A stretch of 64,000 nucleotides of DNA. Origin: Candidatus Poribacteria bacterium. GTDB taxonomy: Bacteria > Poribacteria > WGA-4E > WGA-3G. The stretch's first letter is position 1. Each line of letters opens with the position of its first letter. The DNA is taken from positions 1,813,371 through 1,877,370 of the forward strand of contig OY282386.1 of NCBI GenBank assembly GCA_958295945.1, in the 5' to 3' direction. Positions 1 through 64,000 of this stretch are shown here, in pieces. The position numbers were made by a program, and so were the translations under genes. The notes under the pieces were generated by a model. It was not told where the DNA came from. It did not search any database and saw only the letters and a list, made by a program, of their open reading frames with translations.

Positions 1-651
1 TGTCCCTTGTTGCAGGTCATTCCCATCAAAAAGTGGTGTCGCAGAAGTTGTGGCACATAAGACAATATCGGCACCTACAACGACCTGTTTGGGTGTAGAT
101 GCTATATTTACAACTGGTGCATCTGTCCACTTTGGAATCTCAGCTGCGAGCAGTTCCGCAGAAGACTGTGTTCGACTCATGAGATTAACGCGTTTGATTG
201 TCCTTACCGCCATGACAGCTTGCAGTTGCACTCTTGCCTGAACACCCGCACCGAAAAGACCAACCGTCAATGCGTTAGGACGTGCAAGCAAATCAGCTGC
301 GACTCCGCCTCCTGCACCAGTTCGAATTGCAGTGAGACTGGCACCATCCATGATTGCTTTTGGTTCGCCTGTTGTTGGATCAAGAACTAACACTGTCGCA
401 GTGATTCGAGGTAGATTATGCATTGGATTTTCATCATATACGGATACTACTTTAATTCCAAATTCGCTCCCTTCAGGTAGGTATGCAGGCATAATTAACG
501 TCACACCTTTGTCTGTGGTAATGTGTTGTCGGGACGGCATGATTACTTTACTTGTTGAAAGTTGACTGTATGCATGGCGCATAGCATCAATTGCTTTTGT
601 CATCGGTAGTGCGGCAATTACATCTGTAGCGGTGAGAATTCTTATAGACAT
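1..651 (-). CDS. Ornithine cyclodeaminase/mu-crystallin family reductase (3' part cut by window edge)
   Basis: The frame starts with ATG at 651 and is still open at base 1 (217 codons visible). Visible family features are the substrate-side stretch EPKAIMDGASLTAIRTGAGG and the Rossmann start VGLFGAGVQA that binds NAD(P)H. The family includes ornithine cyclodeaminase, alanine dehydrogenases and delta-1-pyrroline-2-carboxylate reductases. It starts 4 bases after the stop of the enolase-superfamily gene upstream (656-1759), so the two are one operon. In known hydroxyproline pathways a cis-3-hydroxy-L-proline dehydratase is paired with just such a reductase, which would turn pyrroline-2-carboxylate into L-proline. 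That specific role is inferred from the pairing; the family call is firm. Confidence 0.88.
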   Translation of the reverse strand, partial: MSIRILTATDVIAALPMTKAIDAMRHAYSQLSTSKVIMPSRQHITTDKGVTLIMPAYLPEGSEFGIKVVSVYDENPMHNLPRITATVLVLDPTTGEPKAIMDGASLTAIRTGAGGGVAADLLARPNALTVGLFGAGVQARVQLQAVMAVRTIKRVNLMSRTQSSAELLAAEIPKWTDAPVVNIASTPKQVVVGADIVLCATTSATPLFDGNDLQQGT

Positions 652-655
652 AGCA

Positions 656-1759
656 TTATTCCACAATTACAACTGCTTCACCTAATACTTCCATCCGTGG
701 TTTGATTCCCAATCCCGGTTCGGTTGAGGAAGCCATTCTGCCGTTAGTTCTTTGTGGTGCTCCTTCCGCAGTGCTGACGGAGACATAACTATTAAAATCT
801 GTTGCTGTAAATAAAAACTCAGTAGGAGTACTATGTGCCAGATGAGCAATTGCTGCGGTTGTAATATCTCCTCCCCAACTATCTTCAATCGTCATCGCAA
901 TGCCGAGTTCAACACATAGGTCTCTTGCTAATTTTGCCTTAGTAAGACCACCAAATTTGCTAATCTTTATGTTGACAACATCCATTGCCCTATCTGCATA
1001 TCCGCGTAATAGTGTATATATGCTATCAATTGTTTCGTCAAGGACAAACGGATGATCTGTCCGTTCTCGTATTGCCAAACATTCTTCGTAAGACAAACAC
1101 GGTTGTTCAATGTAGACATCCACACCACTCACACCCCGGACGACACGAGCAGCTTGATGCATTAACCATCCAGTGTTTGCATCTGCAATTAGAACATCAC
1201 CGGGTTGCAGGAGTTGTGAGGCTGCGTGGATACGTTCAATGTCGGTGTTTGGATCAGCACCTACTTTCAACTGGAATTTGCGATATCCTTCAGCACGGTA
1301 GTTTGCTACTTTCTCCGCCATCTCATCAGGAGATTGCTGTGAAATTGCCCGATAGAGCATGAAGTCTTCCCCATACCTACCACCGAGAAGTGTGCAGACC
1401 GGTTGATTTGAGACCTTACCTAAAATATCCCAACATGCGATGTCTATGCCAGACTTCACATAAGGATGTCCCTTGAGGACAATATCCATCTGCTGATTCA
1501 ACGGTAACAGTTGTGTTGGATCTTCACCAACCAGGTGGGGTGCAAGTTCGGCAATACCTGTACGTGTCCCTTCTGCATAAGCGGGAAGGTAGAAGGGGCC
1601 CAAAGGACATACCTCTCCATAGCCTATTGAACCTTCATCCGTTTCAACAGCGACGATAGTGCTGTCAAATACGGAAACTGACTTGCCACCTGACCAATTG
1701 TAACTACCTTCGTGCAAAGGTAGGTCAACTTGATAAGCTTTAATAGATTGTATTTTCAA
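656..1759 (-). CDS. Enolase-superfamily (mandelate racemase/muconate lactonizing) enzyme, possible cis-3-hydroxy-L-proline dehydratase
   Basis: A 367-residue protein of normal length for the family. The N-terminal capping domain covers about residues 1-125 and the TIM barrel follows. Expected active-site elements are present: FQLKVG around residue 162-167, metal ligands in IADAN (D193), IEQP (E218) and LDE (D241), and the sixth-strand lysines in NIKISKFGG (about 265-268). The Q-x-K form instead of K-x-K near residue 163-165, together with an OCD-family reductase immediately downstream, suggests a cis-3-hydroxy-L-proline dehydratase or related betaine/proline-derivative enzyme. The superfamily is certain; the substrate is inference. 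Proline from hydroxyproline would fit a host or diet rich in collagen. Confidence 0.9.
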
Positions 1760-1872
1760 TATTACTCCAAATCAAGAACAGGTTTATTTTTATCCAATTT
1801 ACAGTTTTAAACGGACTAAGCAATATTAAATAATAATCTTCCGATTTTTTCGGCAGATGATGCCACCGAGTC

Positions 1873-1897
1873 GTAGGGGCGGGGTTTCCCCGCCCGC
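1873..1897. repeat. GC-rich intergenic palindrome
   Basis: A short palindrome (GGGCGGGG-TTT-CCCCGCCC, preceded by CGTA) in the gap between two minus-strand genes. Close relatives occur at 2851-2877, 2934-2958 and 33001-33026. It has no run of T after the stem, so it looks like a REP-type repeat more than a simple terminator. Confidence 0.7.
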
Positions 1898-1948
1898 TAT
1901 CAATGGACAATGCGCATATTTAATATTGCTTTGAGGTCTACATGAAAA

Positions 1949-2674
1949 TCAACCACTTGGAACTTGCTCAATAATTCTGTCAGCCAACTTGGAGAATGGT
2001 AAACTCTGTAGATATACGGTGCCAGTGCCTTGTAATGTAGCGAGGAAAAGTCCTTCGCCACCGAAGAACATAGATTTAAGCCCCTTAACCCTTTCAATAC
2101 TATAATTGATACCTGGGGAAAAAGCGACAAGACATCCAGTATCAAGGTGTATAGTTTCGTTATTTAGTTCCTTTTTTATGACTGTACCGCCAGCATGTAC
2201 AAAAGCCATTCCATCACCGCGTAGTAGTTGGAGGATAAAACCTTCTCCACCGAAGAAACCTGCACCCAATTTTTGTGTAAAAGCAATAGTTAGCTCAGTT
2301 CCGTGCGCAGCACAAAGAAATGCCCCCTTTTGACAAGTCAGTTCTCCACCGATTTCACTCAGATTTATAGGTATAATATGTCCAGGATATGGTGCAGCGA
2401 ATGCAACTCTTCTTTTGTTTTTACCTGTGTTGGTGAAGTGAGTCATAAACAGTGATTCCCCAGTGAGAGTCCGTTTCCCTGCACTGAAGAGTTTTCCGAC
2501 CAATCCGTCACCACCACTGGTGCCGTCCCCCATCTTTGCTTCAAACTCAATATCATCATCCATCCAATTCATAGCACCGGCTTCCGCGACTATTGTTTCA
2601 CCTAAGTCAAGCTCAACTTCAACAACTTGCATGTCGTTTCCAAAAATTTCATAATCTACTTCATGGCTACGCAT
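1949..2674 (-). CDS. AIM24 family protein
   Basis: This is a 241-residue beta-rich protein of the AIM24/TIGR00266 family (formerly DUF124). Typical stretches are the N-terminal [21 protein letters not shown], the motif AEAGAMNWM, repeated glycine-rich turns such as [10 protein letters not shown] and [10 protein letters not shown], and [16 protein letters not shown] at the C terminus. The longest frame begins at a TTG at 2686, but GGAGG lies just before the ATG at 2674, so the shorter start is chosen. The family is widespread in bacteria and named after a yeast mitochondrial protein; its bacterial function is not settled. It stands alone with repeats on both sides. Confidence 0.92.
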
Positions 2675-2850
2675 TTGTTCCTCCAACAGATATAAGGAAA
2701 ATAAGTTTATGTTATTTCAATTTGGTTTGATTGCTAGGACATATAACTACAAAATGTCTTTGATAATTCACATTAATATTAGCATAATTCTATCGTGATA
2801 CTCAAGGTATATTTATGGTAAATTATTGATTTAATTCTACACATTGCTTA

Positions 2851-2958
2851 GGTGAGGTTAGGAGACCTCATCTACCGTAGAAAGAAAATGTAGATATATA
2901 GTAGATTTTGAAATTACTTGAACACTCTTCATCGGCGAGGTTAGGAAACCTCGCCTAC
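2851..2958. repeat. Two copies of a GAGGTT-AGGA-ACCTC palindromic repeat
   Basis: Copy 1 (2851-2877) and copy 2 (2934-2958) share the plan G-GYGAGGTTAGGARACCTCRYC followed by TACCGT and a purine-rich run ending in AATGT or AGTGT. Copy 2 is the better palindrome (GGCGAGGTT/AACCTCGCC). They lie about 55 bp apart upstream of the AIM24 gene and belong to the same loose family as the repeats at 1873 and 33001. Confidence 0.65.
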
Positions 2959-2960
2959 CG

Positions 2961-3941
2961 TGGGACGAAAGTGTCAACTTATATTTATAATTCACTATAA
3001 TGTCATACTTCACCATAGTATGTTCTCGTTATTTAGCAGATTTTGGTTGCGACGACATCGTTGGTTTTCATGTATTTTGTGTAGTATCTGTCAGCAAATT
3101 CATTGTGTTTATCTTGTAATTTCATGGTTTGTCTCCTTCTTGAAAAGTTACGAAACTGTAAGAAATCTCTTACAGTCCGTAAGACGTCCAAATTGTCTAT
3201 GCACGCAGTCACTGTCTGGGTTTATAGGGCATTATTTTGTAGTGCTAAAATTTGAATTTTGTAAACTGTAAGATTCTTCTGAGATGCTGACATTTGCAAG
3301 TTATTTTTGTATAGAAATGTGTGATTAATTGCATGACTATCGTCTTTTATATTCATAATAATTTCCATTATTTACTCTTAAAAATTTATTAAAATTGTTA
3401 TGTCATATAGAACATTCGTTTTAAAATAAATAGTATATATATATTAACATATAAATGGACTTATGTCAAGTTATTTTTTGGCAATGGACATATTTTTTAT
3501 TTTTGTTTATTTTTAGATGTAATTAGCGATTTCCCAGATATTGAGTATATTCATGAAGATTAACTATATTCAGCTAAGTTGCTACCTACAGGATTTTAGA
3601 CCTACAGACACCATTTGCGCGGATATTGTAAGAGAGGTCTGAACCATGATTTTCAGGATTCAAGGATGGACATGAGAATGGAAGAACGGCACACGGCGTG
3701 TGCCTACTACCATGAATGTAAGAGGCGCAATGAATTGTGGGACTACGAACACCTGTTTTGATAATGGCAAGTTCTCTTGTAGAAATGGTATAACCATATC
3801 CAACCATATAGAATATCGTCAACTTTTCTTCAACCTTTTGCTAAAAAACACGTTAAATAAAGACACCATATTAGTTTACAGCACTTTCATATACACATCA
3901 GGAGTACCAATTATAGAAACTACTTCTATGAGGTTTGATTT
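2961..3941. other. Gene-poor AT-rich intergenic region
   Basis: Together with 2675-2960 this makes about 1.25 kb without a credible gene. Small open frames here lack ribosome binding sites and recognisable protein character. Visible structure: a perfect 9-bp hairpin ACTGTAAGA-AATC-TCTTACAGT at 3155-3176, a stretch of very AT-rich DNA at 3340-3560, and AAGTTGCTACCTAC at 3575-3588, which matches the left end of the MITE-like element at 11768 and may be a remnant of another copy. Confidence 0.5.
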
Positions 3942-6452
3942 ATGCACGGACCATCATCGGGTTCAAGACGCAGTCGTTCTCATCGAATGGGAATGGGATC
4001 ATTTGGTAGTAAACCGCGCAACAGAAAAAAAGTTGATAATGAATTAACGACTAAGGAAGAAATACCGGAAATCCTTGAAAAGCGTGCCCACGAACTTCTT
4101 GATAATGGAGAAGAAATCAAGGTTGTCGTTTCAACCGATTTACAGTTTGACGGGACTTATGGTAAAGATTGGTTATTAGCAACCGATAAAAGACTGATTG
4201 CATTCAATCAAAACGGTGCACTCGGACACGATATTCAAGAAGTATCTCTCACTACAGTAGAAGCTATTGAAGTTCTTGAGATGTACGGCAATAACATACT
4301 CAAGGTTATCACATCCGAAAATGCTGTTGAGTTGGCGCGATATTCTAAGCGGTTAACACCAAAATTCAACCTGACAGTCGCGGAATTAGAAGAATTATCT
4401 TCATCAAATGGTTCAGTTCTTGCAGAAAGGCGCGGACGTAGAGGACCCGGACCTGGTGGACGACGCGGTGGACGTGGTGGTCCTCCCGGTCTAAAACGCG
4501 GCGGAGATAAATCGCGATGTGAAAAATGTGGGGAACCGATCCCAAGTTGGTCGGGGGTCTGTGTCAACTGTGTCCAAAAAAGTAAACTCATTTTCCGTCT
4601 ATTCAAATATGCCCTTCCATTCCTATATATCATCATTCCTGCCTTCCTAATGATGTTAGTGATTCGATTTATTGATGTGTATCCTGGTAAACTTAGTAGA
4701 GAATTGGTGGATAATATTCTTGTGCCTGCTGGTAATGTTTTTGCGGCTGCAAGTGCAGATGGACAACCAATTCCAGAGCAGCTACCAGAGACATCTTGGG
4801 GACACCTTGAGGGTCTAAGTAATACATTAAGCAGTTGGTTCGGTAGCATGCCGCTTTCTGGTAGTTTCGGACACTTCCTTACCATTATCCTTATTATGGT
4901 TGGTCTTAGCGTCTTCAATATGGGTTTATCCTCAGTACGCGGCTATATGATGGCTTGGGTAGGTCAGAACATTACAAGGCGGTTGCAAAATCAGACTTAT
5001 GAACATCTAAATACGCTTTCTATTGATTTTTTTCATGATCGTGACACAGGCAATCTGATGTCCAGAATTACGCATGATGTGTCAAGACTTCGAGATTTCA
5101 TTGCAAACGGACTTCAAGATATTGTTGGGGATTCTCTCACATTAATTTTTATGTGTGCCTTAATGTTCGCTGCAAGTTGGAAGCTTGCGTTATGGGTTCT
5201 AATTCCTATTCCTTGTCTCATCTTTTTCACAATTGTATTTGGTAAAAAGATGAGTAAGGTATATCAGGTCTTGTGGAAACGTTATGCGAATATCAGTACA
5301 ATTCTGGCAAGTGTAATTCCGGGTGTTCGTGTTGTCAAAGCCTTTGCAAGAGAACGATATGAGATAAACAGATTCAGTGAGCTTACCTATCAAGTGTTTT
5401 CTGGTGAATTAAACGCAGCAAAACTGGGGTCACTTTACAGACCCATCATGCAGTTTATAACCTACTCAGCTTCAATAATCATCTGGCTTGTGGGTGGATG
5501 GCAGATACTTCAAGGAGAATTGACACTTGGTATACTTTTCGAGTTTCAATACTATATGGTGCGCTTTTTTGGTCCTGTGAGAACACTTTGTGAAATGAAT
5601 GAAAGATTTATCCGAGCGGGTACCTCTGCCGAACGCGTCTTTGAGATATTGGATACGCCTCCTACCGTCTCAGATAGAGATGATGCACAAGCAATTGACA
5701 ACATTAAAGGTGACATTGAATTCAGAGAAGTATTCTTCACTTACGATAACGAGAAGAATGCTATTAACGGTGTGAGTTTCCAAGTTGAGGCTGGTGAGAT
5801 GATTGGTCTCGTTGGACACAGTGGTGCAGGAAAAAGCACTCTCGTCAATCTCATCACGCGTTTCTATGACCCACTGCAGGGAACGATTGTCATTGACGGT
5901 CATGATACCAAAGACATACGGGTTAAATCATTACGGCAACAGATCGGTGTTGTTCTGCAAGACCCTTTCCTCTTTGATGGAACAATTGCGGAGAATATTG
6001 GTTATTCGAAGCCTGGGGCATCCCGCTTTGAGATCATTGCAGCAGCGAAAGCTGCAAATGCACATGATTTTATTGTCAAATTTCCTGATGGATATGATAC
6101 AATGGTCGGTGAAAGAGGTGCACGTGTTTCTGGTGGTGAAAGACAAAGAATATCTATTGCACGTGCAATTTTGAAGAATCCACGTATCTTGATCCTTGAC
6201 GAAGCGACATCCTCTATTGATACTGAAACAGAATCTAAAATCCAAGAAGCGTTGGAGCGGCTTGTCAGAGGGAGAACGGTGTTTGCAATCGCACATAGAC
6301 TCTCAACGCTAAAATATGCAAGTCGTCTCGTTGTATTAAAAGAAGGTGAAGTGGACGAGATAGGCACCCATGAGGAATTGATTGATCAAGACGGTACTTA
6401 TGCTAATCTGTGCCAGAAACAGACTGAATTATCAAAGATCCGTGCATGGTAA
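3942..6452 (+). CDS. ABC exporter (fused membrane and ATPase domains) with N-terminal PH-like domain and zinc ribbon
   Basis: An 836-residue half-transporter. Order of parts: basic N terminus (1-30); a PH-like domain (about 50-155, containing WLLATDKRLIAFNQ); a Gly/Arg/Pro-rich linker (165-195); a zinc ribbon CEKC..CVNC (about 197-215); a six-helix ABC exporter domain (about 220-560); and the ATPase with Walker A GHSGAGKST near residue 625, signature VSGGERQRIS and Walker B ILILDEATSS near 750. ATG at 3942 has GAGG 8 bases upstream. The next gene encodes a DUF1854 protein. That pairing matches the transporter/DUF1854 sets that I recall being annotated near cyanophycin genes in proteobacteria, but no cyanophycin enzymes are visible here. 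The cargo is unknown; export is inferred from the fold. Confidence 0.93.
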   Translation: MHGPSSGSRRSRSHRMGMGSFGSKPRNRKKVDNELTTKEEIPEILEKRAHELLDNGEEIKVVVSTDLQFDGTYGKDWLLATDKRLIAFNQNGALGHDIQEVSLTTVEAIEVLEMYGNNILKVITSENAVELARYSKRLTPKFNLTVAELEELSSSNGSVLAERRGRRGPGPGGRRGGRGGPPGLKRGGDKSRCEKCGEPIPSWSGVCVNCVQKSKLIFRLFKYALPFLYIIIPAFLMMLVIRFIDVYPGKLSRELVDNILVPAGNVFAAASADGQPIPEQLPETSWGHLEGLSNTLSSWFGSMPLSGSFGHFLTIILIMVGLSVFNMGLSSVRGYMMAWVGQNITRRLQNQTYEHLNTLSIDFFHDRDTGNLMSRITHDVSRLRDFIANGLQDIVGDSLTLIFMCALMFAASWKLALWVLIPIPCLIFFTIVFGKKMSKVYQVLWKRYANISTILASVIPGVRVVKAFARERYEINRFSELTYQVFSGELNAAKLGSLYRPIMQFITYSASIIIWLVGGWQILQGELTLGILFEFQYYMVRFFGPVRTLCEMNERFIRAGTSAERVFEILDTPPTVSDRDDAQAIDNIKGDIEFREVFFTYDNEKNAINGVSFQVEAGEMIGLVGHSGAGKSTLVNLITRFYDPLQGTIVIDGHDTKDIRVKSLRQQIGVVLQDPFLFDGTIAENIGYSKPGASRFEIIAAAKAANAHDFIVKFPDGYDTMVGERGARVSGGERQRISIARAILKNPRILILDEATSSIDTETESKIQEALERLVRGRTVFAIAHRLSTLKYASRLVVLKEGEVDEIGTHEELIDQDGTYANLCQKQTELSKIRAW

Positions 6453-6483
6453 AATGGATCAGTGGGTTATGGGAGAAAACTTG

Positions 6484-6993
6484 ATGCATGAAGCTATTAA
6501 AGTTACGGACGAATTAGAATTCCTTGATGCCGATAGTATGAGTATCAGTCGCAATGCGTTTGCAGAACTTGTTGTGGAATTCTCCGATGGAACAACATAT
6601 ACAAGAATTGAACCTGTTCGTAGTTTTCCTATTAGTGATACGATGCGTTATATCACTCTATTTGATAGTGATGGTAATGAAATTGGTGTCGTTGAAGATG
6701 TGAATAAACTGTCATCCAATTCTCGCGATGTGCTCATAGAAGAACTGAAAAAAAAATATTTTATGCCGAAAATTACTAAGATAAACTCACTTTATGGACA
6801 ATTCGGCGTAACAACTTGGCAGGTTGAAACATCACAAGGAGATGTAGAATTCGGTGTTCGCACACGATACGATATAGTTACTCTTGCAAATGGACGTGTT
6901 TTAATTAAAGATGCTGATGGTAACCGATATGAAATTGAGAACTATAAAAAATTAGACACAAAAAGTTATAATCTATTACAGACTCAATTGTAA
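6484..6993 (+). CDS. DUF1854 domain protein, partner of the ABC exporter
   Basis: A 169-residue soluble protein. The segment from YFMPKITKI to GVTTWQVET and the ending LIKDADGNRYEIENYKKLD are the hallmarks of DUF1854. The frame is open further upstream, inside the ABC gene, but GGGAG 8 bases before ATG 6484 and the start of conserved sequence point to this start. DUF1854 proteins occur next to ABC exporters of the preceding type and may regulate or assist them; that is known association, not known mechanism. It is separated from the transporter by 31 bp and followed at once by an enolase-superfamily gene, so it is mid-operon. Confidence 0.88.
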   Translation: MHEAIKVTDELEFLDADSMSISRNAFAELVVEFSDGTTYTRIEPVRSFPISDTMRYITLFDSDGNEIGVVEDVNKLSSNSRDVLIEELKKKYFMPKITKINSLYGQFGVTTWQVETSQGDVEFGVRTRYDIVTLANGRVLIKDADGNRYEIENYKKLDTKSYNLLQTQL

Positions 6994-7023
6994 ATGATAT
7001 GGAATTTGTCAAAGGAGAGGAAT

Positions 7024-8148
7024 TTGGAAAACGTGATAATAGAACGGATTGAATGGGGACGGTTGACAGGAGAACGTCCACGTAAGGCTGGATGCAATTC
7101 ACGACTTGGAGAACACGGTTTACACGTACGTCCCGCCTTCGCAAGACTGACTACCTCTAACGGTGTCTGTGGTATAGGTACTTCATCAATATCTCGTGAT
7201 AAAGCAGAATCTATCATCGGTTTCAACCTATCAGACGCTTTTGATAGTGAAAACGGTGTAAATGCAGATTACCGATTCATGGAATATCCGATATGGGATT
7301 TGGTTGGACAGCTGGAACAAATACCTGTGTATACAATGTTGTCAGGTGAAAATGGAGACTTCAAAGCACCTTGCTATGACACATCTCTATACATTGATGA
7401 CTTGCACATTGATGATAATGCTGAAGCCGCTGCACTTATTGCATCTGAAGCACTTGAAGGTAAAGCACGCGGACATAATGCATATAAAATCAAGGTCGGT
7501 CGTGGTGCGATGCACATGCCGCTTGAAAAGGGAACGCAACGTGATATTGATGTTATTAAAGCCGTGCGTGAAGCTGTGGGGTCCGATGCCACTATCCTTA
7601 TCGACGCAAACAACGGATATAATCTCAACATTACAAAACAGGTGTTAGGTGGTGCAGCTGAAGCAAATGTCTATTGGATGGAAGAAGCATTTCATGAAGA
7701 TGCTCGTGTTTATGGACTATTAAAGGAATGGTTAGACACTGAAGGGATAAAAACAAAAATCGCTGATGGTGAAGGTGGAGCTTCTCCAAATCTGATTAAT
7801 TGGGCAAAAAATGGACTTATAGACATTGTGCAATACGACATATTTCATCCAGGTTTCACAAGATGGCTTGAATTGGGACCTGAATTAGATGCAGTAAATG
7901 TTGGCACAGCACCGCATCATTATGGAGGATATTACGGAAACTTTGTAACAGGTCATCTCGCTGCGAAAATAGAAAAATTTGAATTTGTTGAATGGGATCA
8001 TGCTGATACCCCTGGAATAGACGATTCCAATTATTCTATTTCAAACGGCTATGTCAATATACCAAATCTTCCAGGATTTGGATTGAGTATTGAAGAAGAT
8101 GCATATCAAAAAGCCGTTAAAGAAAACGGATTTGTAGTTACTTCGTAA
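7024..8148 (+). CDS. Enolase-superfamily enzyme (mandelate racemase-like)
   Basis: About 374 residues. Barrel motifs visible in order are YKIKVGRG (catalytic K-x-K), LIDANNGYN (metal Asp), WMEEAFHED (metal Glu), KIADGEGG (third ligand region), and GTAPHHYGGYYGN with a candidate catalytic histidine in the place used by the mandelate racemase subgroup. The longest frame opens with ATG at 6994, but AAAGGAGAGG at 7011-7020 lies right in front of TTG 7024, so TTG is the likely start. It follows DUF1854 and precedes a PhyH dioxygenase with short gaps, so one transcript is likely. The substrate, probably a sugar acid or other alpha-proton carboxylate, cannot be told from sequence. Confidence 0.9.
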   Translation: MENVIIERIEWGRLTGERPRKAGCNSRLGEHGLHVRPAFARLTTSNGVCGIGTSSISRDKAESIIGFNLSDAFDSENGVNADYRFMEYPIWDLVGQLEQIPVYTMLSGENGDFKAPCYDTSLYIDDLHIDDNAEAAALIASEALEGKARGHNAYKIKVGRGAMHMPLEKGTQRDIDVIKAVREAVGSDATILIDANNGYNLNITKQVLGGAAEANVYWMEEAFHEDARVYGLLKEWLDTEGIKTKIADGEGGASPNLINWAKNGLIDIVQYDIFHPGFTRWLELGPELDAVNVGTAPHHYGGYYGNFVTGHLAAKIEKFEFVEWDHADTPGIDDSNYSISNGYVNIPNLPGFGLSIEEDAYQKAVKENGFVVTS

Positions 8149-8168
8149 ATCACTGAGGAAACATTACT

Positions 8169-8906
8169 ATGGCTTATCTAACAGATGCAGACAAAGAGTT
8201 TTTTAAAGAGAACGGATATCTGGTTGTCCGGGGTGCACTTGATCAGAATGAAATCGCTGCCGCACTGGATAGCGTATGGGAGTCTTTAGACGAAGATAGA
8301 AATGATCCTGAATCCTGGATTCAGAAAGGATATCGCACTGCTCCTATTGGTGGCGAAGATGTTATCAAGGGGACAATATACGGCAATAAGGTGTTCGCTA
8401 TGGCAGAAGAGATGGTCGGTGAAGGCAAATTACATCCTGATGGCGGGGCAGGGCCTCATATCAATTTTCCTGATCCCGAGAGAGAATTTCGCGAACCACT
8501 CGGTCATCTTGACGGTTACCATACACCGTCAAACGGTGTTCCCAAAGGTGTCGTTGGCGCATTTACGCTTGGTGCATCAGTATATTTAGATACTGTGGAA
8601 AAACACGGCGGTGGGTTTACGATATGGCCCGGAAGCCATCGCATCTGGGCAGAATACTTCAGACACCACGACTTGGATAGCCTTCCCGGTGGTGTTGCTC
8701 CGTTTGATTTGGGACCCAGTTATGAATTCACAGGTGAAGGAGGGGATGTATGTTTCTGGCATCATCAGATGAGTCATACAGCAGGACCGAACTGTGGGCG
8801 TAATGTCCGGATCGCTCTTATCGGCAGATACCGTAGAAAAGACCTTGATGAGATTAAGTTTGACACCCCTGAAGACATGTGGAAGTATTGGGATGGATTA
8901 TCATAG
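8169..8906 (+). CDS. Phytanoyl-CoA dioxygenase (PhyH) family oxygenase
   Basis: A 245-residue Fe(II)/2-oxoglutarate dioxygenase. The iron-binding HxD is in GHLDGYH, the distal histidine in HHQMSHTAGPN and the 2-oxoglutarate arginine in NVRIALIGRYR. TLGASVYLDTVEKHGGGFTI and WPGSHR are typical PhyH core sequence. Members oxidise many small substrates (fatty acyl-CoAs, ectoine, phosphonates, quaternary amines), so no substrate is assigned. It is the last gene of the operon beginning at 3942; a strong terminator follows at 8946. Confidence 0.9.
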   Translation: MAYLTDADKEFFKENGYLVVRGALDQNEIAAALDSVWESLDEDRNDPESWIQKGYRTAPIGGEDVIKGTIYGNKVFAMAEEMVGEGKLHPDGGAGPHINFPDPEREFREPLGHLDGYHTPSNGVPKGVVGAFTLGASVYLDTVEKHGGGFTIWPGSHRIWAEYFRHHDLDSLPGGVAPFDLGPSYEFTGEGGDVCFWHHQMSHTAGPNCGRNVRIALIGRYRRKDLDEIKFDTPEDMWKYWDGLS

Positions 8907-8945
8907 GACTTCATAGATTATATACACCTACACCTAATACATAGT

Positions 8946-8977
8946 ATGGCGGAGTTAATGCACTCCGCCATTTTTCT
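8946..8977 (+). terminator. Rho-independent terminator
   Basis: Perfect 10-bp stem ATGGCGGAGT / ACTCCGCCAT with loop TAATGC, followed by TTTTCTT. It closes the operon that ends with the PhyH gene. Confidence 0.93.
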
Positions 8978-9005
8978 TGACATTTTCCACTGAACATTGT
9001 AACAT
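8977..9005 (+). promoter_or_regulatory. Sigma-70-type promoter for the methyltransferase gene
   Basis: TTGACA at 8977-8982 and TAACAT at 9000-9005 with a 17-bp spacer, directly after the terminator and 28 bp before the GTG start at 9033. Confidence 0.7.
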
Positions 9006-9032
9006 AAGTCAACTCATCAGGGGAACAGAAAC

Positions 9033-9896
9033 GTGGATAATTTATTTGATCAATTCTATACGAAACCTGAAGTCGCAGCTAATTGTTGGGAACACTTCCT
9101 TGAGGAACTTTCATCAGTAAACCGTTCTGTCAATGACTTGTTCTTTATTGAACCATCTGCTGGTACAGGCGCATTTTTCAAACTCTTGCCTTCCCAGCAG
9201 CGATTGGGTATAGACATCTACCCCAAATGTAAAGATGTAAATCAGCAAGACTTCTTTTCCATAATTGATCCACCTAATTCTCCAGAAAACACTGCAATTA
9301 TAGGAAATCCGCCATTCGGTAAACGTGGAAAGATGGCGATTTCTTTCTTCAATCACGCTGCTGTATTAGCAGATATAGTTGCGTTCATTGTTCCTGTCAA
9401 CTTTAGGAAATATATTGTGCATAAGCAACTTGATGAAAGTATGCGATTTATTAGTAAATTAGAACTTCCAAGAGCTGCTTTTTACCTTGATTCAGGCACA
9501 TCTTATTCTGTAAATACAGAATTTCAGATTTGGACCCGTTTACGAAGTGAACATCAAGACATGCGGCAACATAAATCTTTGCCTATCAGACATAATGATT
9601 TTCAGTTATGGCAGTATAACAATACAGTTGATGCACGGAAAGTGTTTCAGAATGACTTTGATTTCGCTGTTCCGTGTCAAGGTTGGCAAGATTATTCACG
9701 CAAAGAGACAGATGCAAAGAGATGTGAACTGAATAAGCAGTGGATTCTGATTAAAGCAAGCAGTGGTGAAATATTATCTCGGTTAAAACAACTTGATTAT
9801 GCAGGTTTAGCTAGTGCATGTGGAACCGCAGTTCCGGGTTTTCGCAAAGGTGATCTTGTGAAAGAATATACAAAGCATTTTGACTATCAGTCTTAA
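9033..9896 (+). CDS. SAM-dependent adenine-type DNA methyltransferase, orphan
   Basis: A 287-residue protein with motif I FIEPSAGTGAFF and the catalytic motif IGNPPFGKRG (NPPF class of N6-adenine and related amino-methyltransferases). It has a GTG start with AGGGGA 8 bases upstream. No restriction endonuclease or specificity subunit lies nearby, so it is an orphan methylase, perhaps of phage or plasmid origin. Its C-terminal part, ending in TAVPGFRKGDLVKEY, could be target recognition. Whether it modifies DNA, RNA or protein is not proven by sequence; the NPPF motif favours DNA. Confidence 0.85.
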   Translation: MDNLFDQFYTKPEVAANCWEHFLEELSSVNRSVNDLFFIEPSAGTGAFFKLLPSQQRLGIDIYPKCKDVNQQDFFSIIDPPNSPENTAIIGNPPFGKRGKMAISFFNHAAVLADIVAFIVPVNFRKYIVHKQLDESMRFISKLELPRAAFYLDSGTSYSVNTEFQIWTRLRSEHQDMRQHKSLPIRHNDFQLWQYNNTVDARKVFQNDFDFAVPCQGWQDYSRKETDAKRCELNKQWILIKASSGEILSRLKQLDYAGLASACGTAVPGFRKGDLVKEYTKHFDYQS

Positions 9897-9909
9897 CGGT
9901 AGGGTAATT

Positions 9910-10911
9910 TTGACTAAGACGCGACTTCAGAAGATTGCCAGATTTGTTATCCCAAGTGTATTAGCAGTTTTAATCTCATATTTCTTATTAAAAGAGATTG
10001 ACCTAAGAAAGATACCAGAGACCCTCAGTAGAATACCAATTCATGCGCTATTAGTTGGATTTATATCTTATTGTCTGTTGGTGATTGCAAAGACATTACG
10101 ATTTAGAACTTTACTGGGTTTGAAGTCCAGCGTACATCAGATATTTCCTATTCTGGCAATGCACACGTTTTGGGGTAATTTCCTTCCAATGCGGACAGGA
10201 GACATTTCCTATGTTTATTTGATGCAGAAGCGACAAAATATAGATGCTACACAGGGAATTGCCTCACTCTTGATGGCAAGTCTTATTGATTTAGTCTTGT
10301 TAATAGCATTGATGGTTTTTTCTGCCACGCTCCTATTGCCAAAATTGAGTAATCAATTTACTTGGTCTGTGTTATTTTTGATGCCATTAATTGTGGGAAC
10401 AGGTTTGTTGTTTGTAATGGTTCTGGCGTGTATAGCACCAGACTTCTGTTCATCGGTAGCATTGAGATGTGCAAGACCACTATTGCAATTGGATAAGTCT
10501 TGGATTACATGGATTGTCAACAAATTACTCAGTATACTTAATCAGGTAACGTCGTTCCGACTGAACCTGCAACTTTTGAAGGTGTGGGTTTATTCGCTGT
10601 TGTGTCTTACGATCCGTTTTGGATTTCAGTGTTATCTTGTTTCAGAGATGGGTGTGGATATCCCTCTGACGGAAGTGTTGTTTGCACTGGCATTTACTAA
10701 CGGGTTCAATCTACTACCAATCCAAACAGTAGGCAACTTTGGAACGACAGAATTCCCGTTTGCTTGGTTTTTAAGCTATTTTGGAACGTCAATGGAGAAT
10801 GCGACCGTTACAGGATTTAGTTTGCATATCCTGATTCTCCTATACTGCCTGCCATTGGGAGTATATGGATATTTAAGAAAGCCTAAGGAGAGTTCATATG
10901 AGAATAATTGA
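9910..10911 (+). CDS. Lysylphosphatidylglycerol-synthase/flippase-like integral membrane protein (YbhN type)
   Basis: A membrane protein of about 333 residues with some eight hydrophobic segments. Family features are KTLRFRTLLGL, the segment HTFWGNFLPMRTGDISYVYLM (the usual N-x-x-P-x-R-x-G-E/D pattern) and PIQTVGNFGTTE. These match the LPG synthase TM domain/UPF0104 group, which lacks the cytosolic transferase domain here and may flip lipids or lipid-linked sugars. The open frame overlaps the methyltransferase by 17 bp, but TTG 9910 with AGGG ahead of it gives a non-overlapping start and is preferred. The next gene overlaps its end by 14 bp. Confidence 0.86.
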   Translation: MTKTRLQKIARFVIPSVLAVLISYFLLKEIDLRKIPETLSRIPIHALLVGFISYCLLVIAKTLRFRTLLGLKSSVHQIFPILAMHTFWGNFLPMRTGDISYVYLMQKRQNIDATQGIASLLMASLIDLVLLIALMVFSATLLLPKLSNQFTWSVLFLMPLIVGTGLLFVMVLACIAPDFCSSVALRCARPLLQLDKSWITWIVNKLLSILNQVTSFRLNLQLLKVWVYSLLCLTIRFGFQCYLVSEMGVDIPLTEVLFALAFTNGFNLLPIQTVGNFGTTEFPFAWFLSYFGTSMENATVTGFSLHILILLYCLPLGVYGYLRKPKESSYENN

Positions 10912-11710
10912 TCCGCATGTTCATGTGTGGAAAAACGATCCAAAGTTTCCGTGGGCACGTGAAAGAAATCATCCATCAGAAGATGCCACTCCTGAAATGT
11001 TGTTGGAACTAATGGAAGCAAACGGTGTTGAAAAGACTGTGCTTGTTCAGGTTATCCATTATCTTTGGGATAATAGTTATGCTGCTGATGCGATGAAAAG
11101 ATACCCAGACAAATTTATGGGTGTGTGTAGAATTAATCCTGAAGATTCAGAAGCACCAGATCATTTAAGTTATTGGACTGAGGAGCATGGATTTCACGGT
11201 GTTCGTTTAAGCCCATCTGTTGGTGCTGATGGAGATTGGTTTAAAGGTGCACTTATGCCACCTATCTTCAGTCGTGCGGAGTCACTTGGTGTGCCGATGC
11301 TAATTCTAACAAGGGCAGAGAGATTGGTTGACTTGGTACCTCTCTTAGAACATCATCCTGAACTTGATGTTGTGATTGACCACATGGCAGACTGTTCTCC
11401 TGATGAACCAGAGAAGCTGCAATTATTGTTAGATTTAGCAAGTTATCCGCGTGTTTATGTGAAGATAAGTCATACATGGTCTATTTCAAAGACAAATTAT
11501 CCATGGACAGATACCCACGAACAGGTGAAGAAAGTGTATCAAGCGTTTGGTGCAGACCGTATTATGTGGGGAACTGATTGGCCTGTCTGTCTGAGTCGTG
11601 CCTTCTATTCAGAGACTTTGTCTGTAGTTCGTGATGAGATGGATTTCTTTACACCTGAAGATTTAGAATGGGTTTTAGGCAAAACTGCACTTAGTCTATG
11701 GCAATTTTAG
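10898..11710 (+). CDS. Amidohydrolase family metal-dependent hydrolase (COG3618-like)
   Basis: A 270-residue TIM-barrel hydrolase. DPHVHVW at residues 5-11 supplies the two N-terminal metal histidines, VVIDHMAD the barrel histidine and MWGTDWPV the conserved aspartate near the C terminus. The group includes 2-pyrone-4,6-dicarboxylate and L-fuconolactone lactonases and decarboxylases; the exact substrate is unknown. AAGGAG lies upstream of ATG 10898 inside the end of the membrane-protein gene, and the overlap suggests translational coupling. Confidence 0.9.
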   Translation: MRIIDPHVHVWKNDPKFPWARERNHPSEDATPEMLLELMEANGVEKTVLVQVIHYLWDNSYAADAMKRYPDKFMGVCRINPEDSEAPDHLSYWTEEHGFHGVRLSPSVGADGDWFKGALMPPIFSRAESLGVPMLILTRAERLVDLVPLLEHHPELDVVIDHMADCSPDEPEKLQLLLDLASYPRVYVKISHTWSISKTNYPWTDTHEQVKKVYQAFGADRIMWGTDWPVCLSRAFYSETLSVVRDEMDFFTPEDLEWVLGKTALSLWQF

Positions 11711-11767
11711 CACAATAAAGAACATAAGAATTACATTGACATTAGAAGAAATAAAATGTTACTATTG

Positions 11768-11912
11768 TAACCTAAGTTGCTACCTACTGAATATTGATCA
11801 TCTAATGACTTTATCAAACGAAGAAACAAAGGAATTCTGCATATTTTGGTGCCACTTCTTATAAATCGGGGTTAGAAACCACTCCAACAATGACAAGTGG
11901 TAACTTAGGTTA
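11768..11912. repeat. MITE-like element, copy 1
   Basis: A 145-bp non-coding element with terminal inverted repeats TAACCTAAGTTGCTACC / GGTAACTTAGGTTA. A second copy with only scattered differences is at 45085-45230. Both contain the internal stretch ATAAATCGGGGTTA and CTCCAACAA. It encodes nothing and lies just upstream of the two-TGA outer-membrane gene. The left-end sequence also occurs near 3575. Confidence 0.88.
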
Positions 11913-11956
11913 TACATAGTTAAAAAATACAATACCATTTATCAGAGGGAACTAAA

Positions 11957-13012
11957 ATGAAACATCTGCTTTTGATAATACTTGGAATACAATTCATATT
12001 TCTTCCACTCGGTTTTGCACAAGAGAGCTGAGGTGCGTGAAGTAATCCCACTATCCCTCAGGGAGGTGGAAGTGAAGTTAGTTTAACTTCAGAGAATAAG
12101 AGATTTCAAATTAGTCTTGGGACACGGACATTCAACGCTGAAGGTGGACACATTGAGTCCAATGGGTTGTCCCAGGTTGGTAGTCTTCCTGAACAAGTTG
12201 CAGAACATAGACATGAGGTTAAGTTGAACGTTGTTCGGTTTGATATTGGGCTTAAATATCAAATCAGTAGACAGTTTCAGTTGGATGCAATGTTGCCTTA
12301 TGAAATAAAAGATCAGGATGCCAATGTAGGAGGACTTGATAGAATAGATGATGAAGAGATGAGAAGGAAAATCTTACTCTATCAAGAAATTCATCATCGC
12401 GACGAAACATATCGCGGTTTTTCGGATATGGATCTTTTATTTGCTTATCATAGACATGGACTCCTTTTGAATAATGACATGCTCTCAGCAAAATTCGGCA
12501 CAACAATCCCACTGGGAAAAATTGAAGATAATCCGTGGACACTTGGAGAAAAGGGTATGGAGCATCTTCATATCCAATTCGGAACTGGCACGTTTAATCC
12601 TATTGCAGATTTACGCTACAGTTTGCCAATATTTGGTGGATTGAGAGCAAATGCCAGTGTCCGTGGTAAGTATCCATTGTATGAAAATAGTAAAGAATAT
12701 CTCGGTTCAAAGGATATTACTTATACTGCAGGGTTGAATTATCGAGCTACTGATTGGCTGTCGTTTCAGACAAGTTATCTTGGTTTATATCAATCCTATG
12801 CACATTGGGCAGGAGAAATAGATATCAATACTGGATTGAAATTTAGTATGGTATCATTTGGCACATCCATTGCAACACCTTACAATGTCCCACTGTCAAT
12901 TACACTCATGTTACCAATTCAACAGGAAACTCTTTATGATGATAGTGCATCTGGGAATGATGCATTCAAGTTAGGATCGTTAGTGTCCGTTAGGGCATTA
13001 TATTCATTTTGA
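11957..13012 (+). CDS. Outer-membrane beta-barrel protein with two in-frame TGA codons, candidate selenoprotein
   Basis: ATG 11957 opens a signal peptide (MKHLLLII..LPLGFAQES). The frame meets TGA at 12029-12031 and again at 12038-12040, then stays open for 323 codons to 13012. Read through, the mature N terminus is ES-U-GA-U-SNP, so both TGAs sit in a C-x-x-C-like spacing. I recall related barrel proteins with CGxC-type pairs at this place, which would make Cys-to-Sec replacement plausible. The rest has amphipathic strands and a motif PLGKIEDNPWTLG typical of transporter-like barrels, ending in an aromatic residue (ALYSF) as barrels do. A GC-rich hairpin follows the second TGA. A pseudogene is the alternative; then 12167-13012 would lack any secretion signal. 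Confidence 0.62.
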
Positions 13013-13659
13013 GTAGAAATGCGGTATTTCATGTGCCGCAAATATTGTGAGACGCAATTCCTCGTCAAATAGTTCATAGACAGGTGGTTTGCCGCTCAGA
13101 TCTTCGCTTTCGTTGAGGATTATACTAACACCCTCTCCTCGACGTTCCAAGAAGTGTTTGCGAGCCACTTGTCTTCTCATATTATTATCCAGAGTTAGTT
13201 CAGAGAGTAATCTTGCGAGAAGTTCATTTTGAGTGGCTTGACTATATCGTAGATTATCAACCGTCACTGTATTTGGCAGTGCTCCTGGCGAATAGAGTTC
13301 AAGTCGATCATCAAACATAACAATCTAATCTTTGAGCTGCTTTTAGAATAATCTTGATGTACAACTGCGTTTACAATTGCCTCAAAAATTGCACACATAC
13401 TGTATTGTGGAAAGTCAATCCTTCCAATATCCTTCTTTGCTCTTACAGCATTATATCTCTTGACAAATCTCATTGTCTGGATTATCTGTTGATTTAAGGG
13501 ACCGGCGTAATCCTGTGAATCAATCTGTTTGTCTGCATCTTTCTCATTTCCACGATATAAAACTGCTTGGATATAACTGTTATATCCTACACTCCGCACT
13601 TCTGATTTGCGTTTTTCGATAATAATTTGATAAACCCGTGTGGGGCCTATATTTAGCAA
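13004..13659 (-). pseudogene. Broken AlbA_2/RecG-like ATP-binding regulator
   Basis: Two fragments in different frames make one protein. The first (13659 to about 13320) has SYIQAVLYRGNEKD, DYAGPLNQQI and FEAIVNAVVHQDYS; the second (13318-13004) continues MFDDRLELYSPGALP. They join cleanly if one base is restored near 13320. These motifs belong to the GHKL-like C-terminal half of DNA-binding AlbA_2/HATPase_c_4 proteins. The N-terminal DNA-binding half is missing. The remnant is therefore both truncated and frameshifted, convergent with and overlapping the barrel gene by 9 bp. Confidence 0.8.
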
Positions 13660-14017
13660 ACAATTTCAATTTAAAATCATGAAATAGCAAGTTGGGTTTT
13701 GTCTCAAAATATAGAACTCATAATCTCCATTATTATGTGCGAATCCTTGTATGATAGGAGTTTACCCTAATATTATAAAAATGTCCTAAAACAAGTGCGG
13801 AGTGTAGGGTACCAATATACTTTGTGAGAAAATTCTTTTCATAATTTGTGTTCCTGTTCTGAAAGTTAATGGTCAAATTGTGATTTAAAACAGGTATTCT
13901 TTATTTGTAAGATCATATAGAAATTGGCATGCTTATATGTCATACTTACCATGAAGATGTGATTTCAATTATGTGTCAAATTGCTTGTATTACTTAATTT
14001 CATGCTATTTTGGACTT
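13660..14017. other. AT-rich gap beside the pseudogene
   Basis: About 360 bp with no credible open frame, promoter or stem-loop that I can support. It probably holds decayed upstream sequence of the pseudogene. Confidence 0.4.
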
Positions 14018-14698
14018 TCATTCCAGCGTTTCAATCCATTCATTCAACACTCGCGCCATTTCAACAAAGACATCCTCGTTAGATTTGCGCGAACGTTTTA
14101 GTGTTTTAAATCCGTGGTCTGCGGTGTCAAGTAAATGTAAGGTGACTATGTCACCAAGATTTTCACAGACTGGTTCCAACAACTCAAGCTTTGCCAACTT
14201 ATCTCGCGTTCCAGAAAGAAATAACATCGGTATAGTTACATCCGCAAGGTGTTCTGCGCGTTCTATACCTTCTTTTCCAGATGGATGTAGTGGAAATGCG
14301 AAGAATACAAGACCCTTTACATGTTCAATCGGTTCCTTTGCAGCCGACATTGAGGACATACGTCCGCTATAGGAATGTCCTCCGACAAGTATGGATAAGT
14401 CGTTTGCTGCTTCGTGTGCAGCTGCGGCAGCAGAACGGACAGTTTGTAGTGCGACAGCCTCGGATTCTCTGCCACCACCGCCACGTTCCATATATGGAAA
14501 CTGATAGCGGAACGTTGCGATATTTATATCTGCGAGTCTTTCTGCGATGGTCTGTAGGGTGGAAGAACGCATATTCGTTCCCGATCCATGTCCAAGGACC
14601 AGAAGCCATTTTGCGTTCTCTGGTTTGATGAGAAGTGAGGATACTTCTCCTTTTTCTGTGGTTGCGATAAACTTAGATTCAATTGCTTCATAATTCAT
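14018..14698 (-). CDS. Alpha/beta hydrolase (KANL3/Tex30, dienelactone-hydrolase-like)
   Basis: A 226-residue single-domain hydrolase. LLVLGHGSG holds the oxyanion turn, GGHSYSGR the nucleophile serine in G-x-S-x-G form, LFLSGTRDKLA the acid and TADHGFKTLK the histidine. PYMERGGGG after the first strand is usual for the Tex30/KANL3-like group. The frame is open to 14728, but AGGAGAG just ahead of ATG 14698 fixes the start. It lies 43 bp downstream of the PhnZ-like gene in the same direction, so it may be co-transcribed with the phosphonate pair, though no hydrolase is required in that pathway. Confidence 0.88.
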   Translation of the reverse strand: MNYEAIESKFIATTEKGEVSSLLIKPENAKWLLVLGHGSGTNMRSSTLQTIAERLADINIATFRYQFPYMERGGGGRESEAVALQTVRSAAAAAHEAANDLSILVGGHSYSGRMSSMSAAKEPIEHVKGLVFFAFPLHPSGKEGIERAEHLADVTIPMLFLSGTRDKLAKLELLEPVCENLGDIVTLHLLDTADHGFKTLKRSRKSNEDVFVEMARVLNEWIETLE

Positions 14699-14741
14699 GC
14701 TTTTCTCTCCTGTTATGCCGTTCCTCATATAAATGCATAGA

Positions 14742-15338
14742 CTATTTTAAACACTGTTGTACGATTTCTTTATAAGTTCCTAATTCATCAGTTTCTAATC
14801 CTTTTACTTTTGCCTGATCGTCCCATCTGCGCAAAGTCAATGCATCCTGATAGTGTGGAATTCTTTCAAATTCATTGTATTCGTTGTCTGACATGATACC
14901 TCCTTGCAACTTCAGGCTCCGTTTAGATGCCTCTGATAACCCATCATAATATGATGCATCGCCCGTGCACAAGTATCTTTTCGCAGGCACATGTAGACGA
15001 ATCGGTGTTATGACTGCCTCTGGGAAGAATGGTTGCAGATACTTTGCACCAATCTCCTCATGGTTTAGATCCGTATCCAGAAAAGACATTTCTGCATTGT
15101 GTTCATCCAACACAAAATGCCCAATGTCGTGAAGGAGTGCACTTGTAATCAGAGTATTGCTTGCATTGTTTTGAACTGCGAGGGCAGCACACTGAAGTGC
15201 ATGTTCCAACTGTGTAACTGCCTCATCGTAAAATGTCTGTCCTCGTCTTTCAATGTAGTTGAAAATGACATCAACCTTTTGGTGATGTGTCGCCTCATTC
15301 AGTTTCTGAGCTAAGGTTTGGTCTATCAAATTCTGCAT
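14742..15338 (-). CDS. phnZ: PhnZ/TmpB-type HD-domain oxygenase (phosphonate C-P bond cleavage)
   Basis: A 198-residue HD protein that follows PhnZ nearly end to end: QLEHALQCA, LLHDIGHF (HD metal ligands), NHEEIGAKYL, the histidine in LHVPAKRYLC, SEASKRSLKLQGG and LRRWDDQAK. PhnZ is a mixed-valence di-iron oxygenase that splits the C-P bond of 2-amino-1-hydroxyethylphosphonate to glycine and phosphate; TmpB does the same for the trimethylated substrate. Its partner dioxygenase lies directly upstream and overlaps it by 44 bp, which strongly supports the call. Which amine the pair prefers cannot be decided here. Confidence 0.87.
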   Translation of the reverse strand: MQNLIDQTLAQKLNEATHHQKVDVIFNYIERRGQTFYDEAVTQLEHALQCAALAVQNNASNTLITSALLHDIGHFVLDEHNAEMSFLDTDLNHEEIGAKYLQPFFPEAVITPIRLHVPAKRYLCTGDASYYDGLSEASKRSLKLQGGIMSDNEYNEFERIPHYQDALTLRRWDDQAKVKGLETDELGTYKEIVQQCLK

Positions 15339-16113
15339 GTTTTATTGCTTTTCCTTGAAAATGTGCAATTTTGCTTATTTGTGTGTCACGATTGGAACCG
15401 TCTTTTGCATATTGTGCAAAGGCTTTTCGTTTATCTGCATAATACTTCTCACGCCAGTCCCCTTGTGATTTTGCATTATAGGTAAGATAAATAATTCGTC
15501 TCGGTTCATTCGATAGGTTAAGTGGACTCTTGTGTGGGATATATGAACCGAAAAGTAGGATGTCTCCAGGTTCAGTTGGCACTGCAACCCAATTCATTTT
15601 TTTGGCAACATTAGGGGAAATGCATCCTTGTTCATCAAGTGCGATGAAACCCTCTTGATGTCTGCCAGGTGAAAAATAGAGACATCCGTTTTCTGATGTA
15701 GCAACATCAACTGAAATTAGACAAGTTATATGATAATCAATGAATTCATAAGCGGGTGCGTCTTGATGGGCTGCATATCCTCCTCCACCAGGATATTTAT
15801 AATTTATTTTCTCTTTATAGAGTATTGCTGGTTCAGACATCAATTCAGACACAACATCTATGACTTTTCCTTTAGTTATAATGTCTTTTAAGTGTGTATG
15901 GTAAGGTGCGAAATTTTCTGAACGTGAGAGTCGTATTCCATCTTCAGTAGATTCGTAATGATGCATCCACTTGTCTTCTGTCGGTTGCCACGATGATATT
16001 TCGGAAACGCATGTTTGAATTGCGCGAACTTCATCGGCCTTGAAAAATGCAGATAGTTTGAGATAGCCGTTGTGTTTCCAATCTTTGTGATGTTTTGAGC
16101 TTAGGATTGTCAT
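15295..16113 (-). CDS. phnY: PhnY/TmpA-type Fe(II)/2-oxoglutarate dioxygenase (phosphonate hydroxylase)
   Basis: A 272-residue PhyH-fold dioxygenase. The iron HxD is in AAHQDAPAY, the second histidine in GSYIPHKSP, and the 2-oxoglutarate arginine in NEPRRIIYLTYN. KEKINYKYPGGGGYAAHQD and FSPGRH are characteristic. PhnY hydroxylates 2-aminoethylphosphonate at C1, giving the substrate of PhnZ, whose gene follows with a 44-bp overlap. Together they would release phosphate and glycine (or glycine betaine, if of Tmp type) from phosphonates, a phosphorus source in seawater. A promoter is visible at 16146-16174. Confidence 0.85.
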   Translation of the reverse strand: MTILSSKHHKDWKHNGYLKLSAFFKADEVRAIQTCVSEISSWQPTEDKWMHHYESTEDGIRLSRSENFAPYHTHLKDIITKGKVIDVVSELMSEPAILYKEKINYKYPGGGGYAAHQDAPAYEFIDYHITCLISVDVATSENGCLYFSPGRHQEGFIALDEQGCISPNVAKKMNWVAVPTEPGDILLFGSYIPHKSPLNLSNEPRRIIYLTYNAKSQGDWREKYYADKRKAFAQYAKDGSNRDTQISKIAHFQGKAIKHAEFDRPNLSSETE

Positions 16114-16145
16114 TATCCCATCCTTGTTGATAACATAATAATGTT

Positions 16146-16174
16146 AATATAACCTGAATTTTCTATTTTGTCAA
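16146..16174 (-). promoter_or_regulatory. Sigma-70-type promoter for the phnY-phnZ operon
   Basis: On the minus strand, TTGACA (16174-16169) and TATATT (16151-16146) are 17 bp apart, 32 bp ahead of the PhnY start. I see no clear Pho box. Confidence 0.65.
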
Positions 16175-16255
16175 ACAATAGTCCTTATCAGCAGGGTTAT
16201 TTAGTTTTAGGTATTTTAGTCGTTTCTTATCACAAGCGTTAATATTTTTGGTAAT

Positions 16256-16327
16256 GCAGATATAGCGTGATCTTTCACGCTATATCTGCTGGACTTCACC
16301 TTAAAAAACTGGACCTTTGAGGTGAAA
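16256..16327 (+). promoter_or_regulatory. Leader hairpins of the insertion sequence
   Basis: A perfect 15-bp hairpin (GCAGATATAGCGTGA at 16256-16270, loop TCTT, complement to 16289) is followed by a smaller inverted repeat, TTCACCT (16295) with AGGTGAA (about 16320), whose right arm is the ribosome binding site of the transposase. In IS10 and IS50, comparable leader structures block translation of transcripts that enter from outside; the same role is inferred here. Confidence 0.65.
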
Positions 16328-16328
16328 A

Positions 16329-17492
16329 ATGCCAGAGAAAAACTCTCGACACTTGTTAGATAGATTAGCAGAAATCCAAGACCCGCGCAACGAAAAAGGA
16401 AAACGACACCCGTTGAACTCAATCCTCGGACTTATCATTATTGGTCTTATGTCTGGACATAAAGGATATACCTCCACTGCAACTTGGGCACGGTCACAAC
16501 CTGTCCTCGTCCAAGCACTCGGTTGGACACACAAGACATCACCTTGTGCCGCAACGGGACATAATGTGCTAAAAGTTTTAGATGCGGATGCTGTTGAAAA
16601 GACTTGGACAAACTGGGTAGAAGACGTTTGTCCAAGTCAACCTGATTTAGAAGGGTGTCTTGACACAGTCGCTATAGACGGTCCAACGATGCGTGCCAGC
16701 AAGAAAAGTGGTGCGACAATAAGCCATTTACTCTCCGTTGTTTCTCATGAGTTAGGGGTTACACTGACACAACAAGGTGTCAGCGACAAAACCAACGAAA
16801 TACCGATCTCAACAGAGATCCTTAAGAACTTTGATGTGAGTGGTAAAGTCATCACAACAGACGCACTTTTGACACAGAAAACTTTCTGCCACGCCATCAT
16901 AGAGGGTAATGGAGATTATATGCTCCCTGTCAAAAAGAACCCCCCGGACCTTTATGATGAGATCCAAAAACTCTTTCAAGACGTTCCGGACACGCTTTCT
17001 GAGAATGCGACACATCCTCTATTGGGAGACCCTATGGACAATCACCAGACTTGTGAAAAATCACATGGGAGACTTGAGACAAGGTGTTTGAAAGCAAGCT
17101 CAAGTCTCAACGAATATCTGGACTGGCCAGGCACAGAACAGGTAATTCAATATCGTTATATTCGCAAAAACCCAAATACAGGAGAAGAAACAACCAAAGT
17201 CAACTATGGTAGGACAAGTCTGACACCTGAAGAAGCCTCTGCCGAACGCTTACTTGAACTACACCGTGGGCATTGGTCAATAGAGAACAAGTCGCATTGG
17301 ATGCGCGGGACGCAACTTGGAGAAGACGCATCATCTGTCCGAACGGGGGCTATTCCACAAACTATGGCTGCTTTGCGAAATGCAGCTTTAGCAGTCCTGA
17401 GATTTGATGGCGTTACACGTATTGCTGACAAGATAAGATATTATGCTTCAAAACCTTTACTCGCAGTTAAATTGATAACTGAGTGTTTTTAA
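16329..17492 (+). CDS. ISAs1-family DDE transposase
   Basis: A 387-residue intact transposase. N-terminal RLAEIQDPRNEKGKRHPL and ILGLIIIGLMSGHKGY are family signatures. The catalytic acids are D in TVAIDGPTM, D in VITTDALLTQK and E in HWSIENKSHWM, followed by GEDASSVRTGAIPQTMAALRN. It is the only gene of the element at 16192-17507. AGGTG lies 7 bases before ATG 16329 inside a leader inverted repeat. All motifs are present, so the element may still be active. Confidence 0.94.
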   Translation: MPEKNSRHLLDRLAEIQDPRNEKGKRHPLNSILGLIIIGLMSGHKGYTSTATWARSQPVLVQALGWTHKTSPCAATGHNVLKVLDADAVEKTWTNWVEDVCPSQPDLEGCLDTVAIDGPTMRASKKSGATISHLLSVVSHELGVTLTQQGVSDKTNEIPISTEILKNFDVSGKVITTDALLTQKTFCHAIIEGNGDYMLPVKKNPPDLYDEIQKLFQDVPDTLSENATHPLLGDPMDNHQTCEKSHGRLETRCLKASSSLNEYLDWPGTEQVIQYRYIRKNPNTGEETTKVNYGRTSLTPEEASAERLLELHRGHWSIENKSHWMRGTQLGEDASSVRTGAIPQTMAALRNAALAVLRFDGVTRIADKIRYYASKPLLAVKLITECF

Positions 17493-17544
17493 AACTAAAT
17501 AACCCTGAGTAATTATAGAATGATACTGTAATGTATTGGGTATT

Positions 17545-17570
17545 ACGTCACGACCGGGAGGCCGTGACGT
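17545..17570. terminator. Hairpin between the insertion sequence and a convergent gene
   Basis: ACGTCACG / CGTGACGT form a perfect 8-bp stem around a 10-base loop. It lies past the transposase stop and past the stop of the minus-strand gene at 17585, so it may end transcription from either side. There is no long T run, so termination is only probable. Confidence 0.45.
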
Positions 17571-17584
17571 TAAGTTGGCGTTAG

Positions 17585-18253
17585 TTAGAACCATTCTGCC
17601 TTAACAGATGCCCATTGTGTCGTCAATTTACCTTCTGCATCAACTGCAAACGGTTCCTCAAGTGTCAAATCATCTTCCGGTTCACCTTCAAAATAACGGA
17701 AGTTATCCAACCAAAAATCAACATCAGATTGTGCAATAGCTAAACCTACCCACATATCTTTATCAATATCAACACCTGCCAGAAAAGTAAAAGAAAATTC
17801 TTCCCACTCTTCAGTTAGATTAAAGTTTTTGCCGTTTCCATGAAATGTTGTCCAAGGGTCATGTTGCAACTGGATATTTATGCTGACTACTCGTGGTTCT
17901 TCAGCACGTGCCCAGAAAATAATAGTATAGTCTCTCCCGCCTTTCATAGAGACATCCATCTGTGTTATCTTTGCATGCCAATCTGTTCCAGTAGCTATAA
18001 CTCCGATAACTTTGAGACTCTTGTCCCCATGTTGTGCTTCTCTATTGTCAATTTCCCACTGATATTCACCACCTCGATCACAGCACTTTCCATCCTCTAA
18101 TGTCCAGGCGGCTAGACCTTCTTCAAAACTGTAGTTTTCAAGGAGTAGTTCCCCTTTTTCCCATTTTCCTAAGTTTTGCACGGTTCCTGGATAAGCACTA
18201 AATCCAATGAATATAGTCATGAGGATAACAATTATAAATATACCTTTGTGCAC
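17585..18253 (-). CDS. Secreted carbohydrate-binding-module-like protein with C-terminal GKL-W tag
   Basis: A 222-residue exported protein. Residues 1-22 are a signal peptide (MHKGIFIIVILMTIFIGFSA). The body from NYSFEEGLAAWTLE to DFWLDNFRYFEG is a jelly-roll of the CBM4/9/22-like type: NxSFEEG start, HGDKSLKV middle and a final VDFWLDNF strand are typical. Such modules bind glycans or accompany glycoside hydrolases, but no catalytic domain is attached. The C terminus (VDAEGKLTTQWASVK) carries the motif also found in the proteins at 41074 and 57513. It stands alone next to the insertion sequence. Confidence 0.82.
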   Translation of the reverse strand: MHKGIFIIVILMTIFIGFSAYPGTVQNLGKWEKGELLLENYSFEEGLAAWTLEDGKCCDRGGEYQWEIDNREAQHGDKSLKVIGVIATGTDWHAKITQMDVSMKGGRDYTIIFWARAEEPRVVSINIQLQHDPWTTFHGNGKNFNLTEEWEEFSFTFLAGVDIDKDMWVGLAIAQSDVDFWLDNFRYFEGEPEDDLTLEEPFAVDAEGKLTTQWASVKAEWF

Positions 18254-18294
18254 GCAAATTCTCCTTTACACCATATTTGGGCGTGTTTATATGA

Positions 18295-18666
18295 TTAACT
18301 ATCTCCACGCATCAGAGATTCTATCTCAGGTAGTATTTGTAACACTGCTGTTTGATCAACCTTGTCAGCGATACTTGTGTAACCTGCTGTGTGTATCATC
18401 TCTGCAAGATTTTGTCCAAGCTTTTCAATTGTCCATGCAACCGAATCCGGCACTTCAGTTTTGTCAAGATTGCGATGGTCGTTCTTTCCCGATGGATCAT
18501 AATGATAGTGAGGGTTTTTACGAAAGCAGTCGAAACGTAACAGTTGTACATTTTTTCCATCAGTTTCTCCGAAAACACGCACTGAGGGACCACCATCATC
18601 ACCAAAATTGCGATTGTCTATGTGGAATTCAACGCCACCTACGTGGAATACTTTTTCGTCCATCAT
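18295..18666 (-). CDS. Small conserved-looking protein of unknown function
   Basis: A 123-residue soluble protein. The N-terminal half (VGGVEFHIDNRNFGDDGGPSV) looks like a small beta domain, with a His-rich segment NPHYHYDPSG in the middle and a helical C-terminal half (TIEKLGQNLAEMIHTAGY). The HYHYDPSG and NDH residues could bind metal. I do not recognise a function. GGAG lies 4-7 bases before the ATG, and an almost ideal promoter lies 30 bp upstream, so the gene is real and probably well expressed. It is divergent from moaA. Confidence 0.72.
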   Translation of the reverse strand: MMDEKVFHVGGVEFHIDNRNFGDDGGPSVRVFGETDGKNVQLLRFDCFRKNPHYHYDPSGKNDHRNLDKTEVPDSVAWTIEKLGQNLAEMIHTAGYTSIADKVDQTAVLQILPEIESLMRGDS

Positions 18667-18695
18667 ATTTCTCCAACTTTTTGAGATATGGGTGA

Positions 18696-18724
18696 ATTAT
18701 ACAATAAATCTCTGTTTATGTCAA
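18696..18724 (-). promoter_or_regulatory. Consensus sigma-70 promoter for the small minus-strand gene
   Basis: On the minus strand, TTGACA (18724-18719) and TATAAT (18701-18696) are exactly consensus with a 17-bp spacer, ending 30 bp ahead of the start at 18666. Confidence 0.82.
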
Positions 18725-18803
18725 TTGAAAATGGCTACGTATGGACAACACACACGGCATAATCATGCCAAATCTTTTTTATAGTAAATACTATATAAAA
18801 TAC

Positions 18804-18832
18804 TTGCAAATCTAACAAGTATATGCTATACT
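18804..18832 (+). promoter_or_regulatory. Sigma-70-type promoter for moaA
   Basis: TTGCAA (18804-18809) and TATACT (18827-18832), 17 bp apart. Transcription would begin near 18839, which rules out the longer moaA reading frame start at 18823 and supports ATG 18862. Confidence 0.75.
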
Positions 18833-18861
18833 ATTTAAAAATAATATCGGTTAATCTAACG

Positions 18862-19857
18862 ATGAAACAGCAACTGCTTGATGGTTTCGGACGTATCCAT
18901 ACGAACCTAAGAATCTCTGTCACAGATGTATGTAATTTTCGGTGTATCTACTGTATGCCTGAAGATATGGTTTTTATGCCAGATGCAGCACTGATGACAT
19001 ACAGCGAGATTCTGCATTTCACACGGATCTTTGTCCGCTTAGGTGTTAACAAGATACGCATTACAGGTGGTGAACCACTTGTGCGTCCCGGTGTGCCGCA
19101 ACTCATAGAACAACTTGGACAGATAGATGCGTTGAAAGATATTAGTTTGACGACCAATGGAATCGGACTTATAACCCAAGCAAAACCTCTATACGATGCT
19201 GGTCTGAGACGGATAAATGTCAGTTTGGACACGCTCAACGAAGAGAAGTTTGAACAGATGACGCGACGCAAAGTCCTTTCGCGAGTGATTGCAGGCCTTA
19301 AAGCAGCACACGACTGCGGTTTCAATCCAATTAAAGTCAATGCTGTCGCCATGCGTGGATTTACCGATGATGAAATCGTGGATTTGGTCACTTTCGCTCG
19401 TGAAAACAGTTATCACATGCGTTTCATAGAGTTTATGCCGCTGGATGCCGATGATATATGGGGACGTAACATGTTCATCCCCAGCAAAGAGATTATTGAT
19501 AAGATTAGCAATGTTTATCCACTGGAACGAATGTCACTAAATGGTGATTCAAAAAATGACACTGCACAACGTTTCCGCTTTGCTGATAACGGTGCTGAAG
19601 TTGGTGTGATACCTTCTGTCAGTGAACCGTTTTGTGAAAGCTGCAACCGTATCCGTCTTACTGCTGATGGCAAGTTCCGAACATGTCTTTTCTCAATCAC
19701 AGAGACTGACTTACTCACACCATTACGCGAAGGCGTAGGCGATGAAGTGATTGAAAACTTAATTATTGATGCAGTTGCGAAAAAAGAGGCAGGACATAAA
19801 ATTAATGCTGCAGATTTTGTCAAACCTGAGCGGAATATGTCAAGGATTGGAGGATAA
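18862..19857 (+). CDS. moaA: GTP 3',8-cyclase MoaA (molybdenum cofactor biosynthesis)
   Basis: A 331-residue radical SAM enzyme that converts GTP into the first pterin intermediate of molybdopterin synthesis. The N-terminal 4Fe-4S cluster motif is CNFRCIYCMPE; the second cluster is in FCESCNRIRLT and FRTCLF. RITGGEPLVR binds SAM. The end GHKINAADF..RNMSRIGG is the usual MoaA tail, needed for GTP cyclisation. The promoter at 18804-18832 sets the start at 18862. No other moa gene lies nearby; mobA is 32 kb away in this window. Confidence 0.96.
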   Translation: MKQQLLDGFGRIHTNLRISVTDVCNFRCIYCMPEDMVFMPDAALMTYSEILHFTRIFVRLGVNKIRITGGEPLVRPGVPQLIEQLGQIDALKDISLTTNGIGLITQAKPLYDAGLRRINVSLDTLNEEKFEQMTRRKVLSRVIAGLKAAHDCGFNPIKVNAVAMRGFTDDEIVDLVTFARENSYHMRFIEFMPLDADDIWGRNMFIPSKEIIDKISNVYPLERMSLNGDSKNDTAQRFRFADNGAEVGVIPSVSEPFCESCNRIRLTADGKFRTCLFSITETDLLTPLREGVGDEVIENLIIDAVAKKEAGHKINAADFVKPERNMSRIGG

Positions 19858-19889
19858 ACCTTAAAATCAACGATGCATGAGACACTCCT

Positions 19890-20258
19890 ATGAGAAAAAT
19901 GAGAACATGGCGCGAATGTCTTGTTGAGCAAATTAGTGACAGGCAAAGTGCAATTGCTTATCTGCAAGCAATCCTTGAAGACTACCATATCTACAAAAAT
20001 CCTGTAGTAGTTCTAAGATCCCTTCGAACCGTCGTTGAAGCGCAAGGTGGAGTTTCTAAACTCGCAAAGCAGATAGATATTGACCCGCAGTTACTATCAA
20101 AAATGATCTCTAATGAGGATGTCCCTTTAATTGACGCATTCGGAATTGTTCTTAAGTCACTTGGATATCAACTTTCAATCCAACCGATAAAACTTGAAAA
20201 CCGTAACTTTGACACGTATACTGATACGTTAGAGGGACAAACACATCAACACATGTAG
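19890..20258 (+). CDS. HTH DNA-binding protein, antitoxin-like (COG3636 type)
   Basis: A 122-residue protein. Residues 45-100 (NPVVVLRSLRTVVEAQGGVSKLAKQIDIDPQLLSKMIS) form a helix-turn-helix of the kind found in HigA-like addiction-module antidotes and prophage DNA-binding proteins. The N-terminal part is helical (DRQSAIAYLQAILEDY). No RelE/HigB-like toxin gene is adjacent, so it is either a solitary regulator or a leftover antitoxin. It lies between moaA and sufC; sufC is not a known target. Confidence 0.72.
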   Translation: MRKMRTWRECLVEQISDRQSAIAYLQAILEDYHIYKNPVVVLRSLRTVVEAQGGVSKLAKQIDIDPQLLSKMISNEDVPLIDAFGIVLKSLGYQLSIQPIKLENRNFDTYTDTLEGQTHQHM

Positions 20259-20332
20259 CGGAACATTAAATCGATTAACGACAATAGCAAAGCACTAAGT
20301 TATATTATAAGTAAGGAGTTTGAAGTCAAAAA

Positions 20333-21127
20333 ATGAGCAATGACCTAATAATTAAAGACCTACACATCAGTGTGCAAGGAAATAAGATCATCAATGGATT
20401 AAATTTAACTGTTAAACAGGGTGAGGTGCACGCTCTTATGGGACCGAATGGGTCCGGTAAAAGCACACTCGCGAACGGTTTGATGGGGCATCCGTTATAT
20501 GATGTTGATTCAGGTGAGGTGATATTCAACGGTGTTGATATATTGGAATTGGAACCGAATGAGCGCGCAAAATTAGGTCTTTTCCTGGCTTTCCAATATC
20601 CAACAGTTATCCCAGGAGTCAGTATGGCGAATTTTCTCCGGAGTGCTGTCAGTGCAGTGCGTTCAACGGAAACAAACGGTTCCGAAACGCCAGAACTCAT
20701 TCCGATGCGGGAATTCCGTAAGGAACTACGCGAAAAGATGACACAACTTGATATGGATGATTCCTTCGCAAGACGTTATCTCAACGATGGATTCTCTGGT
20801 GGTGAGAAAAAACGCGCTGAAATCTTGCAACTCGCGATGCTTGAACCAAAAATTGCTGTGCTTGATGAAACCGACTCCGGACTTGATATTGATGCTGTGC
20901 GTATTGTTGGTGAAAGCGTGAACAGTTTGGTCGGACCTGAACTCGGTGTCCTGATTATCACACACTACCCGCGTCTGTTAGACTATATCCGACCGCAGTT
21001 TGTGCATATATTGCTTGATGGCAGGATTGTCGAATCAGGCGGGTGGGAACTTACACAAGTGTTAGAAGCAGAAGGCTATGATCCTATTCGTGAAAAATAT
21101 GGCATTGAAGCAGAAAGCGTTCAGTGA
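20333..21127 (+). CDS. sufC: Fe-S cluster assembly ATPase SufC
   Basis: A 264-residue ABC-type ATPase with Walker A GPNGSGKSTL, signature GFSGGEKKRAEI, Walker B IAVLDETDSGLDID and the H-loop in ITHYPRLLDYI. These are characteristic of SufC, the soluble ATPase of the SufBCD scaffold that builds Fe-S clusters. AAGGAG lies 11 bases before ATG. It opens the Fe-S island but is split from sufB by about 3.5 kb of unrelated genes, which is unusual. A 27-bp piece of this gene (20768-20794) is repeated exactly at 23536-23562. Confidence 0.97.
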   Translation: MSNDLIIKDLHISVQGNKIINGLNLTVKQGEVHALMGPNGSGKSTLANGLMGHPLYDVDSGEVIFNGVDILELEPNERAKLGLFLAFQYPTVIPGVSMANFLRSAVSAVRSTETNGSETPELIPMREFRKELREKMTQLDMDDSFARRYLNDGFSGGEKKRAEILQLAMLEPKIAVLDETDSGLDIDAVRIVGESVNSLVGPELGVLIITHYPRLLDYIRPQFVHILLDGRIVESGGWELTQVLEAEGYDPIREKYGIEAESVQ

Positions 21128-21155
21128 ATTTTATAGTAAAGGATAAAAGAAATCA

Positions 21156-21443
21156 ATGGGCAATATAAAGACATCTCAGCAGAATGCTCAACTAGCAATT
21201 ACTATGTTAAAAGAGGCGATACAGAAGGTATTAGCAGAAACGACACAAAACGGAGAAGGTATCGCTCCTGCAGCTATAAGAGACAAACTTGAAATTCAGG
21301 AAGAGGGTTTACCCATTCCTCCCAACAAATCTAAATGGGGAACGGTGCAAATTGTTTATGTTGTTCTTCATTTGCTTGAGAAGGATGGGCTTGTACAACG
21401 CAGTCCATCAGATAGAAAAAATTGGGTACTATCATCTGTGTAA
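21156..21443 (+). CDS. Small winged-helix-like protein, unknown function
   Basis: A 95-residue protein. Two helices are followed by APAAIRDKLEIQ, a linker with PIPPNKSKWGTVQIVYVVLHLLEKDGLVQR, and a short end NWVLSS, which reads like a winged-helix domain. It follows sufC by 28 bp in the same direction. No recognised family; regulation of the local cluster is only a possibility. Confidence 0.55.
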   Translation: MGNIKTSQQNAQLAITMLKEAIQKVLAETTQNGEGIAPAAIRDKLEIQEEGLPIPPNKSKWGTVQIVYVVLHLLEKDGLVQRSPSDRKNWVLSSV

Positions 21444-21449
21444 GTGAGT

Positions 21450-21481
21450 CTGTAGGTTGTGTAGCGAAACCCAACCTACAG
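21450..21481. repeat. Intergenic inverted repeat
   Basis: CTGTAGGTTG / CAACCTACAG, a perfect 10-bp inverted repeat around TGTAGCGAAACC, followed by GCTACGCGGAGA. The tail CTACGCGGAGA(T/C)GTT recurs at 22042-22056, before the next gene but one. Confidence 0.6.
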
Positions 21482-21532
21482 GCTACGCGGAGATGTTAAC
21501 GCACTAACTACAAATAGAGAAAGGAGGTAGTA

Positions 21533-22000
21533 ATGAAAACAGTTGTAATAATAATCTTATGTTCAATCATTTCCATCATATTAGTGATGAACCTAACCCC
21601 AGATGTTCATGAAGGGTCAAAACCTTACACACCATCACGAATTGAATGGCTTGCCCTAAAATGTGATGCAAGATATGGGTTCTTAGTAAGGCCAGATTTA
21701 CAAGGTATGAGTATTACGTACCGAACTGTGTCCACACCCTTACAGCAGACAATATCGGAAACACAGAAAACTGTGCAACCTTCACAACGGGAAGACCTCA
21801 AAGAAGCGTTGGACAACATAGCTAAGAACATATTGAATACTATCATCGTCTCGATCAACTATAATCCCGCTCATACAAGTGCCGCTGAACTTCAGTCGTG
21901 GTCTAATATTGTCAAAGGACAGGTTCTTACAGAAGCGTCATTAATGGGTTGGGATTGGGTTCAGGTTGAAGTAGAGAATGTACCACTCAATTCTAAATAG
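21533..22000 (+). CDS. Membrane-anchored or secreted protein of unknown function
   Basis: A 155-residue protein with an N-terminal hydrophobic segment (VVIIILCSIISIILVMNLTP, residues 4-23), either an anchor or a signal peptide. The remainder is soluble and alpha/beta, with no cysteines beyond two near the front. AAAGGAGG stands just before the ATG. No family recognised. It is one of a run of small genes inserted between sufC and sufB. Confidence 0.6.
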   Translation: MKTVVIIILCSIISIILVMNLTPDVHEGSKPYTPSRIEWLALKCDARYGFLVRPDLQGMSITYRTVSTPLQQTISETQKTVQPSQREDLKEALDNIAKNILNTIIVSINYNPAHTSAAELQSWSNIVKGQVLTEASLMGWDWVQVEVENVPLNSK

Positions 22001-22087
22001 TCCGTGATTGGATAAAGCGTAAGCAAAACCAAACAAACCGCCTACGCGGAGACGTTGAATCTACACGTTACAAAGGAGTATATCAAG

Positions 22088-22615
22088 ATGAGTTTGACAT
22101 TAGATGATTTCAGGTGCTATGGTTATAGCACGTCCACTCCATTTATAGATCCCAAGAAAGTTGCTGAGATGAATAAGGTTCGGTTCACTAACCTTGAAAG
22201 ATTTATAACAGCAAATCCGAATGTTGTTTCAATTAAAGGAAGTATTCATTGCCAGAGACATGTTCGCGATTCAGGTTCTTGGAAGTGCTACCGGAATTGT
22301 CCAGAGTTTCATAACTATCCTGCGTTATGGGATCACCTTCACGCTATGCGGATAACAGGTTTAAAACGTTCATATTTTGCGGTAACACATCCTTATATGG
22401 AGGCAACCGATGCTGCTATTGAAGAAGACGCACTTCGGAATAACTTGCTTGAAGGATTGACAGCACAACAATATAACACGGAGCGCGATTGGTATTCCCC
22501 TAAATATGCGTATCTATTCCTCATTGGGAAACGAGAAGTATTAGAATGTATTGATACCGAATGTCTCGGTGATATGTTACTTGAGGTGAATGGTTCATTG
22601 AAGAAAGTTCAATGA
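22088..22615 (+). CDS. Unknown protein, 175 residues
   Basis: A soluble protein with a cysteine/histidine cluster SIHCQRHVRDSGSWKCYRNC in its first half that could bind metal. The longer frame opens at TTG 22055, but AAGGAG at 22072 with ATG 22088 gives the better start. I do not recognise a family. It stands in the sufC-sufB gap. Confidence 0.6.
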   Translation: MSLTLDDFRCYGYSTSTPFIDPKKVAEMNKVRFTNLERFITANPNVVSIKGSIHCQRHVRDSGSWKCYRNCPEFHNYPALWDHLHAMRITGLKRSYFAVTHPYMEATDAAIEEDALRNNLLEGLTAQQYNTERDWYSPKYAYLFLIGKREVLECIDTECLGDMLLEVNGSLKKVQ

Positions 22616-22677
22616 ACAAGCTCTGCTTCGGAGTCAATCTTTATGAAAATACAAATATGCCTAAAAGGTGAGCTAAA

Positions 22678-23502
22678 ATGAAGTATATTATAGTTTTCTT
22701 GTTGTTAGCAATGCTGATAGCAGGATGCAGTCAAATAGAAAGTCCGTTTGATTCCCAAGATTCCTTAAGTGCGCCCGGTGCAGATGTGAACGGTGAAGAG
22801 CAACCAATTATAGACTGTTCCGAACCAGCATATCTTGTTAGTGTATCACCTGCGGCAGGAACGATAATAGACAAAGACACGTTGATCACATTGACTTTCA
22901 ATTGTGCACCTTATGATTTGGTTATATTGTCGGGAGGATATCATCATTACAGGCAACACACACTGGGTACAGGCTATAATGTCGAGTATAAGTACGAATA
23001 CAATAGGAACGTAGCAACAATTGATTTTAAAATACTACCAGTTCATGAAAGATTAGAAGATTTTATTAGTTTGGTTGGTAGAAAGTCCGCGACATTCAAA
23101 ATGGATTTTGATCTCAAGTGGCAAAGCGGGATAAAAACGCTGAGTTACGATATACATTTTCCTGAAATTGAAGGTACAGAATCATATACGAATGCTCATT
23201 TTGAAGATATACTAAACAATCCCCAAGATTATCTTGGCGACAAAGTGTCTTTTGAAGCATTCGTGCAAGAGAGTCAAAGATTTAGTAGTATATTTCTCAT
23301 TACAGACGATCTAAACATCGTTTTTGCTATTGATAATCAACGCAGCGAACTCGAGCTCACTGAAAATAAGAAATACCGATTCGAAGTTGTTATCTCGGGG
23401 ATTCACATTGGAAAAACAGGTAAAATAACAATTGGTGCAAACTTTATTTTCGACTATTTTTATAAATTGCAATCTCCTCCAGTGCTCGTGGAACAGAATT
23501 GA
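22678..23502 (+). CDS. Lipoprotein of unknown function
   Basis: A 274-residue exported lipoprotein: residues 1-17 are hydrophobic and end in the lipobox LIAGC. Next comes an acidic linker, then a probable beta-sandwich (SVSPAAGTIIDKDTLITLTF, typical of a bacterial Big-like/Ig fold) at about 55-160. The C-terminal part (NAHFEDILNNPQDYLGDKVSFEA) resembles an OB-like domain, as seen in lipoproteins with DYLGxxV. No enzyme motif. It is located in the suf island but has no evident Fe-S role. Confidence 0.68.
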   Translation: MKYIIVFLLLAMLIAGCSQIESPFDSQDSLSAPGADVNGEEQPIIDCSEPAYLVSVSPAAGTIIDKDTLITLTFNCAPYDLVILSGGYHHYRQHTLGTGYNVEYKYEYNRNVATIDFKILPVHERLEDFISLVGRKSATFKMDFDLKWQSGIKTLSYDIHFPEIEGTESYTNAHFEDILNNPQDYLGDKVSFEAFVQESQRFSSIFLITDDLNIVFAIDNQRSELELTENKKYRFEVVISGIHIGKTGKITIGANFIFDYFYKLQSPPVLVEQN

Positions 23503-23533
23503 ATTGCAATTTAGTAGGTTATCATCTTCTCAC

Positions 23534-24139
23534 ATGCAAGACGTTATCTCAACGATGGATTCACAGATGCAAGAAAATACGCACATGCATAAGATATGGA
23601 AGATTGACGAACTAAGTCTTTTGGGTTCATTAAGCTCATTAGAATCTGAAATCTGGCAAAAACTTGAAACGAATCCTGATTCAGATGATCCTACGGATGT
23701 TGATAGATTTATCGAGAGATTAATTTATAGAGAAACTGACTCTATTCCGCAGGACCAACCTTGTGTCTATTTTTTTCTGTTAGGTGATAACTCTTATTCA
23801 GAAATTGTTAAGGTTGGTAAATCAACAGCATACCAGGTTTATCACAGACGAATTAATGCACAGACATATTTTTTTGAAGACGTTATTTGTTTGGGTATCC
23901 AATTTTGCGATTCCAAAAAAGATGCCCTTGCATTGGAGAAAGCAATACTTGGATATTTTTCTCCAGATACCCAAAACATACGCAAGAATTGTGAGCTTGT
24001 TGGGGATAACGATTACGCACTACGCCCTTACATAACGATTTGTTGCTCACAGCCTCAAGAATTTCTTGAGGCTGCAGAAATTGAATGGAAACAGCGCAGG
24101 AAGAGAAAAACAAATGAACAAACTCTCTTTCAGCAATAA
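23534..24139 (+). CDS. GIY-YIG/T5orf172-like domain protein (tentative)
   Basis: About 201 residues. The centre (PCVYFFLLGDNSYSEIVKVG, then KSTAYQVYHRRINA and CLGIQFCDSKKDALALEKAI) follows the layout of GIY-YIG-type nuclease domains: first strand Y-F, second VKVGKS, a conserved arginine and a later glutamate. The start is uncertain since no ribosome binding site is clear; ATG 23534 and 23555 are both possible. The proposed start lies in a 27-bp sequence copied from sufC (23536-23562), so its N terminus may be recent. Nuclease activity is unproven. Confidence 0.5.
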   Translation: MQDVISTMDSQMQENTHMHKIWKIDELSLLGSLSSLESEIWQKLETNPDSDDPTDVDRFIERLIYRETDSIPQDQPCVYFFLLGDNSYSEIVKVGKSTAYQVYHRRINAQTYFFEDVICLGIQFCDSKKDALALEKAILGYFSPDTQNIRKNCELVGDNDYALRPYITICCSQPQEFLEAAEIEWKQRRKRKTNEQTLFQQ

Positions 24140-24229
24140 TCCTGAAATCCTGAACGAAGTTGAGACAGAAGGAGACTCTAATCATAAAGGCGTATGTTCT
24201 AAAATTAAAACAAGCAAGGTGTAAACACA

Positions 24230-24613
24230 ATGAAAACTATTCTATTACTCTCAGCCCTCTTTTGTGCAATCGCATTGCCAGCTCTCGGTGAGTTAACAGA
24301 AACCGATCTCAATAAGATTCGATTGATTATCCAAGAGGAAATTGAAAAGGAAATTAAGCCTATAAAAGCCGATATCGTGTCCCTGCAAACAGATGTTGCA
24401 TGGGTCCGCGGAAAACTTGAGGGCATTGATAAACAGGTTACGCACGGAACAAATATCACTTATGGACTCATAGCACTCATAGTCGCAGCTGTCGCGATAC
24501 CACAAATTCTCATCATGTTGCGAAGTGGCAGGGATCGCGCACTTGAAAGACAAGTTGAAATGCTCACAAAGGAAGTAGAAACACTAAAGCAACAACGAAT
24601 TGTTAACCCTTGA
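24230..24613 (+). CDS. Small coiled-coil membrane protein with signal peptide
   Basis: A 127-residue protein with a signal peptide ([20 protein letters not shown]), a helical coiled coil (residues 22-70), one transmembrane helix ([21 protein letters not shown], about 78-98) and a second short coiled coil at the C terminus. It resembles small periplasmic or membrane-associated coiled-coil proteins of unknown function. It is immediately upstream of sufB (38 bp) in the same orientation. Confidence 0.6.
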
Positions 24614-24651
24614 AAATCATAACTATAAATATTCTGAAGGAGAAATACAAA

Positions 24652-26070
24652 ATGGCAACCCCAGAAACGCAACAACTTGACGAAATGGGAATCAGTAAAG
24701 ACTACAAATACGGATTCCACGACGATATTAAACCTACGTTCAAATCCAGAAAAGGATTGGACGAAGAAATCATCAATCAGATGTGCGACATCAAAGAAGA
24801 ACCTGATTGGATGCGCGAATATAGACTCAAGGCTTACGAAATCTTTAAACAGAAACCGATGACAAAATGGGGTGGAGACCTTTCCAAGCTCGATTTTGAC
24901 GATATCTATTATTATGTCAAAGCCTCTGACCGTAGCGAGAGAAGTTGGGACGATGTGCCAGAAGATATCAAGAATACCTTCGACCGACTCGGTATACCAG
25001 AAGCTGAACGCAAGTTCCTCGCTGGAGTCGGTGCACAATACGATTCTGAAGTCGTTTATCACAACCTCGTTGAAGAATTGGATAAAATCGGTGTCATTTT
25101 TGTAGACACAGATACTGCCATCAAAGAATATCCTGACCTTGTGAAGAAATACTTCGGAACGATTATTCCTTCAGCGGATAACCAATTTGCCGCACTGAAT
25201 AGTGCTGTCTGGAGTGGTGGCAGTTTTATTTATGTGCCTCCCGGTGTAAAGGTCGACTATCCGTTACAGGCATATTTCCGCATCAACACCGAAAACATGG
25301 GACAGTTTGAACGCACGCTTATCATCGCTGATGAAGGTTCACAAGTGCATTACGTTGAAGGGTGCACAGCACCAACGTTCAGTAGTGCATCCTTGCATAG
25401 TGCTGTTGTGGAGATTGTCTGCATGAAAGGTTCACGGGTGCGTTACACAACTATCCAGAACTGGGCAAGTAATGTCTACAATCTCGTCACCAAACGTGCC
25501 CTTGCCTACGAAGACGCACAGATGGAATGGGTTGACGGTAATCTCGGTAGCAAGTTGACAATGAAGTATCCGAGTGTTTATATGATGGAACCCGGTGCTC
25601 GAGGAGAAATCCTCTCTATTGCGTTCGCAAGCAAAGGGCAGCATCAGGATGCAGGTGCTAAAGTCTATCATTGTGCACCACACACCACCTCACAAATCAC
25701 GTCAAAATCCATCAGCAAAGATGGTGGACGTTCCAGTTATCGTGGTTGGGTTGACGTTGCGAAAGGTGCAAAGGGATGTAAATCTCACGTCGTTTGTGAT
25801 GCGCTGCTGCTTGACAAAGAGTCACGTTCAGATACCTATCCGGTCATTGAAATCAATGAGAACGATACCAACATTGAGCACGAAGCGCGTGTTAGCAAAA
25901 TCGGTGAAGAGCAGCTTTTCTATCTGATGAGTCGTGGACTAACCGAAGAGGAAGCTTCCACCATGATTGTCAACGGGTTTATTGAACCACTTGTCAAAGA
26001 ACTCCCGATGGAATATGCTGTTGAGATGAACCGACTCATCCAACTTCAGATGGAAGGTTCAATCGGATAA
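24652..26070 (+). CDS. sufB: Fe-S cluster assembly scaffold SufB
   Basis: A 472-residue SufB. Hallmarks are [13 protein letters not shown] at the start, [20 protein letters not shown], the cysteine in [27 protein letters not shown] and [21 protein letters not shown]. SufB with SufC and SufD forms the scaffold on which Fe-S clusters are built. The frame opens earlier at 24610, but the family start MATPETQQ at ATG 24652, with GAAGGAG ahead, is preferred. SufD follows after 62 bp. Confidence 0.98.
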
Positions 26071-26132
26071 TACATGGTGTTGTAGGGCAAGGTCTCTGGG
26101 CCTCAGTCCTACTGCACGCGAGGAACAAAATA

Positions 26133-27482
26133 TTGCAAACAGGTGAATTTTCAAAAGACTATGTTGAACAAATAGCGCGTGATGAACCGCAGTGGATGCG
26201 TGACAGACGGTTGGAAGCATACTCGCTTTACGAATCGTTACCAATGCCGCATACAACTGAAGATGATACATGGCGACGCACTGTAGATATGCGGACACAG
26301 GATTATTGGCGACGTACGCGTCGAAATCTACGCGGATTCGCTATTGACAACTATCGTCCAGTTTCTAAAACAAATGGTAGTGCACCAGTTACAGGAGAAG
26401 ATGAAGCGGGGATTTTCGTCCAAATTGATGGTTCCACCAAACACATCCATCTGTCTCCTGAATTAGAGAAAAAGGATGTCTACTTCGCTGACCTTCATAC
26501 GGCTATAAAAGAACGCGGAGACCTAATTCGTGACTACTTCATGACAAAGGCGGTCACGATAGAAACATCCCTAAAAAGTGGGAATTTTGCGAGTCATAAC
26601 GCCTTTGACGCACTTCATGGGGCATTTTGGAATGGTGGATATGTCCTCCACATCCCGAAAGGTGTCAGGATAGAAGACCCAATACGGATATTTATTGAAC
26701 TATCTGAAAACCAGCATGCGGATCTATCACATGTCCTCCTTATCGCTGAAGAGGATAGTCAAGCGGTTATTATAGAAGATAATGCGTCTGCAAAGTCGGA
26801 TTCAGAAGGTTTCCACTGTGGTGCGGTTGAGCTATTTGCCGGACAGAATGCCAATGTCACCTATGTTCAGGTGCAACACTGGAACCGACAGGTCTGGAAT
26901 TTCGCATCACAACGTGCCGTTGTTAGCAAAGATGCACAGATCACATGGGTTACTGCTACTTTCGGTGGACGATTAAGTAAGCTAAATCAAGCAATTGTTT
27001 TGGATGGCACTGGTAGTAATGCACAACTATTAGGGTTGGCTTTCACCGATGCACGGCAACATTTAGATGTTAGCACCGCACAGGAACATTTATCCCCCTA
27101 TACTTCAAGCGACCTTCTTTATAGAACTGTCTTGAAGGATAGATCACAGACCGCGTGGGGTGGAAATATCTATGTGTATCCCGGGGCAAACTATACCGAT
27201 GCATATCAGAAAAATGACAATCTGCTATTGAGTGAACGCGCACATGCGGATACGCTGCCCGGATTAGAGATTGAGGCGCATGAAGTCCGATGCACACACG
27301 GCGCAACTGCTGGACAGATTGATGCTGATCAAGTCTTCTACTTGATGAGTCGTGGTATACCTTACGATTTAGCAGAAAAACTAATTGTTGATGGATTTTT
27401 TGAACCTGTCATGGAACGTATACCTATGCAGGCAGTCCGAGAAGAAATGCAAGAATTTGTCTCACGCAAATTAGGAACATAA
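26133..27482 (+). CDS. sufD: Fe-S cluster assembly protein SufD
   Basis: A 449-residue SufD, homologous to SufB in its C-terminal beta-helix: FWNGGYVLHIPKGVRIEDPI, LIAEEDSQAVIIEDN, KNDNLLLSERAHADTLPGLE and HEVRCTHGATAGQIDADQVF (with the functional Cys/His pair) are all present. The predicted start is TTG at 26133 with GAGG upstream. It is the partner of SufB and SufC in the scaffold complex. The 62-bp gap to sufB includes a short repeat-like sequence (GGTCTCTGGGCC) of the kind scattered in this genome. Confidence 0.97.
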   Translation: MQTGEFSKDYVEQIARDEPQWMRDRRLEAYSLYESLPMPHTTEDDTWRRTVDMRTQDYWRRTRRNLRGFAIDNYRPVSKTNGSAPVTGEDEAGIFVQIDGSTKHIHLSPELEKKDVYFADLHTAIKERGDLIRDYFMTKAVTIETSLKSGNFASHNAFDALHGAFWNGGYVLHIPKGVRIEDPIRIFIELSENQHADLSHVLLIAEEDSQAVIIEDNASAKSDSEGFHCGAVELFAGQNANVTYVQVQHWNRQVWNFASQRAVVSKDAQITWVTATFGGRLSKLNQAIVLDGTGSNAQLLGLAFTDARQHLDVSTAQEHLSPYTSSDLLYRTVLKDRSQTAWGGNIYVYPGANYTDAYQKNDNLLLSERAHADTLPGLEIEAHEVRCTHGATAGQIDADQVFYLMSRGIPYDLAEKLIVDGFFEPVMERIPMQAVREEMQEFVSRKLGT

Positions 27483-27592
27483 ATCAATTAACTTGATATG
27501 TAACGCGAGGTCTCAGTGCCTTGCATTTATGACATAAGCTTAAGCCTTCAAATCAAACTATGGTGAAGTATGAAAATAATTATACACACCAC

Positions 27593-27658
27593 TGTAGGAG
27601 CGATCTCCGAATCGCGATTTAATTCAGTGATTATCGGGAATCGGAGTTCCCTCCTACA
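27593..27658. repeat. Intergenic imperfect palindrome
   Basis: TGTAGGAG-CGATCTCCGAATCGCGAT... pairs with ...ATCGGGAATCGGAGTT-CCCTCCTACA across about 66 bp. A sequence of the same style (CGCGAGGTCTCAGTGCC) lies at 27503-27520. These resemble the other GC-rich palindromes of the window and no gene is in the 27483-27710 gap. Confidence 0.6.
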
Positions 27659-27710
27659 ATTCCTAATGTTCATTTAATTCTAAATTCTACCATAATAAGG
27701 AGTAATTACA

Positions 27711-28052
27711 ATGAATCAACCAAAAATAATCGCCTATATGAAACCTGTCTGTGGCTGGAGCAATGGTGTCCGTGCCATTTTCGCCAAATATAAATTGGAT
27801 TATGAAGACAGAGATATTATTAACGACGAGAACAACTATCGTGAAATGGTGCAAAAGACACGGCAGCCTTATCAACCGTGCGTCCAAATTGATGACGTTA
27901 TGCTTGCAGATGTCAGTGGAGATGAAGTGGAAGCATATCTGCTTGAGGAAGGCATTGTCGCACAAAACGCAGCTGAAACCGATGTCCCGACTGATCAGGC
28001 ATGCGAAAGCCACGATACAGCTCCTGTCAATATCGGCTTTCCAAGCAGGTAA
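27711..28052 (+). CDS. Glutaredoxin-family protein
   Basis: A 113-residue protein with a glutaredoxin fold: YMKPVCGWSNGV carries a monothiol C-G-W-S site (CGFS-like, as in monothiol glutaredoxins that carry Fe-S clusters), QPYQPCVQIDDVMLAD holds the TVP-like cis-proline region. The C-terminal 25 residues beyond the domain are unstructured and include one more cysteine. AAGGAG lies upstream. Its place between sufD and sufS supports a role in Fe-S cluster transfer. Confidence 0.85.
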   Translation: MNQPKIIAYMKPVCGWSNGVRAIFAKYKLDYEDRDIINDENNYREMVQKTRQPYQPCVQIDDVMLADVSGDEVEAYLLEEGIVAQNAAETDVPTDQACESHDTAPVNIGFPSR

Positions 28053-28121
28053 ATGACTTTGATCATAGATGAGGTTTTCATACCTCACTATCACTAATGT
28101 TGAAGTGGTTATAGATAGTTT

Positions 28122-28721
28122 ATGTCAATATTTTACCGAGGGGCGGGGATTGATACTTACTGGTACCATAACAATCCAATGGAGGTTGGTTTTGCAGCAA
28201 GAGCACCGGAAGTGACACCTACAACTGTCCGAATAATGCAACATATTTCAAGAGGAACCAGCAATAGTCCTTTTGTTTCGTTAACTCTTTCGTATGCTGT
28301 AGCTCGAGATTATGCATTATTAAGTAGCCCTGAGATTCCTACGGCAAGAAAACCTGCATATGTATATGAGGTAGAGTTGCAGGATCAGTTGCCTTCTGGG
28401 CTTAAGCTGCTAGATCCGGTTAAGGAAGTGGCACAGACACTACCTTCTCCACCTATTATTGGACCTACTTATCAGCATGATGGGGTACCAGAATTCCTGT
28501 TAGGCGTTGTAGATCCAAGAAATATGAGCCATTTTCTGGTCCAGCATTCCCCGCAGCCTCCATCAAGTGAAGGTACGCCTCGTTCACCTAATTTGTCTCT
28601 TGAATTAGAAACATTCGTCAGAGCCTTACGAGACGCAGAAATTCTGGCATACGGAGCAATTCCCCCAACCTGTGTTGTAAACTGTTTTGATGTCCATGTT
28701 GATATGTACCACTCATTGTAA
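28122..28721 (+). CDS. Candidate ADP-ribosyltransferase-like protein
   Basis: A 199-residue protein without a signal peptide. FYRGAG at residue 4 and SPFVSLTLSYAVARDYAL at about 49-66 follow the Arg...Ser-Thr-Ser pattern of the R-S-E class of ADP-ribosyltransferases, and PEFLLGVVD near residue 126 could give the catalytic glutamate. The C-terminal third is helical and unassigned. The following gene, 15 bp downstream, is small and could be its antitoxin or partner. The fold assignment is by pattern only; the middle residue is Leu-Thr where many toxins have Thr-Ser. It lies inside the suf island. Confidence 0.55.
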   Translation: MSIFYRGAGIDTYWYHNNPMEVGFAARAPEVTPTTVRIMQHISRGTSNSPFVSLTLSYAVARDYALLSSPEIPTARKPAYVYEVELQDQLPSGLKLLDPVKEVAQTLPSPPIIGPTYQHDGVPEFLLGVVDPRNMSHFLVQHSPQPPSSEGTPRSPNLSLELETFVRALRDAEILAYGAIPPTCVVNCFDVHVDMYHSL

Positions 28722-28736
28722 ATAAGGAACAAATTC

Positions 28737-29045
28737 ATGAAACATATAGTTGATAATGTCAATAAACTTGAACTCACGTTCAAGACAATTGACTTGGAAG
28801 GACGAGTCCCTGGCACCGACACCATTGAGTTTTTGAGCGTAGAAGAACCCTATAAGGAAGGTCGTAGATATAGTCCATTTGTGAGAGTACGTTACGCACT
28901 TAACGGCGAGAAACAGGATAAAGCCTTTCCGTTGGATGTTGACAAGGGGATATTCCTCGCAATTGATGATGGTGTGTTAGAAGAAAAACTACGACCAATT
29001 GCCCCGAAGATAGTTGAGATTCTTCAGGAACATGCTGCACATTAA
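28737..29045 (+). CDS. Small protein, possible partner of the ADP-ribosyltransferase-like gene
   Basis: A 102-residue soluble acidic alpha/beta protein (KHIVDNVNKLELTFKTIDLE..FPLDVDKGIFLAIDDGV..KIVEIL). It starts 15 bp after the preceding gene with AAGGAAC upstream. No known family is recognised. Size and placement fit an immunity or antitoxin protein, but this is only inference. Confidence 0.6.
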   Translation: MKHIVDNVNKLELTFKTIDLEGRVPGTDTIEFLSVEEPYKEGRRYSPFVRVRYALNGEKQDKAFPLDVDKGIFLAIDDGVLEEKLRPIAPKIVEILQEHAAH

Positions 29046-29335
29046 TAAGTTGATTGGAAGATATGAAGTTTATATGTAAGCATGAGTTTGATGAGAGAAA
29101 TATTAACCTTATTTTGCATAAAATCTTACTTACATAAGGAAGGTTCGTGCGGTTTCTTAACCAATTCAGAATACCAAACGCGTATTCTGACGAAATACAA
29201 AGTATGATTTATCAATCTTCAATTAAATTAACGAAAAACACCATATATCAAGACATAAAAAATAAATCAAAACCGTACCAATGTTAATTATTATGTGGAA
29301 AATAGATAATCTGAGTTGAAATTACGGAGCGTCCT

Positions 29336-29461
29336 ATGAAACTATCAGAAAATCCAAAAATCGTCCAGACTCTCAAGCGAATTCTGAAAGATTATGATTA
29401 TCTGAAATATAATGAAAAAAAATTAATACCATCAATACGGAGAATATCATGGATACCATAA
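29336..29461 (+). CDS. Possible 41-residue leader or antitoxin-like small protein
   Basis: ATG 29336 has CGGAG at the right distance and the frame (MKLSENPKIVQTLKRILKDY..) runs to a TAA at 29461, overlapping the start of the Uma2 gene by 13 bp, which would couple their translation. The composition is basic and helical. The stretch 29046-29335 before it is AT-rich, has one small hairpin (29166-29190) and no other gene. Low confidence that it is expressed. Confidence 0.4.
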   Translation: MKLSENPKIVQTLKRILKDYDYLKYNEKKLIPSIRRISWIP

Positions 29462-30288
29462 CAGACTTTGAAATCAAACAGAAAAAATATATGCCAATCT
29501 TTCCAAAAGCAAGTGGCAAACCGACTGTCTATATTGAAGGTTATCCGTGCGAGGACGACGAACCTATGGCTGAAACCGATTTTCACGCTGAACAGATTAT
29601 AACATTATCCGATCAACTCAAACGATATTTTGCAATCAACGAGTTGGTTCACATCGCAGTAGACAGTTTTATCTACTATCGTGAAGGAGACATCACAAAA
29701 TGTGTCGCTCCTGATATTTATATTGTTTTTGGTGTAGATAAATACCCGCTACGTCGTAGTTTCTATACGTGGGCAGAAGGGACAGTACCTGTTACTGTTA
29801 TTGAGTTTCTCTCTGATTCAACTGCAAATCATGATAGACATGAAAAAGTTGACCTGTACCTGAACGATATAGGCGTTCAAGAATACTTCATTCATCAACC
29901 GGAATTGAAAAAGTCACCAGAGTTTCGCGGATGGAAGCGGAGCACATCGGGTAACATTATTGAGATAGACTCAGATGCAGAAGGTAGTCTGTTCAGTGCA
30001 GAGTTAAATCTCTGGTTTCGGTGGGAGGAACAACAGGAAAGCCATGTTAGACTTTTGCGTCCATATCTACCTGATGGCACTCCGATTGCAACTTCTTTAG
30101 AAGAACAACATCTGAAAGAGGCGGCAGAGGCACGTTTAGAAGAAGAAGCACTTCTGAGAGAAGTAGAAACACAACGACGACAAGCAGCAGAAACACAAGC
30201 TACAGAAGAAGCACAAAGAAATCAGGAATTAGAAGCGGAAGTAGAACGACTCCGCAAACAACTTGCTAACCGTCAAAACGACAATTGA
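29449..30288 (+). CDS. Uma2 family PD-(D/E)xK nuclease-like protein with C-terminal coiled coil
   Basis: A 279-residue protein. Residues 35-190 match Uma2/DUF820: VAPDIYIVFG (catalytic Asp), PVTVIEFLSDST (E-x-S variant of E-x-K) and DLYLNDIGVQEYFIHQP. The C-terminal 80 residues are a charged coiled coil (EEALLREVETQRRQAAE..). Uma2 genes are abundant in cyanobacteria and some other phyla, often in many copies; nuclease activity is predicted but biological roles are unclear. It lies between the candidate toxin pair and sufS. Confidence 0.86.
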   Translation: MDTITDFEIKQKKYMPIFPKASGKPTVYIEGYPCEDDEPMAETDFHAEQIITLSDQLKRYFAINELVHIAVDSFIYYREGDITKCVAPDIYIVFGVDKYPLRRSFYTWAEGTVPVTVIEFLSDSTANHDRHEKVDLYLNDIGVQEYFIHQPELKKSPEFRGWKRSTSGNIIEIDSDAEGSLFSAELNLWFRWEEQQESHVRLLRPYLPDGTPIATSLEEQHLKEAAEARLEEEALLREVETQRRQAAETQATEEAQRNQELEAEVERLRKQLANRQNDN

Positions 30289-30304
30289 ATCTGTTGGATA
30301 TAAT

Positions 30305-31564
30305 ATGACACAAAAAACAATGCACACCTCCGACTTTAGACCACTTGATGTCCAAGCCATACGCGGAGATTTTCCTATTTTCTCCGACACACCACCGTTA
30401 GCATTTCTTGACAGTGCCGCGTCAACACAAACACCGCGTCCTGTCGTTGAAGCGATGGACGCATATTATGATACGTATCGTTCTAATATACATCGTGGCA
30501 TATATCGGATTTCAGAGGAAGCAACAGAACAGCATGAGAATGCACGTAAAAAATTAGCACACCTAATTAACGCACCACGCACATCTCAAATTGTCTTCAC
30601 GCGGAATACAACAGAATCTATCAATCTTGTCGCATATAGTTGGGGGAGTATAAATATTAGTCAAGGTGATGAGATCGTTCTTACCGACCTTGAGCATCAT
30701 AGCAACCTTGTCCCGTGGCAAATGCTTGCACAACGCACTGGTGCTACACTCAGATATCTTGAAATAACCGATCAAGGATTACTTGACTTCACACAACTTC
30801 AGGACCTGCTATCTGAAAAAACCAAATTGGTCGCAATTACACATGTTTCAAACGTATTAGGAACAATCAATCCGATTCAGTCTGTTATAGATGCTGCGCA
30901 CGCTGCTGGTGCGAAAGTCCTAATAGATGCCGCGCAATCCGTTCCACATTTTCATGTGGATGTTCAGCAACTGGATTGTGATTTTCTTGCTTTTTCTGGA
31001 CATAAGATGTGCGGTCCGACAGGTGTCGGTGTGCTATACGGCAAATTGGACCTACTTGAAGAGATGCCTCCATTTCTTGGTGGCGGATCTATGATACGTT
31101 CTGTTGAACGGGACATCTCAACTTATGCAGATGTGCCTGCAAAGTTTGAGGCAGGCACGCCGAGTATCGCAGAAGCAATCGGTCTCGGTGCTGCCGCAGA
31201 TTATATTACACAAGCAGGTTTAGCATCCATTCATGTCCATGAACAAGAACTTATAAAATATGCACATGATCGTCTACAGGATATTGAAGGCATTACAATA
31301 TATGGACCAGCACCACATCAGAAAGCAGGTGTTATTTCCTTTAATATAGATGGCATCCATCCGCATGATGTTGCTGGAATTTTGGATACACATAACATTG
31401 CTATTCGCGCAGGACATCACTGTGCACAACCGTTAATGAAAAAATTAGATGTTATTGCAACTGCTCGTGCCAGTTTCTACTTATACAACACACTCGAAGA
31501 TGTAGATCGCTTATATGAAGCACTCCAGAAGGCACAAGCACTTATGATACGGAGAAAACAATGA
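30305..31564 (+). CDS. sufS: Cysteine desulfurase SufS
   Basis: A 419-residue PLP enzyme. It takes sulfur from L-cysteine for Fe-S assembly. The PLP lysine is in FSGHKMCGPTG, HHSNLVPWQ contacts PLP, and RAGHHCAQPLM carries the catalytic cysteine of group II (SufS/CsdA) desulfurases. The frame is open from 30263, inside the Uma2 gene, but homology begins at about ATG 30305. Its stop overlaps sufU by an ATGA. Confidence 0.97.
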   Translation: MTQKTMHTSDFRPLDVQAIRGDFPIFSDTPPLAFLDSAASTQTPRPVVEAMDAYYDTYRSNIHRGIYRISEEATEQHENARKKLAHLINAPRTSQIVFTRNTTESINLVAYSWGSINISQGDEIVLTDLEHHSNLVPWQMLAQRTGATLRYLEITDQGLLDFTQLQDLLSEKTKLVAITHVSNVLGTINPIQSVIDAAHAAGAKVLIDAAQSVPHFHVDVQQLDCDFLAFSGHKMCGPTGVGVLYGKLDLLEEMPPFLGGGSMIRSVERDISTYADVPAKFEAGTPSIAEAIGLGAAADYITQAGLASIHVHEQELIKYAHDRLQDIEGITIYGPAPHQKAGVISFNIDGIHPHDVAGILDTHNIAIRAGHHCAQPLMKKLDVIATARASFYLYNTLEDVDRLYEALQKAQALMIRRKQ

Positions 31565-31950
31565 ACATTTATCAGGAAGAACTACTTGACCACTACGAAA
31601 ATCCCTGCAACTATGGCACATTACCGAACCCCGATATTTCACACGAGGAAGATAATCCATTATGTGGGGACAGGATTCGGATGGACCTACTTGTTGAGGA
31701 TGATATAATCAAAGAGGTGCGGTTTTGTGGACATGGGTGTACAATCAGTCTAGCTGCCGCATCTATGCTGACAGAAAAGATTGAAGGTAAGACTCTCACA
31801 GAAATTAAGAATCTCTCCCGAGACGATATTATGGATATGATAGGTATTCCGTTGGGACCCGTCCGTGTGAAATGTGCATTATTAGCACTCAAAGTTCTTA
31901 AAGCTGGAGCTTACGGTATTAAAGGTTGGCCTGGGGAAGAAGGGGAATAA
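31561..31950 (+). CDS. sufU: SufU-type sulfur acceptor/zinc protein
   Basis: A 129-residue IscU/SufU-fold protein. NPLCGDRI, CGHGCTISLAAASML and VKCALLALKVL give the three conserved cysteines; GDRI has the aspartate ligand. The insertion of about 15 residues between the second and third cysteines (LSRDDIMDMIG) indicates SufU, the zinc protein that takes sulfur from SufS, more than IscU. Coupled to sufS by the ATGA overlap. Confidence 0.93.
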   Translation: MNIYQEELLDHYENPCNYGTLPNPDISHEEDNPLCGDRIRMDLLVEDDIIKEVRFCGHGCTISLAAASMLTEKIEGKTLTEIKNLSRDDIMDMIGIPLGPVRVKCALLALKVLKAGAYGIKGWPGEEGE

Positions 31951-31973
31951 GGAGAATAAGGAGATACAACGTA

Positions 31974-32210
31974 ATGAATGACAATATAACTGCATCACAA
32001 AAGAATGAAGTTACAATGAATGTTGAACATTTGGAAAATCTAATTCGTAAAGTCATTCGGGAAGAATTGATAAAGTTTTCCGCACAAGAACTGGGTATTT
32101 TTCAACTTGATAAAGAATCACAACTTTATAATGATATGGAAGATATTCTAAAACGTAAAGAATCCGGTCAGTTGATATTTTACACTCACGAAGAAATCTG
32201 GAATGAATAA
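31974..32210 (+). CDS. Antitoxin of a RelE-type toxin-antitoxin pair
   Basis: A 78-residue helical protein (VEHLENLIRKVIREELIKF..DMEDILKRKESGQ). It overlaps the downstream RelE-like toxin by 8 bp, which is typical of toxin-antitoxin operons. AAGGAGA precedes ATG 31974; the longer frame from 31926 has no support. The end THEEIWNE is common in this antitoxin type. Confidence 0.75.
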   Translation: MNDNITASQKNEVTMNVEHLENLIRKVIREELIKFSAQELGIFQLDKESQLYNDMEDILKRKESGQLIFYTHEEIWNE

Positions 32211-32532
32211 TTATCAAGTAGTTTATGAAGATCGATTTGATCGTAATCTTAAACGTTTTTCAAGTCTGCGACAACGAATTCGTCGAAAAGTTGAGCAAAT
32301 TCTTGTTGATCCTTATGATCGCACGGAACAACTCGGTAAGGTTTCTGGTGGATTAGACTTACGAGGGTGTCATAGCTCCCGAATAGATAGAAATTTTAGG
32401 ATAATTTTTGTTATATGTGAGGAATGTCAATTGGTCAAAGAATGTCTGTACTGTTATTGTGAAGGAAGCGATGAAAAAACTGTTGTTTTTTTGACTGTAG
32501 GACCACATTCCCGTGCTTATACAATGAATTAA
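32203..32532 (+). CDS. RelE/ParE-superfamily toxin
   Basis: A 109-residue protein. LRGCHSSRIDRNFRIIFVIC is the typical core of this toxin superfamily, and DRFDRNLKRFSSLRQRIRRKVEQI makes the N-terminal helices. RelE-type toxins cut mRNA at the ribosome; ParE-type poison gyrase; this group is closer to RelE/YafQ by its R-x-D-x-x-F-R-I pattern. It ends with VGPHSRAY (His near the C terminus). Paired with the preceding antitoxin and placed between sufU and the Rieske gene. Confidence 0.82.
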   Translation: MNNYQVVYEDRFDRNLKRFSSLRQRIRRKVEQILVDPYDRTEQLGKVSGGLDLRGCHSSRIDRNFRIIFVICEECQLVKECLYCYCEGSDEKTVVFLTVGPHSRAYTMN

Positions 32533-32605
32533 GACAACACTTAACAGATTTCACAGATCTACATCATCAAGGCTTGCACAGTGAGGAAGATGAAAAAGGA
32601 TTACT

Positions 32606-32917
32606 ATGGCAGAATATTATAAAGTTGCGAATGTAAGTGAAGTGCCTGAAGGCACAAAAAAAATAGTTGAAGTAGATTTCGTTCCTGTGCTACTCTTTAA
32701 CATTAAAGGTGAGTACTTTGCAATGGAGGATGTTTGCACACATGATGGCGGTCCTCTCGGTGAAGGCTTTTTGGAAGGTGAGGAAATTGAATGCCCCCGT
32801 CACGGAGCACGATTCTGTGTTAAAACCGGAAAAGCACTTTGTATGCCTGCGGTTGAAGACATTGAATGCTTTCCCGTCAAAGTTGAAGACGACGAAATTC
32901 TAGTTAGTATTGACTGA
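32606..32917 (+). CDS. Rieske-type [2Fe-2S] ferredoxin
   Basis: A 103-residue Rieske domain with CTHDGGPLGEG and CPRHGARFC, the C-x-H...C-x-x-H cluster ligands. It is of the small ferredoxin type found in suf operons and in dioxygenase systems; here the place in the Fe-S island supports the first. GGATTACT lies upstream of the ATG. Confidence 0.92.
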   Translation: MAEYYKVANVSEVPEGTKKIVEVDFVPVLLFNIKGEYFAMEDVCTHDGGPLGEGFLEGEEIECPRHGARFCVKTGKALCMPAVEDIECFPVKVEDDEILVSID

Positions 32918-33000
32918 CACTATTTTGAAACAGAATTTTATTTATAGTCCAGTTTAGAATTAAGAAGACATTTCAATGCACTTGCAAGTACCACAAGTCC

Positions 33001-33026
33001 CGTAGGGGCGAGGTTTCCTCGCCCTC
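33001..33026. repeat. GC-rich intergenic palindrome
   Basis: CGTAGGGGCGAGGTTTCCTCGCCCTC, a palindrome of GGGCGAGG / CCTCGCCC with loop TTT. Nearly the same as the copy at 1873-1897. Confidence 0.7.
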
Positions 33027-33082
33027 TGAGACGTGTCCTATTAATTGTAAATTCCACTATACTATATTTGGAGGAAAGGATA

Positions 33083-33382
33083 ATGGTAACAGAAGAATCT
33101 GTATACGAAGCAATCAAAGAAATTATTGACCCCGAAATTGGAATCAATATCGTTGACATGGGATTAATCTACGATGTTGATATCAACGACACGACCATTG
33201 ATATCACAATGACCTTAACAAGCCCTGGATGTCCGGCTGGCGGGCAGCTTGTCAACGGTACGCAGCACGTCACACAGCAATTGGATGGTGTTGAAGAAGT
33301 TAATGTCAGTGTTGTCTGGACTCCGAGATGGACTCCTGAACTGATGAGTGAAGACGCGAAAGACGAACTCGGAATATTCTGA
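33083..33382 (+). CDS. sufT: MIP18/DUF59 family Fe-S carrier (SufT-like)
   Basis: A 99-residue DUF59 protein: VYEAIKEIIDPEIGINIVDMGLI, MTLTSPGCPAGGQL (conserved cysteine) and VVWTPRWTPELMSEDAKDELGIF are standard. Such proteins (SufT, PaaD-like, MIP18) help load Fe-S clusters into target proteins. GGAGG precedes ATG 33083; the longer TTG start at 33068 contains this ribosome binding site and is rejected. The gene name is given on context. Confidence 0.9.
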   Translation: MVTEESVYEAIKEIIDPEIGINIVDMGLIYDVDINDTTIDITMTLTSPGCPAGGQLVNGTQHVTQQLDGVEEVNVSVVWTPRWTPELMSEDAKDELGIF

Positions 33383-33400
33383 CAAATTTATGAGGACCTA

Positions 33401-33646
33401 ATGGAATACAAAATTCCTCTTGTTCTGACACCGCAACCTGAAGGTGGTTATACAGTAACTTCTCCACTGTTGCCAGAATTGGTTACCGAAGGTGATTCGT
33501 TAGACGAGTCATTAGAAAACGTCAAAGATGCTTTTCAAGCAGTCATTGAACTCTATCAAGAATTAGGCCGTTCATTACCAGAAAATATTCAGATTTCTGA
33601 TAAAAACAGTCTCATGTGGTTCGAAACTGTGGTATCTGCATCGTGA
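33401..33646 (+). CDS. hicB: HicB-family antitoxin
   Basis: An 81-residue protein with the partial RNase-H fold of HicB: VLTPQPEGGYTVTSPLLPELVTEGDSLDE then ENVKDAFQAVIELYQELGRSLPE. It lacks a clear C-terminal DNA-binding domain. Its stop (GTGA) overlaps the HicA start. HicB-first order, the reverse of the E. coli arrangement. Confidence 0.85.
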   Translation: MEYKIPLVLTPQPEGGYTVTSPLLPELVTEGDSLDESLENVKDAFQAVIELYQELGRSLPENIQISDKNSLMWFETVVSAS

Positions 33647-33855
33647 AATATAGAGAAGTTTCTCAAAAATTAACAACCCTTGGTTGTCAAGAACGGAAGA
33701 GAAAAACTGGTGGATCACATAGGAAATGGTATAATCCTAATACCCAACAAGGTACTGTTGTTCCTGATTGGGGAAGACGAGATCTGAAATTAGGAACGAT
33801 TCGTTCTGTTGTCCGTCAATTGGGAATCAATTGGCAAGATTTCCGAGACGCATAA
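33643..33855 (+). CDS. hicA: HicA-family toxin
   Basis: A 70-residue double-stranded-RNA-binding-like toxin that cuts mRNA. The start is GTG 33643, overlapping hicB by four bases. The core is CQERKRKTGGSHRKWYNP with the catalytic histidine in GGSH, then DLKLGTIRSVVRQLGI. With hicB it forms a toxin-antitoxin pair inserted between the DUF59 and DUF971 genes. Confidence 0.84.
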   Translation: MKYREVSQKLTTLGCQERKRKTGGSHRKWYNPNTQQGTVVPDWGRRDLKLGTIRSVVRQLGINWQDFRDA

Positions 33856-33886
33856 TGAACATAGTTATTTGATAGTCATTTGTGTA

Positions 33887-34282
33887 ATGAATAAAGACTG
33901 TAATAATCCCAAACTACTCAAAAAACATGACAACGCCTTTCAAATAGAGTGGAAGGATGGACATGTCAGTTGGTATCCATACCACTATCTCAGGCAGATG
34001 TGTCCGTGTGCTGAATGTGCCATCATCCGACATGAAGGTAAGGATGTTCACTCTCTATTTTCACCACAGGGGGACGGAGATATAACACTGATTGAAGTAT
34101 CAGAGGATATTCAACCGATAGATATTCAGTTGGTTGGTCGTTACGCACTCCAGTTCAGCTGGGATGATGGACATAATACTGGGATTTATCCGTTTGAAAT
34201 CCTGCGTGAGACATGTCCGTGCACGGAATGTGCACCATTACCACCTGAACATATTGAGGAAATATCCAATAATGCAGACTAG
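33887..34282 (+). CDS. Tandem DUF971 domain protein
   Basis: A 131-residue protein made of two copies of the DUF971 (gamma-butyrobetaine hydroxylase N-terminal-like) domain: EWKDGHVSWYPYHYLRQMCPCAECA (residues 21-45) and SWDDGHNTGIYPFEILRETC followed by PCTECA (about 93-118). Each copy keeps the W-D/K-DGH and C-P-C-x-E-C zinc-like motif. DUF971 is often fused to or beside Fe-S carrier proteins (Mrp/ApbC), which agrees with the location. A tandem form is not one I have met before. The start is set at ATG 33887 since earlier sequence is hicA in another frame. Confidence 0.85.
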   Translation: MNKDCNNPKLLKKHDNAFQIEWKDGHVSWYPYHYLRQMCPCAECAIIRHEGKDVHSLFSPQGDGDITLIEVSEDIQPIDIQLVGRYALQFSWDDGHNTGIYPFEILRETCPCTECAPLPPEHIEEISNNAD

Positions 34283-34607
34283 AACATCACTACCTGAAAT
34301 ATCGCCACAGGAACTAAAACAGAAACTTGATGAAAACAACTCGGTGATTCTGCTGGATGTGCGTGAACAGAGCGAATACGACATCGTGCACCTTGAAGAT
34401 GCACAGTTAATCCCGCTCAATACGCTGCCACAACATATAGACAGTCTTCCATCTGATCAAGAGATTGTTGTCTACTGTCATCATGGACAACGTAGTCTCT
34501 ATGCTACTGCTTACTTGCACCAAAATGGATATACTAATGCGAAGAACCTGATTGGTGGAATTGACCAATGGGCAACTGAAATTGACACAACATTAAGGAG
34601 ATATTAA
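34272..34607 (+). CDS. Rhodanese-like sulfurtransferase
   Basis: A 111-residue single-domain rhodanese: ISPQELKQKLDENNSVILLDVRE, YDIVHLEDAQLIPL and the active-site loop VVYCHHGQRSLYA with the persulfide cysteine, ending in LIGGIDQW. It could handle sulfur in the Fe-S or cofactor pathway. ATG 34272 overlaps the previous gene by 11 bp, suggesting coupling. Confidence 0.92.
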   Translation: MQTRTSLPEISPQELKQKLDENNSVILLDVREQSEYDIVHLEDAQLIPLNTLPQHIDSLPSDQEIVVYCHHGQRSLYATAYLHQNGYTNAKNLIGGIDQWATEIDTTLRRY

Positions 34608-34611
34608 TAAT

Positions 34612-34803
34612 ATGCTTGTAGAATTTGAGAACCGTTCTGGTGAAATGGAACAAGCCGAAATGGAAATTGACGAACCTTGTCCAACCTGTTGTGGCATGCT
34701 TTTTCCCGTTGTGGAATCTAAGCCAGAAAGTGGATACCGATGCAGTAGCTGCGGACTCGTCTTCAAACCTGTAGAGGAAAATACAGAAGCAGTCTCAAAT
34801 TAA
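34612..34803 (+). CDS. Small zinc-ribbon protein
   Basis: A 63-residue protein with CPTCC and CSSCG knuckles, a rubredoxin/zinc-ribbon pattern. It is the last gene of the Fe-S island, 5 bp after the rhodanese stop. Function unknown; it may be a metal- or Fe-S-binding accessory. Confidence 0.75.
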   Translation: MLVEFENRSGEMEQAEMEIDEPCPTCCGMLFPVVESKPESGYRCSSCGLVFKPVEENTEAVSN

Positions 34804-34824
34804 ACCGAATTTACACAGCTTTAT

Positions 34825-35913
34825 CTATTCTATCTCTCGGAAATTTGGAACTTCCATTGGGGCACCCCCGCTTGCTATAGATTGTTCCGAAACCAGTCCC
34901 GGCACAGTGTAATCCATGGCAGTATAAACATCAATCGGTGGTTGTGTCCCATTCAAAATACAATCAACAAAATCGCGCACCTTAAAATACTCACCGAGGT
35001 CACCTACTTCTTGTGCTTCTGTAGGAGGGTTTATCCAACGTTCAGGTAAGAGATCGTCAAATTGGGATAATGGTCTCCACTGTTCGCTTATTCCGAACTC
35101 ACTTAGCCATATCTTTGGTGCAGCACCCAACCCACGTGAACTCTCATAACAGCCTTTTGTGCCTTGTAGACTGAAATAGGAATTGGCAGGACGATTAGAG
35201 AGCATGTCAATCCGAATCTTGATTAATCCGCCGCTTTCCGTTTTACACAACATCATGACTGTATCTTCCATCGCATGTTCAGGATCTGTATTAACGCCAG
35301 TACCCAAGCAGCAAACACTCACAACCCGCTCACCAAACCACTGCAGCACGGGACCAAGACTGTGTGTCGCATAGTTGCACCGATTTATCCCTACCTGCCA
35401 ATAGTAACGCCATGTTGGATTGCCACTTTCATCGTGATGAAGTGTTTTGATGTTATGCAAATACTCTCCCTCACCAAAATATAAATCTCCAAACAATCCT
35501 TTTTCCACCATATTGCGTATGAGTACATTGTGTTTGGAATAACATGTGTTTTCTGCCATTGTCCACTTTGCAGATGACTTTCGGACTGCCCTAACAAGGT
35601 CATAACATTCTTCCAACTTGACAGCGGCAGTAACCTCACTGATGACATGTTTTCCCGCATCTAATGCTTCTATTGATTGCGGAACATGTAGATTTTCAGG
35701 TGTGGCAAGGACTACAAGGTCAACTGCATCCAACATTTCTGTGTAATCTGTGAATTGATGTGGGACATTGAACCTTTCGGCAAGGTTCTGAAGCGAAGCC
35801 TCATTGATGTCGCAAATAGCGACGACATCTGCTTCGGCTATTGTATCAAATTGGCGAAAGTATGAACTTCCTCTGTTTGCGCCGACAATTCCCACTTTAA
35901 GTTTATTTGCCAT
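34825..35913 (-). CDS. Gfo/Idh/MocA family oxidoreductase
   Basis: A 362-residue NAD(P)-dependent dehydrogenase: VGIVGANRGSS is the nucleotide-binding start, LATPENLHV and GKHVISEVTAAV the E-K-P-equivalent segment (here S-E-V-T in place of E-K-P), and HSLGPVLQWFGERV the substrate side with catalytic histidine. Family members oxidise sugars, inositols and related compounds. The absence of the usual EKP lysine in HVISEVTAA is a notable change. AGGAGG before ATG 35913 sets the start. It is convergent with the Fe-S island. Confidence 0.9.
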   Translation of the reverse strand: MANKLKVGIVGANRGSSYFRQFDTIAEADVVAICDINEASLQNLAERFNVPHQFTDYTEMLDAVDLVVLATPENLHVPQSIEALDAGKHVISEVTAAVKLEECYDLVRAVRKSSAKWTMAENTCYSKHNVLIRNMVEKGLFGDLYFGEGEYLHNIKTLHHDESGNPTWRYYWQVGINRCNYATHSLGPVLQWFGERVVSVCCLGTGVNTDPEHAMEDTVMMLCKTESGGLIKIRIDMLSNRPANSYFSLQGTKGCYESSRGLGAAPKIWLSEFGISEQWRPLSQFDDLLPERWINPPTEAQEVGDLGEYFKVRDFVDCILNGTQPPIDVYTAMDYTVPGLVSEQSIASGGAPMEVPNFREIE

Positions 35914-36014
35914 GTATGATCCTCCTAATAGGCAATAGCATATCACATCGTCAAGAAAATATCAGCCATGTTCCATGCATAAGTTTGGTGAGATGATATT
36001 ACCATGCACTCTTG

Positions 36015-36043
36015 TTGAAATCTGAAGTCAGACGGTGTATAAT
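36015..36043 (+). promoter_or_regulatory. Sigma-70-type promoter for the sugar-phosphate transferase gene
   Basis: TTGAAA (36015-36020) and TATAAT (36038-36043) with a 17-bp spacer, 62 bp before ATG 36106. Confidence 0.75.
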
Positions 36044-36105
36044 AATAAAGCATTCAACGACATTCAAATAGGTAGGTTTGCGGATTTCCTACATGAGAAA
36101 AAGGC

Positions 36106-37518
36106 ATGAGTAAAAAGACACTTGACCATCTATTAATTGCCCTCACAGTCCTATGCGATCTATGTTTCATTGCAACTGCAATTGTTATCGCATATTGGGT
36201 GCGTTTCGAATCTGGATGGCTTGACGCATTGGCATTACATCAAGGTGGCACCCCGCCTTTCAATGACTATCTCCGCCTAATCCCAGTGACAGCGATAATC
36301 TGGTTATTGATATTGAAAGGGTTTAAGTTATACCTTCCAGATGAATATGCTAAATCGTCTATATTTTGGAATCTGTGTAAAGCCTCTGTTATTGCCTTAA
36401 TCGGCACGTTAGCCGCACTCTTTTTTGTATATCACAATGTTGCATATTCCCGCTGGGTAATGCTTCTTGCCACAGGCTTTAACCTTGTTTTCCTATTGAT
36501 TTGTCGTCTTGTATTTCACCGATTTCGTCAGGCAATCCAAGCACAAGGTGTCGGTATTGGTCGTGTTGCACTTGTTGGTTATGATGAACGTAGTATGCAA
36601 TTTATCAGCACTTTGAATTCCAAATCAAACAGTGGACACAAATTAGTTGGGTTGATTGATGGTGAAGAAGACACAGATATATCTCATACCGAAAGTTCAG
36701 ATGTAGAGCTACTTGGTAATTGCGATGAGATACTTGAGATAGTGCAAAAACACCGTCTCGATATTCTATTTATTACATCTCCAGTAGTTGCAAATCATAC
36801 AATCTTGCATATCCTTCATGTATGTGAAGGAATTCCTATTCAGATATATGTTCTACCTGAACTTTCGGAATTCATCAAGGGTGGATCAGCGGTAACTGAC
36901 TTTGAAGGATTACCTGTACTTGAACTGCGTGACACACCGATGCAAGGGGTAAGTGGAATCATAAAACGTTTGATAGATATTGTGTTTAGTCTGTTTGCTT
37001 TGATAGCATTAAGTCCTCTGATGCTAATAATCGCTGTAGCTATACGGCTGGATTCTCCCGGTAAAGCATTTTTTACACAAGAACGTGTCAGTAGAGCGGG
37101 TAAACGGTTTGACATCTATAAATTCCGATCTATGCATGCAGATGCAGAATATGAGGTCGGACATGTGTGGGCAAAAACTGATGATCCACGTCAGACTAAT
37201 CTTGGCAGGTTTCTGAGGCGTTGGAGTTTGGACGAATTACCTCAATTTCTAAATGTTCTCAAGGGTGATATGAGTCTCGTCGGACCACGTCCAGAGATGT
37301 CTGGTTTAATTGATACGTTCCAAGACACAATACCACACTACCTTGCGCGACAGCGCGTAAAATCTGGAATGACAGGTTGGGCACAAGTTAATGGATTGCG
37401 CGGAAATACGCCGCTTGAAGATCGGGTGAACTATGATCGGTACTATATTGAAAACTGGACAATCGGTTTGGATATAAAGATCATCTTGAGAACGGTATTG
37501 GCAATCATAAAAGGTTAG
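36106..37518 (+). CDS. Undecaprenyl-phosphate sugar phosphotransferase (WcaJ/PglC-like polyprenol transferase)
   Basis: A 470-residue protein. Five hydrophobic segments occur in residues 8-150, a CoA-binding-like Rossmann domain (GRVALVGYDERSMQFI, 150-275) follows, then the catalytic PglC-like domain from RLIDIVFSLFAL: FFTQERVSRAGKRFDIYKFRSM, RRWSLDELPQFLNVLKGDMS and LVGPRPE are the family signatures. It attaches the first sugar-1-phosphate to undecaprenyl phosphate to start exopolysaccharide or O-antigen synthesis. No glycosyltransferase cluster follows; it stands alone, except that a GT4 gene lies 17 kb away. Confidence 0.95.
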   Translation: MSKKTLDHLLIALTVLCDLCFIATAIVIAYWVRFESGWLDALALHQGGTPPFNDYLRLIPVTAIIWLLILKGFKLYLPDEYAKSSIFWNLCKASVIALIGTLAALFFVYHNVAYSRWVMLLATGFNLVFLLICRLVFHRFRQAIQAQGVGIGRVALVGYDERSMQFISTLNSKSNSGHKLVGLIDGEEDTDISHTESSDVELLGNCDEILEIVQKHRLDILFITSPVVANHTILHILHVCEGIPIQIYVLPELSEFIKGGSAVTDFEGLPVLELRDTPMQGVSGIIKRLIDIVFSLFALIALSPLMLIIAVAIRLDSPGKAFFTQERVSRAGKRFDIYKFRSMHADAEYEVGHVWAKTDDPRQTNLGRFLRRWSLDELPQFLNVLKGDMSLVGPRPEMSGLIDTFQDTIPHYLARQRVKSGMTGWAQVNGLRGNTPLEDRVNYDRYYIENWTIGLDIKIILRTVLAIIKG

Positions 37519-37694
37519 TTGTCTCCACGGGTTGTTGAACAAGAACACAATTGTCAATCTAAAGGATTAATATTGATGATGAATATGGATAAGGTATTTT
37601 TGGATATTTAATGCTACAAATCAGGTTAATTTGGGATTAGAAATCTTTTTCAAATATGAATAGGTAATTACATCCAAGTTCCCAACGTTCTTTT

Positions 37695-37778
37695 TTAATG
37701 AGTTTCCATAAGCACCGTAACACAAATAACTGTTATTAAAATAAGCGACATGAGCGTATAATCTACTATTCTTTTCAC
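37695..37778 (-). CDS. 27-residue single-helix membrane protein
   Basis: The start is GTG 37778, preceded by GAGGAGG (an excellent ribosome binding site that also encodes the last residues of the gene upstream) and overlapping its stop as GTGA. The product is MKRIVDYTL followed by a hydrophobic helix (MSLILITVICVTVLM) and METH. Tight coupling and the strong binding site argue for translation. It would be the third member of a minus-strand operon with the paralogues at 37775 and 38388. It is too small for usual gene finders. The rest of 37519-37694 holds nothing obvious. Confidence 0.62.
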   Translation of the reverse strand: MKRIVDYTLMSLILITVICVTVLMETH

Positions 37779-38368
37779 GGGTTTACCTCCTCAGGTTTTT
37801 GTAAATTGAGAAATTTATAGGGATCAATCCCTCCTTCTTCAAAACTTAACACGTTTAAATCGTCAGGAATATCATCCTTTGTAAAGGAAAAATCATTTGT
37901 CCTATTTTTCCGGACTTTACCTACTTTTTCCTTAATGATCGCGCTCAGACGGTCACCGGGATCATTTTCGGCGAGCATGTCGTAAGCGTATCCTCCATCG
38001 GGTTCGAGTCTTTCCCATTTTATATAAACAGTATCTGGGTATAATGGAAAAACCATTCCGTCAAGCGTCTTGCAACGTAATGGATCTTTTCCTTGTGAAA
38101 TAAGTTTTATATAAACGCGCCTTTCAAGTTCTTCTTCTAAACTATCACACGGCCATATTTCACGGTTTTTCCACTTCGCAGGTAATGGTGGATAGGGACC
38201 GAGACCATAAGGAGAAAAATCTTTTCCTATATACTTTGTAATCCGCTTCTGTTCTCCTAACGAATTAAAGATTTGTCCCTTATCGTAACTATACCACCAG
38301 AGGAAAAGACAGAATCCAATGGTAATTCCTATTAGTAAAATAAAAAGCCTTAACATCCATTTTTTCAT
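37775..38368 (-). CDS. Membrane-anchored protein, paralogue of the next gene, unknown family
   Basis: A 197-residue protein with one N-terminal transmembrane helix (LRLFILLIGITIGFCLFLWW) and an outside domain. It shares with the 38388 product the plan SPxGxGPYPxxPxxW, WPC, RVxIKLIxQG, G-x-V-x-P, VYxxW and GIDPYxFL at its C terminus, so the two arose by duplication. No known family is recognised. It starts 19 bp after the paralogue and overlaps the 27-residue gene at its end. It lies at a place with a conserved cysteine (WPC) that could pair or be modified. Confidence 0.72.
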   Translation of the reverse strand: MKKWMLRLFILLIGITIGFCLFLWWYSYDKGQIFNSLGEQKRITKYIGKDFSPYGLGPYPPLPAKWKNREIWPCDSLEEELERRVYIKLISQGKDPLRCKTLDGMVFPLYPDTVYIKWERLEPDGGYAYDMLAENDPGDRLSAIIKEKVGKVRKNRTNDFSFTKDDIPDDLNVLSFEEGGIDPYKFLNLQKPEEVNP

Positions 38369-38387
38369 GAATACATCACCGTTACGG

Positions 38388-39146
38388 CTATAACCCTAAA
38401 AATTGGTAGGGGTCAATCCCCGCTTCATCATAATTAACCAATTCAATGTCGTTAGGGGTATCTGCCTCGGTAAAGGGGATGTCTTGGTCTTCCAATGTTT
38501 CAACAAGTTCAGTCAAACGTTGGGCATCAGGAGGGTATCCGGTAATGAGTGAAATATACCTCTCTCCATCTGATGTTTCCGACCATTGCACATACACAAT
38601 TCCTTCAATATTCGGATAGACTAAACCTTTGCTCATGGTACTACCAGCAACGTTTATGCCTTGTTCTATGAGTTTTATCTCAACTCGCTGCATCAGTTCA
38701 AACCGTTCATTCTCACAAGGCCAATATTTATAACCTTGTGGCCAACTATCCGGTATCTGCGGGTAGGGTCCAAAACCAAACGGAGAGACAACCGTTGGGT
38801 CATCAGTAGTTTTTGAAACTGCTGATGCCGTATCTTTGACATTGTCCTTATCCTCCGATTGAATTTTAGATTCGCTATTAGGAAGAATATTTTCTTTTTT
38901 CGTTGAGTCTTGGTCACCGGAAAAAGTATCTTTACGCGTGGTATCTTCCTGATCTGTGTTGGCAGATAGTTTCACTACCGACTTTTTCTCAGCTTCCAAC
39001 TGAGCAAGGAATGCATTATGTGCTTCTATTTCTTGTTGCATCTTTGCCATATCATTTTGGTACCAGAGGAAGCATCCGATGCAGCTGATAACACACAATA
39101 TGAAAGCACCAAGAAACCACTTGTTAACTAAGACATCCTGATACAT
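38388..39146 (-). CDS. Membrane-anchored protein with linker, paralogue of 37775, unknown family
   Basis: A 252-residue protein: one transmembrane helix (FLGAFILCVISCIGCFLWYQ), a short coiled coil (MQQEIEAHNAFLAQLEAEKK), a low-complexity Ser/Asp/Lys linker (about 75-135), then the domain shared with the gene after it (SPFGFGPYPQIPDSW...WPCENE...AGIDPYQFLGL). Start ATG 39146 is used since GAGGGA lies at the right distance; the open frame goes up to 39227. The linker suggests reach across the periplasm. No function can be assigned. Confidence 0.75.
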   Translation of the reverse strand: MYQDVLVNKWFLGAFILCVISCIGCFLWYQNDMAKMQQEIEAHNAFLAQLEAEKKSVVKLSANTDQEDTTRKDTFSGDQDSTKKENILPNSESKIQSEDKDNVKDTASAVSKTTDDPTVVSPFGFGPYPQIPDSWPQGYKYWPCENERFELMQRVEIKLIEQGINVAGSTMSKGLVYPNIEGIVYVQWSETSDGERYISLITGYPPDAQRLTELVETLEDQDIPFTEADTPNDIELVNYDEAGIDPYQFLGL

Positions 39147-39822
39147 TTGTCTATCCCTCATCAAATTTGTTAATAAAATCCATCTTCTATCATCGTGCAT
39201 TTCGCACGGATTGAGTAGAAGTAACACACATCAAATTGTCCTCAATTGCTTTACGCATTCGTTATGAACAATTCAATGCAACAAGAAAGCCGCGACGAAA
39301 TATTTCGGGCGAGCACAAAAACATCGCAGATTTTCATTCCTATGATGAGACTTTGTTCTGTAAAATTAACGAATGTGAAGTCGTTAGAACGAGTTGAGTT
39401 GAGTGTCAAATAATAACTAATAGTTAAATTGAAGCACGTCACGGACACTTGGCGTGTGCGTTTTCTGGAACTGATTGTAGTGTTCAAACACTGCTTATGC
39501 ATCTCAAATCTCCACATTCAGAATATACGATTTTAACGATTTTAAGTATTGTAACCGAAATTGCATTTAATGTCAAATTATTTTCAAAAAAATTCGAAAA
39601 ATGTTTAAGAATATCAGATTTTCACAAAAAATATACGTACAAAAGTTCACACTTTGTCAAGGCAGCACTCACATATTCCTTTAGAGAAGGTGTCATACCA
39701 AATTAACGTGATTATTATTTTTTTGATAAAGCCAGCATTGCAAGGCACCAAATCAACGGTGTGAATGCATTGTGGCATTCCCCGGAGACCTCGCGCTACA
39801 AATCGGGTTAATTTGGTGTCAT
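39147..39822. other. Intergenic region without genes
   Basis: About 680 bp, AT-rich in 39250-39720, without a supported gene. Around 39746-39800 lies a repeat-like passage (AAGGCACC..., TTCCCCGGAGACCTCGCGCTACA) in the style of the GC-rich intergenic palindromes, next to the end of the esterase gene. Confidence 0.4.
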
Positions 39823-40893
39823 TTACGACACATCCTTCTCTTGAGTTGGCACTATAAGGTTATTGTGAAAAAAGCGACGAACAAAGTTCCATGCCGCTGC
39901 CTTGTAATACCGATGTCCACCATCACCAATGTATAACTCACATTGATCTTCAACACCTGCGACGGTGTATATTTCTTTCAGTTTTTCATAAGCGAAATTG
40001 ACATGATCAATTGGAAAAATAGGATCATCTCGTCCAGCGATGGCACAGAACGGACGCGGTGCGATTAAACCAGCAACATCATACATCTCACCCAATCGCA
40101 TGACACCCGGAACATAGTTACAATCACAATGCCGAATAGTACCGATGCTCCCTTCAAACGTGCAATAGTAGCAACTGGGAACTGCAGCTGCAATTCGTGT
40201 CTCACAGGCAGCTGCAAAGAGCGATACAGTACCTCCACCAGAATTGCCAGTTATAGCTATTCTTTCAGCATCTATAGGTAGATTTTCTATTCCCCAATCA
40301 ATGAGTCGTGACATATCCCACACCCTTTCTCCAATTGGGGTTCGACCGACCAGTATACTATGGACTAATTGATGTCGGCAGGAATGTGTAGCATTATTAT
40401 TTTTGTCCGCATCTGTTCGTGTTTCACCGAATGCGCGTGTTGTCGGTGCAATTGCGATGTAACCTTCCTCAGCAGCAGCTTGCCGTGCAATGTCACGTTC
40501 ACCTTCAATCATCTCCGTTTCCTCTTTTTCAGAGTGAGCGATTCCTGCGTAGATGTGGGGGTGGTTATGTCCGTGAGGTGTAAGGATTAGCGGGATATTC
40601 CCTTCAATTGTTTTAGGTTTCAGGAGATAAAATGGTAACGGAACTGTCGGTTCCACCCACAGATACCAACTTTCTCGAAAGTGGTTATCCATATCTAAAA
40701 CATCCAGTTGCTCGGCTTTTGGAACATACCCGGCAAGATCAGATTCCATGTTGTCTAAGCCGAGGATATTGCGGAGTTCAGGACGAAAGTTTGCCTGCCA
40801 CGCGGTTATACCTTCGGGTGTAGTTTCATTGAATTCATACTTTCTTGGAACAGTATCATATAGTGTTTCAAAATGTTTGTCAGCGTTATACAT
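39823..40893 (-). CDS. Alpha/beta hydrolase, acetyl-xylan-esterase/dienelactone-hydrolase-like
   Basis: A 356-residue hydrolase. LILTPHGHNH holds the oxyanion strand, IAITGNSGGGTVSLF the nucleophile serine (G-N-S-G-G), IAGRDDPIFP the aspartate and YIGDGGHRYY the histidine. The extra N-terminal part and length fit the large esterase group that removes acetyl groups from plant or algal polysaccharides. No signal peptide is seen. ATG 40893 is chosen for the GAGG upstream; the longer GTG start contains that site. Esterase activity is inferred. Confidence 0.85.
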   Translation of the reverse strand: MYNADKHFETLYDTVPRKYEFNETTPEGITAWQANFRPELRNILGLDNMESDLAGYVPKAEQLDVLDMDNHFRESWYLWVEPTVPLPFYLLKPKTIEGNIPLILTPHGHNHPHIYAGIAHSEKEETEMIEGERDIARQAAAEEGYIAIAPTTRAFGETRTDADKNNNATHSCRHQLVHSILVGRTPIGERVWDMSRLIDWGIENLPIDAERIAITGNSGGGTVSLFAAACETRIAAAVPSCYYCTFEGSIGTIRHCDCNYVPGVMRLGEMYDVAGLIAPRPFCAIAGRDDPIFPIDHVNFAYEKLKEIYTVAGVEDQCELYIGDGGHRYYKAAAWNFVRRFFHNNLIVPTQEKDVS

Positions 40894-41073
40894 TGCAGTT
40901 TCCTCTTCCACGGATAAGGTAAAATATATAAGATTGATTGTGTGTGATGTTTTAGATTATATCTTATTCTCTATTTCATGTGGTGGTTTTTCTGTTTACA
41001 GATAGGCATTTCATTGGACATATAATACAGTCTCATGTTATTATGTAAAGAACTGATGAAGGAGGTGACCAAA

Positions 41074-41934
41074 ATGATAAAATCAGTAACTTTTCATGGC
41101 TTGATCATTTTTCTACTTTTAACGACATTTTCAATTCTACCTGCATATTCGGTTGACGTAACTGTTGGTTTGTTGGCAGGCAGTAATGACCTTGGTGAAG
41201 TGGAGGAAGCAGCCTACAATTGGGCTGATGATAATTATCCAGCGACAATCCTTGTTGCAGGCAATGGTGGTACATTCGAAAGCATTGGAGGCGGTGCGGA
41301 CAAATTAGATCAATATGCTGTGTTATGGTTGTTCTACACTGAAACGAATCAGTTGCCGGGTCCATTTGGTGCAGATGCAACCAAAAAGGCAATACTTGAT
41401 TATGTAGAGTCTGGTGGTGGTTTATTCCTCTCTGCCCTTGGCCTCCGCTATGTTATGGATATGGGTGTTGATAATGGTGGAAATGCCCGCGTATTTCAAC
41501 CCCTGGGTAAAGGACCGCCTGAGATTGGCGTTATGCCAACAGAGGAAGCCAAAAATCATCCTGTCTTTAAAGGATTTGATACTGCCAAACCGATTTTTCT
41601 CACAAGTATGGATCAAGCGGGTTTCACAGCAGATTTTATTAATTTCAAAGCAAAGCCACCTGCAGGCAAGATACTCGGTACTAAAACGCGTGGCGGTGGT
41701 GCTGGTGCCGGTGAACGTCCATTTGTTGAATATGATGTTGAGAATGGTAAAATCATCACACTTGGACACCATAATGGTGTATATACTGATACGAAGTCTC
41801 CAGAGAGCGATAATTTGAGAATGTTGACGACAAACGTCCTCAATTACCTTGGTGAGAATTCCACATTCTTTGCTGTTGATCCTAACGGGAAACTTGCAAC
41901 GGCTTGGGGAACCATAAAGTCAGCATTGAAATGA
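41074..41934 (+). CDS. Secreted ThuA/amidotransferase-like protein with C-terminal GKL-W tag
   Basis: A 286-residue exported protein: signal peptide (MIKSVTFHGLIIFLLLTTFS, cut near PAYS), then a flavodoxin-like fold (VTVGLLAGSNDLGEVEEAA, GGTFESIGGGADKLDQYAVL, AILDYVESGGGLFLSALGLR) resembling ThuA/class I glutamine-amidotransferase-like domains but without a visible catalytic cysteine. It ends in VDPNGKLATAWGTIK, the C-terminal motif shared with 17585 and 57513. An extremely strong ribosome binding site (AAGGAGGTGA) precedes ATG 41074; high expression is probable. A terminator follows at 41960. Confidence 0.78.
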   Translation: MIKSVTFHGLIIFLLLTTFSILPAYSVDVTVGLLAGSNDLGEVEEAAYNWADDNYPATILVAGNGGTFESIGGGADKLDQYAVLWLFYTETNQLPGPFGADATKKAILDYVESGGGLFLSALGLRYVMDMGVDNGGNARVFQPLGKGPPEIGVMPTEEAKNHPVFKGFDTAKPIFLTSMDQAGFTADFINFKAKPPAGKILGTKTRGGGAGAGERPFVEYDVENGKIITLGHHNGVYTDTKSPESDNLRMLTTNVLNYLGENSTFFAVDPNGKLATAWGTIKSALK

Positions 41935-41959
41935 GTTTCTACTATAATGCATGCGTTTG

Positions 41960-41993
41960 AAACCCATAACATCATACTGTTATGGGTTTTCTA
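41960..41993 (+). terminator. Rho-independent terminator
   Basis: AAACCCATAAC / GTTATGGGTTT, a perfect 11-bp stem with loop ATCATACT, followed by TCTATT. It lies 26 bp after the stop of the secreted protein at 41074-41934. Confidence 0.85.
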
Positions 41994-42024
41994 TTCTGCA
42001 GACAATGATATTGACATTACTATC

Positions 42025-42315
42025 TTACAAAATAGGATCATTTTCAATCTTTTTTGTAACTGAAGTGTTAAAAGGATTGAGTGTAGAATGGTGCAAAACC
42101 CAATATGCTACTGCAACAAACACACCGCCCATTAGAGTTCCGAATAGCCACATCGCAGGATTCACCAGAATCGTTGGTCTTACGGTTCTTCTCAAACGCA
42201 AGGCATCACTATAGACTGCAAATGCAAAAACCACGCGTACCAGGACAGTGAGTAAAGCAATAACAGATGTCCAGAATATAATTATATGGTTTGGAACAAA
42301 ATCCAGATTGATCAT
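42025..42315 (-). CDS. Small two-helix membrane protein
   Basis: A 96-residue protein with hydrophobic segments at IIIFWTSVIALLTVLVRVVF (about 11-30) and AMWLFGTLMGGVFVAVAYWV (about 54-73), joined by a basic loop (DALRLRRTV). GAGGAATT is placed well before the ATG. No known family. It is convergent with the gene before it and may be a small cytoplasmic-membrane protein of the DUF-type transporter helper kind. Confidence 0.68.
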   Translation of the reverse strand: MINLDFVPNHIIIFWTSVIALLTVLVRVVFAFAVYSDALRLRRTVRPTILVNPAMWLFGTLMGGVFVAVAYWVLHHSTLNPFNTSVTKKIENDPIL

Positions 42316-42688
42316 TTTAATTCCTCTAAATTATGATTATTGTCTGTTTCATGATACTATGTGAGTCTTATTGAATGTTGTGTATATTCTCATAGTATAA
42401 TACTATAGTTTGGACAGTTTTTTATAGACTTGAATAATAGTCTATACAAGGAGAATCACAGTCATCCTACCTATTTCTTCAATGATACATACACCTGTCG
42501 CCCCGCTGGGGCTGCTCATTTTGATATTCTAACACTTTTGTCAAGTTATTATCCTATTGAAAACTCACATAATATTGAAAATGCTAGAAATATCAGTATG
42601 CAACCGAGAGAAATTGTCCAAACTACATTAGTATAATAGATTATTGTTCTTTGGACAATGTTTGTCTGAAGGTAGAATTCAATAACAT
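42316..42688. other. Intergenic region without genes
   Basis: About 370 bp. A short palindrome (GTCGCCCCGCTGGGGCTGC) is at 42497-42515. No supported coding region. Confidence 0.4.
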
Positions 42689-42717
42689 TTGACACTGTCT
42701 TGTTCATTTGATAATAT
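42689..42717 (+). promoter_or_regulatory. Sigma-70-type promoter for the M24 peptidase gene
   Basis: Consensus TTGACA (42689-42694) and TAATAT (42712-42717), 17 bp apart, 49 bp before the ATG at 42767. Confidence 0.75.
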
Positions 42718-42766
42718 ACATATACGAGGTTTCAACACGATTTTTTCTTCAGCGGAATGACATAAT

Positions 42767-43948
42767 ATGCAAATTTCTGAAATCCAAAATCTATTGTCGA
42801 CATTAGATATTGAAGCTTGGCTCCTGTATGACTTCCGTGGTATCAATCCTATTTCGCAAAATGTAGCAGGATTCACTGGGAAAAACATCACACGTCGTTG
42901 GTTTTGCCTGATACCCAAACAGGGTGCTCCGCGATGGTTAATCCATCGGATAGAAACATCCAACTTTACGGATGTGTCTGGACAGGTATCTCTATATGCC
43001 GGTTGGCAAGAACTAAACGAAGAGATGCCTAAACTTCTCGCTGATATTCAATCTGTAGCAATGGAGTATTCACCGAACGCATCAATTCCCTACATTTCTC
43101 GTGTAGATGCTGGGACGTTGGAGTGGGTTCGTAGTTTTGGCATTGAGATCGTATCATCAGCAGAACTTGCCCAATATATAGAAGCACGACTTACCGATGC
43201 CCAGTATCAAGGACATGTGAAATCAGCCCAACAGATTTTGCAAGTAAAAGATTTTGCGTTTGCATGGATTGGTAACCAACTAAAGTCTGACAGCACCATC
43301 ACTGAATATGATGTCCAACAACAGATTCTCAATCAGTTTGATAAGTTCGACTTGAATGCTGATCACCCACCGATTGTTGCTGTTAATGCTAACAGCGGTG
43401 ACCCACATTACGCACCATCTGTGGATAAATCACAACGAATTCGCAAGGGTGATTTTATCCTTATTGATCTATGGGCAAAACAGAAGGAACCAGATGCAGT
43501 ATTTGCAGATACGACGTGGGTTGCTTATGCGGGTTCTTCCGTGCCTGACAAATATGTGCAGATATTTGAGATTGTTAGAGAAGCACGAGACAGAGCAGTT
43601 GCGTTCATACGCGAAAGATGGACAGCCAACGAACCGATTCCGGGTTATGCCGTTGATGATTGTGTTCGCGGGTATATCACGGAAAAAGGATATGGTGAGT
43701 ATTTTATACACCGCACAGGACATAACATTGGAACTGTAATACATGGTAATGGTGTCAATTTAGACAATTTGGAGACACAAGATGCTCGTGTGCTGATTCC
43801 GGGTATCTGTTTTTCAATTGAACCTGGTATCTATCTTAGCGATTTCGGCGTGAGGACTGAAATTGACGTCTTTCTAACTGGACCAGGGAAAGACGGCGTA
43901 GAATTGACAACCGCGCCCGTTCAAAATCAGGTATTGCCTCTGCTGTGA
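42767..43948 (+). CDS. M24-family aminopeptidase (Xaa-Pro dipeptidase-like)
   Basis: A 393-residue protein. The N-terminal creatinase-like domain (residues 1-140) is followed by the pita-bread metallopeptidase fold: metal ligands in LIDLWAK (first Asp), FADTTW (second Asp), HRTGHNIGT (His), SIEPGIY (Glu) and RTEIDVF (Glu). It would cleave X-Pro dipeptides or related compounds in the cytoplasm. Family is sure, substrate not. Its 3' end overlaps the convergent gene by 113 bp. Confidence 0.93.
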   Translation: MQISEIQNLLSTLDIEAWLLYDFRGINPISQNVAGFTGKNITRRWFCLIPKQGAPRWLIHRIETSNFTDVSGQVSLYAGWQELNEEMPKLLADIQSVAMEYSPNASIPYISRVDAGTLEWVRSFGIEIVSSAELAQYIEARLTDAQYQGHVKSAQQILQVKDFAFAWIGNQLKSDSTITEYDVQQQILNQFDKFDLNADHPPIVAVNANSGDPHYAPSVDKSQRIRKGDFILIDLWAKQKEPDAVFADTTWVAYAGSSVPDKYVQIFEIVREARDRAVAFIRERWTANEPIPGYAVDDCVRGYITEKGYGEYFIHRTGHNIGTVIHGNGVNLDNLETQDARVLIPGICFSIEPGIYLSDFGVRTEIDVFLTGPGKDGVELTTAPVQNQVLPLL

Positions 43949-44687
43949 CTTTATAATTCCGTTTCTTTAGATCCTTTAATATGTGTGAAAAATATATCCG
44001 TGTGTTAAGAATCCACTGTTCAGAATAAGCAGTTGCGAGCATTGGCAGCGATATTGATAAGCGTGGTGCGTTTAGTAGCCACTGTTCTGCATATGCTGCG
44101 AAGTCTGTTTCAACCAACCCTCTACACCCGAGTGTATAGATGACAAACCGTTTATCTTCACGTTGGTCTTCCCGTACATCCAATTCAGTGTTGAGAGACA
44201 TTCGTCTTTCGCTGTCAATCTCAAATACCCAGAAAAAATAATCTTCGTTATGTCCAAGATATCCGATTTCAACTTCAAGGCGATGGTGTTGTTCAGTATG
44301 GATTGGGTTTGCCGCCATATCACGTTTTATCAGTATTGGGTAAAGGGCAGTGAAGAAAATCTGCTCATACCCCATGGGATGTTCAACATTGTTGAGAATT
44401 TCCAATAGTTTTTGTTGGTCATGCTGTAGTCGTAGTTCAAGACAGCATTTTGAAAAAACTTCTTCACGCAGTGCTTGCATTTCTGGTGGAGCGTCCTCAA
44501 CAAGGGGTTTGAGTTCCTGTATTAGTCTGATGATCCGTCGGCGTTTAGGTGTAATACGCCAGAAACACCAACGGACGATTGCGACATAAGTTTCTTTTTC
44601 TCGTATTAACGCAAACAGACCTTGCGCGAAGTTTGAAATGCGTTGAAATATACTCTCTGTAGCCAGTCCTCTCTGTTGTCTTGCCAT
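43836..44687 (-). CDS. Unknown protein, 283 residues, convergent overlap with the peptidase gene
   Basis: A basic, soluble alpha/beta protein (N-terminal helices rich in Arg; middle HHRLEVEIGYLGHNEDYFFWVFEID; C-terminal helix FERARLSILRRLSLVQLERRQ). No family or motif recognised. The last 37 codons overlap the end of the peptidase gene on the other strand, an unusual extent, which suggests the stop was lost downstream at some stage. No strong ribosome binding site is evident before ATG 44687. Confidence 0.6.
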   Translation of the reverse strand: MARQQRGLATESIFQRISNFAQGLFALIREKETYVAIVRWCFWRITPKRRRIIRLIQELKPLVEDAPPEMQALREEVFSKCCLELRLQHDQQKLLEILNNVEHPMGYEQIFFTALYPILIKRDMAANPIHTEQHHRLEVEIGYLGHNEDYFFWVFEIDSERRMSLNTELDVREDQREDKRFVIYTLGCRGLVETDFAAYAEQWLLNAPRLSISLPMLATAYSEQWILNTRIYFSHILKDLKKRNYKVTAEAIPDFERARLSILRRLSLVQLERRQFQSSRRNR

Positions 44688-44740
44688 AATATTGTGATAC
44701 CTTGGAATTACTGAGATGGTTTTTTATACGATAATGTGCT

Positions 44741-44947
44741 TTATTTAGTTTTTGTTTGTTGTGTCTCGGGTATGGGTAATGGTTCAGTGAATTTATCACC
44801 ACGTGCTTCAGCTTCTTTTCTACGTTGTTCCCAAGCCATTAATTGGCGATAAACCTCTGCTTTACCTACGGCTATACCCTCTGCTTTACCTTCTGCTATA
44901 CCTTCTGCATAAACCCTATCCCTAAACATCTTTGCATATCCTAACAT
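44741..44947 (-). CDS. Truncated duplicate of the GKAEG-repeat membrane protein
   Basis: A 68-residue fragment (MLGYAKMFRDRVYAEGIAEGK..) nearly identical to the C-terminal half of the 45372 gene, including the heptad-like A-E-G-K repeats and the tail PLPIPETQ. Similarity goes on upstream to about 45030 and then stops. The N-terminal membrane part is missing. GGAGGCAATC ahead of ATG is what was the WEAI codons of the full gene and could now serve as a ribosome binding site. Probably a relic of a local duplication; expression unknown. Confidence 0.6.
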   Translation of the reverse strand: MLGYAKMFRDRVYAEGIAEGKAEGIAVGKAEVYRQLMAWEQRRKEAEARGDKFTEPLPIPETQQTKTK

Positions 44948-45084
44948 GATTGCCTCCCATATATGTGATATTGTGAAAAACCAACCGAATTGTGAAAAAC
45001 CAACCGACGATTAATGTCATCAATACTGACATATTAATATCACGACTTGTGCCAGTTAACAATATGTTTTGTTGGCTATTATAT

Positions 45085-45230
45085 TAACCTAAGTTGCTAA
45101 CTACTGAATATTAATCATCAAATTACTTTGTCAAACGAAGAAACACAGGAATTCTGCATATTTTAGTGTCACTTCTTATAAATCGGGGTTACAAATCCCT
45201 CCAACAATTGATAGGTGACAACTTAGGTTA
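45085..45230. repeat. MITE-like element, copy 2
   Basis: A 146-bp copy of the element at 11768-11912, with terminal repeats TAACCTAAGTTGCTAAC / CAACTTAGGTTA and most of the interior conserved (for example AACGAAGAAACA, GGAATTCTGCATATTTT). It separates the truncated gene at 44741 from its full-length relative at 45372. Confidence 0.88.
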
Positions 45231-45371
45231 TATTAGGTTGCATCAACACTCTAAACATATCGTTCATAACGAAGATTAAAAATAAATTGGGTAATTTGTG
45301 CTTAAAGTCCTGCGCGCTTACAAAGCACTCCTACAGGATTGGTGAAATATATTGTTACTGTATAATGTGCT

Positions 45372-45824
45372 TTATTTAGTTTTTGTTTCTTGTGTTTCGG
45401 GTATGGGTAGTGGTTCAGTGAATTTATCACCACGTGTTTCAGCTTCTTTTCTACGTTGTTCCCATGCCATTAATTGGCGATAAACCTCTGCTTTACCTAC
45501 GGCTATACCCTCTGCTTTACCTTCTGCTTTACCTTCTGCTTTACCTTCTGCATAAACCCTATCCCTAAACATCTTTGCATATCCTAACATGATTGCCTCC
45601 CATATATGTGATATTATGAAAAACCAACCGACGATCAATGTCATTAATACTGACATTCGTATTAATATTGTATCACCAAGTAGTTTCCATTCCCAACTTG
45701 TTAGTAGTTCAAATAATGTGTTGGTGGTGATAAGCGTTATGAATATACCAACAAACACATGAAACCATCTACGTGGAATTCTTACTAACGACACATAGTC
45801 GTTGTTATCTTGATTGTGAACCAT
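45372..45824 (-). CDS. Two-helix membrane protein with GKAEG coiled repeats
   Basis: A 150-residue protein. Two transmembrane helices (HVFVGIFITLITTNTLFELL at about 22-41; MSVLMTLIVGWFFIISHIW at about 58-76) are followed by a cytoplasmic helix with four A-E-G-K repeats (about 91-106) and VYRQLMAWEQRRKEAETRG. The repeats resemble those of transposase-fusion or Rpn-like tails, which often vary in copy number. Function unknown. The C-terminal half is duplicated at 44741-44947 (three repeats). Confidence 0.7.
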   Translation of the reverse strand: MVHNQDNNDYVSLVRIPRRWFHVFVGIFITLITTNTLFELLTSWEWKLLGDTILIRMSVLMTLIVGWFFIISHIWEAIMLGYAKMFRDRVYAEGKAEGKAEGKAEGIAVGKAEVYRQLMAWEQRRKEAETRGDKFTEPLPIPETQETKTK

Positions 45825-45888
45825 AATAATAGTTAATTATACAAGGGAGATCAATGTTTATTCAAGTTAAAGTGTGCGTCATATTGAC

Positions 45889-46043
45889 GGGTATGTAAAG
45901 TTTTTGGTACTAACTTCTTACTATCCATTGTAGTACGGGGTCTCTGTGCCCCGCGGTTTTTGGTAGATTCAAAGTTGGCGGGGCACGGAGACCCCGCACT
46001 ACAATGGTTGATCTGATATTTTGCCAAAAACTTTACACACCCC
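45889..46043. repeat. Nested inverted repeat, MITE-like
   Basis: Outer arms GGGTATGTAAAGTTTTTGGTA (45889-45909) and TTGCCAAAAACTTTACACACCC (46020-46042) enclose inner 30-bp arms 45925-45954 and 45978-46007, which pair with only two mismatches (core CGGGGTCTCTGTGCCCCGC). The whole could fold into a 155-bp hairpin. The outer-arm sequence recurs singly at 48811-48831 and inverted at 52299-52320. It lies just upstream of the tRNA-Leu promoter. Confidence 0.85.
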
Positions 46044-46058
46044 ATATTGACTATTTTT

Positions 46059-46087
46059 TTGACATTTCTCCCCAAATGTGTTATATT
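46059..46087 (+). promoter_or_regulatory. Sigma-70-type promoter for tRNA-Leu
   Basis: TTGACA (46059-46064) and TATATT (46082-46087), 17 bp apart, about 60 bp before the tRNA. Confidence 0.75.
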
Positions 46088-46145
46088 ATTCAAATATCAT
46101 GGTTTCATAATGATAACTTTGTTAGAAGGTTTCAATCCTTCTTGT

Positions 46146-46230
46146 GCCGGAGTGGTGAAATCGGTAGACGCACTGGATTCAAAATCCAGCGGACCCTAGG
46201 TCCATGTCGGTTCGAGTCCGACCTCCGGCA
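46146..46230 (+). tRNA. tRNA-Leu (anticodon CAA)
   Basis: 85 bases. The acceptor arms GCCGGAG / CTCCGGC pair perfectly, with discriminator A. The D loop has the usual GGTAGACGC, the anticodon stem CTGGA / TCCAG encloses TTCAAAA (anticodon CAA), a long variable arm (CGGACCCTAGGTCCATG) marks it as a class II leucine tRNA, and the T arm has GTTCGAGTCC. No CCA is encoded. A terminator follows at once. Confidence 0.97.
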
Positions 46231-46234
46231 TATT

Positions 46235-46264
46235 GCGATGGTTTCTCAAACCATCGCTTTTTTG
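46235..46264 (+). terminator. Rho-independent terminator after tRNA-Leu
   Basis: GCGATGGTTT / AAACCATCGC, a 10-bp stem with loop CTC followed by seven T. It may also work for the convergent isomerase gene on the minus strand. Confidence 0.9.
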
Positions 46265-46269
46265 TTTTC

Positions 46270-47061
46270 CTACATAGCGATGATTTTCCGCATCCGTTTT
46301 GCGAGATCAATTTGCGCGTCTCTATCTCCCCCAACTTCGTGAACGACATATCCATCATATCCGACAGCACGGAATGCTTCCATAACTGCTGCCCAATCAG
46401 TGTCGCCATCTAATAAATTGACAAACCGGTGGGATCCTCGTGAGAAATCCTTAAAGTGCACACGTTTGATACGGTTGCCCAGTTCACGTATCCAATGTTC
46501 AGGATAACCGTAAGCCATCATGTTTGCAGTATCAAGATAAGTCCCAACCCAGTCACTGCCGATTTCGTCAACAATTTCTCGCATCTCCTTTGGACTGAGT
46601 AGGAATTTGTTCCATACATTTTCCAATCCGATGGCAACTTTGTGTTTTTCTGCAGAAGGTCCGAGGTCTCTTAGAATGTCCACAAGGTTATCCCAGACTT
46701 GTTGATATGTGCCTTCAACGCTGAGTTGTCCTGGGTGGAGTAGTATTCCACCTACACCGAGTGCCCCTGCTACTTCTAAACCACGCGCAAGTGATTTCAC
46801 ACCGTTGTTCCGTTGTTCTGCATCAGGACTGAGTAGATTTCCTCTATTCGAGTATCCTGCAGTAATACTTGCGATTTCGACTCCGGCGGATTCACATTTT
46901 GCTGCTATCCCTTTTAGTTCAGTATCACTCATATTTATGTCTGTGTCCTTGCCTTCTCCAAATGTGAGTTCAACTGCATCGTAGCCTGCATTTTGGCAGA
47001 GCGAGAGTGTGTCATCCAGTGACATATTGCCGAGTATTATTTGGGTGATGCCTATCTTCAT
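46270..47061 (-). CDS. Sugar phosphate isomerase/epimerase-like TIM-barrel protein
   Basis: A 263-residue AP-endonuclease-2/xylose-isomerase-like barrel. Metal ligand positions are seen in IGLENVWN (Glu), YLDTANMM (Asp), VHFKDFSRG (His) and VHEVGGDRD (Glu). MKIGITQIILGNMSLDDTLSLC and DAVELTFGEG are typical. The family includes myo-inosose dehydratase, hydroxypyruvate isomerase and ketose 3-epimerases; the exact reaction is unknown. The start is ATG 47061, 4 bp after the stop of the small zinc-ribbon gene upstream, so the two are coupled. Confidence 0.92.
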   Translation of the reverse strand: MKIGITQIILGNMSLDDTLSLCQNAGYDAVELTFGEGKDTDINMSDTELKGIAAKCESAGVEIASITAGYSNRGNLLSPDAEQRNNGVKSLARGLEVAGALGVGGILLHPGQLSVEGTYQQVWDNLVDILRDLGPSAEKHKVAIGLENVWNKFLLSPKEMREIVDEIGSDWVGTYLDTANMMAYGYPEHWIRELGNRIKRVHFKDFSRGSHRFVNLLDGDTDWAAVMEAFRAVGYDGYVVHEVGGDRDAQIDLAKRMRKIIAM

Positions 47062-47065
47062 CTTA

Positions 47066-47338
47066 TTATTCTTTCTCCTTTTCTGTGTGGAACTGTAATG
47101 GTGTCAACGATTGTATGCATAGGTAACGTGTTTCAAGGCATTGTGGACACCGTAGTTCAACATAATATGTATCATTGAACACGGAATCAATCCAGTCTGT
47201 TTGTCTATCTTTTGAAGTTCCTAAAAATTGTTCAAGCACCTCGTAATCTTTACTACAATCAGGACAGATTTGTAAGTCATGTCCAATATCAAGATTGTCT
47301 AACCATCCCATTGTTTTTGTTGTTCCTTCTAATACCAT
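47066..47338 (-). CDS. Small zinc-ribbon-like protein
   Basis: A 90-residue protein with two CxxC knuckles (CPDCSKDY and CPQCLETRY) 36 residues apart, the layout of a zinc-binding domain. The last third is unstructured. No family recognised. It lies between hflX and the isomerase gene in one direction. Confidence 0.62.
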   Translation of the reverse strand: MVLEGTTKTMGWLDNLDIGHDLQICPDCSKDYEVLEQFLGTSKDRQTDWIDSVFNDTYYVELRCPQCLETRYLCIQSLTPLQFHTEKEKE

Positions 47339-47414
47339 ATCTGAAAAAAGACTTCATTATGGGATTTTGGTTTACGCTGAAGTGAAGGACGAAAATGTGG
47401 CAACTTCGGTTTAT

Positions 47415-48722
47415 CTATAGTGTCGGATTCAGGTCTGTGACAGCAAATTTCGATACCGATTTGAGATGACGACTGGGTATTCTTGCCTTCACATGAACTG
47501 CTTCATCCGCATATTTTGTATCAAGAACTGTTCCGTGTTTATACAGCAGGTCTAAAATTTTGCCATCCTTATAAGGTATATGTAAATTGATCATAGCACC
47601 GTATGAAGCGAAACGTTCCGCTAATATCTCCATTAGTTCTGAGATACCGTCTCCACGTTGTGCTGATATAGGCATAGCCTCTGGATAGCGTGACTGCAAT
47701 AAGAGCATTTGGTCTTCAGATTCAAGTTGGTCAATTTTATTGAAAACCATAAGTGTAGGCATTTCATCTGCCTCTAACTCAGTAAGAACTTTATCTACGG
47801 CATTGATTTGTGCCTCAGCTTCTGAATGGCTTATGTCAACGACATGTAACAACAGATCTGCCTCTGTGACCTCTTCCAATGTTGCTTTAAAGGCTGCGAC
47901 CAATTGATGCGGTAACTTCTTGATAAAACCGACAGTATCGCTTAGAAGTATGGTTTGATTTTGTGGCAGACTGACTCGTCTTGTGGTTGAATCCAAAGTA
48001 GCAAAGAGCTTGTCTTCAGCAAGTACATTTTCGCCAGTTACGGTATTAAACAGTGTAGATTTTCCTGCGTTTGTATATCCTACGAGAGATACTTTTATTT
48101 TCTCAGAGCGATTTTGCCGTTGAACCTTACGCCGTTTTTCAACCTTCAGTAATTCCTTTTTGACATGAGAGATATGTTTACGAATCCAACGTCTGTCCAT
48201 TTCGAGCTGCGTTTCACCTGGACCACGTAGAGCACCACTCCCACTACCTGCACCGGTTGCCATTCGTGAAAGGTGTGTCCACATCCGTGTGAGTCGTGGT
48301 AAAGCGTATTCTAATTGTGCTAAAGTGACTTGCAAGCGCGCTTCACTTGTCAATGCCCGTTGTGCGAAAACCTGTAGGATAAGTCCTGTTCTGTCAACGG
48401 TGGCGGTATCAAGTGTGTTTTCTATATTTCGTGTTTGTGCAGGTGAAAGTTCTTCGTCAAAGACAATCACATCCGCTTCAAGCTCTTCAACGATTGCTTT
48501 TAGTTCTTCAACTTTACCCTCACCGATAAAATAAGTTGGATTTGGGACTTTGCGTGCTTGAATTGTCTCACATACAACTTCAATTCCTGCTGTTTCTGTT
48601 AGTTGACGTAGTTCCTGTAGTGATTCCTCAGTTTCATGGAGCATAGAGTCACGTAGCGTCACACCAACAAGAATTGCTCTTGATGGTGGATTGGGTGCTT
48701 GTGTATCGTAAAGTTGTTGCAT
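47415..48722 (-). CDS. hflX: GTPase HflX
   Basis: A 435-residue ribosome-associated GTPase. The N-terminal HflX domain carries ETIQARKVPNPTYFIGEGKVEEL, the linker has GPGETQLEMDRR, and the G domain has GYTNAGKSTLFN (G1), LLSDTVGF (G3) and VFNKIDQL (G4). HflX splits stalled or hibernating 70S ribosomes under stress. Length and motif order are complete. No hfq gene lies next to it, unlike in many proteobacteria. Confidence 0.97.
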   Translation of the reverse strand: MQQLYDTQAPNPPSRAILVGVTLRDSMLHETEESLQELRQLTETAGIEVVCETIQARKVPNPTYFIGEGKVEELKAIVEELEADVIVFDEELSPAQTRNIENTLDTATVDRTGLILQVFAQRALTSEARLQVTLAQLEYALPRLTRMWTHLSRMATGAGSGSGALRGPGETQLEMDRRWIRKHISHVKKELLKVEKRRKVQRQNRSEKIKVSLVGYTNAGKSTLFNTVTGENVLAEDKLFATLDSTTRRVSLPQNQTILLSDTVGFIKKLPHQLVAAFKATLEEVTEADLLLHVVDISHSEAEAQINAVDKVLTELEADEMPTLMVFNKIDQLESEDQMLLLQSRYPEAMPISAQRGDGISELMEILAERFASYGAMINLHIPYKDGKILDLLYKHGTVLDTKYADEAVHVKARIPSRHLKSVSKFAVTDLNPTL

Positions 48723-48810
48723 ATTACCTCTTTATCAATTTGGAAATTTGGTTAATCCTATTTACAAGTTTATCAGATTCATTCGTAGATTTCAACCTTA
48801 TCTTTTAGGT

Positions 48811-48832
48811 CGGGGTGTAAAGTTTTTGGCAC
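48811..48832. repeat. Single arm of the GTGTAAAGTTTTTGGCA repeat
   Basis: CGGGGTGTAAAGTTTTTGGCAC matches the outer arms of the nested palindrome at 45889-46043. An inverted relative lies at 52299-52320, so the two could bracket 48811-52320 or be remnants of separate elements. Confidence 0.6.
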
Positions 48833-48917
48833 TAAACTCAATATCCGATGAAATGGACACGTTTTTCCAAAAAACTGTAAAATATTAAAAGAAATGTTAA
48901 AAATTGTAAATAATAAC

Positions 48918-48947
48918 TTGACTTAAGTAATTTGATTGTGTTATAAT
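48918..48947 (+). promoter_or_regulatory. Strong sigma-70-type promoter in an otherwise empty region
   Basis: TTGACT (48918-48923) and TATAAT (48942-48947) with an 18-bp spacer. It drives only the questionable reading frame at 48986. Confidence 0.75.
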
Positions 48948-48985
48948 ATACGTCACATACACCGTGTTGAATAAGGAAGAGAATT

Positions 48986-49423
48986 ATGAAAACAAAACAA
49001 CGGACACAAGGAATAATGATCAGCCTACAAGCAATCTTTTCAGGACATAGAATGTCAATTCGCAAGAACGACATTTCAAATACATGGACATTTAATATGC
49101 ATCCTATCCTCACGAACGACAAGCACATGTTTATCGCCTCTTTTTTAACATTTAACAACATTCTATTTTGCATTCGTCCAATGCTGGAAAAGTGTCAAGC
49201 TCAGTCAACCGATTTCACACGACAAAAGACGAACAGTGAAAGTGTACAAAATATTTTTTTTAAATTTTTTATCAATCCTATACTAACCCTTATGAAGCCT
49301 GCTCTGAAAGCACGAAAGAAAACTGTACAGATGTACGAAATAATATACAATTTCTGTACAGTTTTGATAAGGGAAAATTCTATAAAATTAGAAGGAAATC
49401 ACAAAGAATTTATCTTCAAATGA
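48986..49423 (+). CDS. Doubtful protein or non-coding transcript behind a strong promoter
   Basis: An open frame of 145 codons with GGAAGAG before ATG 48986, just downstream of the promoter at 48918. The product is basic, rich in Phe, Ile, Asn and Lys, has no family, and looks like translated AT-rich DNA. Near its end, AACTGTACAGA (49321-49331) and TCTGTACAGTT (49353-49363) form a perfect 11-bp inverted repeat. A structured RNA is as likely as a protein. Confidence 0.35.
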   Translation: MKTKQRTQGIMISLQAIFSGHRMSIRKNDISNTWTFNMHPILTNDKHMFIASFLTFNNILFCIRPMLEKCQAQSTDFTRQKTNSESVQNIFFKFFINPILTLMKPALKARKKTVQMYEIIYNFCTVLIRENSIKLEGNHKEFIFK

Positions 49424-49465
49424 CACACAGCATCCATGAGATGTAAAGTCTTTTGAAAAATATCA

Positions 49466-49567
49466 CATTAACCATTCTAGTGCGGGTCTCCGTGCCCAGC
49501 CATATTTCAACCGACCAATAATCGCGGGAAACGGAGGTCCCATCAACAGTGAACTATGTGGTTAATG
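49466..49567. repeat. Imperfect inverted repeat of the GC-rich family
   Basis: CATTAACCA (49466-49474) and TGGTTAATG (49559-49567) frame inner arms GCGGGTCTCCGTGCCC and GGGAAACGGAGGTCCC. The inner sequence resembles the arms of the palindrome at 45889-46043. The remaining gap around 49424-49710 contains no gene. Confidence 0.6.
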
Positions 49568-49601
49568 CTAAAAACGCTAAACACCCTTACACTTCAATAT
49601 A

Positions 49602-49630
49602 TTGACTAAACAACATATCTATGATACAAT
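49602..49630 (+). promoter_or_regulatory. Sigma-70-type promoter for the sulfatase gene
   Basis: TTGACT (49602-49607) and TACAAT (49625-49630), 17 bp apart, about 80 bp before ATG 49711. Confidence 0.72.
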
Positions 49631-49710
49631 CATATTCAGGTAGAGATAACACACCGACATTGGTTTTCTAACACCTAATTCATCCATACAATAAAAAAGA
49701 ACGGAGGAAT

Positions 49711-51114
49711 ATGAACAGAAAAACTGACAGACCCAACGTCCTATTCATCATGTCCGATCAACATAGATATGACTATGTGGAAACAGATGAAAATGCTCCC
49801 AAAGCACTCAACACACCGAATCTACGAAGACTAACAGAAATGGGAGTGAATTTTCCAAATTGCACCGTAAACGCACCAGTCTGTGCACCATCCAGAATCG
49901 GTTTAGCATCAGGCATTCAGCCTTCGCGACTCGGTTCACTTGCTAACGGTAGTTTCTTACCTGCCACGGTGCCAACATATTACCAGCAGCTTCGCGATTA
50001 TGGGTATCGTGTCGGATGCGTAGGAAAACTGGACCTTGCAAAACCTGATGGATATAACGGTCGTTACGGAGACCGTCCTCGTACCTATAGTTGGGGATTC
50101 ACACATCCAGAAGAGTGTGAAGGAAAGATGCATGCTGGAAGGTCACCTACACCCATCGGTCCCTATACACATTACTTACAAGAAAAAGGACTATTAGAGA
50201 AATTCCATCAAGATTACAGAAATAGAAGTTCTTCAGGCGGTTGGATAAAAAACGGGTCTTATGACTCCGTGCTGCCTACCGAAGATTTTGAAGATTCATA
50301 TATAGGAAGACGCGCAACTGAATTCATTGAAACCATACCTGATGACTTTCCTTGGTATATGTTTGTCAGCTTCGTAGGACCACACGATCCATTCGACCCT
50401 CCTACAGAATATGGTGACAAATACAGACAGGCTGAAATGCCAGAACCCATTACAGACAATATGGAAGGAAAACCGGACTGGGTAAAAAAACGGGGCCTAA
50501 ATATCACTTCTGAGGAAGTTAAAGTCACACGCCAACAATATTGCGCTGCAACTGAACTGATAGATGATCAAATCGGCAATATGCTAAATGCCTTGGAAGA
50601 ACGTGGCATGCTTGAAAATACCTACATCATCTATTCAAGCGACCACGGTGAAATGCTCGGAGACCACGGGTTATACACCAAGAGTTTAGCCTATGAAGCA
50701 TCGCTACGAGTGCCTCTCATTGTGGCAGGACCAGGAATAGAACCAAATCGCATCTCAAATACATTGGTTGAACTGAATGACTTAAATCCAACTATTTGTG
50801 AAATGGCGGGAGTTCCAGTGTTGGAAAACATTGATGGACAATCTATCACTCCAGTACTTCACGGAGAAACCGATACACACCGCAATGAAACAGTCAGCAA
50901 ACTCATAAACTTCACTTCTATTCGGACGCATACGCATAAATTAATTGAGAGTCGGGACGGTTTCATAGAACTATACAATCTTAAAGACGATCCAGATGAA
51001 TTGAATAACATCGCTGAATCTAATAAGGAATTGATTCAAGAATTACGAACAACAATGGAAAGTCGGTTTGGTCCGAGACTTGTAGAAAATAACAGAGACC
51101 CAATGAAACGGTAA
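49711..51114 (+). CDS. Type I sulfatase
   Basis: A 467-residue sulfatase. NVLFIMSDQHRYD gives metal ligands, NAPVCAPSRIGLASG holds the C-x-P-S-R site whose cysteine must become formylglycine, and YSSDHGEMLGDHG gives further metal ligands. SWGFTHPEECEGK and PHDPFDPP are usual for choline-sulfatase or polysaccharide sulfatases. No signal peptide is present, so it would act in the cytoplasm unless it has another route. GGAGG stands before the ATG. No maturation enzyme gene is in view. Sulfated glycans of sea or host are the likely substrate. Confidence 0.94.
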   Translation: MNRKTDRPNVLFIMSDQHRYDYVETDENAPKALNTPNLRRLTEMGVNFPNCTVNAPVCAPSRIGLASGIQPSRLGSLANGSFLPATVPTYYQQLRDYGYRVGCVGKLDLAKPDGYNGRYGDRPRTYSWGFTHPEECEGKMHAGRSPTPIGPYTHYLQEKGLLEKFHQDYRNRSSSGGWIKNGSYDSVLPTEDFEDSYIGRRATEFIETIPDDFPWYMFVSFVGPHDPFDPPTEYGDKYRQAEMPEPITDNMEGKPDWVKKRGLNITSEEVKVTRQQYCAATELIDDQIGNMLNALEERGMLENTYIIYSSDHGEMLGDHGLYTKSLAYEASLRVPLIVAGPGIEPNRISNTLVELNDLNPTICEMAGVPVLENIDGQSITPVLHGETDTHRNETVSKLINFTSIRTHTHKLIESRDGFIELYNLKDDPDELNNIAESNKELIQELRTTMESRFGPRLVENNRDPMKR

Positions 51115-51194
51115 CAGGTTAAAGATAGTAGACACGCGCCACGTGCCATCAATAAAACCCAAAATAAAAGAGACCCGATGAAATGGTAACAGGG
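51094..51194. repeat. 25-bp direct repeat at the sulfatase-mobA junction
   Basis: AGAGACCCAATGAAACGGTA (from 51094) and AGAGACCCGATGAAATGGTA (from 51169) are followed by ACAGG in both; two differences in 25 bases. The first copy is the end of the sulfatase gene, the second contains the mobA start codon. Confidence 0.8.
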
Positions 51195-51791
51195 GTAATC
51201 TTAGCAGGCGGAAAGAGTCGTCGGATGGGGCAAAATAAGGCATTTCTACATCTTGAAAACGACACACTCATCGGTCATGTAATCAAGGGCATTGAGCCAA
51301 TCACGGATGAACTACTACTTATCACAAACAATCTTGATGAATATACACATCTGAATATTGAAATACAAAACGACATCATTCAAAATGCAGGCACATTAGG
51401 GGGTATTCATTCAGGATTGACACATGCATCGCATGATACTGTGATATGCGTCGGTTGCGATAATCCATTTTTGAAACCAAACCTACTCAACTATCTTGTC
51501 TCTGTGTTAGCAACCTATGATGCAGCTATGCCATTAGATACACATGATCGCCTTCAAACGCTCTGTGCAGTGTATTCAAAACGATGTATACCGATTATTG
51601 AAGGGATGTTAAAACAATCTGAATTACGCGTCCATGCATTGCAGGAACATGCCAATGTCTTACGCATAAATCCAGAAATATGGAAGTTATATGATCCGGA
51701 TGGAAAATCCTTCTTCAATGTCAATTCCCCAGAAGACTATCAGGAAGCACAATCTATCTATGAAAATCTACAAAACTCAAGAAAGAAATAA
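51183..51791 (+). CDS. mobA: Molybdenum cofactor guanylyltransferase MobA
   Basis: A 202-residue enzyme that joins GMP to molybdopterin for the guanine dinucleotide cofactor. VILAGGKSRRMGQNKAFL is the nucleotide-binding signature; GTLGGIHSGL and VGCDNPFLKPNLL (Asp for Mg) follow. The end KSFFNVNSPEDYQEA (the N-x-N-T/S-P-E-D region) is diagnostic. The start lies inside a direct repeat shared with the sulfatase end, with no clear ribosome binding site before it. Confidence 0.94.
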   Translation: MVTGVILAGGKSRRMGQNKAFLHLENDTLIGHVIKGIEPITDELLLITNNLDEYTHLNIEIQNDIIQNAGTLGGIHSGLTHASHDTVICVGCDNPFLKPNLLNYLVSVLATYDAAMPLDTHDRLQTLCAVYSKRCIPIIEGMLKQSELRVHALQEHANVLRINPEIWKLYDPDGKSFFNVNSPEDYQEAQSIYENLQNSRKK

Positions 51792-51903
51792 GCACATGTA
51801 ATTATCTCGTCGCCCTGTCAACGGAATTGACGCATGAATTAGTGCTTGAAGGAAAGGCGCGCGAACTTGTCAATACATAGGCGTCATTTTAAGAATATCC
51901 GCT

Positions 51904-52024
51904 ATTGTTGAAGTAGTTTTCAACCACGATTACATGGTTGAAGTAGTTTCAACCCTACTCATTGTTGGAGTGGTCTAAAACCACGATTACATTATAGGAG
52001 TGTGGTTTCCAACTCCAAGATTAT
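51904..52024. repeat. Degenerate tandem array of about 30-bp units
   Basis: Four units: TTGTTGAAGTAGTTTTCAAC, GGTTGAAGTAGTTTCAACC, TTGTTGGAGTGGTCTAAAAC and TATAGGAGTGTGGTTTCCAA, each followed by a link such as CACGATTACAT. The unit core GTTGGAGTGGT is also part of the MITE-like elements (there on the other strand). The 51792-52406 gap otherwise holds no gene. Confidence 0.72.
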
Positions 52025-52345
52025 TGGTCTTGACTCAAATCGTCTGAATTATGAACCCTTACAACATCGGAGCAGCTTATCTTAACAATTGCACTTAGAA
52101 ACGTCAGACTCATAATCATGGAAATCTATAAATCCTGTAAATCCAGGTTCAGACAAGAAAAAACTAATAAAGAAATAGGCTGTTTAATGTAACACTTTTG
52201 GTAACGTTTAAAGGATAGTAAAACAATGTCCTATGGTATGCAAGCTTTCCTAACCTCACCGATGCAGAGTATTCAAGTAATTTCAAAACCTATTATAATG
52301 CCAAATACTTTACACACCTTAGCGTTTTTTCAAATGACAAAAAAC

Positions 52346-52374
52346 TTGAAACCTCCATTTTATCCTGCTATAAT
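52346..52374 (+). promoter_or_regulatory. Sigma-70-type promoter for the RbsA-like gene
   Basis: TTGAAA (52346-52351) and TATAAT (52369-52374) with a 17-bp spacer, 32 bp before ATG 52407. Confidence 0.75.
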
Positions 52375-52406
52375 AACAGGAATCTCAGCGTTGGAGTTTC
52401 AATATT

Positions 52407-53936
52407 ATGGCAGTGCCACTTCTCAGCATGCAGTCAATAACAAAAGATTTTCCGGGTGTGCGTGCGTTAGATGACGTGAATTTTGAGGTGCATTCTGGGG
52501 AGATTCACGCGCTCTGTGGGGAAAATGGTGCTGGTAAATCAACACTGATAAAAATACTCGGTGCAGTGCATCCGTATGGTACTTATGATGGAAAACTCCT
52601 TATTGACGGTGCTGAACAACATTTCCGTCATGTGCGTGATGCGGAAAATTCGGGAATTGCTGTCCTTCATCAGGAATTAGCACTGATTCCTGAGATGACG
52701 GTCGCTGAGAACATCTATCTGGGTAAGGAACCTCAACGTTTTGGTATAATTGACAGAGAACGGTTATATAACGATGCGGGAACGTTGTTGGCACAGTTTG
52801 GATTGGACATTCCGCTACACGGACAGGTTTATAAACTGGGTATAGGGCAGCAGCAACTTGTTGAGATTGCGAAGGCGTTGTCGCGTGATGCGCGGATGCT
52901 CGTGCTTGATGAACCTACAGCTGCGTTGACAGAAAGTGAAGTGGACATCCTCCATCGAATTCTAACGCAACTGCGAAATGAAGGGGTTGCATGTATCTAT
53001 ATTACCCACAAACTTAAGGAGATATTTCGGATTGCGGATAGAGTGACAGTACTACGTGATGGCAAGACAGTTGAAACGCAATCAATCGGTGAATGCACGG
53101 AAGACCTGTTAATCTCACAGATGGTCGGACGGGAATTGACAGCACTTTATCCAGATCGTGAACATTTTGCATCATCAACAAGAGGCGAAGATGTAGCGTT
53201 ACAGGTTGAGGATTTATGCACGTATCCAACTGAACCCCCACAACTTGAGAACATCAGTTTTGAGGTGCGGCGTGGAGAGATTCTTGGAATCGCAGGACTG
53301 ATGGGAGCAGGTAGGACAGAGTTAATAAACACTATTTTTGGTGCATATTCAGGAATGTGGAAGGGCAAGGTATATAGGGATGGCATGAATGTTCAGTTCC
53401 GTTCACCGAAGGATGCTATACGCAAGGGAATGGCATTGGTCAGTGAAGATCGGAAACAGTATGGACTGATTTTGGACAACAATGTAGTCCACAACATGAC
53501 ACTTTCAAGTCTGGGGGAATCTAAAGAACTCACTGCCTTGGGAGTTATCAATCGTAGAGTGGAGCATCAGAAGAGCAGTGAATCTGTTGATACTCTCAGT
53601 ATTAAAACGCCAACATTAGATGTTCCTGTTCGTCAGTTGAGCGGTGGGAATCAGCAGAAGGTTGTTCTTGGTAAATGGTTAATGACTCGTCCAAAAGTCC
53701 TGTTTCTTGACGAACCAACACGAGGAATTGATGTTGGAGCGAAAGCAGAAATTCATGCATTGACAGCACAACTTGCGGATGATGGTGTTGCTATCGTGTT
53801 AGTTTCATCAGAACTACCAGAGATTTTGGGTATGAGTGATCGAGTTTTGGTATTACATGAAGGCAGAATTACAGGAGAATTTACAAACGATAATTTGACG
53901 CAGGAGGATATCTTGCGGTGTGCAGCAGGGACGTAA
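52407..53936 (+). CDS. Sugar ABC transporter ATP-binding protein (RbsA/MglA type, two ATPase domains)
   Basis: A 509-residue duplicated ATPase. Domain 1 has Walker A GENGAGKSTL, a signature-like LGIGQQQLVEIAKAL and Walker B LVLDEPTAAL; domain 2 has a changed Walker A (GLMGAGRTEL, usual in this family), signature LSGGNQQKVV and LFLDEPTRGID. In known systems it powers uptake of ribose, xylose or galactose with a permease and a binding protein, none of which is adjacent here. Its stop overlaps tsaE by one base (TAATG), so tsaE and the following genes depend on its promoter. Confidence 0.95.
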   Translation: MAVPLLSMQSITKDFPGVRALDDVNFEVHSGEIHALCGENGAGKSTLIKILGAVHPYGTYDGKLLIDGAEQHFRHVRDAENSGIAVLHQELALIPEMTVAENIYLGKEPQRFGIIDRERLYNDAGTLLAQFGLDIPLHGQVYKLGIGQQQLVEIAKALSRDARMLVLDEPTAALTESEVDILHRILTQLRNEGVACIYITHKLKEIFRIADRVTVLRDGKTVETQSIGECTEDLLISQMVGRELTALYPDREHFASSTRGEDVALQVEDLCTYPTEPPQLENISFEVRRGEILGIAGLMGAGRTELINTIFGAYSGMWKGKVYRDGMNVQFRSPKDAIRKGMALVSEDRKQYGLILDNNVVHNMTLSSLGESKELTALGVINRRVEHQKSSESVDTLSIKTPTLDVPVRQLSGGNQQKVVLGKWLMTRPKVLFLDEPTRGIDVGAKAEIHALTAQLADDGVAIVLVSSELPEILGMSDRVLVLHEGRITGEFTNDNLTQEDILRCAAGT

Positions 53937-54367
53937 TGGAAAAGACAGTTAAAACAGAGAGTCCAGAGGACACACAATCTCTCGGTGAGGAACTTGGTAG
54001 AAGGTTAAAAGCGGGTGATGTTGTCGCACTGATTGGTGATCTTGGGACTGGGAAGACGTGCTTGACTCAGGGTATTGCACGGGGTGTCGGCATCGCACCG
54101 AATGAAGTGGTCAGTAGTCCATCCTACATTCTCATCAATGAATACGATGGGAAGATTCCTATCTATCATATTGATCTGTACCGTCTGGAAACCTTTGCTG
54201 AGATTGCTGAACTTGGCTTAGGCGAATATATGAATAGCAATGGTATCTGCATTATTGAGTGGGCTGAACGAATGACAGAAGAATTACCAGATACCTGCAT
54301 AAAAATTCACATTGCGTGGGAAGATGAAAACACCCGATCCATCAAAATACAACATTCTCTATCTTGA
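53936..54367 (+). CDS. tsaE: tRNA threonylcarbamoyladenosine biosynthesis ATPase TsaE
   Basis: A 143-residue P-loop protein of normal length for TsaE. VVALIGDLGTGKTCLTQGIA is Walker A, SSPSYILINEY the conserved Ser-Pro-Thr-like motif, HIDLYRLE and IIEWAER the other signatures. It works with TsaB, TsaC and TsaD in making t6A37 of tRNAs. ATG 53936 overlaps the stop of the RbsA-like gene. The glycosyltransferase start overlaps its end. Confidence 0.95.
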   Translation: MEKTVKTESPEDTQSLGEELGRRLKAGDVVALIGDLGTGKTCLTQGIARGVGIAPNEVVSSPSYILINEYDGKIPIYHIDLYRLETFAEIAELGLGEYMNSNGICIIEWAERMTEELPDTCIKIHIAWEDENTRSIKIQHSLS

Positions 54368-55541
54368 TAGCGGTTCAGGTATAGGGGGCGGGCAACGGAG
54401 TCTGCTGCTTCTGCTGAAGTTGTTGGACAGACAACGTTTCTCACCGTTCGTGGGTTGTCTTGGCAATAGTCCGTTTGCAGATGAAGTGGCAAAGACAAAC
54501 ACGCAGATTGTACCATTATCTCTCCCCGAAGCACATAACAAGACAGATAAGATAAAGCGATTTACGTTTCGTGACCTGCTGAATGACTTTCGTCAACTTC
54601 GGGTTATCGGACAAATTCATCAAGCAGTAAAACAACATTCAATTTCACTTATCCACGCTAATTCACTGTCTGTAGCACTACTCGGTGGTATTGTTGCGAA
54701 GTGGCACCGTATTCCTATTCTCATGCACAAACGTTATGCTACATCCTACGGAATACTGGACAAGATCTGTGAGAAACTGCTGAATCGTGTGATATTGGTT
54801 TCGGAAGCGACCCGTTGGGATTTCGCCACTGAAGCAAAACAGACCTTAATCTATAACGGCGTGGATTTAGAGGCATTTCAAGCATCTCAAGCAGAAGTAG
54901 AATCACTACAGATAGAACTCCTATCAGGAAATAGTGATGGCACACAAAGCAAGACGGAATCAACGCTTCCGTTATTCGTTGGTGTTGTGACTCGGATAAC
55001 ACCGGAAAAGGGGATCCATTTTCTGGTGAGAGCAATGGCTGAGTTGAAAAAGACAGAACTCAACTCGGATTACATCAAATTGCTGATTGTGGGTGGACCT
55101 TATTTTCAGAAAGACCAGGATTATATGGCATCGCTTAAACAAAAGGTCGTGGATTTAGGGGTTGCCGAATCAGTTATTTTCACTGGTTTTCTATCTGACA
55201 CTCGGATTGTAACGTCCCTGCTTGATATTGTGTTAGTGCCTTCTATTATACCTGAGGCATGCCCACGGACTATTATTGAAGCGATGGCGGTTGGCAAGCC
55301 GGTGATTGCAACGCCACTTGGTGGAAGTAAAGAGTTGGTTACACCTGAAACTGGTCTATTAGTACCACCTGAAAATGCTGAAGCGATTGCATCTGCAATT
55401 GCCAAACTCGCAAACGATCCGGAACAGTTAACTGCGATGGGAATAGCAGCACGGCTACGCGCTGAACAGTTATTTAGTAGTGAGAAAAACAGTGTTTTGA
55501 CAGAGGCGGTCTACGAAGAATTGTTGTCAGAAAGTGGATGA
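54324..55541 (+). CDS. Glycosyltransferase family 4 protein
   Basis: A 405-residue GT-B glycosyltransferase. The N-terminal acceptor domain starts ILYLDSGSGIGGGQRSLLLLL, the nucleotide-sugar side has GVVTRITPEKGIHFLVRA, and PSIIPEACPRTIIEAMAVGK holds the E-x7-E motif. Acceptor unknown; cell-surface polysaccharide is probable. It overlaps the end of tsaE by 44 bp, with GGGAAG just before ATG 54324. The following gene overlaps or abuts its stop. Confidence 0.92.
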   Translation: MKTPDPSKYNILYLDSGSGIGGGQRSLLLLLKLLDRQRFSPFVGCLGNSPFADEVAKTNTQIVPLSLPEAHNKTDKIKRFTFRDLLNDFRQLRVIGQIHQAVKQHSISLIHANSLSVALLGGIVAKWHRIPILMHKRYATSYGILDKICEKLLNRVILVSEATRWDFATEAKQTLIYNGVDLEAFQASQAEVESLQIELLSGNSDGTQSKTESTLPLFVGVVTRITPEKGIHFLVRAMAELKKTELNSDYIKLLIVGGPYFQKDQDYMASLKQKVVDLGVAESVIFTGFLSDTRIVTSLLDIVLVPSIIPEACPRTIIEAMAVGKPVIATPLGGSKELVTPETGLLVPPENAEAIASAIAKLANDPEQLTAMGIAARLRAEQLFSSEKNSVLTEAVYEELLSESG

Positions 55542-55551
55542 AGGAGTTGTG

Positions 55552-56595
55552 ATGGATGGCGAAAGAGGGAAAATGCCTAATCCGATGCAGGATGCACAAG
55601 TTAGTCAAGGTAGATTGAATCAAGTTTCCGAGTTCATGGGTGAGCAGGTAGGTGATACTGCCAATTGGGTTGAGATTTACCGCACAGACGATGAATGGGA
55701 AATCAAGTTAATTCAAGCAACTTTAGGCGCGCAACAAATTCGCTGCCGTCCGATACCAGTAAAAGCAGAACGGAAAACCGCGCTGTTTGTTGACCCAGAA
55801 CATGAGGTTACTGCACTTGAATTGATGAGTCGTATTGATGTGGCAATCACAGATAGCGAATTGTCATTGCAATCAGAAGAGAAAGCAGAAGCACTCAGGC
55901 AACGCGACATGGCAGCTACAATGGAGGATAATCAACAACTGACGATGGAATCTGGTGAGATACTCATGGCACAACGCGAGGACATTGGGAGCGTAGTTTA
56001 TGTTACAGGACAAGGATATGAACTTCGTGTCGGACAGGAACCCTATATCACAGTCGCGGATAAGAATTGGGATGAGTTCACGGATTATAGTGCACAACGT
56101 CAAGAATTTATTATCCTGATGCGGCATGAATATCCAACGTTATATGAATGGATTCAAGAGGAAAAACTGTTAGCAGAATTCATCAAACTGATTGAGATGA
56201 CTTATCAGGATGGTGCACCTGTTCCAGTGCCACCACGCCAGTATACCGATATCGCTGAAACAGAAGTAATTGATACGACTCACTACAACTCGTTTGCTCT
56301 ATTGAGTATGACTGTTGCTGTGATTTCTCTTATCACAGTGCTTTTCAGTGTGCCGTGGCAAGCAAATCTTGTGATGGCTCTTGTGGTTGTTGTATGTGGT
56401 GTTATCGCGCTATTCAAGATTCGAGGTCAAGCGGAGAGTCTTACGGAAAAAGAGAAGACGGTTGGTATGCCAATGTCAATCTGTGCGATAGTATTTGCAT
56501 GTTTGGTCGTGGTGTTTGCGTGGTGGTTGTCACAACGTCCAATACCTGAAGCACCAGAGCACCCGCACCCGCATGAGCATGCTGGGGATAGATAG
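55552..56595 (+). CDS. DUF2007-like membrane protein with His-rich C terminus
   Basis: A 347-residue protein. Residues 40-100 (WVEIYRTDDEWEIKLIQATLGAQQI..FVDPEHEVTALELM) match a DUF2007-type ferredoxin-like signal-transducing domain. The middle is soluble and unknown; the last third has three transmembrane segments (YNSFALLSMTVAVISLITVL; PWQANLVMALVVVVCGVIAL; MSICAIVFACLVVVFAWWL) as in DUF4190-like proteins. The end HPHPHEHAGD could bind metal. GAAGGAG before ATG 55552 decides the start. Part of the tsaE operon by position. Confidence 0.72.
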   Translation: MDGERGKMPNPMQDAQVSQGRLNQVSEFMGEQVGDTANWVEIYRTDDEWEIKLIQATLGAQQIRCRPIPVKAERKTALFVDPEHEVTALELMSRIDVAITDSELSLQSEEKAEALRQRDMAATMEDNQQLTMESGEILMAQREDIGSVVYVTGQGYELRVGQEPYITVADKNWDEFTDYSAQRQEFIILMRHEYPTLYEWIQEEKLLAEFIKLIEMTYQDGAPVPVPPRQYTDIAETEVIDTTHYNSFALLSMTVAVISLITVLFSVPWQANLVMALVVVVCGVIALFKIRGQAESLTEKEKTVGMPMSICAIVFACLVVVFAWWLSQRPIPEAPEHPHPHEHAGDR

Positions 56596-56639
56596 AGTGT
56601 AACACATGCTTGTATACCTTTCTCCAGAAACAAAACGGA

Positions 56640-56668
56640 TTGAATCCTTATTCATAATATAGTATACT
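56640..56668 (+). promoter_or_regulatory. Sigma-70-type promoter for mazEF
   Basis: TTGAAT (56640-56645) and TATACT (56663-56668), 17 bp apart, 31 bp before the antitoxin start. Confidence 0.72.
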
Positions 56669-56698
56669 ATCTAATGTAATCTATGGAGGGAATAAATC

Positions 56699-56944
56699 AT
56701 GTCAGCTAAATTAACGAACACAGAAAAAGACAACACGAACTTGGATATTGTTATTGTGTCAGGGAAAAATTTGCCAGAAGAGAATATAGAAGCAACTACA
56801 AAAAAGGCATATAAACGATCCACAAGCCGCCGGTCAGTAAAGTTACCTCGTCTAAAATTGGTGGAACTCGTATCTCAGGTGACTGAGGAAAATGCACATA
56901 TTGAGATTTCTACAGGTCAAGCGGCAGGAAATGAAACCTGGTAG
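56699..56944 (+). CDS. MazE-like antitoxin
   Basis: An 81-residue protein, mostly charged, without the usual AbrB-type N terminus. A basic region (KKAYKRSTSRRSVKLPRLKL) and acidic flanks fit the antitoxin part that binds a MazF. It is 14 bp before the toxin gene with GGAGGG upstream. Identification rests on its position. Confidence 0.68.
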   Translation: MSAKLTNTEKDNTNLDIVIVSGKNLPEENIEATTKKAYKRSTSRRSVKLPRLKLVELVSQVTEENAHIEISTGQAAGNETW

Positions 56945-56958
56945 GAGTGCCGTGAGTT

Positions 56959-57399
56959 ATGTCGGAATACATACCGGAAGTAGGTGATGTAGTCTGGATT
57001 GACTTTGATCCTCAGAAAGGAAATGAGATACAAAAACGCCGTCCTGCTCTTGTCATTTCCTCTGCTCTTTATAATATCACACCGATGAATTTGGCGTTTT
57101 TTTGTCCAATTACCAGTGCAAAAAGAGGGAATCCTTTTGAAGTTGATATACCAATTGGTTTAGCAATAGAAGGCGTTATCCTTGCCGATCAGGTTAAGAA
57201 CATGGATTGGCGGCAGAGAAACGCAACGTTTGTATGTACGGTACCTGAGGAGACTATTCATAGAGTATTAAGAAGAATTGAAGCACTACTGAATATATTG
57301 GAATCATTTGAACTTACAGAAATACTTGAAGATTTGCTGGAACGGTTTGGACTTGAAGAAATACAAGAAAGTATACGCGAAATTATCAACAATGACTGA
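56959..57399 (+). CDS. mazF: MazF/PemK-family toxin
   Basis: A 146-residue endoribonuclease toxin. GDVVWIDFDPQKGNEIQKRR followed by PALVIS is the first-strand and loop signature; FCPITSAKRGNPFEVDIP and GVILADQVKNMDWRQR follow. About 35 residues longer than typical MazF, with an acidic helical C-terminal tail (LEDLLERFGLEEIQESIREI). It would cleave mRNA at short sites. Paired with the antitoxin upstream; terminator at 57451. Confidence 0.92.
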   Translation: MSEYIPEVGDVVWIDFDPQKGNEIQKRRPALVISSALYNITPMNLAFFCPITSAKRGNPFEVDIPIGLAIEGVILADQVKNMDWRQRNATFVCTVPEETIHRVLRRIEALLNILESFELTEILEDLLERFGLEEIQESIREIINND

Positions 57400-57450
57400 G
57401 ATTACAATTGATGTCTTTCTTTAGATTGAGAGAATATTAGCATTAACACA

Positions 57451-57492
57451 AGATAGGCAGAATCATGAATTAATGGTTCTGCCTATCTTTAT
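57451..57492 (+). terminator. Bidirectional rho-independent terminator
   Basis: AGATAGGCAGAA / TTCTGCCTATCT, a perfect 12-bp stem, followed by TTATATT. It sits between the convergent mazF and the secreted-protein gene on the minus strand. Confidence 0.88.
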
Positions 57493-57512
57493 ATTATGAA
57501 ATATGCTTATAC

Positions 57513-58232
57513 CTATCTTCCAGCTTTAAGAAAACCCCAAGCCGTTGCGATTTTGCCTTTTGGATCAACGGGTAATGGACCGCCAGGGCCGTAGACGAGT
57601 ACATCATCATATATTGCCATAGTTGCCCATGTAGCGACACCGACTCGTCCAACACCATCTCTGGTGGCATCGTTAATTGTATTTCCTACCTTTTCATCAT
57701 TAAGATAGAGCGTATAACCTGTAGGTGTATTAACAATTTTGATGTCATACCAGTCTCCTGTAGTAATAGTATGGTTCGTGTTAGGACTTGCTACACCACC
57801 CCAGGACTCTACTTTTGAAGTGGTGTTACCCCATCCCCCGAGATTCCACCAATATTCTAAACGATCCTGATTTTGCATGCGTTGTGGGTGTTCTTTAAGT
57901 GCTTTTCCTCGAGGTTCCATTGGACCTTGGCAGCGGAACATAATCAGGAATCCTTCAGCACCGCCGGTCTTTTGACCACGCACTTCGTAGGTGTAGTCAT
58001 TCCAATCCTCATCCCAATAGTCATCAGTAATAATACTCATGCAATTGGAATCGCCGGATTTCTGATGATATTCATCATCTTTGAATTCCCAGTCTCCCCA
58101 TAAGGAAACCCATTTTTTCTCTGATTCGTTTACTTTGTCAAAGTTATCCTCAAATAGGATTTGTGCAATCCCAACCGTTACGATACCAAAGGTGAGAATA
58201 CACAAGAGGATAAATATACCAAGTTTTTTCAT
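57513..58232 (-). CDS. Secreted LamG/concanavalin-like protein with C-terminal GKI-W tag
   Basis: A 239-residue exported protein: signal peptide MKKLGIFILLCILTFGIVTV (cut near GIAQ), then a jelly-roll (LFEDNFDKVNESEKKWVSLW, EFKDDEYHQKSGDSN, NDYTYEVRGQKTGG, YDIKIVNTPTGYTLYLND), as in family 16/DUF1080-like glycan-binding proteins. The end VDPKGKIATAWGFLK is the motif found in the proteins at 17585 and 41074. AAGGAG lies before the ATG. It may bind carbohydrate; no catalytic pair is evident. Confidence 0.82.
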   Translation of the reverse strand: MKKLGIFILLCILTFGIVTVGIAQILFEDNFDKVNESEKKWVSLWGDWEFKDDEYHQKSGDSNCMSIITDDYWDEDWNDYTYEVRGQKTGGAEGFLIMFRCQGPMEPRGKALKEHPQRMQNQDRLEYWWNLGGWGNTTSKVESWGGVASPNTNHTITTGDWYDIKIVNTPTGYTLYLNDEKVGNTINDATRDGVGRVGVATWATMAIYDDVLVYGPGGPLPVDPKGKIATAWGFLKAGR

Positions 58233-58254
58233 GTGATGACACTCCTTTTGTTAA

Positions 58255-58280
58255 GGCGATTCATTGACTGACAAATCGCC
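58255..58280 (-). terminator. Weak hairpin between two minus-strand genes
   Basis: GGCGATT (58255-58261) and AATCGCC (58274-58280) form a 7-bp stem just after the stop of the DUF1549/1553 gene. There is no T run, so termination is uncertain. Confidence 0.35.
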
Positions 58281-58289
58281 GTTTCTATT

Positions 58290-59954
58290 CTAATGGTTCA
58301 GCGAAAATTCTGCTGAATTCAGTAAAACCCAATATAGGTCTTCGTAAGCTAAAGACTTTTGGGTGTAATTGCTACGATCTATATATCGTTGGAAGAAGGT
58401 CTTTTCTTTAGTAGTTGGTTTGCGTGATAGTACCGTGAGATACATATATTCTACCCGTTCACTGGTATCACGCCAATTATCAAGGACATAGTTAACGAAA
58501 GTTCCATGTTTTTTGTGATCAGCACTATCATTTACCATGTTTCCATTAATCATCATAAGTGCCTGTGGGACGGTGCCGCTGAATGCCTCAATTTCTTCCA
58601 TCTCACCATTGTCAAGTAGGAATAAGAATTTCTTAAGGTGTTCACGTTTCTTATATTCAAGTTCTCGGAGCATACCTTCTCTATCTTCGCCACCTTGCCT
58701 TTGGATACTATCCATTCTAATCTTCTGTAGCCTCTCAAAGGCAGTAGCTTGCAGCATAGAATAGAAGAATTGTTCTGCACTCAAAGGTTTCATATATGCA
58801 TGTGAATAGTATATTTCATCATCCTTGTTGCTATCATTTGTCTCTGAAGTTCTCTGATACGCATTTGAATTGAGAATTGTCCGCATCAGGTGTTGTAAGT
58901 CATATCCATGAATGACAAAATCTTCAGCTAACCAAGCCAAGAGTGCGGGGTTGGTAGGTCTATTCTCGGCTCCGAATCCATCAACCGGTTCAACAAATCC
59001 GCGTCCCATAAAGTGTTTCCAGATTCGGTTCACAATCGCTTTGCTGAAGAAAGGGTTCTCTCCTGCAATCATCCATTCAGCGAGTGCTTGACGTTTCTTG
59101 GTGAGTTCACCTGTATAATCTGTCCCATCAAGGAAACGCGGTGTAACCGATTCCTTCATACTTTCAACGTACATTGCGCGATCCTGTTTTGCGCTATTTG
59201 TAATGAGATAATTTTCCATTTCTTTCTCATTACCGATCATATCTTTGCCTTTTATCATACCTTTTTCTTCACTCTGGATTCCAGTGAAAAATGCGGCGAC
59301 ACCATAGAAGTCTTTCTGCAGCCACGTTTCGGTTTTATGATCATGGCATTCTGCACACTGCATAGGAAGTCCGAGAAACAATCGGGAGGTGTGTGAAGTT
59401 AAAAAGACAGGGGATCTTTCATAACGGAGGACATAGTTTCCTGCTGCGTTATCCTTTAACTCACCATCTGCAGAAACGAGTTCACTAACAAATTGATCAT
59501 AAGGCATGTTGGTATCAAGTGCTTCACGCACCCATGCGGTTAAACCGATACGTCTGTCATCCGCATCGTCACGTCTACCGATGAGCCAATTCACCCATAT
59601 ATTTGTCCAATACTCAACAGACTCTTTGTTTTCAATGAGTTCATCAATTTTCTCTGAACGTTTGTATTGTGAACCGTCGTTTACAAAATCTAAGACTTCT
59701 TCGGGAGTGGGAATTGTTCCTGTCATATCTAAATAAATACGTCGAAGGAATTCCGAATCTGATGTCTGTTTTGAAGGCTTAATTCCTTCCCGGTTCAAGA
59801 CGGAATCGATGTGTCTATCTAAGTGTATTGTGCTTGAATGGACGTGTCTATTGGTCGTTGTGACTGTCGTCACAGTTGCACAACCCGCTGCTAAAAACGC
59901 AAATGCAAATAGAATAATCCAATTTCTGTTTTTCGTCCAATATGTCTTTTTCAT
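58290..59954 (-). CDS. DUF1549/DUF1553 domain lipoprotein (Planctomycetes-type cytochrome-like)
   Basis: A 554-residue protein. Residues 1-25 are a lipoprotein signal with lipobox LAAGC. DUF1549 (HLDRHIDSVLNREGIKPS, RIYLDMTGTIPTPEEV, MQCAECHDHKTETWLQKDFY with a C-A-E-C-H heme-binding motif) and DUF1553 (LAEWMIAGENPFFSKAIVNR, WKHFMGRGFVEPVDGF, LLAWLAEDFV) follow in order. Such proteins, common in Planctomycetes and Poribacteria-type genomes, often act with DUF1501 partners; none is adjacent. GGAGG before ATG 59954 sets the start five codons inside the open frame. Confidence 0.93.
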   Translation of the reverse strand: MKKTYWTKNRNWIILFAFAFLAAGCATVTTVTTTNRHVHSSTIHLDRHIDSVLNREGIKPSKQTSDSEFLRRIYLDMTGTIPTPEEVLDFVNDGSQYKRSEKIDELIENKESVEYWTNIWVNWLIGRRDDADDRRIGLTAWVREALDTNMPYDQFVSELVSADGELKDNAAGNYVLRYERSPVFLTSHTSRLFLGLPMQCAECHDHKTETWLQKDFYGVAAFFTGIQSEEKGMIKGKDMIGNEKEMENYLITNSAKQDRAMYVESMKESVTPRFLDGTDYTGELTKKRQALAEWMIAGENPFFSKAIVNRIWKHFMGRGFVEPVDGFGAENRPTNPALLAWLAEDFVIHGYDLQHLMRTILNSNAYQRTSETNDSNKDDEIYYSHAYMKPLSAEQFFYSMLQATAFERLQKIRMDSIQRQGGEDREGMLRELEYKKREHLKKFLFLLDNGEMEEIEAFSGTVPQALMMINGNMVNDSADHKKHGTFVNYVLDNWRDTSERVEYMYLTVLSRKPTTKEKTFFQRYIDRSNYTQKSLAYEDLYWVLLNSAEFSLNH

Positions 59955-60044
59955 CGCGAATCTCCTCAATTTGGGGGTGCTTAAGGTCTAATTGTGTTCT
60001 CCGATATTAAGTTTAACCTATCTCTCCACAGATTTCAAGAGAAA

Positions 60045-61103
60045 TTAACCTTTACCCCAACGAACACCTGTTGGAATGATGCCGACATCTTCCCCGCGTT
60101 TCATCGCTTCAGCTGCATCAAGAATACTTGCAATGTCGTGTTGCGGTTCAAAGTCTAATAATGTTTTGATTTTGGTCAGATCAAACTCAAAATAGTTGGG
60201 GTTCGTGAGTTTAATATCTGCATAATCCATTTTATAACGTTCACATAGATAGGGGATGACCTCCTCAAAATCGAAAACCCCATTCCCACCAAGTGTGAAC
60301 TCTTGACCGACGGCTGCATCTTTTTCAATACCTAAGACCAAACCCTGAACAATGTCTCGAATATCAGTAAAATGTTCTTTGTAAGGTCTACCATCTGGGT
60401 TGCGTTTAAGTATGAACTTTTCTTCACCGTTCCACGCTTTCATAACTGCTTTTGCAGTTTCTAATTCTGCCGGATCATCACCCTTATAGTTTTTATATCG
60501 GTTATAGATTGTGCTAAACACGAATAGTTTGGGTAGTCCATCATCATTGAGAAATTCACTCGGTTCTACAACAGTGGCAAATCGAAAAACTGTGGATGGC
60601 ACATTATATTGGTGATGATATGTCATGCAGAGTTCTTCGCCGATCCATTTCGTAAGAAAATAAGGCATGTGGTGATATTTGGCAACCATATCCTCTGTGA
60701 TGAGTTCGTTGAATAGTCTGCCCTTTTCGGTTAACTGCCAATAAATAGCCTCTGTGCTTGCATATACGAAACGGTGTATGTCTTTATTGAATTCACGGAC
60801 ACATTCTAAAATATTGAGTGTTCCCATCCCATTGATAGCGAGATATTCTCGGTTATTGAATGGTCCCCCGAAAGCAGCTGCGATGTGATAGATGGCATCA
60901 ACACCCTCAACTGCTTTTTTGACATCTTCATATTCTCGCAGATCGCCGAGGACTGTCTCAACCCTGTCATTACCTTTCCATCTATCTACACGATTGACAT
61001 CACCGGGATAGGTAAAGCAACGGATCTCGTGTCCCTTTTCTAATAGTTTTTTAGTGAGATTTGATCCGATGCGTCCCGTGCCGCCTGTTACTAATATCTT
61101 CAT
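60045..61103 (-). CDS. NAD-dependent epimerase/dehydratase
   Basis: A 352-residue extended short-chain dehydrogenase. LVTGGTGRIGSNLTKKLLEKG is the NAD-binding start, Y-x-x-x-K lies in PYFLTKWIGEE, and VYASTEAIYW has the catalytic serine or threonine. VFRFATVVEP is the substrate site. It acts on nucleotide sugars or related alcohols; no specific reaction is inferred. GGAG before the ATG. 38 bp downstream of the glutamyltransferase gene in the same strand. Confidence 0.92.
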   Translation of the reverse strand: MKILVTGGTGRIGSNLTKKLLEKGHEIRCFTYPGDVNRVDRWKGNDRVETVLGDLREYEDVKKAVEGVDAIYHIAAAFGGPFNNREYLAINGMGTLNILECVREFNKDIHRFVYASTEAIYWQLTEKGRLFNELITEDMVAKYHHMPYFLTKWIGEELCMTYHHQYNVPSTVFRFATVVEPSEFLNDDGLPKLFVFSTIYNRYKNYKGDDPAELETAKAVMKAWNGEEKFILKRNPDGRPYKEHFTDIRDIVQGLVLGIEKDAAVGQEFTLGGNGVFDFEEVIPYLCERYKMDYADIKLTNPNYFEFDLTKIKTLLDFEPQHDIASILDAAEAMKRGEDVGIIPTGVRWGKG

Positions 61104-61141
61104 TCATATCTCCATTTACAGTTTATGACTACCCTTGTTAT

Positions 61142-62770
61142 CTAATAGGTTACTGCATATCCATCCGTTCTTGGATCGGACCCACCGATGAGTGCCCCAG
61201 ATTCAGGATGAACCTGTATCATCTGTGCACTGCCAGGACCACCCCAATCTCCGACAAGTTGAAGTTCATGCCCTCTTTCCGTTAAACCTACTTGCGTCCC
61301 TGATGAAAATCGTGTTTCTAACTGCAGATGATTAGAACAGGTATGTGGAATTGTTGATTCCATCGGATTCTGGAGACTACGCCATCGCGGTGCAGAAACT
61401 GCTTCCTGTGGTCTCATGTCAAAGTCAAGTGCATGCGTGACCAACTGTAGATTTGTTTGGACTTGAGTATCTGCACCAGGTGTTCCACATGCTAACACAG
61501 GTTTTCCATCTTTAGTTACGATGACTGGGTTCATTGTGTGTCGGACGCGTTTACCGGGTATTAAACAGTTTGGATGGTCTTGCTCCAGATGCCAATAGGT
61601 CATTCGGTTGTTTAGTAAAATGCCTGTGTCCCCTGCTACCAAACCGGAACCGAATCCTGATTGGATACTCTGCAATACACAAACAAGATTTCCAGCACGG
61701 TCGGCAGTGCAGAAGCATGTAGTATCTTCGTGTGCTTCTGGACCACCAGCGGGGACATCAACGGCAGCTTTTTCCAGATCAATCCGATTTGCTTGTTCAG
61801 CGGCGTATGATTTAGAAAGTAATCCATCAATGGGAACATCCACCCAATTGGGGTCTGCCATGTATTTCTCTCTGTCAGCGAAAGCGAGTTTCTTGGCTTC
61901 AACCATTAGATGCACACTTTCTGCAGTGTTGCATCCTAATGCTTGTAAATCAAATAACTCAACAACATTCAATTCCTGTAATAAGATATGTCCGCTTGAG
62001 TTAGGAGGCATTTCATAAACTTCGTACCCGCGGTAGTTGACATGTATCGGATCATCCCAGTGTGCATGGTAGTTAGCAAGGTCTTCTACTGTCAACAGTC
62101 CATCATAAGCATGACTGAATTCAGCAATTGTTTTGGCAATATCCCCTTTGTAGAATGTATCTCTGCCATCTTTGGCTATTTTTCGGAACGTTGTACCGAG
62201 ATTGGGATTTGCGAGAATTTCACCAGTTGGGATCGGTTCGCCATCGTTTGTGAAAATTGCGCGACTGTCTGGTTCAGCTGCGAAGCGAGGGTTTTCGCCT
62301 CTTAATCCTCCTGCGAGTCTCTGACTAACGGGAAAACCTTGTTCACAGAGAGAGATTGCTGGAGTAAATACTTCTTCTAACTTGAGTGTGCCGTATCGTT
62401 CGTGTGCAAGTAACCAAGCGTCAAGGAGTCCAGGTACAGAAACACTTCGCATACCTTTCATTGGAATGCCACCGTTTTTGAGATAGGTCTCGCGAGTAGC
62501 AGCATTCGGTGCCGGTCCTGTTCCATTTACCGCTGCGACCTGTCCTGTTTCTGCCCAATAGATGAGGATAAATCCATCTCCACCGATACCAGAACCCGCA
62601 GGTTCTACGACACCGAGTGCAGCGGCGGTTGCGATTGCAGCGTCAACAGCGTTGCCACCTGCCATCATCGTTTGGACACCTGCTTGTGATGCAAGTACGT
62701 GTCCGGATGTCACCATGCCGTTGCTGCCCATCACAGATGGACGAAAGGCTGAGCCGTGGGGTGATTGCAT
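61142..62770 (-). CDS. ggt: Gamma-glutamyltransferase
   Basis: A 542-residue Ntn-hydrolase precursor. The catalytic threonine is the first residue of the small subunit in AHEDTTCFCTADRAGN, and GFGSGLVAGDTGILLNNRMT contains the conserved Ser/Gly region. MVTSGHVLASQAGVQTMMAG and NAVDAAIATAAALGV are the usual beginning. It cuts gamma-glutamyl bonds (glutathione, acyl-glutamyl compounds); cytoplasmic here as there is no signal peptide. GGAG before ATG 62770. Some homologues act on other gamma-glutamyl amides. Confidence 0.95.
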   Translation of the reverse strand: MQSPHGSAFRPSVMGSNGMVTSGHVLASQAGVQTMMAGGNAVDAAIATAAALGVVEPAGSGIGGDGFILIYWAETGQVAAVNGTGPAPNAATRETYLKNGGIPMKGMRSVSVPGLLDAWLLAHERYGTLKLEEVFTPAISLCEQGFPVSQRLAGGLRGENPRFAAEPDSRAIFTNDGEPIPTGEILANPNLGTTFRKIAKDGRDTFYKGDIAKTIAEFSHAYDGLLTVEDLANYHAHWDDPIHVNYRGYEVYEMPPNSSGHILLQELNVVELFDLQALGCNTAESVHLMVEAKKLAFADREKYMADPNWVDVPIDGLLSKSYAAEQANRIDLEKAAVDVPAGGPEAHEDTTCFCTADRAGNLVCVLQSIQSGFGSGLVAGDTGILLNNRMTYWHLEQDHPNCLIPGKRVRHTMNPVIVTKDGKPVLACGTPGADTQVQTNLQLVTHALDFDMRPQEAVSAPRWRSLQNPMESTIPHTCSNHLQLETRFSSGTQVGLTERGHELQLVGDWGGPGSAQMIQVHPESGALIGGSDPRTDGYAVTY

Positions 62771-62969
62771 GTGATGTCTCCGTTATCAAATCCTAATAAG
62801 CAGTGTTAAGATAATAGTGAATAAATTTTGATTATTTAATAACTATGATCTCAGATTGAAGGTGTTGACAAAAACAACTAATGAAAAATAATTTGCTACA
62901 ACTTTCCTAATCATAAAAACTATAAATACGTTGTTCTGAGTCATCTTTTATGATACGGTATAATGCTTC

Positions 62970-63461
62970 TCAATGAAATCTTGCATGACATTCCTTACAC
63001 AACGACACCAATTCATGAAGAGGCTCCTTACCTATATTTTCGTAAGTCTTATGATGTACTTCCTGAGCTTCAGCACCGCAGACACATAGATTTGCATCAC
63101 GTTCTAAAACCTTCTTCCTTTTTGCTCTCCACGCTTCTGAATTAGTATACTCTGTGTAGTCAGGATGCCTGTCTCCTCTTTCATCACCTATTCTGTCGCG
63201 AAGGAATTGATGCCATACTTGTTCCCTAAGATCGTATGCATCAGCAAAATTGGGATTGAGGTTAATTGCTTGGTCAAGAAATCCAATAGCCGATCTAAAC
63301 ATTCCTGAAAGATATAGTTGAAATGCTACAACGTACTTTTGTCTTGCAGGATTGCATTCACTTGAATTCATTATTTTATCATAGAACTCTTGTGGATACT
63401 CTTGTGGACGCATAGCAAAATGTTTCTGCATCTCTTCATAATCTTGCATCAATGAATTCAT
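62970..63461 (-). CDS. TPR-HNH fusion protein
   Basis: A 163-residue protein of two parts: tetratricopeptide helices (residues about 35-90: KYVVAFQLYLSGMFRSAIGF, LDQAINLNPNFADAYDL) and a C-terminal HNH nuclease (RAKRKKVLERDANLCVCGAE, AQEVHHKTYEN, SLCKECHARFH with paired CxC/CxxC zinc ligands and the HH motif). HNH domains with this layout cut DNA or are part of defence and phage genes. The fusion to TPR is unusual for me. No ribosome binding site is clear; the gap 62771-62969 shows nothing else. Confidence 0.75.
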   Translation of the reverse strand: MNSLMQDYEEMQKHFAMRPQEYPQEFYDKIMNSSECNPARQKYVVAFQLYLSGMFRSAIGFLDQAINLNPNFADAYDLREQVWHQFLRDRIGDERGDRHPDYTEYTNSEAWRAKRKKVLERDANLCVCGAEAQEVHHKTYENIGKEPLHELVSLCKECHARFH

Positions 63462-63620
63462 AGTAAACTCTCTTCAAAGAGAATTAATAGTAGAGTCATA
63501 GGGCATTGCCTATCTAATTTCTGTGATTTACAAGTAGTAATCCGGGGATTTCTTCTAAACTAAAAAGAAGACAATGCAGCTAGCACCTCAATTGGAACTG
63601 GCAATAGTATTCCGCAGACT

Positions 63621-64000
63621 TTACGCCAACATTTTCGCTGCAAATGCCTCAACATCAACACGTTCGTGTGTTCGGGCAGATTCGTTGCAGGCTTCCATCA
63701 ATATCCAGGTGCCGAGTGTGCTATCTTGGATCCAGTCGCGATCTTTGCCTGAGGTGATAGCTTCTGCGAAGGCATCAAATTGGAGTCTATCGTCTTCAAT
63801 CAAACCACCGTGTAGATCTTGAAGGGTAAGGTTTTCAACCTCTTGACCTGATCGGAACAGTTGTAAGTGTCCACCATCACGACGGATGTCTCCTTCTTCA
63901 CCGTGGAATGTCCAACATCCGCTCCATCCATAAGCTCCCATGTGTCCTGCACGAGTGCCAGCATACGTGAAAGGTGCACCGTTGTCATATTCCATCAATG
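63621..64000 (-). CDS. Gfo/Idh/MocA oxidoreductase, C-terminal part (5' part beyond window)
   Basis: The frame runs off the right edge, so only the final 126 residues are visible: YDNGAPFTYAGTRAGHMGAYGWSGCWTFHGEEGD, LHGGLIEDDRLQFDAFAEAI and TWILMEACNESARTHERVDV. These are the last beta-sheet strands and the C-terminal helices of a Gfo/Idh/MocA dehydrogenase. NAD-binding and catalytic parts lie outside. The TTG at 63998 is probably not the real start. Confidence 0.88.
   Translation of the reverse strand, partial: LMEYDNGAPFTYAGTRAGHMGAYGWSGCWTFHGEEGDIRRDGGHLQLFRSGQEVENLTLQDLHGGLIEDDRLQFDAFAEAITSGKDRDWIQDSTLGTWILMEACNESARTHERVDVEAFAAKMLA

Follow-up and report, generated by a model that had tools for sequence, protein, structure and literature searches.

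A short, phylum-wide C-terminal peptide tag on exported proteins of Poribacteria and its probable link to a divergent T9SS

Exported proteins of Poribacteria, an uncultured phylum consisting mostly of sponge symbionts, share a peptide tag of 15–20 residues at the very end of the protein, and it is close to certain that this tag exists as a real, phylum-wide C-terminal peptide. The tag is probably linked to the poribacterial T9SS; a partner that recognizes it, and a role in secretion or in attachment, are what we infer. A search of the literature found no description of the tag.

The window analyzed here is a stretch of 64,000 nucleotides from a poribacterial genome of 5.34 Mb in one contig. 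According to a genome-wide profile search, it holds three copies of the tag in all, on the following proteins:

41074..41934, plus strand: exported DUF4960 protein, 286 aa (an alternative in-frame ATG upstream at 41035 is possible)
41869..41931, plus strand: C-terminal tag FAVDPNGKLATAWGTIKSALK of this DUF4960/ThuA-like protein, read directly from the sequence
17585..18253, minus strand: exported CBM_4_9 (jelly-roll) protein, 222 aa, GTG start
17588..17650, minus strand: C-terminal tag FAVDAEGKLTTQWASVKAEWF of the CBM_4_9 protein
57513..58232, minus strand: exported ConA-like protein, 239 aa, 3-keto-disaccharide hydrolase-like (below the Pfam cut-off)
57516..57575, minus strand: C-terminal tag LPVDPKGKIATAWGFLKAGR of the ConA-like protein

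In each case, the tag comprises the last residues before the stop codon. An initial annotation of the window had pointed to a common C-terminal motif on these three proteins, which direct reading of the tails confirmed, together with the coordinates; that two of the genes lie on the minus strand had been left unstated. The motif proposed then, VDxxGK[LI]xTxW[AG]xxK, agrees with seven columns that are invariant across the three tails (V, D, G, K, T, W and K), although the consensus is broader, with D or E in the second position and an optional G before K. The three proteins do contain different domains, as had been claimed: Pfam assigns the 41074-41934 protein to DUF4960 (38.1 bits vs. a cut-off of 29.2) and the 17585-18253 protein to CBM_4_9 (61.7 bits vs. 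25.9), and the 57513-58232 protein has a 3-keto-disaccharide hydrolase match of 23.1 bits, under the cut-off of 26.8, so that its earlier description as LamG-like was roughly right. All three have signal-peptide-like N termini, again in agreement with the initial annotation, and none of them matches PF18962 or TIGR04183. Elsewhere in the window, an ISAs1-like transposase identified by eye (16329-17492) adjoins the tagged CBM_4_9 gene, and the translations between 20333 and 31950 include suf iron-sulfur cluster genes (SufC, SufB, SufD, SufS, SufU-like) with unrelated ORFs in between.

The tag is far more abundant in the genome than the window suggests. A first protein search gave 83 matches, and a profile built from 31 tails gave 129 candidates, all of whose loci were fetched and their ORFs read. 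The full motif, V-[DE]-[PA]-x-x-K-L-[TA]-T-T-W-[GA]-x-[LIV]-K, is present in 127 of the 129; 126 of these proteins end 1–10 residues past the last Lys (mode 3) and a single copy is internal. Thus, the proposal to run a profile of the tails on the genome and its relatives yielded approximately 126 terminal proteins in this genome rather than three. The tagged genes form 97 loci, 73 of them solitary and 24 of them small clusters (tandem pairs or triplets). An exact DNA pattern searched over the contigs of species genomes found at least 113 stretches, and all 80 titles among the matches listed were Poribacteria, which is the basis for regarding the tag as specific to the phylum. In an independent set of Poribacteria, 132 of 132 distinct matches were terminal, ending 1–8 residues past the motif. 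A signal-peptide-like start was called in 115 of the 118 ORFs that were complete. The tag profile matched 40 of 40 relatives, and each of the 85 genomes of the phylum, which span 22 genera and 10 families, contained the tag, with 14 to more than 100 copies per genome (high counts being lower bounds) and in a terminal position even in the most divergent lineages. The question raised initially, whether such tails are always terminal and always on proteins with signal peptides, can be answered as essentially always for the former and almost always for the latter, and this was repeated in independent genomes.

A few sequences deviate from this pattern. ORFs of more than 1000 aa at L062, L036 and L048 have LISAKxKLTT[KT]W[GS]ELK at their end, a version of the tag in which the V-[DE]-P start is missing, and tagged ORFs of 125–150 aa without a signal peptide at L100 (3847194), L105 (4203049) and L031 (117483) resemble the 3′ portions of genes broken by a frameshift, or errors of assembly. 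Among 2.9 million viral contigs (IMG/VR), there were three tag matches (L336, L337 and L338); these contigs are classed as viral and probably derive from the host or from an uncultured lineage related to it. One of them, L337, encodes a LamG-like ORF that continues for 30 residues past the tag, which is the sole extension seen other than a CTD.

The consensus of 299 tails is V(94%)-[ED]-[PA]-x-[GDN]-K(97%)-L-[TAS]-T-T-W-[GA]-x-[LIV]-K followed by 1–4 mostly basic residues, in which the 100% occurrence of W and the last K is partly due to the script anchoring on both. The tail sequences and the composition of the 299 tails show no hydrophobic stretch or transmembrane helix near the C terminus, nor is there a conserved Cys in the 299 tails, which bears out the earlier remark that the tag lacks both. 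A lipoprotein or transmembrane sorting signal was considered and rejected. Conservation is higher in the tag than in the preceding domain (0.72 vs. 0.45 for 55 LamG proteins and 0.80 vs. 0.57 for the P0003 family), while only 43% of third bases agree at shared residues, which indicates selection on the peptide rather than on the DNA; a DNA-level repeat was rejected on the same value (0.43). Tails are always basic (median net charge +3), and domains are mostly acidic (median −17). In an AlphaFold model of a tagged LamG protein (55 sequences), the domain has pLDDT values above 90 and residues 237-250 fall below 50, so that the tail is shown by prediction to lie outside the folded domain; the model of window protein P0001 (4 sequences) has a mean pLDDT of 32, and this reading of the tail is not based on it. 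A tail that is conserved and yet predicted to be unfolded suggests a partner outside the protein.

The association of the tag with export and its independence of any particular fold are equally clear. A signal-peptide-like start, a feature that T9SS cargo also has, was called in 107 of 109 tagged ORFs vs. 40 of 172 untagged neighbors by one hydrophobicity rule rather than SignalP, so that these numbers represent a contrast and not a calibrated rate. Among 118 tagged proteins, Pfam detected 52 families with unrelated folds among them: 60 proteins contain Laminin_G_3, 14 are PD40 propellers, and others belong to CBM9, CBM_4_9, NPCBM, F5/8 type C, DUF4960 and 3-keto-disaccharide hydrolase. Considering that, of the 71 LamG matches in the genome, the short ORFs are tagged without exception (61/61) and the long ones never (0/10), the tag is no part of the LamG fold. 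Terminal position, modularity and signal peptides all agree with the initial proposal of a sorting tag or a binding peptide; the sorting or binding function itself we infer.

The only class of exceptions to the extreme C-terminal position, which the initial annotation had taken to be exclusive, connects the tag to T9SS. This genome contains 25 type A CTDs, and its sole internal tag stands directly before one of them. The combined tag–CTD pattern occurs at 63 sites in 53 of the 85 genomes, compared with none for a reversed-pattern control, and the distance from Lys to N[YF]PNPFNP is nearly always six residues, although the pattern permitted 1–11. Such fusions are found on several unrelated folds, including FG-GAP/ASPIC and WD40-like architectures (family names read from sequence), and keep V, P, K, W, G and K. 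Homologues of the ASPIC family without a CTD also lack the tag, implying that tag and CTD move as a cassette there. Position −4 is L, I, V or M in 92% of free tags vs. 4 of 30 fused copies, which mostly have Q and are mutually related, so that a p-value for this contrast is inflated; the CTD could take over part of the role of the tag, which would favor a function in secretion. Since free tags stop near the point where the CTD starts (Lys+3), removal of the CTD would leave a C terminus like that of a free tag.

The sortase- or porin-like genes that had been suggested as candidate partners are present in poribacterial genomes as homologues of PorU, PorV and SprA. Their loci are as follows:

L251:6677-13099 (genome 1010676-1017098): SprA-like protein, 2140 aa
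L333, L334 and L335: three PorU-like C25 peptidases with C-terminal sorting domains
genome 4199342-4199932: PorV

The SprA-like protein (E=1.8e-43; 148 bits, under the curated cut-off of 200) was found in 12 of 13 genomes, a C25 peptidase in 13 of 13 (361–418 bits with the PorU model, the best being 418.1 vs. a cut-off of 420), and PorV above its cut-off in 13 of 13, whereas 14 control genomes gave no SprA, C25 or PorV match. The neighborhood of the SprA-like gene contains no further recognizable T9SS gene, and a PDB sequence search with the protein returned no match. On the basis of these profile matches, a divergent T9SS core (SprA-, PorU- and PorV-like) is encoded in Poribacteria. A single-cell genome study in 2014 noted type A CTDs in Poribacteria and did not find Por structural genes (PMC3909097), a statement that the SprA-, PorV- and PorU-like genes revise. 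Because all 85 genomes carry the tag, a presence/absence correlation with the machinery has no power.

Compared with known C-terminal signals, the tag lacks the defining features tested of each, and it looks like something that functions as a C-terminal sorting tag. The T9SS type A CTD (PF18962/TIGR04183) is likewise extreme C-terminal, occurs on diverse Sec-exported proteins, many per genome, and is found in the same genomes, at places directly adjoining the tag. However, it is a folded Ig-like beta-sandwich of 70–80 residues with NPFNP-type motifs, in contrast to a tag of 15–20 aa with pLDDT below 50 and no motif in common with it; the tag can also precede a complete CTD. Encapsulin cargo-loading peptides, short flexible C-terminal peptides that bring diverse cargo to a shared partner, resemble the tag in form, but their cargo is cytoplasmic whereas tagged proteins have signal-peptide-like N termini. 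PEP-CTERM/exosortase and LPXTG/sortase are many-to-one C-terminal signals on exported proteins, and the PEP-CTERM, GlyGly-CTERM and LPXTG signals have a transmembrane segment and then basic residues, of which the tag has the basic end only. GlyGly-CTERM/rhombosortase is also many-to-one on exported proteins (PMC3237569). MYXO-CTERM, too, occurs throughout a phylum and marks the C terminus of dozens of surface proteins in each genome (PMC11980579); it has an invariant Cys and an intramembrane-protease partner (myxosortase), in contrast to the poribacterial tag with neither a conserved Cys nor a hydrophobic helix.

Several other explanations of the tails were considered. Chance or compositional likeness might have been suspected from three examples within the window, but 126 terminal copies in the genome and 132 of 132 elsewhere make its probability negligible, and it was rejected. 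It is also very improbable that the tail has no function of its own and was simply handed down within a single LamG family that expanded and spread with domain replacement: approximately half of the tagged proteins in this genome are LamG (60/118), but the tail is their best conserved part although synonymous positions have diverged, none of the ten long LamG ORFs is tagged, and unrelated folds as well as T9SS-CTD cassettes carry the tag. The excess of tail over domain conservation contradicts this explanation, and it was rejected. A periplasmic or assembly peptide that binds a chaperone, a protease or a neighboring subunit in the style of a donor-strand polymer, with no role in sorting, is harder to dismiss, as a conserved disordered tail would look alike for oligomerization or chaperone binding and tandem pairs or triplets occur at 24 of the 97 loci; nevertheless, we consider it decidedly unlikely, given that unrelated folds and 73 solitary genes have the same tag and that its fixed placement against the T9SS CTD points to an outer-membrane route.

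The strongest competitor, still an unlikely one in our opinion, is that the poribacterial T9SS (SprA/PorV) reads the tag itself as a minimal signal for secretion across the outer membrane, i.e., as a short alternative to the 70–80 residue CTD. Tag-only proteins have a signal peptide, no obvious lipobox and no other obvious way out, nearly every genome tested has T9SS core genes, and position −4 relaxes when a CTD follows. There is also a precedent in P. gingivalis, in which GFP is secreted with no more than the final 22 residues of the CTD of HBP35, and in which Lys residues close to the end of the CTD are important (PMC10202324); the tag likewise ends in a conserved Lys. On the other hand, such a signal would be redundant before a full CTD, yet the tag is kept there in several unrelated families, and neither a likeness to CTD motifs nor a predicted Ig-like fold was seen in it. 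Attachment, as a task distinct from secretion, is favored by the retention of the tag in front of a complete CTD; secretion is favored by the relaxation at −4 and by the absence of another route for tag-only proteins.

We give about an even chance to the reading in which the peptide is a modular poribacterial C-terminal sorting or attachment tag that takes effect at the mature C terminus once Sec has exported the protein. Tagged proteins, judging by their signal peptides, would be exported by Sec, and a factor outside the protein would bind the conserved, basic and flexible tail. The most likely site of action of the tag would be the outer membrane or beyond, where it would keep small sugar-binding proteins and propeller proteins on the cell surface or within the extracellular matrix. 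In tag–CTD proteins, the type A domain would drive outer-membrane crossing, and its removal, an assumed cleavage suggested by the fixed spacing, would leave the tag exposed at a newly formed C terminus; for tag-only proteins, the SprA/PorV/PorU system is the leading candidate for the outer-membrane route. More tentatively, and at somewhat less than even probability, the tag may represent a new class of sorting signal: a short, unfolded, phylum-specific C-terminal peptide, lacking a membrane helix, Cys and an Ig-like domain, that would use a dedicated receptor to display approximately one hundred lectin-like and other proteins per cell on the poribacterial surface and would operate in sequence with a divergent T9SS, CTD cleavage handing the protein over to the tag receptor.

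Taken at the level of sequence, a one-line rule predicts approximately one hundred exported proteins in any genome of a dominant uncultured phylum of sponge symbionts. Most tagged proteins are sugar-binding and are therefore likely to belong to the interface with the host, and the tag–CTD cassettes make the anchoring of poribacterial surface proteins a directly testable question.
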